In this document: positions 1-40,373 of the stretch, piece by piece
Layout of the letters: the number at the start of each line of letters is the position of its first letter
How positions within the stretch are numbered: the first letter of the stretch is position 1
Assembly (NCBI GenBank): GCA_017936375.1
Contig: JAGBFR010000026.1
Span: 1 to 40,373 of the forward strand
Length of the DNA: 40,373 bases
Direction: 5' to 3'
Origin: Clostridia bacterium
Lineage (GTDB): Bacteria > Bacillota > Clostridia > Christensenellales > Aristaeellaceae
Position numbers and translations under genes: made by a program
Notes under the pieces: generated by a model
What the model saw: only the letters and a program-made list of their open reading frames with translations
Told to the model about the DNA's origin: nothing
Database searches by the model: none

Positions 1-37
1 CACTTTGCTGTTGATCTCAAGGCTGCATAAGCAGAAT

Positions 38-85
38 AGCGCAGATTTCAGAGACTCATTTTGTGAGCCTCAGCTTTGCTGCGCT
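38..85. other. Imperfect long hairpin at the left edge; otherwise no gene seen in 1-211
   Basis: AGCGCAG (38-44) and CTGCGCT (79-85) pair, enclosing a second imperfect stem (GAGACTCA against TGAGCCTC). This lies downstream of the minus-strand ABC permease, so it could be the cassette's transcription end or an element border, but no convincing T-tract follows on either strand. A further CCTGCT/AGCAGG dyad lies near 115-138. The rest of 1-211 is AT-rich and holds no gene that can be supported. Confidence 0.35.
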
Positions 86-211
86 GATTTTACATAGAAA
101 TATTTTTAATTTTCCTGCTTGATTTTTATTAGCAGGACTACTGTTCGTCAAACTGGCATATATCTATCGCAAAAATATATGTTTTCTATTTTACTCTTGT
201 CAAAAAGTATA

Positions 212-1420
212 TTATCTTCCAGAAACCTGATACCGCTGGTAAATGTATTTTCCTACAACAGCCAACACAACACTCAGCAGGATATAAATTGCAGGAACAA
301 CCTGCCAGGATGTAAAACACTGACCGTACAGTGTAAGCGTTCTTGGATCAAAAACATTCCATATGGACAGATAGGCCATCGGTGACCAGTCCCAGATCTG
401 AGCGATCACACGGTACTGTGTCGGAATCATAATCACATTACCTAGAATAATCAGGCCAGCAGAAATGGCCAAAGCTACAATTCCACTTCGGAACAGCTCA
501 GATATAACCATTACAAAAACAGCTGCTAAGATGGATACAACAATGAGAATTCCATAAGCAATCAGGCAAGCTTGTCCAATGGTGATTGGATAGGAATAGG
601 TTGAAAAACAAGACTGAAATGGCATCCCAAATCCTTCTGCACCGTAATATCCAAGGTTAAGACTCATGGTCATTAGCGTCATAATCGTTGCTGCAACTAC
701 AGAAACTGTAACTCCTGCAAGTATTTTCGCCCAATAAACAGGCGCTTTTCCTCCAATACTGCTGAGTACCAACTGGTCAGTTCTGCGGATATGCTCATCC
801 GCAAAAAGATTGGATAAGCAGATTGCCACAAACAAAAGCATCAAGACACCAACAGTAAGAAAACAGTTCAAAATGTTTTCATAACCTTCGTGGCAATAGT
901 ATATCAGCGGTGTATCAATTTGGCTTTCCTTATTACGCCAAAATTCTTTTTCTGTATCTGTCAGAGGGATTGACTGCCAGTTGTTTTCCAAGCGCTGAGC
1001 TCGTGCTTCATATAAAGCCATTTCATCTGCTTCCCAGTTCTGAATGGATGAAAGATCCATTCCTGTCCAGGCACGGATCAGGTTAAAAATCTCGCTGTAT
1101 GGTCTGGCAAAGGTTTCGTATTCTTCGGTCAGTGAATAACGAAGTACATTTGTTGGAACATGACTATAGCCATCCACGGTTTCCTGGAGCAATTCCTGAG
1201 CAATATATCTGCCGGAAAGATTTTTTCGATATGCTTGATCCTTGCGGAATGCTTCATAATTGCTCTCTATTGGCTTGCCGTCCACATAATATGTCCCAAT
1301 CAACCCGACGAACACAGTAATCACGATGGCAGCCACGCAAAGAAATGCTGTAACCCAAAGAAGCTTCTTTCCTGTCAGCTTTTTAATTTCATACTTGTAA
1401 ATAGTACACAGATTACGCAT
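212..1420 (-). CDS. ABC-2-type transporter permease
   Basis: About 402 residues, the membrane subunit of the ABC exporter whose ATPase is encoded just upstream. An N-terminal membrane segment (about residues 22-44) is followed by a large, mostly polar extracytoplasmic region (about 45-190) and then a block of five or so hydrophobic helices to the C-terminus. This is the layout of ABC-2 permeases used by peptide and antibiotic-resistance exporters. Two ATGs lie 6 bp apart; the second (1420) is better placed from the GGGGAGG ribosome site, and both overlap the end of the ATPase gene, indicating translational coupling. The gene is much more AT-rich than genes after 3.6 kb. The substrate cannot be read from the sequence. 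Confidence 0.8.
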   Translation of the reverse strand: MRNLCTIYKYEIKKLTGKKLLWVTAFLCVAAIVITVFVGLIGTYYVDGKPIESNYEAFRKDQAYRKNLSGRYIAQELLQETVDGYSHVPTNVLRYSLTEEYETFARPYSEIFNLIRAWTGMDLSSIQNWEADEMALYEARAQRLENNWQSIPLTDTEKEFWRNKESQIDTPLIYYCHEGYENILNCFLTVGVLMLLFVAICLSNLFADEHIRRTDQLVLSSIGGKAPVYWAKILAGVTVSVVAATIMTLMTMSLNLGYYGAEGFGMPFQSCFSTYSYPITIGQACLIAYGILIVVSILAAVFVMVISELFRSGIVALAISAGLIILGNVIMIPTQYRVIAQIWDWSPMAYLSIWNVFDPRTLTLYGQCFTSWQVVPAIYILLSVVLAVVGKYIYQRYQVSGR

Positions 1421-2120
1421 GGTCATCCACCTCCCCGAACTGGCTCAGGTAGAATTCTTCCAGATCTCCATTTTGGTTATCATATTTGCCCTGGAAAATA
1501 AGCTGCCCATCCTTCATCATTAGAACCTGATCAGCAATGTGTTCAATATCGGAAACGATATGTGTAGACAATAGAACGATGCTGTCTTTTCCAAGTGTTT
1601 CAATCAGATTTCTAAAACGTACTCGTTCTTTAGGATCTAATCCTGCGGTAGGCTCATCCAATATCACAAGTTTAGGGTCATTCAGAAGTGCCTGTGCAAT
1701 TCCAAGGCGCTGCTTCATACCACCGGAAAAGGTCTTGATCTTTTTTCGTCCAACATCGTCGAGAGAAACAAGGGCCAGAAGCTCATTTGCTTTTCGTTTT
1801 GCCTGCACTTTCGGAATTCCCTTTAATGCGGCAAAATAGAGAAGAAAATCCATGGCTGTAAACTCTGGATAATACCCAAAGTCCTGCGGCAAGTATCCAA
1901 GAACAGCACGGTATTGCTCTTCGCTGACATCGAGTCCGTCAAACGTAATGGTGCCACTGGTAGGCTTGAGTATACCGCACAGCATTCTCATTAGTGTGGT
2001 TTTTCCTGCACCATTTGCACCCAGCAAGCCATAGACACCCTTTTGAAGCTTTACGGAAATATGGTCTACTGCGATTTTATTGTTGTATTGTTTTGATACA
2101 CGGTCTATGATAAGTTCCAT
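1413..2120 (-). CDS. ABC transporter ATP-binding protein
   Basis: A 235-residue nucleotide-binding subunit with all ABC motifs: Walker A GANGAGKTT (residues 34-42), Q-loop YLPQDF, signature SGGMKQR, Walker B LVILDEPTAGLDP and the switch histidine in STH. The length is usual for a one-domain ATPase pairing with an ABC-2 permease. GGAGG lies 7 bp before the ATG. The start overlaps the end of the upstream membrane-protein gene by 16 bp, and the 3' end overlaps the permease start, so sigma factor, membrane protein, ATPase and permease form one operon. It resembles drug or bacteriocin export ATPases (BcrA/CcmA type); substrate unknown. Confidence 0.93.
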   Translation of the reverse strand: MELIIDRVSKQYNNKIAVDHISVKLQKGVYGLLGANGAGKTTLMRMLCGILKPTSGTITFDGLDVSEEQYRAVLGYLPQDFGYYPEFTAMDFLLYFAALKGIPKVQAKRKANELLALVSLDDVGRKKIKTFSGGMKQRLGIAQALLNDPKLVILDEPTAGLDPKERVRFRNLIETLGKDSIVLLSTHIVSDIEHIADQVLMMKDGQLIFQGKYDNQNGDLEEFYLSQFGEVDDHA

Positions 2121-2818
2121 GCTAATTCCTCCGTCTTATGTATCATAGCAACGCACTGTTTTCCATTTCCAAAGAGCGAAACCAGTGCAGTTATCATCCA
2201 TGCTGTAAGGCACTGTTCCTGGTAAATGAACGGGATAATGTTGTGGGAAAGGAATAAGGAAATACTAATTCCAACCGAGGCTCCAACACAGGCGTACATT
2301 GCTTCCTGTCCTCTGAATTTTCTCGCAATATATAATCCGATAAAGGTGGTTAAAAGGAATGGCGTGATCATGTATAAGGCAGCAGCAAGTGGAGCTACAG
2401 TATCGTTCCATATTCCAATTGGAAGAAGAACTCCAAGAAGCAGTAAATTCATCAGTCCGAGGATCGCTAATCTTGCAAACGTGACACTTCTTAATGAGAA
2501 ACGCGTTGCCATTTCCAACTCAACCATTTTATAAAGTTCGGATCGTCCACTTTCTGAAATGATCGTCAGGGCCAGTAACGGTGTAAGACCTGAAATCAGC
2601 CAAAGCACTGTACCCGGTAAGAATGCAAGTCCTAAAATAGATACAACAAAAATCAGCGTGGAAACGCACCAGATCCATTTGCGAATGTAGCCCATTTGAG
2701 CGAACAGAAACTCATGGACGGGTATTTTGGGCAAATCCAGTTGCCGCAGAAAATCTCTTTTCCTTACTGGACGAGGGGCATCAAAAGCCTGCTTTAATTC
2801 ATCTTTCCATTTATCCAT
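2105..2818 (-). CDS. Polytopic membrane protein of unknown function in the sigma/ABC cassette
   Basis: About 237 residues starting MDKWKDELKQ. A basic, amphipathic N-terminus (about 1-40) precedes roughly six hydrophobic segments. The start at 2818 has AGGAGG upstream; an earlier in-frame ATG at 2845 lies inside the sigma-factor gene and lacks a ribosome site. It overlaps the sigma-factor gene by 8 bp and the ATPase gene by 16 bp. I do not recognise the family. From its place between a sigma factor and an ABC exporter, it could be an anti-sigma factor or a third transporter subunit; the long cytoplasmic N-terminus would suit the former. That is inference from context. Confidence 0.7.
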   Translation of the reverse strand: MDKWKDELKQAFDAPRPVRKRDFLRQLDLPKIPVHEFLFAQMGYIRKWIWCVSTLIFVVSILGLAFLPGTVLWLISGLTPLLALTIISESGRSELYKMVELEMATRFSLRSVTFARLAILGLMNLLLLGVLLPIGIWNDTVAPLAAALYMITPFLLTTFIGLYIARKFRGQEAMYACVGASVGISISLFLSHNIIPFIYQEQCLTAWMITALVSLFGNGKQCVAMIHKTEELAWNLS

Positions 2819-3272
2819 GGTAATCCTCCTTTCGCAGTTCTTCACGAAATTTATTCGATGCAGATGTTATCTTACGATATATGGCAAACCTCGATGATCC
2901 GTAAATTTTACCAAGTGCTGAAACAGGAACTTCATTTACATATCTGAGTAACAGCAGTTCCTGTTCGTCAGGTGTGAGCTTAGATAAAGCCGTTCTGACT
3001 GTGAGATTTGTGATCAACGTTTCTTCCATGGTATAGTCAGGTATGGACGCATCCATGGGTTCTGTTTGGGATTTGCGATATTCATCCACACAAAGATTTC
3101 GTGAGATTGTGTATAGGTATTTAAGAGACGATACAGTAGTTAAGCAGCGATAGTGTTCAAGATAACGAAGAAAGGTTTCCTGCGTGACATCTTCTGCTAA
3201 CTGGGCGCTATGTAGTTTGAAATAACAATATCGATATATCTTGTCGTATTGTTCTTCTATATCAAATGACAC
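2811..3272 (-). CDS. RNA polymerase sigma factor, sigma-70 (ECF-like) family
   Basis: A 153-residue protein with two recognisable regions. Sigma region 2 (about residues 5-70) includes AEDVTQETFLRYLEHY and the YLYTISRNLCVDEYRK segment typical of ECF -10 recognition. Sigma region 4 (about 90-145) has LTPDEQELLLLRYVNEVPVSALGKI. There is no sigma-1.1 or region 3, as expected for ECF factors. The start codon is GTG with AGGAGG 8 bp upstream. It heads the AT-rich minus-strand operon and probably controls it, perhaps autogenously, in response to a cell-envelope signal. The promoter it recognises was not identified. Confidence 0.88.
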   Translation of the reverse strand: MSFDIEEQYDKIYRYCYFKLHSAQLAEDVTQETFLRYLEHYRCLTTVSSLKYLYTISRNLCVDEYRKSQTEPMDASIPDYTMEETLITNLTVRTALSKLTPDEQELLLLRYVNEVPVSALGKIYGSSRFAIYRKITSASNKFREELRKEDYHG

Positions 3273-3337
3273 CTTTGAAACCTCCTTTCACTATGTATAA
3301 CGATTTAGGTACATAAAATGTGCGGCATTTTCAAAAA

Positions 3338-3343
3338 ATTATA
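3338..3343 (-). promoter_or_regulatory. Possible -10 box for the sigma/ABC operon
   Basis: TATAAT on the minus strand, about 65 bp before the sigma-factor GTG. No good -35 lies at the right distance, so this may be an AT-rich coincidence or a promoter needing another factor. Confidence 0.3.
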
Positions 3344-3378
3344 CTAAATTATTATGTTGAAAATTTGATTATAAAAAG

Positions 3379-3401
3379 ACCGCCTTATATTTTAAGGCGG
3401 T
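3379..3401 (-). terminator. Rho-independent terminator (minus strand)
   Basis: A 9-bp perfect stem (ACCGCCTTA/TAAGGCGGT) with a 5-nt loop, followed on the minus strand by CTTTTTAT. It stops transcription entering the AT-rich cassette from the LysR side. Confidence 0.75.
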
Positions 3402-3523
3402 ACGAATATCCATATTGTATTTTGTATTGCCAATTGAAATATAAGTTTATTTAACTGGTAAGCAAATTCTAATTTTGTGAACTGTTTATTTTCATAGTAT
3501 CATACGAAAGGAAATTATACAAG

Positions 3524-3556
3524 AACAGGCGCAGCTTCCAAATCGCTGCGCCTGTT
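3524..3556. terminator. Strong hairpin after lysR
   Basis: A perfect 12-bp stem (AACAGGCGCAGC/GCTGCGCCTGTT) with a 9-nt loop, 50 bp past the LysR stop. The T-tract is weak (CTTGT on the minus strand). A second small hairpin at 3571-3592 (CCGCCC/GGGCGG) is followed by CTTTTT on the plus strand, so this junction insulates in both directions. Nothing else is seen in 3273-3606 apart from these hairpins and the -10 box. Confidence 0.6.
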
Positions 3557-3606
3557 AACCGTTTTATGCATACCGCCCATTGCGGGGGCGGCTTTTTGCA
3601 TGCCTG

Positions 3607-4515
3607 TCAGATGGGATCGACGGGTTTTTGATGAAGCTCGGCGGCGCGCTTTTTACCGCATTCTGTGAGCATCAGCGCGAAATCCCGGACGCGCGCCTCG
3701 AGCGCCGGAGGATAGGCAAAGCAGATCGTATAGCGCGCGTCGGCGTGCAGCGGGCGATTGACCAGCTCGGGCGTGGGCGATGGGAGGACGGTCAGGCGGC
3801 ATGCATGATGGCGGATACAGTACAGATCGCTTTCGATGCCTCCCATGACGCGAGCAACCTTATACGGCACACCGAGGCGGTCGAGCTGCTCCGTGAGCGC
3901 ATCTGCGTTGTCATATTGGCCTGCCTGAGGGAGGACGAGCTCCATCCCGGCGAGGTCTTCCGGCTCGATGAGCGCCTTCTGCGCCAGAGGATGCCCGGCG
4001 GGCACGGAGAGCCACGGCTCAAGCGCCAGCACGGGGACGAGCCGCAGCCCGGATGCGCGCGCATTGCGCCCCAGAGAGGTGATGCAGGCGTCTGCCCGCT
4101 TGTCGGCGACGTGCTGCAGCGTCTGATCGATGGTGCAGGGATAGGTGATCAGCGGACGGCCGTAGCGCTGCTGATAGCCGGTGAAGGCTTCATAGAGCAG
4201 CGCCTGATCGAAGCTTGATCGGTATGCGATGGTCAGAGCTGGCTCCTGCTGCAGGGCAAGCGCCTGAATGCGGGAGAGCAGACGCTCTACGTCGCCCGTG
4301 ACGCGCAGCATCTCGTCGTAAAAGAGCGAACCGGCAGGCGTTGGCGTGACGCCGGAATGGCTGCGGACGAGCAAGGGTGTGCCGATCTCCTCCTCCAGCA
4401 GGCGGATCTGCTGGGCAAGGGCGGGCACGGAGACGTACATCTGCTCCGCAGCGCGGGAGATGGAGCCGCATTCGACGATCTTCAGAAAGCTGTAAACCTG
4501 ACGAGAGACAATCAT
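3607..4515 (-). CDS. LysR-family transcriptional regulator
   Basis: A 302-residue protein of typical LysR length. The N-terminal winged helix-turn-helix (residues about 3-62) contains GSISRAAEQMYVSVPALAQQIRLLEEEIGTPL cut into the usual helices; the C-terminal part (about 88-295) matches the periplasmic-binding-like co-inducer domain. CAGGAG precedes the ATG. It is transcribed divergently from the FMN/FAD reductase at 4641 with 125 bp between the starts, the classic arrangement for a LysR regulator of its neighbour. The inducer is probably the reductase's substrate or a related small acid, but that is inference. Confidence 0.9.
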   Translation of the reverse strand: MIVSRQVYSFLKIVECGSISRAAEQMYVSVPALAQQIRLLEEEIGTPLLVRSHSGVTPTPAGSLFYDEMLRVTGDVERLLSRIQALALQQEPALTIAYRSSFDQALLYEAFTGYQQRYGRPLITYPCTIDQTLQHVADKRADACITSLGRNARASGLRLVPVLALEPWLSVPAGHPLAQKALIEPEDLAGMELVLPQAGQYDNADALTEQLDRLGVPYKVARVMGGIESDLYCIRHHACRLTVLPSPTPELVNRPLHADARYTICFAYPPALEARVRDFALMLTECGKKRAAELHQKPVDPI

Positions 4516-4554
4516 GGAATCTCCTGCCTTTGTGTAAAGTTTTAACTTAATGCC

Positions 4555-4600
4555 ATTATAGCAGAATGTAATTCACAAGGCCAGTGTATTCTGGGATAAT
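4555..4600. promoter_or_regulatory. Divergent promoters and candidate LysR site
   Basis: For the reductase: TTCACA (4572-4577), a 17-bp spacer and GATAAT (4595-4600). For lysR on the minus strand: extended -10 TGCTATAAT, with TATAAT at 4555-4560. Between them a CAGAAT/ATTCTG dyad (4562-4567, 4588-4593) around CAC...GTG overlaps both promoters and is the most likely LysR binding site. Confidence 0.5.
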
Positions 4601-4640
4601 TAGTATAACCGGAACTACCGGATGAAAAGGAGGAGATTCT

Positions 4641-6437
4641 ATGAAGCACATGATGAAGATCCTGATTTCTGTCGTGCTGATGCTCACTGTTTCCTGCGGT
4701 GCGCTGGCTGAGGCGGCGGCTGTCCAGCCGCTGTACAAGGCGGGCGCGTATCAGGCGGAGGTGGCGGGTCAGGTCGGCCCGATCGTCGTGGAGACCGTGT
4801 TTGACGAGGATGAGATTCTCGAGGTGAACGTCCTCTCTCACAGTGAGACGAGGATTGTTTCCACCCCTGCCATCGAGAAGATGCCCCAGAAGATCGTTGA
4901 GGCGCAGTCCCTGGCGGTGGATACTGTGTCCTCCTGCACCGTGACCAGCGCGGCCATTCTTTATGGCGTGCGCCTGTGTGCGGAGCAGGCCGGTGCGGAC
5001 CTTGCGCTCCTGACGGCGAAGCTGCCTGAGGCCGAGAAGGTGGATGAGGAGCTGCAGGCAGACGTGATCGTCGTGGGCGGCGGCCTTGCCGGCCTGACGG
5101 CTGCGGCGAGCGCTGCGGACTCTGGCAAGCAGGTTATCCTCTTTGAAAAGCTGGCGGCTGTCGGCGGCAGCAGCGCGCTCTCCGGCGGCATGTTTGACGT
5201 CGTTGGCACGCAGCTGCAGAAGGATATGGGCGTGACCCCGTCTGTGGATGAACTGGTCGAACTGTGGATGCAGGCGGATGAGCAGATGTCCATGAAGCCC
5301 TACAACGCGGAGATCGACTACCGCGCCAACAGGAAGATGCTGCTGGAGAACTCCCTCGCTGCGTATGAGTTCCTCAATGCGCACGGCGACCCGACCAGCA
5401 CCGATATCATCACCGGCAGCAACTGGGGCGGCTATGCGCTGCAGTTCTACTCTGCCAACCGCAAGGATAAGCAGGACACCTACGACGCGGGCGGCGCGGA
5501 GCATACCGACATGCTCGAGAAGTGGCTCAAGGGCCTTGACAATGTCGAGATCCGTTACGAGAGCCCGGTCGTCGAGCTGATCGTGAAGGACGGCGCGGTC
5601 TGCGGCGTGATCGCCGACGCGAAGAGCGGCAAGGTTACGGCGTATGCCTCCGATGTTATCCTCGCCACTGGCGGCTATAACCGCAACGGCGAGCTGCTTG
5701 AGCGCTTCACCGGCGAACCGGCGGCCTTTGCGCCGTATGCCTGCGCGGGCGTGGGCACCACCGGCGACGGCATCATCATGGCTGAGGCGATCGGCGCGGA
5801 CGTCTACGACGAGGGCTTCTCTGTGACGATGGGCTTCCCGCTCACCGCCGGCTACATCAAGGCTGCCATCAACGGCGTGAAGGGCCACCTGATCATCGAT
5901 GCGAACGGCGGCCGCGTGGTCAGCTTCAACGCGGGCAAGCCGGAGTTCATCACCAAGTTCACCGAGGCCTACAAGGCGACCGGCGCGGTCTATGAGCTGT
6001 ATGATTCCGCTTCTGCAAGCGTGCCTGTGCTGGAGGAGAATCTGAGTAATTACCGCGTCTTCAAGGCGGAGACCCTTGCGGAGCTTGCGGCGCTCATCGG
6101 CGTGGACCCGGCTGTGCTTGAAAAGACCGTTGCGGACTACAACGCCGTCTGCGACGCGGGCAGCGATCCGGAATTCGGCCAGACGACGCTGGTGAAGATC
6201 GAGAACGGTCCGTTCTATGCGACCTCCCACATGCTCTCCAACTACGCGACCTTCGGCGGCCTGAAGACCAATGACAAGTACGAAGTGCTTGCCGAGGATG
6301 GCACGGTGATCCCGGGCCTGTACGCGGCGGGCGAGCTGGTGACGGGTAAGATCGTCAACCAGTACTACATGACCGGTTCTATGCTGCTCAACTGCATCGT
6401 ATCCGGCATGATCGCGGGCGCGGAGGCGGCGCTGTAA
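4641..6437 (+). CDS. Exported FMN/FAD-dependent reductase (fumarate/urocanate-reductase-like)
   Basis: 598 residues. A signal peptide (1-24, GALA|EAAA) is followed by an FMN-binding domain (about 30-120), then a succinate dehydrogenase/fumarate reductase-type flavoprotein domain with the FAD dinucleotide motif GGGLAG (146-151) and a C-terminal TGSMLLNCIVSG. The family passes electrons from membrane carriers through covalent FMN and FAD to an organic acceptor outside the membrane; no haem domain is present. The flavinylation site is unusual: D-x-x-S-S-C-T100-V-T-S replaces the common S-G-A-T-x-x-S, although the acceptor Thr remains. GGAGG precedes the start, and a terminator follows at 6473. 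Substrate unknown; fumarate, urocanate and enoates are all possible. Confidence 0.88.
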   Translation: MKHMMKILISVVLMLTVSCGALAEAAAVQPLYKAGAYQAEVAGQVGPIVVETVFDEDEILEVNVLSHSETRIVSTPAIEKMPQKIVEAQSLAVDTVSSCTVTSAAILYGVRLCAEQAGADLALLTAKLPEAEKVDEELQADVIVVGGGLAGLTAAASAADSGKQVILFEKLAAVGGSSALSGGMFDVVGTQLQKDMGVTPSVDELVELWMQADEQMSMKPYNAEIDYRANRKMLLENSLAAYEFLNAHGDPTSTDIITGSNWGGYALQFYSANRKDKQDTYDAGGAEHTDMLEKWLKGLDNVEIRYESPVVELIVKDGAVCGVIADAKSGKVTAYASDVILATGGYNRNGELLERFTGEPAAFAPYACAGVGTTGDGIIMAEAIGADVYDEGFSVTMGFPLTAGYIKAAINGVKGHLIIDANGGRVVSFNAGKPEFITKFTEAYKATGAVYELYDSASASVPVLEENLSNYRVFKAETLAELAALIGVDPAVLEKTVADYNAVCDAGSDPEFGQTTLVKIENGPFYATSHMLSNYATFGGLKTNDKYEVLAEDGTVIPGLYAAGELVTGKIVNQYYMTGSMLLNCIVSGMIAGAEAAL

Positions 6438-6472
6438 GGCGCTGAGCGCAAAGCTTAAAACTGAATGACAAA

Positions 6473-6508
6473 GGCTGCGGAGCTGATACGGCTCCGCAGC
6501 CTTTTCTC
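6473..6508 (+). terminator. Rho-independent terminator after the reductase gene
   Basis: An 11-bp perfect stem (GGCTGCGGAGC/GCTCCGCAGCC) with a 7-nt loop, followed by TTTTCTCT. On the minus strand it lies just past the stop of the facing gene and may serve both. Confidence 0.88.
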
Positions 6509-6518
6509 TATCTGTTGA

Positions 6519-7064
6519 TTACTTCAAAGAAAAACTCCCCACATCGTGCACATACTCCTCGACCGGCTCAAAGGCCGTCAGGCTCTCCCATCCGGCAAAG
6601 CCCTCTGTAAACGCGCAGTCGCAGGCGACGTAGTCGGCGTTGATAAAGCCGGAGAGGATCACGTGCCCCTCGTGCTCCACGCGGATGCAGGCATACTGCC
6701 CGCCCTTGTAGGAGACGACATTAACCAGCTGAAACTGCGTATCCGGCCCGACCATGGCGCTGGTGCCGCCGGGGTAATAGGGGACGCGGCTGGTGCCCTT
6801 GGCGGGCGTATCCCACAGGCGCACGCGGCGGCCGCAGCAGCGGACATGCCCGTATTCCGGGCAGCCTGTGTCTGTACAGGGGGCGGGGGATTCGCCGTCA
6901 AAGCCGCAGGAATAGGCGTAGATGTGCGCGGCCAGATGCTCCGCGGCGCGCGCGCTGCCAAGCGCCTGCACGGCGGGCGAGGGATCCGCCAGCGCGGCGG
7001 CGGGAATGAGCAGGCAGAGCGCCAGCGCGGCAGGCAGGCGCGGGGAAAAGAGACGACGGATCAT
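6519..7064 (-). CDS. Small exported Cys-rich protein of unknown function
   Basis: 181 residues starting MIRRLFSPRL. It has a clear signal peptide (1-25, ending AAALA|D). The mature part has several cysteines clustered around C-x-D-x-G-C and RCCGRR, then a C-terminal half rich in beta-type residues that may be an SH3-like fold. The ATG at 7064 has GGAGG 6 bp upstream; a longer reading is possible but has no ribosome site and low-complexity sequence. It stands alone on the minus strand facing the upstream reductase. I do not recognise the family; the cysteines may form disulphides or bind metal outside the cell. Confidence 0.65.
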   Translation of the reverse strand: MIRRLFSPRLPAALALCLLIPAAALADPSPAVQALGSARAAEHLAAHIYAYSCGFDGESPAPCTDTGCPEYGHVRCCGRRVRLWDTPAKGTSRVPYYPGGTSAMVGPDTQFQLVNVVSYKGGQYACIRVEHEGHVILSGFINADYVACDCAFTEGFAGWESLTAFEPVEEYVHDVGSFSLK

Positions 7065-7246
7065 AGCTGACCTCCATAGGTGAAGCGCACGGGCTGTCAG
7101 GTGAATACAGGATACGCATACAGTATACCACAGCGCGGGGGCGGGCGAAAGCAGAACAGGGGCGGGCGCGTCGTTTGAATGCCTCCGGCGGACGGATTCT
7201 GATTGACAAACCGTCTCCTGACGATAGACAAATGATGATGTAAATC

Positions 7247-7275
7247 TTGCCAAATACATCAAAATGCCTTACAAT
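7247..7275 (+). promoter_or_regulatory. Promoter of the dynamin/Hsp70 operon
   Basis: TTGCCA, a 17-bp spacer and TACAAT, giving a leader of about 65 bases before the first start. A second weaker candidate (TTGACA at 7203) lies upstream. Confidence 0.65.
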
Positions 7276-7348
7276 ATTACACAGGGTTTGACAAAATGTG
7301 CAGGGAAAATCCCGTGCATGTCGCCATAAATGCGAAGGAGGATGCAGC

Positions 7349-8353
7349 ATGATGCAGCAGACGGATTTCAAGACAATCTTTGCCGAGGAGAGCGAGCGGA
7401 GCGGCTGGAAGAAGCAGCGCGAGCCGCAGGCGCTCCTGCGCGCGCTGGGCGAGACGATGGAGAATACCCGCGTGCGCGCGGCGGGCGCCTGCTTTGGCAG
7501 CCAGCTGCGCACGGATGCGTGCAATGCGCTCTTCCGCGCGGCGGGCGTGGGCATTGAGACGGCGGCTGCCGCGGCGCTGGGCGTGCGCATGGAGCAGGAC
7601 GCCGTGAAGACGCCGGAAAAGACGCCGGAGGTCACGCTCGTCGTCAAAGAGGAAAAGCCTGCGGATTACCTGCAGCCGGCGCTGCTGGCGGCGGGCTTTA
7701 TCGCCTGCGCGCTGACGATGAACATCACCCTCAAAAAGCCGCTGACCCTTCTTTCGCCCATCGCGGCGCTGCTGCTGGGCGTGGCGCTGGTGCGCGAGGT
7801 CATGGAGATGAAGCAGTCGGGCGCGCTGGCCGGGCTTGTGCGCATTGTGCTGGGCAAGGGGATGATCGCCCGCAAGGTCATCGCCGTCCTGCAGCTGGAG
7901 CCGGAGAAGCCGCAGCCCGCGGCCAAGCCGGAAACAATGCCTGAGGCGAAGGCCGCCGGGGAGACGGCGCAGAGCGCGCGCCCCGTGATGGATGAAAAGC
8001 AGATTGAGAAGATCGACGCGCTGTGCATGAAGCAGATGGATCTGATCGCGCAGAACCTGCCGCAGGAGCAGCAGGCCCCCGCCCAGCCGGACGAGGAGCG
8101 CGTGCTCTGGCCGCTGGTGCGCACGATGCTGCAGAAGAAGTACGCCGAGGAGACGGCCTTCCCGGCGGACGTGGAGGACGAGCTCGCGCGCTACTTCCGC
8201 GCCAACGGGCTGAGCGTCTACGCCTACAGCGAGGAGCATGCGGCGCTCTTCAAGACCCAGCCGATGGACGAGACCTTTACCATCTTCCCGGCGGTCGTCG
8301 GGCAGGATGGGCGCATCGTCGAATACGGTCAGGCCTGCGTGAAGGAGGAGTAA
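7349..8353 (+). CDS. Membrane-hairpin protein, first gene of the dynamin/Hsp70 operon
   Basis: 334 residues, family not recognised. The N-terminal ~100 residues are helical and charged. Two adjacent hydrophobic segments (about 108-126 and 133-151) separated by a short KKP turn would form a membrane hairpin. A Pro/Ala/Glu-rich linker (about 185-225) leads to a C-terminal domain (about 225-334). The ATG at 7349 has AAGGAGG 7 bp upstream, which decides it over an earlier in-frame ATG. Only 1 bp separates its stop from the Hsp70-like gene, so the two are translationally linked. It may anchor the other operon products to the membrane; this is inference. Confidence 0.75.
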   Translation: MMQQTDFKTIFAEESERSGWKKQREPQALLRALGETMENTRVRAAGACFGSQLRTDACNALFRAAGVGIETAAAAALGVRMEQDAVKTPEKTPEVTLVVKEEKPADYLQPALLAAGFIACALTMNITLKKPLTLLSPIAALLLGVALVREVMEMKQSGALAGLVRIVLGKGMIARKVIAVLQLEPEKPQPAAKPETMPEAKAAGETAQSARPVMDEKQIEKIDALCMKQMDLIAQNLPQEQQAPAQPDEERVLWPLVRTMLQKKYAEETAFPADVEDELARYFRANGLSVYAYSEEHAALFKTQPMDETFTIFPAVVGQDGRIVEYGQACVKEE

Positions 8354-8354
8354 G

Positions 8355-10097
8355 ATGGCGGAGTATTATCTGGGCGTGGACATCGGCGACGGCGAAACGT
8401 CGGTCGCCGTCCTTTCCGAGCAGGCCGTTGCGCCTGTGATGGCGGATATCGGATACAAGAACCGCAGCATCCTCAGCGCCGTGGGCGACGACCCGGAGGG
8501 GAAGCCCGTCATCGGCGAAAACGTGCTGCTGATGAACAAGGTGACCAACAGGCGCGTGCGCTTCAAGAGCCGTTTTCTGACCGGCGAGGCGAATAACGAC
8601 ATCCTCCGCTTCGCGCAGGGGCTTGCGGATGCGCTTGAAAAGTACTCCGGCCTGATGGCGGAGGAAAATACGCTGCACATCTGCATCGGCTGCCCGACGG
8701 GCGCAAAGTGGACGGCGAAGAAGCGCGCGGAGTATGCCAATCTGATCCGCTATGCGCTGCCGATCGTGGAGCAGCCCGTCGGCGAATCGCGCGCGGCCTT
8801 CCTCTATACGCATTACAGCGGGAACATCAACGTCCCCAAGCAGATGCTGGGGGGCAACGTGCTGGTGGTGGACATGGGCTCCTCCACGACGGATCTGGCC
8901 TATGTCGTCGCCGGCCGGCAGGAGAAGATGGACGTGCTGGGCGCGGAGCATCTGGGCGGCGGCCTGATCGATCAGGCGATCCTCGCCCGCTGCGTGGCGC
9001 GCAATGAGAAGGCGGCGCAGATTCAGGATCTCTTTGAGCGCCAGCCGAGCGTCAGGCACAGCTGCGAGATCTCCGCGCGCATGATCAAGGAGCGCTATTT
9101 CACCGCGAAGGACGCGGGCATGCCCTTTGACGAGGTGCGGCGCGAGACGCTCTTCTACGGCAAGACCCGCGCCGAGCACACGACCCTCACCATCACCGCG
9201 GACGACGAGATGATGGACGCCATCCTTCATGAGCCGATGCCCGCCCTCTTCAAGGGCGAACAGGGGCGCGCCTTCATCGAGACGCTCGACGAGCTGCTCG
9301 ACGCCGCTGCCGAGCACACGAAGAGCGCCCCGCCGGAGCTCATCATCATCACCGGCGGCGCGAGCCGGATGGGCTTTGTGCGCGAGCACATCGCGCAGCA
9401 CTTCCCCCATGCGACGCTGGGCGCCTGCGGCGAGCCGGAGTTCTCCATCGCCAAGGGCCTCGCCTTTGCCTGCCGTGTGGACAGGCGGATGGAGCGCTAC
9501 CGCGCGCAGATCCGCGAGCTGACGGACGACGTGCTCTTTGAGGCGGCGATCGATCAGGATCTGCCGTCGCTGGTGGACGCGCTCTGCCATGACATCGCGC
9601 CGGCGTATGTGGATCATGTGTTCATGCCCGTGATCCGCGAATTTGACGGAAAGAAGAAAGAGCTTGAGGCGGAGCTTGAGCGCAGGTCGAAGGATTACTT
9701 TGACAGCGATGCGCTCAAGGAGATCGTCGCCGATGCGCTCCATGCATGGATGCAGGGCGCGCTCTCCGGCGTGAAGGAGAAGATCAACGAGATCAGCGCG
9801 GTCTACCGGATCGACCCCGCGAAGATCCCCGTACCGGACGCGGCGAAGATCCACATCAGCATCCCCGAGCTGCCGGTGGGCTTCCTCGCCCGCGCACTGA
9901 TGAGTCTGCCCGGTCTGGGCGGGATGATCGCCGGGCTGATGCGCCGCCGCTACGTCGCCGCCGCCGAGGAGAACCTCGAGGAGACGATGAACAAGCGCTC
10001 GAGCGTCTTCTACACCGAGCTGCGCGCCGAGCTCAAGCGCAGCATCCGCGAGGACATTGACCGCCGGGCGAAGGAAGTCGAGATCCCGGTGGTGTAA
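8355..10097 (+). CDS. Hsp70/actin-fold ATPase
   Basis: 580 residues. The nucleotide-binding fold covers about 1-380: phosphate-1 GVDIGDGETS (7-16), phosphate-2 VDMGSSTTD (172-180), the Hsp70-like HLGGGLIDQ (199-207) and adenosine motif TGGAS (about 333-337). The C-terminal ~200 residues are not a normal substrate-binding domain: they have charged helices, then a hydrophobic glycine-rich stretch (about 515-535) that could touch a membrane. AAGGAGG overlaps the previous stop. Known relatives are Hsp70-like proteins encoded outside dnaK loci. No DnaJ or GrpE is seen here. Next to dynamin-like genes it recalls the SrfB (actin-fold)/SrfC (dynamin-like) pair of proteobacteria; the shared role is inference. 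Confidence 0.85.
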   Translation: MAEYYLGVDIGDGETSVAVLSEQAVAPVMADIGYKNRSILSAVGDDPEGKPVIGENVLLMNKVTNRRVRFKSRFLTGEANNDILRFAQGLADALEKYSGLMAEENTLHICIGCPTGAKWTAKKRAEYANLIRYALPIVEQPVGESRAAFLYTHYSGNINVPKQMLGGNVLVVDMGSSTTDLAYVVAGRQEKMDVLGAEHLGGGLIDQAILARCVARNEKAAQIQDLFERQPSVRHSCEISARMIKERYFTAKDAGMPFDEVRRETLFYGKTRAEHTTLTITADDEMMDAILHEPMPALFKGEQGRAFIETLDELLDAAAEHTKSAPPELIIITGGASRMGFVREHIAQHFPHATLGACGEPEFSIAKGLAFACRVDRRMERYRAQIRELTDDVLFEAAIDQDLPSLVDALCHDIAPAYVDHVFMPVIREFDGKKKELEAELERRSKDYFDSDALKEIVADALHAWMQGALSGVKEKINEISAVYRIDPAKIPVPDAAKIHISIPELPVGFLARALMSLPGLGGMIAGLMRRRYVAAAEENLEETMNKRSSVFYTELRAELKRSIREDIDRRAKEVEIPVV

Positions 10098-10126
10098 GCG
10101 GTCACAGACATAAGGAGGAAAACCCT

Positions 10127-11032
10127 ATGGAATATATCAATCCTCAGAGCCGTTTTCTCAAAAAGAGCTACACGGTGGAGCCCTTTTCGGACTATGTGAA
10201 GCGCCGCATCGCGTCGATCACGCAGGAGATGACCTCGCCGCCCTACGCCGTGGAGGGCGAGGAGGCGCGCACCAAGGCGCTCAATGAATTTGTCAAAAAG
10301 GATCCCTACGGATACTATGAGAAGATCAACACGATGGCCGACAGCCTGCTCACCGACCGGCAGTGCCAGCCGGTGACGCGCCTGTCCGACCCGGTCTTCT
10401 ACGATGTGATGGGCGACTGCTGCGAGGCGCTGGGCTTTAAGAATACCGTGGGCTATGTCTATACGCCGAAGGCGTTTGAAAATCCCTACAACGCCATGGC
10501 CACCGGCTATCTGGACATGACGTGGGTGATGGTGAGCAAGAGCTTCCTCGAGGGCAATCTGCTGACTGACCTCGAGCTCGCCGCGCTGATCGGCCATGAG
10601 CTGGGGCATACGGCGGCGCGTCACTCCTCCTTCGCCTGCATGGGCGCCGACATCAAGGGCGACGAGAACCGCAGGCAGGAATACACCGCTGACCGCGCGG
10701 GCCTGATGGCGGCGCTGTGGCGGGCGGAGCGGCTCTACCCCGATCTGGACGCGAAGGGCCTCGCGGACAAGGCGCTGGAGGCCTCCGTCGACCTGCAGCG
10801 CAAGCTGGAGCTGCTCTTTGCCACCCATCCCAAGGGCGGCTACAACGCGCAGACCCTCCGCCGGAAGATGGAGGAGACGCCCGTCAAGGAAGCGCACGCG
10901 AAGCGGAATGATTCCCACCCGACCTGCTGGGAGCGCAAGACCCAGCTGGAGGACTATGTGAAGCGGATCGAATTCCTCGAGTGCATCCATACCATGTGGG
11001 GCAGCGATCATCGCGCCGCACGCCGCCTGTGA
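10127..11032 (+). CDS. M48-like zinc metallopeptidase, apparently cytoplasmic
   Basis: 301 residues. HELGH (157-161) supplies the two zinc histidines and the catalytic glutamate, and E185 in QEYTADRAG is the expected third ligand, as in the M48 (HtpX/Ste24) group. Unlike HtpX it has no membrane segments or signal peptide, so it should act in the cytoplasm, perhaps on a partner bound to the membrane. AAGGAGG precedes the ATG; 29 bp separate it from the Hsp70-like gene. The combination with an Hsp70-fold ATPase suggests processing or removal of membrane-associated proteins. The substrate is unknown. Confidence 0.85.
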   Translation: MEYINPQSRFLKKSYTVEPFSDYVKRRIASITQEMTSPPYAVEGEEARTKALNEFVKKDPYGYYEKINTMADSLLTDRQCQPVTRLSDPVFYDVMGDCCEALGFKNTVGYVYTPKAFENPYNAMATGYLDMTWVMVSKSFLEGNLLTDLELAALIGHELGHTAARHSSFACMGADIKGDENRRQEYTADRAGLMAALWRAERLYPDLDAKGLADKALEASVDLQRKLELLFATHPKGGYNAQTLRRKMEETPVKEAHAKRNDSHPTCWERKTQLEDYVKRIEFLECIHTMWGSDHRAARRL

Positions 11033-11049
11033 AAGGGGGAGGACGAAGT

Positions 11050-12651
11050 ATGAAGGATCAACTGCAGAAGCTGCTTTCCCGCAGCCCCGTGCCGGTGCCC
11101 GGCGTCATGGCGATGCTCGACGCCTCCCGCAGCAGCCGTCTTGTGATCGCGGGCGATGAGAACGCCTCCGTCCTCACGCTGATGGAGGGCGTGGGCCTTG
11201 GCTGCCCGGAGCTTGCCGGCGTGCAGCAGCCCTGCGTGGTGGAGATCACGCGCGGGGAGAATACGCAGATCATGCTCGGCAGCGTGCGCTGCAGCAGCGT
11301 GAGCGACATGGCCCTGCGCCTTGCATGGCCGGAGAACAGGGGCGCGGCGGTGCAGATCACCTGCCCGCACGACCTCTACGGCCGGGAGAAGCTGGTCTTC
11401 GCCGTGCTGGACGCGCAGGATTTCATGACGCAGCTGCGCGGCTGCGCCGCCGGCGCGACGGGCGCGGTGATCGTGCTGGACGGCTTCAACGCGCCCTCCC
11501 GTGCGGTGTATGAATACGGAAAATGGCTGGCGCAGGTCGGCATGCTGCAGCAGGCGACCGCCGTGCTCGTCCATGGACGGGGCGACGGCCTCAACACCGC
11601 GCCGGCCATGCTGCTGGCCGTGCAGATGGGCGTTACAGCCCTGCCGACGGTGGAATGCAACACCCTGCGCATGACGGCGCGCGAGGCGCTTGACAAGGCC
11701 GTCGCCGCGATGAGCGGCGCGGGCGGGGACGAGGCGCTCTGCCGCAATGCGGCGCAGCTGGCGCAGCAGATGCTCGAGGCCGAGCGCGCGCGCCTTACCT
11801 CCGCCGCCCCGGCGGCCAGGCCCCGGCGCTCGCTGGCGGACTGCTTTGAGGCGGAGATCCCCGGCGCGCGGCAGGAGATGGAAAAGCTCATCACCAGCGC
11901 CATGGCCAATCAGATCTACGGCGAGATGCGCGAATTCGGCATCTTCCTGCAGAAGGAGATCGAGGGGACGTTCGTCGCCTCGGTGGATGAGATCGACAAG
12001 CCGAAGGAGGCGATGGGCGCCTTCGCGCAGGGCTGGCTGGACGACACGCTCTCCGGCTTCTGCTCGCAACTGATGAACGCGCTGGCGACGGATACGCTCA
12101 TGCCCAAAGCGCAGGAGATCTACGACAGGATCTTCGAGCACGCGTGGATCGTGCAGCAGGATGTGCGTGAGGAGGAGATCGACGGGCAGGAGATGCTGCG
12201 CATGCAGAGCACCATGGGCCAGCTGCGCCAGATGGGCCATTCGCTGCTGGCGGGCGCGATCGCCTTTGTCATCGCCTATATCAGCCCGGCGACGATCCTC
12301 AATCTCAGGAATCTGAGCGCCTTCTCGCATCAGCTGGCCTCGGAGATTCAGGAGCTGGTCACCCCGTCCCGCGTGTATGCGAAGACCAAGGCGAAGCAGC
12401 TGGAGCACCAGCTGGAGAAGATCATCAGCCAGTATCAGGATATCCTCACCGACACCATGCTGCCCCAGCTGCGCGACGAGCTGCTTGGCTGGTTCGACGC
12501 GCAGACGCAGGCGGCGATGGACAGCCTGCGCCAGGCCGACGCGCAGGCGCTCAAGGACTATGAGCAGGCGCAGGCGAGGCGGGCCGAGGACGGCGGACGG
12601 GCGGAGGAGATCGCCCGGTTTATGACCGAGCTCGCGCCGTATCTGGCATGA
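11050..12651 (+). CDS. Dynamin-like protein with a lost P-loop (pseudo-GTPase)
   Basis: 533 residues. Its order matches the intact dynamin-like proteins downstream: a Rossmann-like N-terminal domain (about 1-230), a helical stalk, a hydrophobic segment (about 399-419, LLAGAIAFVIAYISPATIL) and a long charged helical C-terminus. Where those proteins have G-x4-G-K-S/T, this one reads GDENASVLT (35-43), without the lysine, so it is unlikely to hydrolyse GTP. The Rossmann strands remain (e.g. GAVIVLDGF). The start at 11050 follows GGGGGAGGA; an upstream ATG overlaps the peptidase gene. It probably acts as a partner or regulator of the active GTPases. Assignment to the superfamily rests on layout and context; a distant unrelated P-loop-like fold is possible. 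Confidence 0.65.
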   Translation: MKDQLQKLLSRSPVPVPGVMAMLDASRSSRLVIAGDENASVLTLMEGVGLGCPELAGVQQPCVVEITRGENTQIMLGSVRCSSVSDMALRLAWPENRGAAVQITCPHDLYGREKLVFAVLDAQDFMTQLRGCAAGATGAVIVLDGFNAPSRAVYEYGKWLAQVGMLQQATAVLVHGRGDGLNTAPAMLLAVQMGVTALPTVECNTLRMTAREALDKAVAAMSGAGGDEALCRNAAQLAQQMLEAERARLTSAAPAARPRRSLADCFEAEIPGARQEMEKLITSAMANQIYGEMREFGIFLQKEIEGTFVASVDEIDKPKEAMGAFAQGWLDDTLSGFCSQLMNALATDTLMPKAQEIYDRIFEHAWIVQQDVREEEIDGQEMLRMQSTMGQLRQMGHSLLAGAIAFVIAYISPATILNLRNLSAFSHQLASEIQELVTPSRVYAKTKAKQLEHQLEKIISQYQDILTDTMLPQLRDELLGWFDAQTQAAMDSLRQADAQALKDYEQAQARRAEDGGRAEEIARFMTELAPYLA

Positions 12652-12676
12652 GGACGGGAGAAAGGAGCGACGGCAG

Positions 12677-14806
12677 ATGATGAATGAACGTGAGGCCGGT
12701 CGGGCGCTTGCCCGCGTATCCGGCGAGCTTGCGCGGCTGAGCCGCGACCAGATGACCCGCAGGATCCTTGAGGGCAGCGCCGTGCAGCTGGAGCTGGGCG
12801 CGGTGCGCCTGATGCTGCTGGGCAATTCCAACGCGGGCAAGAGCACGCTGATCAACGCGCTGCTGGGCACGATCGCCGTGCCGGAGAGCCGCAATACCTC
12901 CTCGCCGATCCCGGTGTGGTTCGGCGCGGGCGAGGGGGAGGATTACCGCATCTACGCCGACGGCGGCGAGGGGGAAAACCTCCTTGAGACGGCGGACCGC
13001 GCCACCTTCATCCGCAAATATTGCTTCAGCGTCAACGACATCCTCGACGACAAGCGCGCCCGCTTTGACCACATCGGCTGGGCGGCGGCGCATGCCGATT
13101 CCCCGCTGCTGCGGGAGACGGGGATCACGCTGATCGACTCGCTGGGCATCGCCGCGACGGACGCGGACACCGCCAAAACCATCCGCGTCATCGACAGCGG
13201 CGTGGATCTGGTGGTCTTCGTCACCAGCCATGTGGAGATGCAGCAGAGCGAGATCGCCTTCCTGCGCGAGAAGGTGCTGGGCCTCGAATCGCGCGAGGTG
13301 CCCTATCCCATCCGCCCCGCGCAGCTGCTGATCGTCTACAACGACCACGGCGCGGGCGGCACGCACGAGCAGATGTGCGCCGCGGCGGATAAGCTGCTGG
13401 CGGGCTGCGCGGCGGAGGAGATCGCCGCCTTTAAGGAAAAGAATCTCATCATGCTCGACGCGCTGGCCGCGAGACTCGCGCGCTGCGGCGCGTATGACTA
13501 CCTGCGCTTTGCGCCGGAGGGCACGCCGGAGATCATGATGGAGGCGCTGCGCAGGCAGGCGGCGACCGACAAGCAGGCGCTTGAGATCAACGGCGATCAG
13601 ATCGCGCGCAGGGCGAAGGCCTTTGACGCGCTTGAATCGCGCATCCGCGAATTGGCGCATGCGCAGGTTGCCGGTCAGGACGGCGCGGTGCTGCGCCGCA
13701 TCATCCACCTTGAGGCCGTCATCCGCGAGATCCGCAGCCAGGCGAATGCCGACCTGAGCCGCCTGCAGGGCGACCGCGCCGCCATCCGCCAGCGCATCGA
13801 CAGCGTCCGCGCGCTGGGCGCGACCTTCGCCAGCGCGAACGAGAGCGTCGACGCGACCTTCGAGCGCCAGCGGCAGGACATGATGGCCGCCGTCGCCTGC
13901 ACGCTGCGGGCGAGCGAGAGCGCGCAGAAGGCGATCGTCGGCAAGGTTTACGAGCTGACGGAGCCGCCGGCATTCATCACCCCGGAGAGCGTGCGCGAGT
14001 TCTTCGCCAGCACGCGCCTTGAGCAGGAAAAGATGCTCGAGGCGTGGATCCGCAGCGTGATCGAGAAGGACTTCCTGCCCGAGGCGAGCCGCCAGTTCAA
14101 GACGACGCTGCTGGAGGCCTCCGCGCAGCCGGGCGACATGCGGTTCGGCCCGGAGGATACCGTCAGCTATCAGCTCGCGCAGGCCCGCCGCCTGACGCTG
14201 CAGCAGGGCACGCGCATGAAGAATTTCTGCGACCAGCTGCGCCGCAGCGGCGCGGAGGACATCGGCCTGAGCGTCCCCGACGACAGAACCATCGAGACCT
14301 GGGCGGCGGATATGGCCAGCACGATGGAGACCGCGATCCTCCAGTCGATCGCCTCTCTGCAGGAGGAGGCGTACCGCAAGTTCAACGACAAGCTGCCCGA
14401 GATCGTGCGCACGATCGTCGGCCGCAATATCCTGACCATGCTGGGCAGCCTCTGGATGCGCCTGACGGGCAACGTCAAGAAATTCTGGAAGGCCGTGCGC
14501 GATACCGCCGTGCATGACGCCGCCGCGGCGATCTGCGCAGAGTGGTTCGACGCGAACCTGAGCAACGCCGGCAACGACATGTACTTCGGCATCGACCGCG
14601 CCTATGGCCGCGTGCAGAAGAACGTCGCCTTCTCCCTCAGCCGCCAGAATGAGCAGGTGGAGGCCTACCTGCGCAGCCTTGAGACGCGCCTTGCCGGCAG
14701 CAGCGAGACGGTCGAGGCCGCCAGCGTGAGCCGCGAGGAGCTGGAGACCGCCCTCGCCGCGCAGGAGGAGGCGCTCGGCGCGCTGCGCGAGGTGCTGGAG
14801 GGGTAA
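12677..14806 (+). CDS. Dynamin-like GTPase 1
   Basis: 709 residues. GTPase domain: P-loop GNSNAGKST (49-57), switch I region around RNTSSPIPV (72-80) with the expected threonine, G3 DSLG (154-157), and YND where G4 would normally read N/T-K-x-D. The remainder is long alpha-helical stalk with coiled-coil character, including a moderately hydrophobic part (about 584-600) that may contact lipid. Bacterial dynamin-like proteins bend or fuse membranes on GTP hydrolysis. It starts 25 bp after the pseudo-GTPase gene with AAGGAG upstream. It is distinct in sequence from the second GTPase, so the pair may form hetero-oligomers, as paired bacterial dynamins do. Confidence 0.88.
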   Translation: MMNEREAGRALARVSGELARLSRDQMTRRILEGSAVQLELGAVRLMLLGNSNAGKSTLINALLGTIAVPESRNTSSPIPVWFGAGEGEDYRIYADGGEGENLLETADRATFIRKYCFSVNDILDDKRARFDHIGWAAAHADSPLLRETGITLIDSLGIAATDADTAKTIRVIDSGVDLVVFVTSHVEMQQSEIAFLREKVLGLESREVPYPIRPAQLLIVYNDHGAGGTHEQMCAAADKLLAGCAAEEIAAFKEKNLIMLDALAARLARCGAYDYLRFAPEGTPEIMMEALRRQAATDKQALEINGDQIARRAKAFDALESRIRELAHAQVAGQDGAVLRRIIHLEAVIREIRSQANADLSRLQGDRAAIRQRIDSVRALGATFASANESVDATFERQRQDMMAAVACTLRASESAQKAIVGKVYELTEPPAFITPESVREFFASTRLEQEKMLEAWIRSVIEKDFLPEASRQFKTTLLEASAQPGDMRFGPEDTVSYQLAQARRLTLQQGTRMKNFCDQLRRSGAEDIGLSVPDDRTIETWAADMASTMETAILQSIASLQEEAYRKFNDKLPEIVRTIVGRNILTMLGSLWMRLTGNVKKFWKAVRDTAVHDAAAAICAEWFDANLSNAGNDMYFGIDRAYGRVQKNVAFSLSRQNEQVEAYLRSLETRLAGSSETVEAASVSREELETALAAQEEALGALREVLEG

Positions 14807-14840
14807 GCACAGAGCCGGAGAAGGGGCGGATGAGGAGGCG

Positions 14841-14910
14841 TCGCGCAGCGGCGCGGGAACCTCATCCGTCTCGGCTTACGCCGATCCACCTTCCCCTCCT
14901 AGGGGAAGGC
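14841..14910 (-). repeat. Three-hairpin intergenic repeat, inverted copy
   Basis: Read on the minus strand it gives a CCTTCCCCT/AGGGGAAGG hairpin, then CGGC-gtaa-GCCG, the constant GACGGATGAGG and CGCGC-cgct-GCGCG. It lies between the two dynamin genes, 60 bp from a copy in opposite orientation. Confidence 0.8.
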
Positions 14911-14970
14911 TTTTGGGGCAACGGTTTTTACGAAGCATCTTTTTCAGCAGATGCTGCTTGGTGAACTCAT

Positions 14971-15031
14971 GCCTTCCCCTGTGAGGGGAAGGTGCCCCGA
15001 AGGGGCGGATGAGGTTCCCGCCCGCAGGCGG
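14971..15031 (+). repeat. Three-hairpin intergenic repeat
   Basis: CCTTCCCCT/AGGGGAAGG, then GCCCC-gaa-GGGGC, GGATGAGG and CGCC-cgca-GGCG. With the copy at 14841 it makes an inverted pair around 60 bp, so the whole block can fold as one large structure inside the operon transcript. Confidence 0.8.
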
Positions 15032-15062
15032 CATCTATTAACCACATCGGAGGAAATCAATC

Positions 15063-17348
15063 ATGGACGAGCGCGCAGCAAGGGAAAAGCTCAGCGAAAT
15101 CAGCCGGAAATACGGCCTGTATGAGGGCTATGTCCGCTTCCTCGCCGGGGAGGCGAAGAAGCGCGGCCTCTGGAAAGAATACGGGGAGAAGCTCTCTTCG
15201 CTCTACCTGCGCCTTAAGCAGGGGCCGATCCGCATGGCGGTCATCGGCGAGAGCAGCACGGGCAAGAGCACGCTCATCAACGCCTTCGCGGGCGACTTTG
15301 TCGCGCCGGAAAACGCGGGCGTGTGCACCGCGCAGCCGATCTATATGATGCGCCATGACGAGCCGGGCACCTTCGTGCGGCCCTACAGCCCGACGGAGGG
15401 CGGCCTGCCCGAGGTCCGCGAGGTCTGGGGCACGGCGCGCCTGCTGACCCGCCAGTACGGCGCGAAGGCGGCGAAGGGCGTGAGCGGCGGCGTGCAGCCC
15501 TTTGTCTACGTCAGCGGCGGGGCGATGCCCCGGGGCGTGACGATCGTGGATACCCCCGGCCTGAATGCGGCCAGCGCGGATACCGAGACGACCTTCGGCC
15601 TCTTTGAGCATCTGGCCTATGCGCCCGAGGGCGTGCGGGACGTGCCGGAGATCATCCTCTACGTCACCAGGCAGCATAACCTCCTGCAGACCGAGCAGGA
15701 CGCGATTGTGAGAATGCGCGAGCTGGGCGCGGACATGAACAGCTGCTTCCTCGTGCATAATGACTTCCAGCAGGCGTACACGGTCACGCCGGAGAGCTTT
15801 GAGAAGGTGAGCGAGGGCGCGCTGGAGGGGCTGAGCAAATCCCTCGCCGCGCTCATGGGCGAGGATGCGCCTGAGCCCGAGGCGCAGCCCGCGGAGGATT
15901 ACGACGCGTGGAACTTTGACAGCTATCTGGAGGATGAGGACGACGGGCGGGATGAACGGGTCTTCAGCCTCAATGCGATGCTCGCCCGCATGCAGTATGT
16001 GACCACGGACGACGGCGTTTATAACGTGCTCAAATATCCGCCCGAGGGCATGACGGTGGAGGAATTCACCAGCTGGAAGGCGCTGAACGCCGAGGATACC
16101 ACGCAGAATCAGCTTGCCCTCGTGCGCGACCTGTGGGTGGAGCAGGGGCACAGCGGCTATGCGCCGATGCTTTCCATCACGCAGGCGGTGGAGCGCCGCG
16201 CGCTGGAGCTGGCAGAGCAGGGCGAAGGCCTTTGCGACGTGCTGAGCGCGGCGGACGCGCTGGGCGAGGCGCTGCTTAAGGACTGCGTGCGCCATATGGA
16301 GCGCAGAGAGACGCCCGTCGGGCGGGAGGACCTTGACGCGCTGAGGAACCTGATCATCCGGGCGAAGGACGTCATTGCCGCCTTTGCCGCGGAGGACGGC
16401 GCGTTCGCCGCAGGCGTCAGGGAGGCCTGCGAGGCGCCGCAGGTTGCAGCCGTGCTGCACAACAGCAAGGTGGATCTCACGATCGACAGCATTAAGGGCA
16501 AGAAATTCAGCCTTTTGGATCTGGGCTCGCTCTTTGTGGGCGTGGCGTATCCCATTGCGTGGCTTGTGCCGCTGGCGCGCTATCTGCTGCGCGACGACCT
16601 GCCCAAGCGCTATGGCAAGCTCATCAAGGACAGAGGCCTTGGCGGCCGCGATCTGGACGCGCTCTTTGACGGGACGCCGTCCGCCGCCGGCGTGGGCGCG
16701 CTGGTGCAGATCATCAGCGACCTTGCCGCGCCGCTGAGCGAGGAGCTCCGGCCCGACATGGAACAGATGCAGATGCTCGCCAGGGATGGCATTGCTAAAT
16801 GCCAGCAGGCTATCGGCGATGCAAACAGCCGGATGATCGAGATTGAGACGGAGTTCATCGACCTCATGAAGCTGCCCGCGGGCCGTGCGCTGCGCACGAA
16901 GACAGCGTTTTTCGACGGAGAGCGGGCGACCAAGGCGTTCGCCGAGCGCATTGCATACCTGCATCCCGAGCTGGAGCTGCCGGAGCAGGATGAGCTGGGC
17001 GAACGCGTGCGGGGCTTGATGCACAAGATGAAGAACAGCGGCGCCGTGACCATGTTCAACGCCAAGAACAGGGTCTATGAGGAGATCGTCTGCAGCGTGA
17101 TCAGGGAGGCTGTCGAGGCGCTGCGCATGCCGCTGGAGCAGCCGGACTGCAGCGTGATGGCGATGATCGACGCCCTTGCCAAGCCTGTCCGGGCTGCATG
17201 GCGCGAGCTGTTTGAGGAGATGAACCGCGCATATGACGCGCTGGAGAAGACGCACAGCGCGCGTACGGACGAGCAGGCGCAGCAGCTGAAGGCGAAGCGC
17301 GCGGAGCTCGCCGCGCAGTTTGAACAGGCAAAATCGGGCGCATACTGA
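15063..17348 (+). CDS. Dynamin-like GTPase 2
   Basis: 761 residues. GTPase motifs: P-loop GESSTGKST (62-70), switch I threonine in GVCTAQP, G3 DTPG (163-166) and HND in place of the standard G4. A strongly hydrophobic segment (about 488-510, LFVGVAYPIAWLVPLARYLL) in the stalk resembles the membrane-inserting paddle of bacterial dynamin-like proteins. An acidic insert (about 262-295) follows the GTPase core. GGAGG lies 9 bp before the ATG. It is separated from GTPase 1 by 256 bp holding an inverted pair of repeats, so differential expression within the operon is possible. Confidence 0.9.
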   Translation: MDERAAREKLSEISRKYGLYEGYVRFLAGEAKKRGLWKEYGEKLSSLYLRLKQGPIRMAVIGESSTGKSTLINAFAGDFVAPENAGVCTAQPIYMMRHDEPGTFVRPYSPTEGGLPEVREVWGTARLLTRQYGAKAAKGVSGGVQPFVYVSGGAMPRGVTIVDTPGLNAASADTETTFGLFEHLAYAPEGVRDVPEIILYVTRQHNLLQTEQDAIVRMRELGADMNSCFLVHNDFQQAYTVTPESFEKVSEGALEGLSKSLAALMGEDAPEPEAQPAEDYDAWNFDSYLEDEDDGRDERVFSLNAMLARMQYVTTDDGVYNVLKYPPEGMTVEEFTSWKALNAEDTTQNQLALVRDLWVEQGHSGYAPMLSITQAVERRALELAEQGEGLCDVLSAADALGEALLKDCVRHMERRETPVGREDLDALRNLIIRAKDVIAAFAAEDGAFAAGVREACEAPQVAAVLHNSKVDLTIDSIKGKKFSLLDLGSLFVGVAYPIAWLVPLARYLLRDDLPKRYGKLIKDRGLGGRDLDALFDGTPSAAGVGALVQIISDLAAPLSEELRPDMEQMQMLARDGIAKCQQAIGDANSRMIEIETEFIDLMKLPAGRALRTKTAFFDGERATKAFAERIAYLHPELELPEQDELGERVRGLMHKMKNSGAVTMFNAKNRVYEEIVCSVIREAVEALRMPLEQPDCSVMAMIDALAKPVRAAWRELFEEMNRAYDALEKTHSARTDEQAQQLKAKRAELAAQFEQAKSGAY

Positions 17349-17375
17349 GCCGTGAGAGAACGAAGGAGGGCGCTT

Positions 17376-17885
17376 ATGGATACCGAACGCTTTGCTGAGT
17401 ATTACAACGAGGCCGTGACCGCCGTTGTCTTCGCCGTACACAGGATGAATAAGCCGATCCTCTGCGGGAAGATCAACGCGTGCTGGCGCGAGGAGCTCCT
17501 TGACAATCGCTTCTGCTCCGTGGGCATCCGCCATGGCGCCGCCGTCTGGCTCGAGCAGCTGGAGGCGGAGGATCCGCAGCGGGCCCGCAGGCTGATTCAG
17601 GCGATGGAGCAGACCTCCCTGCGCGTGGGCGTCGGCCCTGTGCAGGCGGGCGTCGGCGCGGCGGGGGCTGCCGCTGTGATCGGCGGGGCGCTGCTTGGCG
17701 CGATGGATAAGACGGCGAAGGCGGCGCGCTTTGGCCGCGCGGCTGCGGGCGTGCTGGGCCTTGGCCTGCTGGGCAAGAGCGGCGTGGACGCAGCGCAGGC
17801 CTCCGACCCCGAGCGCGTGAGCGCCCTCGTGCGCGAGCAGGCGCAGGCGCAGCTGGAGGAGCTGCTCGCCATTCTCCGCGATTGA
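17376..17885 (+). CDS. Small Gly/Ala-rich hydrophobic protein, last gene of the dynamin operon
   Basis: 169 residues, not recognised. Residues 1-80 look globular with two cysteines; about 84-134 is a Gly/Ala-rich hydrophobic stretch with repeated AAG and GLG steps, like glycine-zipper membrane segments; the last 30 residues are a charged helix. AAGGAGG precedes the ATG at 17376, preferred over an upstream ATG at 17352. It follows GTPase 2 by 27 bp. It may insert into membranes or recruit the GTPases. No clear terminator follows. Confidence 0.7.
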   Translation: MDTERFAEYYNEAVTAVVFAVHRMNKPILCGKINACWREELLDNRFCSVGIRHGAAVWLEQLEAEDPQRARRLIQAMEQTSLRVGVGPVQAGVGAAGAAAVIGGALLGAMDKTAKAARFGRAAAGVLGLGLLGKSGVDAAQASDPERVSALVREQAQAQLEELLAILRD

Positions 17886-17902
17886 TCTGTCGGGTGAGAT
17901 CC

Positions 17903-17931
17903 ATCATAGAATGGGAACATATGTTCGTCAA
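17903..17931 (-). promoter_or_regulatory. LexA-type promoter reading toward the dynamin operon (antisense)
   Basis: On the minus strand: TTGACG (17926-17931), 17-bp spacer, TATGAT (17903-17908). A LexA box fills the spacer. Transcription would begin near 17896 and run antisense into the last operon gene; no minus-strand gene is seen. Confidence 0.65.
17914..17927. promoter_or_regulatory. LexA (SOS) box 1
   Basis: On the minus strand CGAACATATGTTCC, a full match to the Gram-positive LexA consensus CGAACRNRYGTTYC. Confidence 0.85.
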
Positions 17932-17953
17932 GTGTTCTGAGTGAAATTTAATG

Positions 17954-17967
17954 GGAACAAATGTTCG
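17954..17967. promoter_or_regulatory. LexA (SOS) box 2
   Basis: CGAACATTTGTTCC on the minus strand, one mismatch from consensus. It begins exactly 40 bp from box 1, about four helical turns, so two LexA dimers could sit on the same face. Confidence 0.75.
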
Positions 17968-17976
17968 TATTTTCGC

Positions 17977-18005
17977 TTGACAAATCGCCGTATTTGTGCT
18001 AGAAT
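17977..18005 (+). promoter_or_regulatory. LexA-associated promoter reading rightward with no gene
   Basis: TTGACA, a 17-bp spacer and TAGAAT, close to ideal. LexA box 2 lies 9 bp upstream. Downstream there is no plus-strand gene: only hairpins at 18019-18077 and the repeat pair at 18121-18292, then a gene on the other strand. Confidence 0.7.
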
Positions 18006-18045
18006 CACCTCATCGTCGCCCGCCGCACAGCGTGGCGGGGGGTAA

Positions 18046-18077
18046 GGGGGGCAATCTTCTACGGGGGATTGCTCCCC
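18046..18077 (+). other. Hairpin in the orphan SOS transcript
   Basis: An 11-bp stem (GGGGGGCAATC with GATTGCTCCCC, one G-U pair) with a 10-nt loop, about 35 nt into the predicted transcript. A smaller CCCGCC/GGCGGG hairpin precedes it. The following GTTTACG is a poor T-tract. It may be a weak terminator or part of a small RNA. Confidence 0.45.
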
Positions 18078-18120
18078 GTTTACGTAGCCCCTCGTCACCC
18101 CGTAACTCTTCGTCACCTCA

Positions 18121-18292
18121 AGCCTTCCCCTGAGAGGGGAAGGTGGATCGGCGAAGCCGAGACGGATGAGGTTCCCGCCCGCAGGCGGCGTAACCTCGTC
18201 ACCTCAAGCCTTCCCCTGAGAGGGGAAGGTGGATCGGCGAAGCCGAGACGGATGAGGTTCCCGCCCGCAGGCGGCGTAACCTCGTCACCCCG
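18121..18292 (+). repeat. 86-bp tandem duplication of the three-hairpin repeat
   Basis: Two essentially identical 86-bp units (18121-18206 and 18207-18292), each with CCTTCCCCT/AGGGGAAGG, CGGC-gaa-GCCG, GACGGATGAGG and CCGCC-cgca-GGCGG. The copies are far more alike than copies elsewhere, so the duplication is recent. No gene is seen in 17886-18364. Confidence 0.9.
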
Positions 18293-18315
18293 TATCCCCC
18301 TTCATCCCCATAGAC

Positions 18316-18346
18316 AGAAAAACCCCGAAGCCATGAGGCCTCGGGG
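18316..18346 (-). terminator. Terminator of the acyltransferase gene
   Basis: On the minus strand a CCCCGAGGCC/GGCTTCGGGG stem with a short loop, followed by TTTTTC, 18 bp past the stop. Confidence 0.85.
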
Positions 18347-18364
18347 ATTGTGCGTTTTGGGGGA

Positions 18365-19327
18365 TCAGGCGGCAGGGACGTCCTTCCTCTGCATCGGGCG
18401 GGGCAGGCGCAGGGCGCTGAGCAGCAGGAGGATGAGCAGCGAGAGGACGACGGCCAGCGCGAGATTGACCGGGAGGGAGAAGCGGAAGACGCCGTATTGC
18501 CGCATCAGCCGCAGGAGGAAGCCGTGGAGGAGGAAGACGGGCAGCGTGTTCTCCCCGGCGCGGGTGAAGAGGGGGATGCGCACGCCCGGCACGGCGAGGA
18601 GCAGCAGCACGAGGAAGCACAGCGCGATGACAAAGAGCTTGGCACGGGTCACAGCCCCGTAGCCGTAGGCGGCGTAGGAATAGGAGCCGTACATCTGCGG
18701 GGCGGAGAGGCCCGGATAACGGCGCAGATAAAGCACCATCGCGCAGCACACGGCGATCATCACGGCAGAGCCTGCCAGGCGGATGAGGCGGGGCGGCCCC
18801 TCGCACACGGCGGCACGCAGGCGCGCCTCCCCGCTGAAGAGATGCCCCAGCAGGAAGAAGGGGAGGAACACGATCGTCCGCGAGAGGGAGAGCGTATAGC
18901 CGACGGAGGCGTCGTACCCGCACAGCAGCGCGAGGATCACGCTGAGCGCGAGCAGGACGAGCTGCCGCCGCTTTGTCTGCCGGCTGAAGGGGATGAGCAG
19001 CAGCAGCCAGTGGTGCATGGAGAGCGCATACCACAGCAGCCAGTAGGGCGTGGTGTACTGCAGCGCGGCCCCCGTGCCGAGGATGTGCGCGTCAAAGAGC
19101 AGATACATCGTCTGGAAGGCGATATAGATCCCCAGCGTCGTGCCGGTGCGCCGCGTCGAGGGCCGGGCGAAGAAGCCCGTCAGGAAGACAAACGCGGGCA
19201 TGTGGAAGGCGTAGATCGCGCGGTAGAGGAGTGAGCCCTCCCAGAAGAGCTCAAGGCAGTGCGCGAAGACGACCAGCAGCATCAGCAGCGCGCGCAGGTT
19301 GTCGGGGCGGGGGGATCGTTTGCTCAT
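18365..19327 (-). CDS. Acyltransferase-3-family membrane protein
   Basis: 320 residues, with about ten hydrophobic helices throughout. The N-terminus RPDNLRALLMLLVVFAHCLELF has the Asp-x-x-Arg and the membrane His of the acyltransferase-3 (OafA/NolL/WecH-like) family, which moves acyl groups across the membrane onto surface sugars or peptidoglycan. The ATG at 19327 has GGAGG 8 bp upstream; a longer reading would translate the short-repeat leader and is unlikely. The acceptor cannot be deduced, as no glycan genes are adjacent. Confidence 0.85.
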   Translation of the reverse strand: MSKRSPRPDNLRALLMLLVVFAHCLELFWEGSLLYRAIYAFHMPAFVFLTGFFARPSTRRTGTTLGIYIAFQTMYLLFDAHILGTGAALQYTTPYWLLWYALSMHHWLLLLIPFSRQTKRRQLVLLALSVILALLCGYDASVGYTLSLSRTIVFLPFFLLGHLFSGEARLRAAVCEGPPRLIRLAGSAVMIAVCCAMVLYLRRYPGLSAPQMYGSYSYAAYGYGAVTRAKLFVIALCFLVLLLLAVPGVRIPLFTRAGENTLPVFLLHGFLLRLMRQYGVFRFSLPVNLALAVVLSLLILLLLSALRLPRPMQRKDVPAA

Positions 19328-19404
19328 GGCGGAGGCCTCCGTTCGTCGGGATGATCGGCGGTTGGCGGCGCAGGCAGCGGGCTGCACGCGCGGCGTATAG
19401 GCAG

Positions 19405-19475
19405 GTGTAAAGGGGATGTGTACAGGTGCGTGTAAAGGCGCCTGTAAAGGGAATGCGTAAAGGCATGTGTAAAGC
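19405..19475 (-). repeat. Six short repeats (12-13 bp period) in the acyltransferase leader
   Basis: Variants of GTGTAAAGG start at 19405, 19418, 19430, 19442, 19455 and 19467, a mean period near 12.4 bp. They lie between the predicted promoter and the acyltransferase start, so the minus-strand RNA carries repeated CCTTTACAC. They may bind a protein or vary in number by slippage. Confidence 0.75.
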
Positions 19476-19515
19476 GCATAGGGCAAGAAGGTGCACGGCG
19501 CGTATACATATCCTG

Positions 19516-19524
19516 ATTATACCA
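19516..19524 (-). promoter_or_regulatory. Extended -10 promoter of the acyltransferase gene
   Basis: TGGTATAAT on the minus strand (TG-n-TATAAT). No good -35. It implies a leader of about 180 nt holding the short repeat array. Confidence 0.5.
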
Positions 19525-19590
19525 CAGCGGAGAGATATGGGGAAGCGCATCAAATTTAATCCTTGTTTAATCCCGCGCCCGCCCTGACTG

Positions 19591-19599
19591 TGGTATGAT
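19591..19599 (+). promoter_or_regulatory. Extended -10 promoter of the second reductase gene
   Basis: TGGTATGAT (TG-n-TATGAT) about 46 bp before the ATG, without a clear -35. The same TGTGGTAT string occurs in the opposite-facing promoter 70 bp away. Confidence 0.5.
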
Positions 19600-19645
19600 G
19601 AATTTGTAACAAAGTCCCCCACCAACCAAGCAAAGGAGGCCAAAC

Positions 19646-21439
19646 ATGAAAAAGACTTTTCTGTCCATGCTTCTTGCGATGAGCATCCTGCTCATCGCGC
19701 TGACCGGCGGCGCCCTTGCCGACGGCCTTGCCTTCACCGCCGGCGAGTACACCGGCACTGCCCGCGGCAACAACGGCGATGTTCAGGTGAAGGTCACCTT
19801 CTCCGAGGACGCCATCGTCTCCGTCGAGCTGGGCGAGCATCATGAGACCTACTTCATGATCCCGACCCCGGCCGCCAAGATCCCGGCGGCGATCGTGGAG
19901 CATCAGTCCCTGGCCGTGGATACCGTGGCCGGCGCGACCCTCTCCAGCCGCGCGATCATCAACGCCGTCGCGGACGCCGCCAAGCAGGCGAATGCCTCCG
20001 GCGACCTCTACGCCCCGATCGAGAAGACGATCGAGGATAAGGAAGAGACCTGCGAGGTGCTCGTCGTGGGCGCCGGCCTTGCGGGCCTGCATGCGGCGAC
20101 CAAGCTGCAGACCATGGGCGTGGACGTCATCCTCATCGAGCAGCTTGATGTGGCCGGCGGCAACTGCCTCTTCGCCAGCGGCAACTTCTTCGGCCCGATG
20201 ACCGACGAGGACTATGAGACCTGCCTGGCCAAGTGGATGAAGAGCACCGCGCTCAATACCGAGGTTGCCCCGAGCGAGGACCTGCCCAACGTGGCCAAGG
20301 TCGAAAAGCTCCTCAAGGACAGCGTGAGCCTCGTCTCCTTCCTGGAGAATGATCTGGGCTTTGATATGTGCCTGACGACCGACTACACCACCACCAGCGC
20401 GGACGTTACCAAGTACATGATCCGCCCGACCCCGGACATGGAGCGCTACTCCTCCCGCGGCAGCCAGATCTGCCAGACCCTCGAGGCGAAGTACGTCGAG
20501 CTGGGCGGCGACCTGCGCTTTGGCACGAAGGCGACCGAGCTGATCGCCAACGAGTCCGGCGCGATCACCGGCGCGATCTGCGAGACCGACAACGGCAAGC
20601 TGACCATCAACGCGGGCGCGGTCATCATGGCGACCGGCTCCATCACCGGCAATGACGAGATGCTCGCCAAGTACATGCCGTACCGCTCCGGCGACTGGTT
20701 CTGCACGGGCGTGGGCTCCACCGGCGAGGGCCTTGAGATGATGATCGACAAGGGCGCCGTGATGTGGGATACCTGGGTCACCGGTTCCATCATCGTCCAT
20801 GACACCCCGATTCTCACCCGCACCACCAACGATGGCACCCAGGTGCGCGGCACCAAGAGCGCCAAGGCGCTGCACGTCAATCGTCAGGGCCAGCGCCTGA
20901 TCAACGAGAACCACAGCCGTGAGGGCAACTTCTACGGCGTGGCGGGTGAGCCGAGCGTGCTCATCGAGATCACCGACGCCGCGCTGGCCGCCGAGATCGG
21001 CCGCCTGGACGAGTTCGAAGCGAAGGCCTCCGAGAAGGGCCCGTTCTTCAAGGCGGAGACCATCGAGGAGCTCGCTGCGAAGCTGGGCATGGACGCCGCC
21101 GCGCTGGCCGCGACCGTCGAGCGCTACAATGGCTTCTGCGCCGCCGGCGCCGACGAGGACTTCGGCAAGCCTGCCGAGAGCCTCATCGCCATCGACGAGG
21201 GCCCGTTCTATGCCGTCATCGACACGCTGGTCGGCTTTGACATCACCGGCGGCGTGAAGACCGACATCAATACCCGCGTGCTGCGCGAGGACGGCACCAC
21301 CATCGACGGCCTCTACGCCGTTGGCCTTGCCTCCAGCCGCGACTTCTTCTCCACCGCCTATGTCGGCGGCGGCAGCCTGACCATCTGCGCGACCACCGCG
21401 ATCACCGCTGCGCAGGACGCCGTGGAGTACATCAAGTAA
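19646..21439 (+). CDS. Exported FMN/FAD-dependent reductase 2
   Basis: 597 residues. Signal peptide 1-25 (GGALA|D), FMN-binding domain (about 28-118) with the standard flavinylation motif around T98 (DTVAGATLSS), then a fumarate-reductase-type FAD domain with GAGLAG (142-147) and a C-terminal GGGSLTICATTA. FMN is expected to be attached covalently by an ApbE-type enzyme encoded elsewhere. It shares domain order with the reductase at 4641 but differs widely in the substrate-domain region, so it probably uses another acceptor. AAGGAGG precedes the ATG; it is monocistronic, closed by a strong terminator. Such exported flavoproteins commonly use enoates, fumarate or urocanate as respiratory acceptors. 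Confidence 0.9.
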   Translation: MKKTFLSMLLAMSILLIALTGGALADGLAFTAGEYTGTARGNNGDVQVKVTFSEDAIVSVELGEHHETYFMIPTPAAKIPAAIVEHQSLAVDTVAGATLSSRAIINAVADAAKQANASGDLYAPIEKTIEDKEETCEVLVVGAGLAGLHAATKLQTMGVDVILIEQLDVAGGNCLFASGNFFGPMTDEDYETCLAKWMKSTALNTEVAPSEDLPNVAKVEKLLKDSVSLVSFLENDLGFDMCLTTDYTTTSADVTKYMIRPTPDMERYSSRGSQICQTLEAKYVELGGDLRFGTKATELIANESGAITGAICETDNGKLTINAGAVIMATGSITGNDEMLAKYMPYRSGDWFCTGVGSTGEGLEMMIDKGAVMWDTWVTGSIIVHDTPILTRTTNDGTQVRGTKSAKALHVNRQGQRLINENHSREGNFYGVAGEPSVLIEITDAALAAEIGRLDEFEAKASEKGPFFKAETIEELAAKLGMDAAALAATVERYNGFCAAGADEDFGKPAESLIAIDEGPFYAVIDTLVGFDITGGVKTDINTRVLREDGTTIDGLYAVGLASSRDFFSTAYVGGGSLTICATTAITAAQDAVEYIK

Positions 21440-21452
21440 TCCGCACACACAA

Positions 21453-21489
21453 AGAGAGAGGCTGCGCATGCAGCCTCTCTCTGGTTTTT
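21453..21489 (+). terminator. Terminator after reductase 2
   Basis: A perfect 13-bp stem (AGAGAGAGGCTGC/GCAGCCTCTCTCT) with a 4-nt loop, then GGTTTTTG. Confidence 0.92.
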
Positions 21490-21522
21490 GACACAAGACC
21501 AAATGATGATATCAAGCATTGT

Positions 21523-21784
21523 TCCCCGCCCGCAGTCTCCATCCGTCAGCTTCGCTGCCACCTTCCTCCCGGAGGAAGGCTTTTCCTCTGAGCGACTTGC
21601 GTGAATCGGCATGGCTGATGTGCTCGGCTGCGAATACGAACGGGCTCCCTCTGGGAGGCGCCGAAGCTGAGCGCGTCCTGTGGACGCAATAAGCAAAGCG
21701 GAGCGTGGGGAATCGCAAGGAGCGCTTGCGCGACTATGCGAGTTCCCCGGAATGCTGGCTGCCCGAAGGGCAGACTGAGGGAGA
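21523..21784. repeat. Composite repeat element between reductase 2 and the histidine kinase
   Basis: The left end is a minus-strand relative of the three-hairpin repeat (CCTTCCTCC/GGAGGAAGG at 21561-21579, CAGC-gaa-GCTG). The right end is GCTGCCC-gaa-GGGCAGACTGAGGGAG. The interior 21698-21724 recurs in reverse at 39480-39506 with 26 of 27 bases the same. No coding gene is supported in 21440-21793. Confidence 0.7.
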
Positions 21785-21793
21785 AATCGTGCT

Positions 21794-23665
21794 TTACTCC
21801 TCCGGCGTGAAGAGCGGCAGATTCACCGTGAATGTGCTGCCCCGGCCGACCTCGCTGTCCACGTGGATGACGCCCATGTGGCTGTTGATGATGCCGTTGG
21901 CGATGGAGAGCCCGAGGCCGGAGGAGCGCTTGTTCCGGCCGCTCGCGCGGTAATAGCGCTCAAAGACGCGGGGCTGTTCCTCCTTTGGGATGCCCTTGCC
22001 CGTGTCAGTGACGCGCAGCAGGCATCGCCCGTCCTGCGCGGCGGCCTGCAGCGTCACGCTGCCGCCCTGCGGGGTGTAGAGGATGGCGTTTTCCGTGAGA
22101 TTGGCGACGGCCTGCTGAATGCGGAAGGGGTCGCCCCATGTGACGGCGCGCTCCGCGCATGGGAGCACGCTGAGCGTAACACCCCGCTCGGCAGCCATGG
22201 GCACAAGCCCCGCCGCCACGATGGAGGCGATGCCGCACATGTCCACCTCGTCCTGATCGTACTGGATATCCCCGTCTTCCAGCTTGGCCAGCAGGAAGAG
22301 ATCCTCCACCAGCCGCTCGAGATAGGCGACCCGCTCGCGCATCACGGCGAGCGAGCCGGCGCTTACCTGCGCTTCATCGTCCATGGCCTCAAGGCGGCCC
22401 TTGAGCACGAAGACGGGGCTGCGCAGGTCGTGGAAGATGTTGAGCATCAGCGCGTGCTTGCGCTGCTGCTCGCTTATGAGCTGGGCGGTGCGCTCCTCGA
22501 CCTTGCGCTCGAGGTCGATATTGAGCGCGGAGACCTCCGCCGCCAGATGGTCCGCCTCGAGGAACTTGAGGGAGAATCGATCCAGAATCTGATACACGCA
22601 GGCGCTCATGAAGATCAGGTTGCTGATCTCCTTGACGCGCACGAACATCAGCAGCGGCGAGTACGCCATATCCAGCACACTGTTGCTCACGTAGAGGAAG
22701 AGCGTGATGCCCTCCATCATGGCGTACGCTGTGAAGACCATGCGCGCGCCTTTTCGCCGTGCAGCGAGCGCCCCGGCCATGGTGATCAGCACGGGGATGA
22801 GCATCACCCGGCGCATGAACTGGTACATGTATACGCCGAGGAACATGTCCATGAATACCGCGCAAAGCGCCGCCAGCACGAAAGCCGGCAGGGAGAACAG
22901 CTGCTTGCAGCGCGGCGGCACATCCTCGGAGAAGAGGGCAACGCAGGTGTAGGCGAGGCAGACGACGGGCAGCACATTCGTCATGGCGCTGAGCCGGTCC
23001 ATCACCCTGTAAGGGAAGGGGATGCTCCTGTCCTCCAGCGCGGAAAAGAGATACAGCAGCACGAACAGCGCTGCCGTGCCCACGGTGACGAGGTAACGCT
23101 CGCTCGTCTTGCGCCTGAAGAGCACGGCGCAGGCGGCGATGAGCATCAGGTACGCGCCGATGAGCAGGCGGTAGAATGTGCCGCCCGCCGCGCTGGCGCG
23201 GGCTGCATTCTGCGCCGTGCCCACGACGATCTTGGGCCGCTGGGCGGCATAGCGGGTGAAGAGCGTGGCGGGTGAGTAGCCGCGGATGGTCGAAGGTGCG
23301 GTTTTGAGCAGGAGATGAATATCGCCCTCCGCATCCGGCGCGGCCTGCAGCGAATAGGTGCGCTGCGAGGCGGAATCGCGCGAGAGCTCCGCCAGCAGCG
23401 TGTCGCCCTGCCAGATCTGCGCGATGCGGAAATAGAGCGTGAGCGTCACATCGCCCGCGCCGGGCTCGCCGTCAAGCGCGATGGGGTAGCCCTCCTGCAC
23501 GGGGTCGTATTCAAGCCCGGCGAGCACATAGCTGCGCGCGGCGAGATCCTGCGGCAGCTGCCCGCCGTTCATGACGCGCGGCGCGCTCCCGTTGATGAGA
23601 AACATGAGCCCCGCGACCAGCACGGCGATGAGCACAAAGCTCAGAATGGTCTTTTTCACACGCAT
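21794..23665 (-). CDS. Membrane sensor histidine kinase
   Basis: 623 residues. An N-terminal membrane segment (about 5-25) is followed by an extracytoplasmic domain (about 26-160), then about seven hydrophobic helices (about 165-362), a coiled linker (370-405), the HisKA box FHDLRSP with H412, and an HATPase domain with NLTENAILYTP, DTGKGIP and GLGLSIANGII. This is the layout of 7TM-DISM-type kinases that sense extracellular ligands. It is divergent from the response regulator at 23779, its likely partner. The ATG at 23665 is very close to AAGGGGA; the in-frame GTG at 23659 is better spaced and may be the real start. Stimulus unknown. Confidence 0.9.
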   Translation of the reverse strand: MRVKKTILSFVLIAVLVAGLMFLINGSAPRVMNGGQLPQDLAARSYVLAGLEYDPVQEGYPIALDGEPGAGDVTLTLYFRIAQIWQGDTLLAELSRDSASQRTYSLQAAPDAEGDIHLLLKTAPSTIRGYSPATLFTRYAAQRPKIVVGTAQNAARASAAGGTFYRLLIGAYLMLIAACAVLFRRKTSERYLVTVGTAALFVLLYLFSALEDRSIPFPYRVMDRLSAMTNVLPVVCLAYTCVALFSEDVPPRCKQLFSLPAFVLAALCAVFMDMFLGVYMYQFMRRVMLIPVLITMAGALAARRKGARMVFTAYAMMEGITLFLYVSNSVLDMAYSPLLMFVRVKEISNLIFMSACVYQILDRFSLKFLEADHLAAEVSALNIDLERKVEERTAQLISEQQRKHALMLNIFHDLRSPVFVLKGRLEAMDDEAQVSAGSLAVMRERVAYLERLVEDLFLLAKLEDGDIQYDQDEVDMCGIASIVAAGLVPMAAERGVTLSVLPCAERAVTWGDPFRIQQAVANLTENAILYTPQGGSVTLQAAAQDGRCLLRVTDTGKGIPKEEQPRVFERYYRASGRNKRSSGLGLSIANGIINSHMGVIHVDSEVGRGSTFTVNLPLFTPEE

Positions 23666-23692
23666 TCCCCTTATCCCGGCGGGCAGACCCGC

Positions 23693-23721
23693 TTGACATT
23701 CTTACCATCCCATTCTACCAT
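23693..23721 (+). promoter_or_regulatory. Response-regulator promoter, overlapping the kinase promoter
   Basis: TTGACA, a 17-bp spacer and TACCAT on the plus strand. On the minus strand TGGTAGAAT (extended -10, TAGAAT at 23712-23717) overlaps it, so the two promoters face each other and may compete. Confidence 0.6.
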
Positions 23722-23778
23722 AGATGACAGAGAGAGAACAGAGGCTAGACGGCGCTGCGGCGCAAAGGAGGCGATTGC

Positions 23779-24477
23779 ATGATCCGCGTTCTGCTCGTTG
23801 AGGACGACGCCGAGATCGCGCGCATCATCCGGTATTTCCTCTCCGGCAATGGGGAGTACGACGTGGTATGGGCCGCGACGGCGCAGGATGCGATCGTCGC
23901 CTCGCGCGACTGGTTTGACATCATCCTGCTGGACGTCATGCTGCCCGATGAGAGCGGCGTGGACCTGTGCAGCCGCCTGCGCGAGTGGCATCGCTGCCCG
24001 ATTATCTTCCTGAGCTGCCTGGATGACAGCGATACCATCATCAGCGCCCTTGACCACGGCGGCGACGACTACATCGTCAAGCCCTTTGACAATCGTGTGC
24101 TCATCGCGCGCATTCAGGCGAACCTGCGCCGTGTGAAGCTGGAGCACGAGCGCCTGCCGGAAAACATCCTGACCTGCCGCGGCTTTTCCATCAATGCTGC
24201 CGAGCGTACGCTCGTGCGGGATGGGCGCAGCTACCCGCTGCCGCCGATGGAATTCCGCATCCTCTCCTACATGATGCAGAACCCGGGCAAGTGCTTCCGC
24301 TCCAGCGAGCTCTACCGCCTCATCTGGGGGAGGGACAGCTATGGCGACAACCGCACCGTCGCCGTGCATATCCACTCCATCCGCAGGAAGATCGAGAAGG
24401 ACGCCTCTTCCCCGCACTATCTGCGCAGCATCTGGGGGAAGGGGTATCTCTTCGACCCGGAGGGGACGGGGGAATAA
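23779..24477 (+). CDS. Response regulator, OmpR/PhoB type
   Basis: 232 residues. Receiver domain (1-120): acidic pair in LVEDDAEI, phospho-acceptor Asp in ILLDVMLPDESG, Ser in place of the usual Thr in FLSC, and Lys in VKPFD. The C-terminal winged helix (about 135-228) has PPMEFRILSYMMQNPGKCF and RTVAVHIHSIRRKIE, typical of OmpR/PhoB. AAGGAGG precedes the ATG. It is divergent from the histidine kinase and followed by a bidirectional terminator. No other target is adjacent, so it may act on its own promoter region and distant genes. Confidence 0.93.
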   Translation: MIRVLLVEDDAEIARIIRYFLSGNGEYDVVWAATAQDAIVASRDWFDIILLDVMLPDESGVDLCSRLREWHRCPIIFLSCLDDSDTIISALDHGGDDYIVKPFDNRVLIARIQANLRRVKLEHERLPENILTCRGFSINAAERTLVRDGRSYPLPPMEFRILSYMMQNPGKCFRSSELYRLIWGRDSYGDNRTVAVHIHSIRRKIEKDASSPHYLRSIWGKGYLFDPEGTGE

Positions 24478-24498
24478 ACGGATCCCAGAGAATAAAAG

Positions 24499-24550
24499 CC
24501 CCCGCCGCCTCCGATCGCGCTATGCGATCCGGAGGCGGCGGGTTGTTTTT
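24499..24550. terminator. Bidirectional terminator
   Basis: A long stem (CCCGCCGCCTCCG with CGGAGGCGGCGGG, extended by GATCGC/GCGATC). It is followed by TTGTTTTTG on the plus strand and by GGCTTTTATTC on the minus strand. It ends the response regulator and the 38-residue gene. Confidence 0.92.
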
Positions 24551-24553
24551 GCC

Positions 24554-24670
24554 TTAAAAACGCCATTCGTCCTCCAGCACATGCAGCGGGCCGAAGAGCT
24601 CGCAGAACATCTCCCTGCCGGTGTATTCAAAGCTGCAGTGGGCGAGATACCGTTCCCTGTCAAAGATCAT
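24554..24670 (-). CDS. 38-residue small protein with its own strong promoter
   Basis: Begins MIFDRERYLAHC and ends HVLEDEWRF; acidic, with two Cys and many aromatic residues, no membrane segment. AGGAGG lies upstream of the ATG, an ideal promoter sits at 24696-24724, and a terminator follows immediately, so it is a complete tiny transcription unit. I do not recognise the family. Its position next to lacZ may be coincidental. A longer reading from 24817 runs through the promoter and is rejected. Confidence 0.7.
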   Translation of the reverse strand: MIFDRERYLAHCSFEYTGREMFCELFGPLHVLEDEWRF

Positions 24671-24695
24671 GGGACACCCCTCCTTTAATAATGAA

Positions 24696-24724
24696 ATTAT
24701 ACCCAGATTTATGTCCTGCGTCAA
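24696..24724 (-). promoter_or_regulatory. Strong promoter of the 38-residue gene
   Basis: TTGACG (24719-24724), 17-bp spacer, TATAAT (24696-24701) on the minus strand; the start codon is about 20 nt after the expected transcription start. Confidence 0.85.
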
Positions 24725-24774
24725 TTGCGGGAGCGTCATGCAGCAGAGGAAAACGGCCCCCCTCCGGCGAATGA

Positions 24775-27888
<3,114 letters not shown>

Positions 27889-27908
27889 GGGAATAACAGA
27901 ATAAGAAT

Positions 27909-27942
27909 GCGCCCCGCGTCTCTTTTGCGAGATGCGGGGCGC
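27909..27942. terminator. Hairpin after lacZ
   Basis: A 14-bp stem (GCGCCCCGCGTCTC/GAGATGCGGGGCGC, one G-U pair) with a 6-nt loop, 20 bp past lacZ. The T-tract is weak in both directions (GGTATATATT; ATTCTTATT). Confidence 0.6.
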
Positions 27943-28000
27943 GGTATATATTCTGCGAACTAAAATGGCTGTGCCGCCGGGCGGCGGCTGGCTTCGCGGC

Positions 28001-28333
28001 TTACCGTCCCTGACGTCGCTTTTCCATCTTGCTCTCGATTAGATGGCGGATGGCCATGACGGGATGGGTCTTGAGCATCCTCGGCCCGGAGTAGCGCATG
28101 ACCGCGCGGATCTTTTCGCGCATGTCCGGCCTGTAGCAGTGCACTCTGCAGTTGGAGCAGAAGGTCTTGCTCTCCATGAACGGGCATTTGTCGCTGCGCT
28201 CGTGCGCATAGCGGATCAGCGCGGCGCACTCGGGGCAGGGGGAGGCCGTCTTGTGCTGAGCGCGGCAGTAGAGGGCGATCATCTCGGCGACGACGCGCTT
28301 TTCGCGTGCGCGCTTGGCTTCTGTGCTGGGCAT
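28001..28333 (-). CDS. Nitrous oxide-stimulated promoter family protein (PF11756-like)
   Basis: 110 residues starting MPSTEAKRAREKR. The pattern MIALYCRAQH, then SPCPECAALIRYAHERSDKCPF, CSNCRVHCYRPDMREKIR and VMRYSGPRMLKTHPVMA matches the small Cys-rich family PF11756. Its three Cys-containing clusters probably bind metal. The family's biochemical role is not established. AGGAGG lies 6 bp before the ATG; a start further upstream would run into the tRNA terminator. Confidence 0.8.
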   Translation of the reverse strand: MPSTEAKRAREKRVVAEMIALYCRAQHKTASPCPECAALIRYAHERSDKCPFMESKTFCSNCRVHCYRPDMREKIRAVMRYSGPRMLKTHPVMAIRHLIESKMEKRRQGR

Positions 28334-28360
28334 TGTCAACCTCCTGTTATTCAAACGGGT

Positions 28361-28391
28361 AAAGAAAAACCGCTTCTCCAACGAGAAGCGG
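28361..28391 (-). terminator. Terminator of the tRNA-Val gene
   Basis: A 9-bp stem (CCGCTTCTC/GAGAAGCGG) with a 4-nt loop; TTTTTCTTT follows on the minus strand. Confidence 0.92.
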
Positions 28392-28423
28392 CATCCAACG
28401 GGGTGACTAAATCCCGTTTAGCT

Positions 28424-28500
28424 TGGTGGGGTCTATAGGGCTCGAACCTACGACCTCCACGATGTCAACGTGGCGCTCTGACCAGCTGAGCTAAGACCCC
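28424..28500 (-). tRNA. tRNA-Val, anticodon GAC
   Basis: The full cloverleaf folds on the minus strand: acceptor GGGGTCT/AGACCCC, D arm GCTC/GAGC, anticodon stem CCACG/CGTGG with loop TTGACAT (anticodon GAC), a 5-nt variable loop, and a T arm GTAGG-TTCGAGC-CCTAT. Discriminator A and the CCA end are encoded. It has its own promoter and terminator. Confidence 0.97.
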
Positions 28501-28513
28501 AAGCACGAAAGTG

Positions 28514-28542
28514 ATTATATCAAAGGCTGTGCGATCCGTCAA
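28514..28542 (-). promoter_or_regulatory. Promoter of tRNA-Val
   Basis: TTGACG (28537-28542), 17-bp spacer, TATAAT (28514-28519) on the minus strand, just ahead of the tRNA. Confidence 0.88.
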
Positions 28543-28697
28543 GCCCCTTTTTCATCTTTTTTGAAATTCGTTCCGTCCGCGCATCGCCGCCGGGCAGATT
28601 GCGCATGCAGGATTTGTCAGATTATCCATACAAACCGGTGGTTTATGGCGAAAAAGACGAGAATGACTGAACAGGGCAGAAAACCCCCGGGGTTCCC

Positions 28698-28726
28698 TTG
28701 CAATCCCATTTTGTTTCGGGTATAAT
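28698..28726 (+). promoter_or_regulatory. Promoter of the HPr-like gene
   Basis: TTGCAA, 17-bp spacer, TATAAT, about 28 nt before the expected ribosome binding site AGGAGG. Confidence 0.85.
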
Positions 28727-28760
28727 ACTCGGGAAAGACAGACAGGAGGAGTGAGATCTG

Positions 28761-29012
28761 ATGAAATCTGTGAACATCCGTCTGACGATGATGACCAATC
28801 ACGTCAAGGATTTTGTGAGCCTTGTGAATCGATTCCCGTATGATATGGATCTGCGCTCGGGGCGCTATGTGGTGGACGCCAAGTCCATTCTTGGCATTTT
28901 CTCCATCGACCTGTCCCGCCCGATCCGCATGGATATCTACAGCGACGACTGCGACGATCTGCTCGCTGAGCTCAAGGATTATATCGTTGAGGACGAGGCC
29001 GGGCAGGCCTGA
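28761..29012 (+). CDS. HPr-like protein
   Basis: 83 residues, the size of phosphocarrier HPr. The second half, GRYVVDAKSILGIFSIDLS, keeps the HPr Ser46 region (K-S-I-L-G). The active-site region is altered: where HPr has GLHARPAA, this reads TNHVKDFV, so a His (H14) remains but the Arg and Pro that follow are Lys and Asp. Such divergent HPr paralogues are common in Clostridia and are thought to be regulatory rather than sugar-transport parts. It is followed after 32 bp by the DUF4364-type gene, probably as one operon. Phosphorylation cannot be settled from sequence. Confidence 0.8.
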   Translation: MKSVNIRLTMMTNHVKDFVSLVNRFPYDMDLRSGRYVVDAKSILGIFSIDLSRPIRMDIYSDDCDDLLAELKDYIVEDEAGQA

Positions 29013-29044
29013 TCGCGCGTTTCGCGATGAAGGGAGGAACGCCT

Positions 29045-29641
29045 GTGTTCGACATTCACGCTACGGAAGAGGAAGATAAGCTGGTGCTGCTCAGCGCGCT
29101 CGACCGCATCGGGGGATGCAAGCAGGAGCAGCTGCTTCGCTACGTCGTGGAGACGGGGCTTCAGAGCCAGTTTCAGTTTTATCTCGCGCTGGCCGGGCTG
29201 AAAGAGGCCGGCTTCATCCGCGAGGCGAGCCACCTGGAGGGGACGCTGCTCATCCTCACGCCCGAGGGCCGGCAGAGCATGGAGCTCTTCGGCTCGCACA
29301 TCCGCGCATCGCTCCAGCAGAAGCTGGAGGAGAGCGGCGCGGCATGGCGCAGGCGCATCCGGGACGAACTGCAGATGCCTTCCGAATATGAAAAGGTCGG
29401 CAACGGCTACGTCGTCACCCTGCGCGCGCTCGAGGGCGGGGCGGAGATTTTCTCCATCAAGGCGACGGCCGCCAATAAGGAGCAGGCCAAGCGCTTCTGC
29501 GCCCGATGGCCGGAGCGGGCCGTCTTCCTCTATCAGACGGTCATGGCCCAGCTGGGCGAGACGGAGCCGGACGCCGTGGGCGGCGCGGCCTCCGCGCAGC
29601 AGACGGACGAGGCTTCCGCCCCGGACGAAAAAACGGAATGA
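29045..29641 (+). CDS. DUF4364-type protein
   Basis: About 198 residues. The N-terminal part (about 8-85) looks like a winged helix: LVLLSALDRIGG, QFQFYLALAGLKEAGFI and TLLILTPEGRQSMELF. The C-terminal half is a beta-rich domain, ending in an acidic Ala-rich tail. The pattern fits the DUF4364 family of Firmicutes. The GTG at 29045 is 8 bp after AGGGAGG and is preferred over the ATG at 29027 lying before the ribosome site. A transcription-factor role is inferred from the fold only. Confidence 0.7.
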   Translation: MFDIHATEEEDKLVLLSALDRIGGCKQEQLLRYVVETGLQSQFQFYLALAGLKEAGFIREASHLEGTLLILTPEGRQSMELFGSHIRASLQQKLEESGAAWRRRIRDELQMPSEYEKVGNGYVVTLRALEGGAEIFSIKATAANKEQAKRFCARWPERAVFLYQTVMAQLGETEPDAVGGAASAQQTDEASAPDEKTE

Positions 29642-29645
29642 TTTC

Positions 29646-29677
29646 ACGCGCGCTTCCCGATGGGAGGCGCGTTTTTC
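29646..29677 (+). terminator. Terminator after the DUF4364-type gene
   Basis: A GC-rich imperfect stem (ACGCGC-GCTTCCC with GGGAG-GCGCGT), then TTTTTCTG. Confidence 0.85.
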
Positions 29678-29691
29678 TGTAAGAATATGGA

Positions 29692-29728
29692 AAAGGCGCC
29701 GTCTGCCTGCTCGCCGACGGCGCCTTTC
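29692..29728. terminator. Second, bidirectional hairpin
   Basis: A 12-bp stem (AAAGGCGCCGTC/GACGGCGCCTTT), with TTTCC following on plus and TTTTCC on minus. It probably also stops minus-strand transcription from the GntR gene. Confidence 0.7.
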
Positions 29729-29894
29729 CTTGTGGAAGGGAAAAATGAGGAATAGGGAAGAAAAAGGAAGATACCTGCCCCCGCGCGGAGGGGAAGAAGC
29801 GCGGAGGCTGCAAGAGCTTCTCTGCTCTTTACGCGCTTATCTTATCATTTGAATGTGGCAGAAATATGATGTCAGCGGGGAGAAATTGGTGGTC

Positions 29895-30593
29895 TCAGAT
29901 GCTCTGCGGCTCAAAATAGCCGGCGTATTTGGTGAAGACCAGCCCGCCGAGCCTGCGCACGCCGCCGTAGAGATGGCGGCGCATGAGCGCCTCGATGCCG
30001 TCCGTGCTGCGCTCATCGACGAGACGGAGCATCTGCGCGTGGTCCGCGAGGACGTCGGGCACATTGCCGCCCTCGATGATATCCAGCGTGCAGAAGCGTG
30101 TATAGCTGGACTGCATGCCGCTCAGCCGTTCCCAGAGGAACAGGTTGCCCGTGGCGCGGAACCAGATTTCATGCATCCTGTAATCGGTATTCAGAAAGCG
30201 GTCGGCTTCAAACTGCGCCGGCTGACGCAAAAAGACCTCGCCCAGCTGCTGCAGCTGCGTGTAGGCGTAGCGCACGCGCTCGGCGTCCGCAGGCGTGCAG
30301 GAGAGGATGAAATCGCGCAGCACCATGGACTCGACGGCCACGCGCTCATAGATGAGCTGATTGATCACGTCGTAGTCGAGCTTGGTGACGATGCTGCCCT
30401 TGCGCGGAAGGATCTGAACAAGGCCGTTTTCCTGCAGGCGCTGCAGGATGCTGCGCACCGGCGTGCGCGAGAGGGAGAAGCGCTGGCAGAGATGGTTCTC
30501 GCTCAGGGCGTCTCCCGGCTTATGCTCAAAGCGCAGAATCTCAGCGGCCAGCTGCTGGTACATCTGGTCATGGTCGTTTGCACAGCTGTTCAT
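29895..30593 (-). CDS. GntR-family regulator (FadR/FCD type)
   Basis: 232 residues. Winged helix at about 12-70 (GDALSENHLCQRFSLSRTP and VRSILQRLQENGLVQILPRKG) and an all-helical FCD ligand domain at about 80-220 with the usual D...H...H metal positions (e.g. NTDYRMHEIW, LADHAQML). GGGAGG lies upstream of the ATG at 30593; an ATG 36 bp earlier lacks a site. It is divergent from the TRAP transporter, and TGTATACA-type sites lie in the shared region, so it very probably represses dctPQM and is released by the transported acid. Confidence 0.92.
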   Translation of the reverse strand: MNSCANDHDQMYQQLAAEILRFEHKPGDALSENHLCQRFSLSRTPVRSILQRLQENGLVQILPRKGSIVTKLDYDVINQLIYERVAVESMVLRDFILSCTPADAERVRYAYTQLQQLGEVFLRQPAQFEADRFLNTDYRMHEIWFRATGNLFLWERLSGMQSSYTRFCTLDIIEGGNVPDVLADHAQMLRLVDERSTDGIEALMRRHLYGGVRRLGGLVFTKYAGYFEPQSI

Positions 30594-30631
30594 CAGGATT
30601 TGCCTCCCTGCCATTGACTGGTATTTCATTC

Positions 30632-30660
30632 ATTATAATGTGCAGACGATATGGTGTCAA
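30632..30660 (-). promoter_or_regulatory. Promoter of the gntR gene
   Basis: TTGACA (30655-30660), 17-bp spacer, TATAAT (30632-30637) on the minus strand: a consensus sigma-A promoter. Confidence 0.9.
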
Positions 30661-30685
30661 TAACAATTGCGTTCAGAAATGATGC

Positions 30686-30711
30686 ATGTATGCAAGATGT
30701 ATGTATACAAG
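30686..30711. promoter_or_regulatory. Two candidate GntR operators
   Basis: ATGTATGCAAG (30686-30696) and ATGTATACAAG (30701-30711), 15 bp apart, upstream of the gntR promoter. The core TGTATACA is a perfect palindrome. Confidence 0.65.
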
Positions 30712-30806
30712 ACAAGCGGAGCTGATTCGGGCGGGGATATGGGCGATGGTTTGACTATATTGCGGATAAAACTTGTCAATTTCGTGGTAAATTGCCAAAT
30801 TGGAAC

Positions 30807-30835
30807 TTGTATTCCCGACGATGCTGTGATAGTAT
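30807..30835 (+). promoter_or_regulatory. Promoter of the TRAP transporter operon
   Basis: TTGTAT, 17-bp spacer, TAGTAT with an extended TG. It ends one base before the third operator. Confidence 0.6.
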
Positions 30836-30846
30836 ATGTATACAAG
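30836..30846. promoter_or_regulatory. Third GntR operator, at the dctP transcription start
   Basis: ATGTATACAAG, identical to the copy at 30701, covering the expected start point, where a bound repressor would block RNA polymerase. The -35 itself is within a related CTTGTAT half-site. Confidence 0.7.
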
Positions 30847-30889
30847 GTGCGCGTATGGCGCACAAAACGACATTGCAGGAGGTATTCCC

Positions 30890-31912
30890 ATGAAGAAGCT
30901 GTTTGCTCTTGTCCTCGCGCTGATCGTTGCGCTGGGCTGCGCGAGCGCCCTGGCTGAGGATCCGTACAAGGATCTCGGCAATTTCACCATGATCGTCGGC
31001 CATGCTCAGCCGGAAAGCAACCCGCGCTACATCTCCATGGAGAAGTTCGCGGCGGACGTCGCTGAGAAGACCAACGGCCACGTGACCGTCGAAGTGTTTG
31101 GCAACGGCCAGCTGGGCACCGAAAAGGAAATGCTCGAGCAGGTTGTTCAGGGCGTCACCCAGGGCATGCGCGGCGGCCAGTATGACTTCAGCCCGCGTCT
31201 GCTGATGTTCACCCTGCCGTTCCTGGCCAACAACCGTGAAGAGGTTACTGCGCTGCTGCAGAGCGACCTCGCCAAGAAGGTTTCCGCCGAGGCGGCTGAG
31301 ACCACCGGCACCGTCATCATCAACCTCTGCGACGCCGGCGGCTTCCGTCAGTTCTCCAACAACACCCGCCCGCTGACCAAGCCGGAGGATCTCGCCGGCC
31401 TGAAGATGCGCACCAACGGCATGAAGACCATCGACCTGACCTTCCAGGCCATGGGCGCCAACACCGTGTCCGTTCCGTACGCCGACCTGTACATGGGCCT
31501 GAAGACCTCCATCGCCGACGGCCAGGAGAATCCGTGGGTCAACGTCGAGGGCATGAAGTTCTACGAGGTTCAGAAGTACTTCACCGAGGTCAACTATCAG
31601 TTCCATCCGGACCCGTTCTATGTCAACGCCGAGTGGTGGAACACCCTGCCGGTCGAGTTCCAGACCATCCTGACCGAGTGCGCAACCGCGATGGGCGAGT
31701 ACAACGATCAGCTGATCGACCAGAACTCTGACGCTGCCAAGCAGGTCGTCGTCGACGCCGGCTGCGAAGTCTACGTCCCGACCGCCGAAGAGCTGGCTGC
31801 CTTCCAGGCCGCCTGCCAGCCGGTGTACAGCCAGGTTGTGACCGAGGGCATCTGCACGCAGGAAGAGCTCGACGAGATGCTCGCCATCGTGGCTGCCGTC
31901 CGCGGCGAATAA
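30890..31912 (+). CDS. dctP: TRAP transporter substrate-binding protein (DctP family)
   Basis: 340 residues. Signal peptide 1-23 (ASALA|EDP), then the DctP fold, including GQLGTEKEMLEQV, the carboxylate-binding arginine region GLKMRTNG, and the family-typical YADLYMGLKTSIADGQENP. It captures an organic acid outside the membrane and delivers it to DctQM, driven by an ion gradient. CAGGAGG lies 7 bp before the ATG at 30890. A terminator between it and dctQ should raise its level over the permeases. Substrate not readable, although two nearby loci reduce organic acids outside the cell. Confidence 0.95.
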   Translation: MKKLFALVLALIVALGCASALAEDPYKDLGNFTMIVGHAQPESNPRYISMEKFAADVAEKTNGHVTVEVFGNGQLGTEKEMLEQVVQGVTQGMRGGQYDFSPRLLMFTLPFLANNREEVTALLQSDLAKKVSAEAAETTGTVIINLCDAGGFRQFSNNTRPLTKPEDLAGLKMRTNGMKTIDLTFQAMGANTVSVPYADLYMGLKTSIADGQENPWVNVEGMKFYEVQKYFTEVNYQFHPDPFYVNAEWWNTLPVEFQTILTECATAMGEYNDQLIDQNSDAAKQVVVDAGCEVYVPTAEELAAFQAACQPVYSQVVTEGICTQEELDEMLAIVAAVRGE

Positions 31913-31930
31913 TCATCAGAACGTCACTTG

Positions 31931-31968
31931 GGGGCGGGTCGGGGGATAGCCTCCCCCGCCCCTTTTTT
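31931..31968 (+). terminator. Partial terminator between dctP and dctQ
   Basis: GGGGCGGG (31931-31938) pairs with CCCGCCCC (31955-31962), enclosing a second G/C stem; TTTTTT follows. It sits inside the operon, so it should act as an attenuator that favours the binding protein. Confidence 0.85.
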
Positions 31969-32004
31969 CGTTTCTTCGATCTGTGTTAAGGAGGATTAAC
32001 ACGA

Positions 32005-32511
32005 ATGAATAATCTGAAGAAGCTCGGCGCGCAGCTGGAAAAGCTCTACATGGGCGTGGGCGCTGTGGCGATGGGTCTGCTGGCGTTTCTGGTGATCTTC
32101 ACGGTCATCATGCGCTACTGCTTCTCGCTGAGCTGGAAGTCCGTTTCCGAGTTCTGTGTGCTGCTCTTTACGTTCACGACCTTCTGGGGGATGGGCCTCA
32201 ATGTGCTCAAGAACGAGCATGTGTCCATCAATATCCTCTATGACAGGCTCCCGCCGGTCGTCAGGAAGTGGCTGAATGTGTTCAATCACATCGTCATGCT
32301 GGTGGTCGATGTGCTGTTTGTTCACTATGGCTGGGCGTATGCCGTCAAGATGGGCAAGCAGCTGAGCATGGGCATGGAGATCCCGATGTTCTACATGTAC
32401 GGTCTGATGCCGCTGTGCGGCGTGATCTGCGCGGTGTGCATCGTGATCAAGGGCGCTCAGGCTGTGTGTACGCCTGTGTCCGCCTATGTCGTGAAGAACG
32501 AGAACCCGTAA
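32005..32511 (+). CDS. dctQ: TRAP transporter small permease (DctQ family)
   Basis: 168 residues with four hydrophobic helices (about 19-41, 50-70, 88-110 and 130-152). The SWKSVSEFCVLLFTFTTFWG segment and the acidic residue in SEF are typical of DctQ. It helps the large subunit DctM couple substrate entry to sodium or proton flow. AAGGAGG lies upstream of the ATG; dctM starts 16 bp after its stop. Confidence 0.9.
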   Translation: MNNLKKLGAQLEKLYMGVGAVAMGLLAFLVIFTVIMRYCFSLSWKSVSEFCVLLFTFTTFWGMGLNVLKNEHVSINILYDRLPPVVRKWLNVFNHIVMLVVDVLFVHYGWAYAVKMGKQLSMGMEIPMFYMYGLMPLCGVICAVCIVIKGAQAVCTPVSAYVVKNENP

Positions 32512-32527
32512 CGGAAGGAGAGTAGCT

Positions 32528-33811
32528 ATGGCCATTGTATTCCTGCTTGCGGGTCTCATCGTCTTTGCGGCGATCGGCGTTCCGCTGGCCTTTTCCATCG
32601 GCGCGTCCTGCATCAGCTATCTGAGCGCCGCCCGCCCGATGTTCCTGAGCATGATGCCCCAGCGCATCTGGAACGGCGTGTACAGCGAACTGATGATCGC
32701 CATGCCGCTGTTCATGCTCGCCGGCGAGCTGATGAACACCGGCGGCATCACCAAGCGCATCATCAATTTCTGCATGGAGCTGCTGCGCCCGATCCGCGGC
32801 GGTCTGGGTGAGGTGAATATCGTCGCCTCCATGATCTTCGGCGGCATCTCCGGCTCCTCCGTTGCGGATACCTCTGCGCTGGGTTCCATCCTGATCCCGT
32901 CCATGGAGAAGGAGGGCTATCCGCCGGCTGTTTCCGCGGGTATCACCGTCGCCTCCTCCACGATGGGCATGATCATCCCGCCGTCCACGCCCATGGTCGT
33001 CTACGCGATGATCTCCGGCGCGTCCATCGGCGCGCTGTTCATGGCGGGTGCCGTGCCGGGCATCCTCATCGGCCTGACCCAGCTGGTGCTCGTGTATGTC
33101 ATCAGCCGCAAAAAGGGCTGGCATCCGGAGAAGACGGCCTTCAGCGCCAAGCGCTTCTGGTCCGCGATTCTCTCCGGCATCCCGGCGCTGCTGATGCCGC
33201 TGTTCATCATCGTCTGCGTGTCCTTCGGCATCTGCACCGCGTCCGAGAGCGCGGGCGTCGCCGTGCTTTACAGCATGATCGTCGGCTTCTTCATCTACCG
33301 TGAGCTCACGTGGAAGGACGTCTGGAATGCGCTGAAGAAGACGCTGATCTCGTCCTCTTCCATCATGATCATCATCGGCTTCACCTCCATCTTCACCTGG
33401 GTGCTCACCATCCAGAAGGTGCCGGACATGGTCGCCAATTTCTTCATGGGCATGAACATGCCGGCATGGGGCATCGCGCTGATGTTTGATGTATTGATCC
33501 TGATCATCGGTACGTTCATCGACGTCAGCCCGGCGATCCTGATGCTCACCCCGATCATGCTGCCGGTCATGCAGAATTACGGCTTTTCCGCGCTGCAGTT
33601 CGGCGCGATGATGATCACCGGCCTTGCGATCGGCCTGGTCACGCCGCCGGTTGGCATGTGCCTGAATGCGTGCAACAAGATCAACCGCATGCCGATCATC
33701 GACATCTTCAAGGGCGCGCTGCCCTATATCATCTGCAACGTGCTGGTTCTCATTGCCATCAGCCTCTTCCCGGCGCTGACGACGTGGCTGCCGGCGATGC
33801 TGGGTTATTGA
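32528..33811 (+). CDS. dctM: TRAP transporter large permease (DctM family)
   Basis: 427 residues with about 12 membrane helices, the usual DctM length. Family motifs: MPLFMLAGELMNTGGIT, FGGISGSSVADTSALGSI, IPPSTPMVVYA in the first half, and the matching GLAIGLVTPPVGMCLN hairpin in the second. It forms the transport path with DctQ and receives substrate from DctP. GGAAGGAGAG precedes the ATG. The operon ends at the terminator at 33829. Confidence 0.95.
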   Translation: MAIVFLLAGLIVFAAIGVPLAFSIGASCISYLSAARPMFLSMMPQRIWNGVYSELMIAMPLFMLAGELMNTGGITKRIINFCMELLRPIRGGLGEVNIVASMIFGGISGSSVADTSALGSILIPSMEKEGYPPAVSAGITVASSTMGMIIPPSTPMVVYAMISGASIGALFMAGAVPGILIGLTQLVLVYVISRKKGWHPEKTAFSAKRFWSAILSGIPALLMPLFIIVCVSFGICTASESAGVAVLYSMIVGFFIYRELTWKDVWNALKKTLISSSSIMIIIGFTSIFTWVLTIQKVPDMVANFFMGMNMPAWGIALMFDVLILIIGTFIDVSPAILMLTPIMLPVMQNYGFSALQFGAMMITGLAIGLVTPPVGMCLNACNKINRMPIIDIFKGALPYIICNVLVLIAISLFPALTTWLPAMLGY

Positions 33812-33828
33812 TTCTCCTGTTTATGCGC

Positions 33829-33876
33829 GGGGCGCTGCTTTTCCGGTCTGCGGGCTGGAGGGCAGCGCCCCTTTTT
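33829..33876 (+). terminator. Terminator of the TRAP operon
   Basis: GGGGCGCTGC (33829-33838) and GCAGCGCCCC (33862-33871) form a 10-bp stem with a long loop; TTTTT follows. Confidence 0.8.
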
Positions 33877-33907
33877 CTGCTCCGCGGGGCGCGGCGCATC
33901 AAAACAA

Positions 33908-33936
33908 TTGAGCTTTTCCCCTGTTTGTGATACACT
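33908..33936 (+). promoter_or_regulatory. Promoter of the DUF6020-like gene
   Basis: TTGAGC, 17-bp spacer, TACACT, about 35 bp before the start. Confidence 0.55.
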
Positions 33937-33970
33937 AACCATGAATCAGTCTGCACAGGAGGGGATGAAT

Positions 33971-35590
33971 ATGGCGAAGGGAAAGGGCCGCAGGCGCGCG
34001 GCCATCTGGGTGGGCGCGGCGATGTATGCGATCCTTGCGGCGCTCGGCGTTCATGAAGAGCTTTTCGGCGGCATTCATCCGCTGCTCACGCCGCTGGCGG
34101 CCGTTCTGGCCGTGCCGGTCTGCGCTTTGGGGCTGTCCTGGTTTTTTTCCGACGGGCCCCGCAGGCTGACTGTGGCTGCGGATGCGCCTGCGCCGCGCTT
34201 GCAGGAGAAGCCCTTTTCCATAGGGCGCGCGTTCCTTGTGCTGCTGGCGTGCTATACGCCGATGTTCCTGTGCGCCTATCCCGGCTCGTTCGCCTATGAC
34301 GTGCCCTTCCAGCTGCGGCAGGTCTTCACCGGCAGCTATTCCACGCATCATCCGCTGCTGCATACGCTGCTGCTGGGCGGCTGCGTGCGCCTGGGGCAGG
34401 CGCTGGGCAGCATCAACCTCGGTGCGGCGCTCTATACGATCATCCAGATGACGGCGCTGGCCGGGTGCTTTGCAGCGGTCTGCGCGTCCCTCGCGCGGCG
34501 CTGCGGGGCGCGGGCGGCGCGGTTTGCCGTGCTCTTCTTTGCCGTCTATCCGCTGCATATGTTCATGGCGGTCAACGCGACCAAGGACGTGCTCTTCTCC
34601 GGCCTCTTCGCGCTCACGCTGGCGCTCGCTACTGAGGAGCTTGAGCAGCCGGAGAGCGCGCGGCGCGGCCTGTATGCCGGGCTCATCCTCTGCGGCGCGG
34701 GCATGATGCTCCTGCGCAATAACGCGCTCTACGCCGTGCTCGTCTGGCTGCCGCTGCTTGCGCTCCTGCTGCGCCGCCGCGCGCTGCGGGTGATCGCCTG
34801 CCTGCTGGCGGCAGTCGTGCTCTATGCGGGCGCAAACGGCGCGATGAAGGCGGCGACCGGCGCTGTGGACGGCGACCTGGCTGAGATGCTCTCCTGGCCG
34901 ATTCAGCAGCTGGCGCGCGCGAGGCTTCACGACGAGGCCGCGCTCTCCGGCGAGGAGAAGGCTGCCATCGACGCGCTCATGCCCGGCGAGGCGTGGCGCA
35001 AGTACGATCCCACGGTCTCCGACCCGGTGAAGTTTGAGTTTGACACGGAGGAATTCCTGCGCGACCCGGCGTATTACGCGGGGATCTGGCTGAGCGTGGG
35101 GAAGAAGTGCCCCGTGACCTATATCAACGCGGCGGTTGCGCTCACGTCCGCGTTCATTCATCCGTACCTGAGCTATGGCGTCTCGGGCTATTACCTGCAG
35201 ATGGGCGTGAGCCGCGAGCAGATTGACCAGTGGTGCGATTTTGAGTGGATCGAGCAGACGAGCCCGCTGCGGCGCGTGGTCGATTCGCTCTCGTGGCGCT
35301 TCGGCGCGAAGGGCGCGATGCAGATTCCCGGCGTCGGCATGCTGTTCAATATGGGCCTCATCATCTGGGCGATGCTGTTTTTCGTCCTTCGCGCGTGGTA
35401 TGACGGGCGCTGGGCGGCGTTTGCGGCGGGGCTTTTGCCGGTGCTGCTCTGGGGCACGTTCCTGCTCGGGCCTGTGATGGCCGGGCGGTATGTGTATCCA
35501 TTCGTGTGCTGCCTGCCGGTGCTGGGGATGAGTAACCCCAAAGCCTTCCCCTGTGAGGGGAAGGTGGCTGCCCGAAGGGCAGACGGATGA
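33971..35590 (+). CDS. Polytopic membrane protein (DUF6020-like), 3' end formed by a repeat
   Basis: 539 residues, roughly 11-12 hydrophobic helices. AYPGSFAYDVPFQLRQV and STHHPLLHTLLLGGCVRLG near the first external loop, and VNATKDVLFSGLFALTL, match DUF6020, a GT-C-like group that may transfer sugars from lipid carriers; the function is not proven. The ATG at 33971 lies 6 bp after AGGAGGGG; ATGs further upstream are badly placed. The last 16 or so residues (KAFPCEGKVAARRADG) are translated from the three-hairpin repeat at 35543, which also provides the stop. The original C-terminus was probably replaced or extended. Confidence 0.75.
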   Translation: MAKGKGRRRAAIWVGAAMYAILAALGVHEELFGGIHPLLTPLAAVLAVPVCALGLSWFFSDGPRRLTVAADAPAPRLQEKPFSIGRAFLVLLACYTPMFLCAYPGSFAYDVPFQLRQVFTGSYSTHHPLLHTLLLGGCVRLGQALGSINLGAALYTIIQMTALAGCFAAVCASLARRCGARAARFAVLFFAVYPLHMFMAVNATKDVLFSGLFALTLALATEELEQPESARRGLYAGLILCGAGMMLLRNNALYAVLVWLPLLALLLRRRALRVIACLLAAVVLYAGANGAMKAATGAVDGDLAEMLSWPIQQLARARLHDEAALSGEEKAAIDALMPGEAWRKYDPTVSDPVKFEFDTEEFLRDPAYYAGIWLSVGKKCPVTYINAAVALTSAFIHPYLSYGVSGYYLQMGVSREQIDQWCDFEWIEQTSPLRRVVDSLSWRFGAKGAMQIPGVGMLFNMGLIIWAMLFFVLRAWYDGRWAAFAAGLLPVLLWGTFLLGPVMAGRYVYPFVCCLPVLGMSNPKAFPCEGKVAARRADG

Positions 35591-35609
35591 GGTTCCCGCC
35601 CGCAGGCGG
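35543..35609 (+). repeat. Three-hairpin repeat overlapping the 3' end of the DUF6020-like gene
   Basis: CCTTCCCCT/AGGGGAAGG, CTGCCC-gaa-GGGCAG, GACGGATGAGG and CCGCC-cgca-GGCGG. The TGA in GGATGAGG ends the upstream gene. Confidence 0.85.
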
Positions 35610-35644
35610 TCGTTCCCTGTTCGGGGCGCTGCCCCGACGCCCCG

Positions 35645-35671
35645 CCAAAGGGCTTTCCGATCGCCCTTTGG
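35645..35671. other. Hairpin between the DUF6020-like gene and rqcP
   Basis: CCAAAGGGC/GCCCTTTGG, 9 bp with a 9-nt loop, no T-tract. Part of a repeat-rich gap (35591-35782). Confidence 0.5.
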
Positions 35672-35710
35672 AAACCTTCGGTCCCCATGTGAGTTATCAA
35701 AATACAAGGG

Positions 35711-35739
35711 CTGACGGATGAGGTCCCGCCCGCAGGCGG
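35711..35739 (+). repeat. Partial three-hairpin repeat (3' half)
   Basis: Only CTGACGGATGAGG and the CCGCC-cgca-GGCGG hairpin remain. With the copy at 35543 it flanks about 100 bp. Confidence 0.7.
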
Positions 35740-35782
35740 AACGCATTCTGATAAAATGATTCTATATAAAGGAGTACCCACC

Positions 35783-36040
35783 ATGAGACTGGATAAATAC
35801 CTGAAGGTTTCCCGCATCATCAAGCGCCGCACGGTCGCCAAGGAGGCGTCCGAGGGCGGTCGCGTGACGATCAACGGCAAGGTCGCCAAGCCGTCCTCCG
35901 AGGTCAAGGAGGGCGACGTGCTGGAGATCCGCTTCGGCGAGAAGATGGCCCGCTTCCGCATCCTGCAGGTGGCGGAGGTCGTCCGCAAGAACGACGCCGG
36001 CGCAATGTACGAGCTCCTCGCGGGCGAGGACGACCTGTGA
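35783..36040 (+). CDS. rqcP: S4-domain RNA-binding protein RqcP (YabO-like)
   Basis: 85 residues. [20 protein letters not shown], then [21 protein letters not shown] and LEIRFG, follow the S4 fold and closely match B. subtilis RqcP/YabO in length and pattern. RqcP binds stalled 50S-peptidyl-tRNA complexes with RqcH during alanine tailing in ribosome quality control. AAAGGAG precedes the ATG at 35783; an earlier ATG at 35756 lies before that site. Its TGA overlaps the ispDF start, so the two are translationally coupled. This neighbourhood differs from the Bacillus yabO-yabP-yabQ order. Confidence 0.9.
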
Positions 36041-37251
36041 TGGGCGCGCTGCATCAGTCCGCCGTCATCGTAGCGGCGGGGCGCGGCTCGCGCATGGGGC
36101 TTGAGCGCAATAAGGTGCTCTATCCCGTGCTCGGCGTGCCGGTGATCGTGCGCACGGCGCAGGCGTTTGCGCAAAGCGGCCTCTTTGATGAGATCGTGAT
36201 CGTCGCCTCTGCGTGCGATATGGAGGAGATGCGCGCGATGCTTTTGTCCGCGGGCGTCCCCGTGCGGGCGATCGTCGAGGGCGGGCGCGACCGGCAGGAG
36301 AGCGTCTCCCGCGGCGTGGCGGCCTGCAGCGCGGAGGCGGAGATCATCGCCATCCACGACGGCGCGCGGCCGCTGGTCACGCGCGAGGTCATCGCCGCGA
36401 CGATCGACAGCGCCCGGCAGTATGGCACGGGCGTGGCGGCGGTCATGCTCAAGGACACGGTCAAGCGCGTCGATGAGCGCGGCGTGGTCGTCGATACCCC
36501 GATGCGCGACACCCTGCGCGCGGTGCAGACCCCGCAGACGTTTGCGGCGTCGCTCATCCGCGCGGCGCACGCGCGCTATGCAGACGGCAACGAGCGCGGC
36601 GAGCGCGCCACGGACGACGCGATGCTCGCCGAATGGATGGGCGAGGCTGTGCGCCTGACCCCGGGCGACGCGGAGAATATCAAGCTCACCACGCCGGAGG
36701 ACATGCTGCTTGCGCAGCAGGTGCTCCTTCGCCGCGGGGAGAAATCGGAGGAGGAAAAGCGTATGATGATGCGCATCGGTCACGGCTATGACGTGCACAG
36801 GCTGGTGGAGGGCCGCGATCTGATCCTCTGCGGCGTCAACGTGCCGTATACCCTCGGCCTGCTCGGCCACAGCGACGCGGACGTCGCCTACCACGCGCTG
36901 ACGGACGCGATTCTCGGCGCGGCGGCGATGGGCGACATCGGCCGCCACTTCCCGGACAGCGACCCGCAGTACAAGGGCGCGGACTCGGGCAAGCTGCTCG
37001 ACCATGTGATGGCGCTCGTCCATGAGCGCGGCTATGCCGTCTCCAATGTCGACGTGACCATCATCTGCCAGCGCCCCAAGCTCAAGGACTACATCGAGCA
37101 GATGCGAGGCAACGTTGCGCGCCATCTGGGCGTGGACGTCGACTGCGTGAACGTCAAGGCCACCACGACCGAGAAGCTGGGCTTTGAGGGCGAGGGGCTG
37201 GGCATTTCCGCGCACGCGGTGGCGTGTATCTACTCCCTCCGTCACGGCTAA
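36040..37251 (+). CDS. ispDF: Bifunctional IspD/IspF (MEP cytidylyltransferase / MECDP synthase)
   Basis: 403 residues in the MEP isoprenoid pathway. IspD part (about 1-230): [12 protein letters not shown] nucleotide motif, IHDGARPLV, and [10 protein letters not shown]. IspF part (about 245-403): [11 protein letters not shown] with metal-binding D251 and H253, [22 protein letters not shown] and [11 protein letters not shown]. IspD makes CDP-methylerythritol; IspF makes the cyclodiphosphate. The ATG at 36040 overlaps the rqcP stop (TGATG); a GTG three bases earlier is also possible. The linker (about 231-244) contains GGAGGAGG followed 8 bp later by in-frame ATGATGATG at 36763, which may allow separate IspF synthesis. 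Confidence 0.96.
36747..36765 (+). promoter_or_regulatory. Internal ribosome binding site and start for IspF
   Basis: GGAGGAGG (36747-36754), 8 nt, then ATG (36763) in frame with ispDF, immediately before the IspF domain's [10 protein letters not shown]. It has the form of a standard initiation site preserved inside a fused gene. Confidence 0.6.
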
Positions 37252-37261
37252 AGCCGTGCCA

Positions 37262-37385
37262 CCTCCCTCCCGGAGGGAGGCTTGAATAGGCAATGCTTTG
37301 CAGATCTATTCGCTGATTTGCTTATGCTGCGCAGTGGAATAGGCTCCCTCCGGGAGGGAGCTGTCGACGAAGGCGACTGAGGGAG
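37262..37385 (+). repeat. Composite second-family repeat after ispDF
   Basis: A CCTCCCTCC/GGAGGGAGG hairpin (37262-37280), a 63-bp middle with related GAATAGG ends, then GCTCCCTCC/GGAGGGAGC, GTCG-acgaag-GCGAC and ACTGAGGGAG. No gene is seen in 37252-37469; TATAAT near 37450 may serve the nuclease gene. Confidence 0.7.
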
Positions 37386-37469
37386 AATGCGGGCGCTGAG
37401 CGTTGAGTATTACTGAATAGGTTCATATGAAATGCCGGGATAACGGTATATAATTTACGGAGTTTCACT

Positions 37470-38087
37470 TTGTCCAGAAGAAAGAAAAAGAAATCCCTCC
37501 CCGCCGCCTTCTTTTCCGCCCTCCTCACGCTGATCGATTTCCTCTGCGAGGGACTCGGCGCGGCGTTCATGGCGGCGGTGCGGCTGCTGGGCCGCGCCCT
37601 TTCTGCGCTCCTGCGCGGGCTGCTCTGGCTCGTGCGCGCGCTGCTGCGGGGGCTGGCGCAGCCCTTTGTCTGGCTGTGGCGCATGCTCACCAGGGGGCGC
37701 CGCCGCGCGCAGCAGTGCCTGAAACTGACCGGCCCGGAGTTTGAGGCGTATGTCGCGCTGCTGCTCGCCGATCACGGGTATAGGGATGTGGAGATCACCA
37801 AGGGCTCGGGCGATCAGGGCGTCGATATCCTCTGCGAGCGCAACGGCAAATCCTACGCCGTCCAGTGCAAGAATTACGAGGGCAGCGTGGGCAATTTCGC
37901 CGTGCAGGAGGCGTATGCCGGCGCGCAGTATTACGGCTGCGACGCGGCGGTGGTCGTCTGCCCGGGCGAATTCACGCGCGGGGCAAAGGAGCTGGCGCGC
38001 TCCACGGGCGTGCTCCTGTGGGACGGGGAGCGGCTCTCGCGGATGATGCAGAGGAGCGGGAGACGGCCGCGGCATCAGAAGGGCTGA
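37470..38087 (+). CDS. Mrr-type restriction endonuclease-like protein with hydrophobic N-terminus
   Basis: 205 residues. The C-terminal domain (about 85-195) has the Mrr catalytic set: acidic residue in LTGPEFEAYVALLL, GSGDQGVDI with D119, and Q132-x-K134 in AVQCKNY. The N-terminal 75 residues start with a basic patch (RRKKKK) and are then strongly hydrophobic and amphipathic (AAFFSALLTLIDFL, LLRGLLWLVRALL, PFVWLWRML), suggesting membrane attachment. Mrr-fold enzymes cut DNA, often modified or foreign. No methylase is adjacent. The start is TTG, 8 nt after GGAG. A role in DNA defence, repair or DNA entry is inference. Confidence 0.75.
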   Translation: MSRRKKKKSLPAAFFSALLTLIDFLCEGLGAAFMAAVRLLGRALSALLRGLLWLVRALLRGLAQPFVWLWRMLTRGRRRAQQCLKLTGPEFEAYVALLLADHGYRDVEITKGSGDQGVDILCERNGKSYAVQCKNYEGSVGNFAVQEAYAGAQYYGCDAAVVVCPGEFTRGAKELARSTGVLLWDGERLSRMMQRSGRRPRHQKG

Positions 38088-38127
38088 TGGATGAGCTTCC
38101 GCACCGTGCCTGTCCGTATCTCCAAAA

Positions 38128-38195
38128 GCCTTCCCCTGTGAGGGGAAGGTGGATCGCCGCAGGCGAGACGGATGAGGTTCCCGGCCCGTAGGCCG
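38128..38195 (+). repeat. Three-hairpin intergenic repeat
   Basis: CCTTCCCCT/AGGGGAAGG, TCGCC-gca-GGCGA, GACGGATGAGG and CGGCC-cgta-GGCCG. Both variable stems differ from the 18122 copy yet stay paired. Confidence 0.85.
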
Positions 38196-38222
38196 CGGCA
38201 TCTGTAAACCAAGAGAATGAAA

Positions 38223-38252
38223 AAAAGACAGGCTTTTGAGAGCCTGTCTTTT
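38223..38252. terminator. Bidirectional terminator
   Basis: A 12-bp stem (AAAAGACAGGCT/AGCCTGTCTTTT) with 6-nt loop; a TTTT run follows on plus and a longer T-run (plus-strand A-tract at 38219-38226) on minus. It ends the XRE gene and the Mrr-like gene. Confidence 0.9.
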
Positions 38253-38272
38253 GCATGTGCGGGGCTGCCTGA

Positions 38273-38863
38273 TCAGAGCGGCAGCAGCGACATAAGGAAC
38301 TTGAGAAGATACGCAAACGTCAAGCCGGCGATGGCGGCGAGCAGCCATACAAGCGGACGCGGCAGATTGAGCTGTTTTTTCTTATTCTCAATCTTGAGGA
38401 CAAGGCCGGTCGTATACAGCGCAATGACCATCGTTTCGACAAATACAAGGGTCAGGCTGTATACGGAGATCAGCTCCAGCAGGCGGTTATACTGGCTGAG
38501 GCCTGTGATGTCCAGCGCAGCATAGACGGCCATCGCTAAGACGCCCAACAGGCTTTTTGCCCGGATGCCTTTAAGAAGAAATGTCTTTTCGGATTCTGAG
38601 TACTCGGACAGGCTTAGGGCTGTATTGCGGGTTTCTTCAGTCATAGGTTCATCTTTCCTTTCTCCGGAGACGATTTCCGGGATGCTGACGTCGTAGAATT
38701 CTGCGATCTCGATGAGCAGGCTGATGTCCGGCATGTTGCTCCCGGTTTCCCAGCGGGAGATGGTTCTTGCGGATACATTCAGCTGCTCGGCGAGCTGCTC
38801 CTGCGTGAGGCCTTTTTCTCTGCGCAGGGCCTTTAAGAAATTTCCGATCTTGATCTGATCCAT
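38273..38863 (-). CDS. XRE-type regulator with C-terminal membrane helices
   Basis: 196 residues. Helix-turn-helix at about 6-60 (IGNFLKALRREKGLTQEQLA and VSARTISRWETGSNMPDI). After a polar linker there are three hydrophobic segments (about 101-120, 128-156 and 169-195). Such membrane-tethered XRE proteins occur in Firmicutes and are thought to regulate in response to a membrane event. AAGGAGG lies 7 bp before the ATG at 38863; a start at 38947 lacks a ribosome site. No partner gene is adjacent; autoregulation is likely. Confidence 0.85.
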   Translation of the reverse strand: MDQIKIGNFLKALRREKGLTQEQLAEQLNVSARTISRWETGSNMPDISLLIEIAEFYDVSIPEIVSGERKDEPMTEETRNTALSLSEYSESEKTFLLKGIRAKSLLGVLAMAVYAALDITGLSQYNRLLELISVYSLTLVFVETMVIALYTTGLVLKIENKKKQLNLPRPLVWLLAAIAGLTFAYLLKFLMSLLPL

Positions 38864-38931
38864 ATATGGTCCTCCTTCGCGGATTATGGTAGTGCATTCC
38901 GGCGGAAAATCCCACGACATGATGCGGGAAT

Positions 38932-38964
38932 CGGTGCGCCGTCGCACCGGACACCCTTGTCCGG
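38932..38964. other. Two overlapping hairpins upstream of the XRE gene
   Basis: CGGTGCG/CGCACCG (38932-38949) and CCGGACA/TGTCCGG (38947-38964), each a perfect 7-bp stem with a 4-nt loop, share three bases and so exclude each other. The second is followed by CCGGTTTTCC on the plus strand. Nothing else recognisable is seen in 38864-39056. Confidence 0.45.
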
Positions 38965-39056
38965 CCGGTTTTCCTGCTGTGTCTGTTCAATATGTTATCA
39001 CACAGCGCGCCGGAAGGACAGGGGAGTCTGCCTGCGCGCAAAAAGCAAGCATCCAC

Positions 39057-39085
39057 TTGACAAACCGCCCTTTCTTTAGTAAGAT
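39057..39085 (+). promoter_or_regulatory. Promoter of the glyS T-box leader
   Basis: TTGACA, 17-bp spacer, TAAGAT, placing the transcription start near 39092, just ahead of the T-box structures. Confidence 0.85.
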
Positions 39086-39091
39086 GGACGT

Positions 39092-39210
39092 TGCAGATCA
39101 CGTCGATGGGGTTGGCAGCCCGGAGCGAGATGCTCAGAAGCATAAAAAAGTGGATGCGGGCTTTTCCGCGTCAACAAGGGTGGAACCGCGGAAGGCAACT
39201 TTCGTCCCTT
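39092..39210 (+). promoter_or_regulatory. T-box riboswitch (glycine type)
   Basis: The antiterminator signature AGGGTGGAACCGCG (39177-39190) is exact. Before it are small hairpins ATGCT-caga-AGCAT (39130-39143) and GCGG-gctttt-CCGC (near 39157-39170). CCCTT at 39206 can pair with AAGGG at 39176 to make the competing stem. The leader binds uncharged tRNA; the downstream glyS makes glycine the expected amino acid, and GGC at 39114-39116 is a possible specifier (uncertain). The usual U-run after CCCTT is missing (GAATCC instead), so a normal terminator is not evident. Confidence 0.85.
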
Positions 39211-39325
39211 GAATCCATGTAAAGCGCGGATTCGGGGGTACGTTGCTTTGCGCGGTTCTGTTGCTTTTCAGGGTGATGATTTCGAAGCAGAGCGTTTGCG
39301 GATTGGCAAGGCTGGATGCGTCGAA

Positions 39326-39370
39326 GCTCCCTCCGGGAGGGAGCTGGCTGCCGAAGGCAGACTGAGGGAG
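39326..39370 (+). repeat. Second-family repeat in the glyS leader
   Basis: GCTCCCTCC/GGAGGGAGC, CTGCC-gaa-GGCAG, ACTGAGGGAG; the last part can also pair with the first stem. It lies within 39211-39771, where no gene is supported. Confidence 0.75.
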
Positions 39371-39479
39371 CCTGCGGGCGCAGCAGCAGCTCATTTCTTT
39401 GGAGTTTAGGCCTTTGGCAAACAGGGCAGTCGGCTTGGCTGGTCCCCTCCGGGGAGCCCGCATAGTCGCGGTGTCCCAC

Positions 39480-39506
39480 CGCTCCTTGCGGTTCCCCACG
39501 CTCCGC
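39480..39506 (-). repeat. Inverted match to the interior of the 21523-21784 element
   Basis: 26 of 27 bases agree with 21698-21724 on the opposite strand. Nearby 39460-39480 (CGCATAGTCGCG) likewise matches CGCGACTATGCG at 21729-21740 in reverse. Confidence 0.75.
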
Positions 39507-39608
39507 CTCGCTGTTTCGCCCACTGGGCGCGCTCGGCTACGGTGCCCGCCCGCCCACATACTTCCGCGCCCTGTCTCGGCAGGGTGACCGGGTTTGCGTC
39601 AGCCAAAA

Positions 39609-39718
39609 GCCTTCCCCTGAGAGGGGAAGGTGCCCCGAAGGGGCGGATGAGGTTCCCCGCCGCAGCGGGCAGAGCCGTTAGGCATGACGGATGAGGTCCC
39701 CGCGCCGCAGCGCGGCGG
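39609..39718 (+). repeat. Three-hairpin repeat plus partial copy before glyS
   Basis: Complete copy 39609-39669: CCTTCCCCT/AGGGGAAGG, GCCCC-gaa-GGGGC, GGATGAGG, CCCGC-cgca-GCGGG. A partial copy (39686-39718) repeats GACGGATGAGG and a CGCGCC-gca-GCGCG stem. Confidence 0.85.
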
Positions 39719-39771
39719 AATACCCCCAATAACGATTTTCCCTAACAGGGTTTGAAAAAGGAGAGTTTATC

Positions 39772-40373
39772 ATGGGCAACATCACGATGGACAAGGTTGT
39801 CGCGCTGTGCAAAGGCCGCGGCTTCATCTTTCCGGGCTCCGAAATCTACGGCGGCCTGGCCAACAGCTGGGACTACGGCCCGCTGGGCGTCGAGTTCAAG
39901 AACAACGTCAAGAAGGCCTGGTGGAAGAAGTTCGTCCAGGAGAATAAGTACAACGTCGGCCTCGACGCTGCGATCCTGATGAACCGCGAGGTCTGGGTGG
40001 CTTCCGGCCACGTCGGCGGCTTCAACGACCCGCTGATGGACTGCAAGGCCTGTAAGGCCCGCTTCCGCGCGGATAAGCTGATCGAGGACTACACCCAGGG
40101 CGCGGAGACCGGCGACGGCTGGACCAACGCGGAGCTGGAGGCCTACATCAACGATCATGCCGATATCGTCTGCCCGACCTGCGGCAAGAAGGATTTCACC
40201 GGCATCCGCCAGTTCAACCTAATGTTCAAGACCCATGCGGGCGTGACTGAGAACTCCACCAACGAGATCTATCTGCGTCCGGAGACCGCGCAGGGCATCT
40301 TCGTCAACTTCAACAACGTCATGCGCTCCACCCGTAAGAAGATCCCGGCGGGCATCGCGCAGATCGGCAAGTC
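39772..40373 (+). CDS. glyS: Glycyl-tRNA synthetase, alpha2 type (cut by window end)
   Basis: About 200 residues are visible, open at the right edge. [20 protein letters not shown], then [20 protein letters not shown] and [19 protein letters not shown], are characteristic of the class II homodimeric enzyme found in many Gram-positives and eukaryotes. Two cysteine pairs (CKACKARF and CPTCGKKDF) probably hold zinc. [13 protein letters not shown], the class II region before motif 2, lies near the cut. AAAGGAG precedes the ATG. It charges tRNA-Gly and is governed by the T-box about 560 bp upstream. Confidence 0.96.

Follow-up and report, generated by a model that had tools for sequence, protein, structure and literature searches.

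Dynamin-like GTPase genes in one operon with an M48 peptidase and an Hsp70-like ATPase in a Clostridia bacterium

Genes of the locus

The window analyzed here is a 40,373-nucleotide stretch of DNA from a Clostridia bacterium (contig JAGBFR010000026.1, assembly GCA_017936375.1). An earlier note, made from the sequence alone, had described seven same-strand genes between positions 7349 and 17885, and this was borne out by seven open reading frames with one terminal stop apiece (Table 1). The close spacing that it reported was also recovered, with gaps of 1, 29, 17, 25, 256 and 3 bp when its starts are used. Putative membrane segments are present in most of the proteins, as had been proposed: at least one hydrophobic stretch (19-residue mean hydropathy of at least 1.3) occurs in g1, g2, g4, g6 and g7, and none in g3 or g5.

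Table 1. Features of the operon, with positions in the window
Feature	Position	Strand	Length	Basis or remark
g1, membrane-hairpin protein	7349..8353	+	334 aa	hydropathy, L067 orthologue
g2, remote Hsp70/actin-fold (ASKHA) ATPase	8355..10097	+	580 aa	Pfam HSP70
g3, soluble M48 zinc peptidase	10127..11032	+	301 aa	Pfam Peptidase_M48
g4, candidate dynamin-like protein	11050..12651	+	533 aa	L067 orthologue, no GTPase motifs
g5, dynamin-like GTPase	12677..14806	+	709 aa	Dynamin_N 1.3e-9 (Pfam); no hydrophobic stretch
dispersed repeat with nested inverted repeats	14807..15062	.		fills the g5-g6 gap, splits the operon
g6, dynamin-like GTPase	15063..17348	+	761 aa	Dynamin_N 6.1e-13 (Pfam)
g7, small Gly/Ala-rich protein	17376..17885	+	probably 169 aa	GGAGGG ahead of ATG

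The order g1-g6 is preserved in one distant genome, at locus L067, with protein identities of 33-61% and differing flanks. Differences between the window and L067, counted in the five genes g1-g5, pile up at third codon positions, and this bias together with the shared order indicates that these are real genes. The genes are not scattered singly in L067, where g1-g6 stand together. The proposed co-occurrence of all seven therefore stands for g1-g6 and not for g7, which had no match in L067. The idea of an ATP- and GTP-driven membrane machine can be kept on the same terms: synteny and family matches support a conserved, probably membrane-associated ATP/GTP machine of g1-g6, with g7 outside the set.

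The first two genes resemble a module found elsewhere. In g1, two hydrophobic stretches adjoin each other (residues 105-130 and 131-154) and two weaker ones occur besides, by hydropathy; Pfam gave nothing over the cut-off, and the L067 orthologue is 35% identical. The Hsp70/actin-fold assignment of g2 was upheld by a Pfam HSP70 match (3.5e-5, 22.7 bits against a cut-off of 20.6) that spans residues 167-376 only, and FtsA matched under the cut-off (1.5e-4). This Hsp70 link is remote, as a two-row g2 profile found no PDB sequence at E 0.01. Identity of g2 is 52% to its L067 orthologue and 30-40% to matches in relatives. Both genomes, the window’s and that of L067, also carry a separate core Hsp70 copy. 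The g2 segments DIGDGET, DMGSSTTD and GGASRM, which we take to be the actin-like ATPase fold’s phosphate and adenosine motifs, are retained in L067 and largely also in the core copies. On the g1 side, the C-terminal domain is shared with core copies. A two-gene module of this type, a g1-like gene with an Hsp70, is common in relatives without dynamins; g1 is a paralogue of their small Hsp70-paired protein, and g1-g2 is a copy of this old module. A C-terminal motif noticed by eye had suggested that g1 is a membrane-anchored GrpE. Against 7 GrpE sequences of relatives, drawn from 19 loci, hhalign gave E values of 0.1-0.18, and GrpE was absent from the Pfam and PDB searches; the identification was dropped as unproven.

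HtpX and Ste24 M48 peptidases are membrane enzymes. The g3 protein matches Peptidase_M48 (3.7e-11, Pfam) and, unlike them, is soluble by hydropathy: the earlier note had called it a HELGH peptidase without membrane segments, and it has no hydrophobic stretch, so it is probably in the cytosol with the dynamins. Its zinc site is intact, with HExxH and the third-ligand Glu both there (HELGH and EYTADRAG here; EHTADRAG with the same HELGH in L067). A two-row g3 profile found no PDB sequence at E 0.1; for a 16-row profile of the M48 proteins from the dynamin clusters described below, HtpX and Ste24 were the only solved relatives at E 0.01 (3cqb, 2e-9; 4il3, 1.1e-8). Between HExxH and the third ligand, g3 lacks a large part of the segment present in most cluster M48s.

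Three dynamins had been proposed, and the proposal holds for g5 and g6, each with a Dynamin_N match. The g5 orthologue in L067, at 61% identity, is the best conserved among g1-g6, and that of g6 is 33% identical. In the window and in L067, g5 has a G1 motif with AGKST and a G3 motif DxLG; g6 has GESSTGKST and DTPG. Their G4 motifs are non-canonical (VYND, VHND), which might hint at a changed nucleotide specificity; none is claimed here, as the RD motifs of GBP and atlastin make GTP use plausible despite this. By GTPase domain and motifs, g5 and g6 are bacterial dynamin-like proteins, with lipid binding and membrane remodelling driven by GTP as the predicted activities. Hydropathy places hydrophobic stretches at residues 482-506 and 540-559 of g6.

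The third proposed dynamin, g4, remains a candidate only. Pfam gave nothing over the cut-off, Dynamin_N included, and its P-loop region reads GDENASVL instead of GxxxxGKS/T, with the GKS/T residues missing; on these grounds we do not class it with the dynamins. The L067 orthologue is 43% identical. Compared with the helical half of DynC, a dynamin of the common module described below, hhalign returned an E value of 0.0019 but a probability of only 14%, and nothing meaningful matched in the PDB. An AlphaFold model from 2 sequences nominally orders an alpha/beta head and then a long helical stalk, at a confidence (pLDDT 48.4, pTM 0.33) too low to build on.

At the end of the operon, g7 is a small Gly/Ala-rich protein as first described, with a changed start: the listed GTG lies at 17352, and the ATG preceded by GGAGGG is likelier. 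Run against 3612 small ORFs from all fetched loci, phmmer matched g7 only to itself. The good promoter claimed ahead of g1 was not confirmed. That site (TTGCCA-17-TACAAT) scores 10/12, a scan found 5 sites against 2.3 +/- 1.6 expected, and a stronger promoter-like site (11/12) lies downstream of g7. The core unit of the repeat between g5 and g6 has 7 copies in the window (chance 0.00); the gap is 256 bp here versus 37 bp in L067.

M48 genes within dynamin gene runs

We found an M48 gene inside the dynamin gene run at 37 of 80 dynamin loci in public genomes, most commonly as dynamin-M48-dynamin and across four phyla (Bacillota, Fibrobacterota, Chloroflexota and Myxococcota). Relatives were collected with a 4-row dynamin profile, the 12-dynamin alignment being too diverse for searching. 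The M48 gene directly adjoins a dynamin gene in 36 of the 37 loci, and in L067 g4 intervenes; only one locus (L108) has an M48 within the fetched flanks but outside the run. Of 31 clusters measured, 28 have their M48 start no more than 60 bp from the dynamin that precedes it. An evenly drawn class sample contained 7 genomes with matches below 1e-30, the window’s included, and 4 of them have an M48 in the dynamin run. A separate Hsp70 gene is absent from the fetched DNA of 36 of these 37 loci, and the window type and L065 were the only places where Hsp70 was seen next to dynamins. The recurrent partner of the dynamins is the peptidase, not Hsp70, which the earlier note had missed. An Hsp70 match at L143 proved to be that locus’s own dynamin ORF. 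The parts of the operon also have separate origins: g1-like genes with Hsp70 occur without dynamins, and M48 genes with dynamins occur without a separate Hsp70 gene.

In a tree of the first 330 residues (the first 14 of 33 DynB rows, the first 14 of 33 DynC rows and 14/14 DynA rows), g5 and g6 form their own clade outside the common DynA, DynB and DynC, which leaves room for the window type to function differently from the common module. The Fibrobacterota locus L123 groups with the Lachnospiraceae locus L071, well supported for DynB and DynC and weakly for DynA and M48; the M48-dynamin module seems, from these groupings, to cross phyla.

The state of the zinc site goes with the third dynamin, DynA. 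Among 33 scored clusters, of which 31 come from the 80 loci and the other two are L050 and L066, the M48 zinc site is intact in 14 and lost in 19. Where DynA is present the site is intact (14/14 clusters), and DynA is absent from 16/16 degenerate clusters that can be judged, with at least 4.5 kb of upstream DNA; L093, L101 and L137, with 927, 413 and 292 bp before DynB, cannot be judged. The L066 cluster is split over two contigs from a single genome, L052 (DynA, DynB) and L066 (M48, DynC), and L079 was scored degenerate, its HEYPH being a stray occurrence and not the motif. Excluded from the scoring are L067 and L105 (intact), the Myxococcota loci L068 and L081 (degenerate, their M48 matched only weakly, at 3e-7 and 2e-6), L088 (M48 split between two frames), L125 (truncated at a contig end) and L108 (M48 outside the run). 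Two more clusters agree, L200 being intact with DynA and L201 degenerate without it. At L202 the M48 is intact and dynamin-like ORFs weakly match B and C, with no clear A; at L203 and L205 HExxH is intact, and a dynamin was not found within the fetched flanks. The association has a chance of 1/C(30,14) = 6.9e-9 if rows are independent, which they are not: on the tree the pattern comes down to a single clade of 19 together with two Myxococcota, and thus reflects one or two events. A small gene lies between DynA and DynB in 7 of 12 loci and goes with DynA, encoding a zinc ribbon in L200; it could be an alternative M48 substrate.

A possible dynamin machine with its own protease

The earlier view that no described system has this exact gene set agrees with the open-licence literature searched, in which no description of an M48-dynamin operon was found; PMC10295235 contains all of M48, dynamin, bacteria and peptidase, with ‘M48’ and ‘dynamin’ in unrelated passages. 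Heterotypic pairing is thought to be the rule for bacterial dynamin-like proteins (PMC6104087, PMC4159319), and the LeoABC and Campylobacter DLP1/2 operons, like g5/g6, have at least two dynamin genes side by side. In the passages found, those operons, unlike the window operon, are credited with neither an M48 peptidase nor an Hsp70 partner, and the Campylobacter operon is described there as including a beta-lactamase-like gene; the g5-g6 clade, moreover, lies outside the common dynamins. Predicted conflict systems share the co-encoding of Hsp70 and GTPases with the window operon, according to parts of PMC7159879, the main text of which contains neither ‘dynamin’ nor ‘M48’.

To our knowledge, the regulation of bacterial dynamins is largely unknown, and a peptidase kept between dynamin genes at loci of four phyla offers a concrete candidate for such a regulator. 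The best explanation overall, put forward tentatively, is that g1-g6 encode a single cytosolic dynamin machine that is recruited to the membrane and brings its own protease. In such a machine, g5 and g6 would co-assemble into a mixed polymer, docked on the inner membrane by the hydrophobic segments of g6 (and g4), g1 would hold g2 at that membrane, and the g2 ATPase cycle would load or strip the polymer. The g3 peptidase would cut one non-catalytic or DynA-like subunit, here at best guess g4, so that membrane stress turns the polymer on or off, in the manner of OMA1 acting on OPA1; the expected result would be resealing or tethering of damaged membrane.

OMA1 is itself an M48 peptidase. It cleaves OPA1 upon oxidative stress (PMC10078952). 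The likeness lies in an M48 linked to dynamins at the 37 loci and is a works-like claim only; g3 differs in having no hydrophobic stretch, and its cleavage of a dynamin is presumed. By this analogy, we infer that the M48 peptidase may regulate by cleaving a dynamin partner, and the correspondence of zinc-site loss with a missing DynA points to a likely substrate. It is a more doubtful proposition that we are looking at a bacterial OMA1-OPA1 counterpart, in which a soluble M48 would be dedicated to a multi-dynamin machine and persist as a non-catalytic scaffold where its dynamin target was lost, the window type adding a membrane-anchored Hsp70-like module. If the cleavage is true, M48 proteolytic control of dynamins exists beyond mitochondria, and a shared origin becomes directly testable.

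It is somewhat unlikely that the locus is an anti-phage or abortive-infection island, whose dynamins would act on the membrane of an infected cell, damaging or sealing it, once the peptidase lifts their inhibition. The clusters are patchy (Dynamin_N below 1e-8 in 7 of 120 family genomes, our own included), the module’s apparent crossing of phyla would suit such a role, and B. subtilis DynA is reported to confer phage resistance (PMC8844932). The PADLOC LeoA/LeoBC models recognize dynamins of the common module (L200 DynB, 1.7e-22) and, only weakly, g5 and g6 (1.9e-4 and 8.2e-5), while the L067 g6 reaches 5.4e-6 against LmuB. PADLOC matches of the seven proteins themselves are, however, all weak, g2 was not found in phage records nor g5 in plasmids, and a Pfam scan of ten neighboring proteins found no integrase.

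General quality control of membrane proteins, which the earlier note had in mind, is unlikely. Hsp70 and M48 of the HtpX type are classical stress proteins; they would clear damaged proteins while the dynamins, not themselves targets of the peptidase, mend the bilayer, and the g1-like gene with Hsp70 does occur without dynamins in relatives. Against this, the M48 gene persists beside dynamins in the 19 of 33 clusters that lost the zinc site, which fits a dynamin binding partner better than a clearance protease, and 36 of the 37 M48-dynamin loci show no separate Hsp70 gene in the DNA that was fetched. Less likely still are two unrelated, co-transcribed modules, g1-g2 and g3-g6, with separate functions. 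Either module does occur without the other in other genomes, but the six-gene order survives in two distant genomes despite their divergence and differing flanks, and both keep the core Hsp70 copy too, so the operon copy probably has a role of its own.

Proteins and layout of the operon

The seven genes, g1-g7, are separated by gaps of 1, 29, 17, 25, 256 and 3 bp, bearing out the closely spaced same-strand set described in the earlier note. No Pfam match above the cut-off was found for g1, g4 or g7, no operon protein had an above-cut-off match in NCBIfam, and the PADLOC models gave weak lines only. Two-row profiles of g2 and g3 matched no PDB sequence (at E 0.01 and 0.1, respectively), and both proteins are therefore remote members of their own families. 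Hydrophobic stretches were found in g1 (an adjacent pair, 105-130 and 131-154), g2, g4, g6 and g7, and none in g3 or g5, in agreement with the proposals that most of the proteins carry a candidate membrane-contact segment and that the peptidase lacks membrane segments.

Features of the operon and its surroundings
Feature	Position	Assignment	Detail
Operon g1-g7	7349-17885 (+)
g2		HSP70	Pfam 3.5e-5, 22.7 bits, cut-off 20.6
g3		Peptidase_M48	Pfam 3.7e-11
g5		Dynamin_N	Pfam 1.3e-9
g6		Dynamin_N	Pfam 6.1e-13
g7 start	17376		better choice
Repeat CCTTCCCCTNNNAGGGGAAGG	14889, 14972, 18123, 18209, 35544, 38129, 39610	palindromic	one pair interrupts operon
Boxes GGGAACAtATGTTCGT, GGGAACAaATGTTCGT	17913-17968		2 found, chance 0.03
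Promoter match	17977-18005		11-of-12
Flanking flavoproteins	4641-6437, 19646-21439	FMN_bind/FAD_binding_2	mutual identity 32%

Of three proposed dynamin-layout proteins, g5 and g6 stood, but g4 lacks an above-cut-off Pfam match and GTPase motifs, with GDENASVL at the P-loop place. Its orthologue in L067, a distant locus, lacks these motifs as well (GDGKASVL), so the degenerate state is conserved. The helical half of g4 aligned with the dynamin class DynC at E 0.0019, with a probability of just 14%. Its AlphaFold model (pLDDT 48.4, pTM 0.33) has strands and helices, then long helices, an order that would be expected of a dynamin with a dead head, short of proof.

Two parts of different origin

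The operon consists of two parts of different origin, g1-g2 and the M48 peptidase with the dynamins (g3-g6). The g2-type Hsp70 is present in 32 of 60 genomes, the window's own included. There, a different contig holds a further copy (L021), which makes up a two-gene module together with a g1-like gene and has no relative of g3-g7 alongside. A second, core-like Hsp70 copy is present in L067's genome too. At core loci, which hold this module without dynamins, a g1-like gene lies upstream of Hsp70 in 22 of 24 examined (including some used to build the model); both exceptions are a single gene retrieved twice.

Conserved co-occurrence of all seven families was recovered in part: L067 (SVGN01000005.1, Clostridiales MAG), one among the 80 dynamin loci listed, has g1-g6 in unchanged order (35, 52, 45, 43, 61 and 33% identity), but g7 has no match there. 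Its flanks differ from those of the window's operon on both sides. Such loci are rare among the genomes sampled. Apart from the window's own, none of the family genomes (119 in a set of 120) contains a long g5 relative (7 have weak GTPase-domain matches) or a match to g3 or g4. Long g5 relatives were also absent, at 1e-8, from the remaining 397 genomes in a phylum set of 398, and from the remaining 299 in a set of 300 related to the genome of L067. We did not find g5 in plasmids or g2 in phages.

M48 peptidases in dynamin clusters

Scanning public genomes with a dynamin profile, we kept 80 loci of at least 149 confirmed. Among those listed, 54 encode at least two dynamins and 18 at least three, and 38 match M48 profiles built in this analysis, with the M48 gene inside the dynamin run in 37 and outside it in one (L108). 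The full order is DynA, DynB, M48, DynC; the shorter DynB, M48, DynC is commoner. In 28/31 loci the start of M48 is at most 60 bp from DynB. DynA and DynB are separated by a small same-strand ORF in 7/12 full-order loci, and the ORF at this place in L200 encodes a zinc-ribbon protein. Because this sample is biased towards Oscillospiraceae, we checked an evenly drawn class sample, in which the M48 profile at 1e-6 picked up 25 of 291 genomes, seven of them below 1e-30. Eight of the 25 regions were examined: six strong genomes besides the window's own, and two weaker (G384, G210). Counting the window's own, M48 lies in a dynamin run in four of the seven strong genomes; in another (G218) a dynamin-like ORF lies several genes away within the same strand run, and two have no dynamin near M48, as is also the case in G384 and G210. 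We found no description of a bacterial M48-dynamin operon in the open-licence papers searched.

In the dynamin tree, DynA, DynB and DynC each form one group (DynB with modest support), and g5 and g6 of the window and L067 form a separate, well supported group. Their g3 proteins pair on a long branch of the M48 tree. Together these sequence relationships argue that the window type is a separate line, sharing the peptidase-dynamin plan with the common module and having the Hsp70 pair added.

We observe, beyond the presence and conservation of the proteins, that the zinc site and DynA are lost together. Of the 33 clusters scored, 14 retain both HExxH and the Glu ligand, and 19 have lost the site; the 14 are exactly those with DynA (one split over two contigs). 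DynA is absent from the 16 degenerate clusters with at least 4.5 kb before DynB, the other three being too short upstream to judge. The 19 form one clade of the M48 tree, and two Myxococcota represent a second origin. Outside this set, L200 (intact, with DynA) and L201 (degenerate, without) agree, and L202 shows no clear fit; L203 and L205 keep HExxH with no dynamin nearby. In L105 (Chloroflexota) the site is intact, and the scores of the shorter dynamin are 90.5 for A, 90.7 for B and 69.3 for C.

Several clusters are arranged differently. L204 has three tandem M48-like genes, HExxH being kept in one, in a run with a 792-aa dynamin-like ORF. In place of M48, L051 and L065 have a peptidase, C39-like by eye; a profile of these two peptidases also matches L099 and L106. 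L065 adds an Hsp70-like protein with repeats, and L051 a small hydrophobic protein after the dynamins, not similar to g7 (phmmer). The dynamin-like proteins of L063 and L064 are long (900 and 790 aa), and their neighbours resemble GTPases. Separately from these clusters, L170 (G004) has a second GrpE-domain match within a 664-aa open frame in addition to a normal GrpE.

Possible mechanism and regulatory DNA

OMA1 is an M48 peptidase. By analogy, g3 may make a regulatory cut in a dynamin, as OMA1 is reported to do in OPA1 (PMC10078952). The dynamins would form a mixed polymer recruited to the membrane, with the ATPase driving its assembly or disassembly. The main rival to this reading is an anti-phage role: dynamins of the common module match LeoA/LeoBC models, and phage protection is reported for DynA of B. 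subtilis (PMC8844932).

The window spans one entire contig; the genome measures 2.85 Mb in 75 contigs. G+C is 0.66 in the operon versus 0.59 in the remaining contig. The 256 bp gap contains a dispersed repeat with seven copies of its core unit in the window (chance expectation 0.00). A site upstream of g1 does match a promoter at 10 of 12, but since the scan gave 5 sites versus 2.3 expected, the "one good promoter" of the earlier note is plausible, not strong. Downstream of the operon lie two LexA-type boxes, directly followed by a promoter match, beyond which the plus strand shows no clear gene. Flavoprotein genes flank the operon on each side, and it perhaps landed between them.
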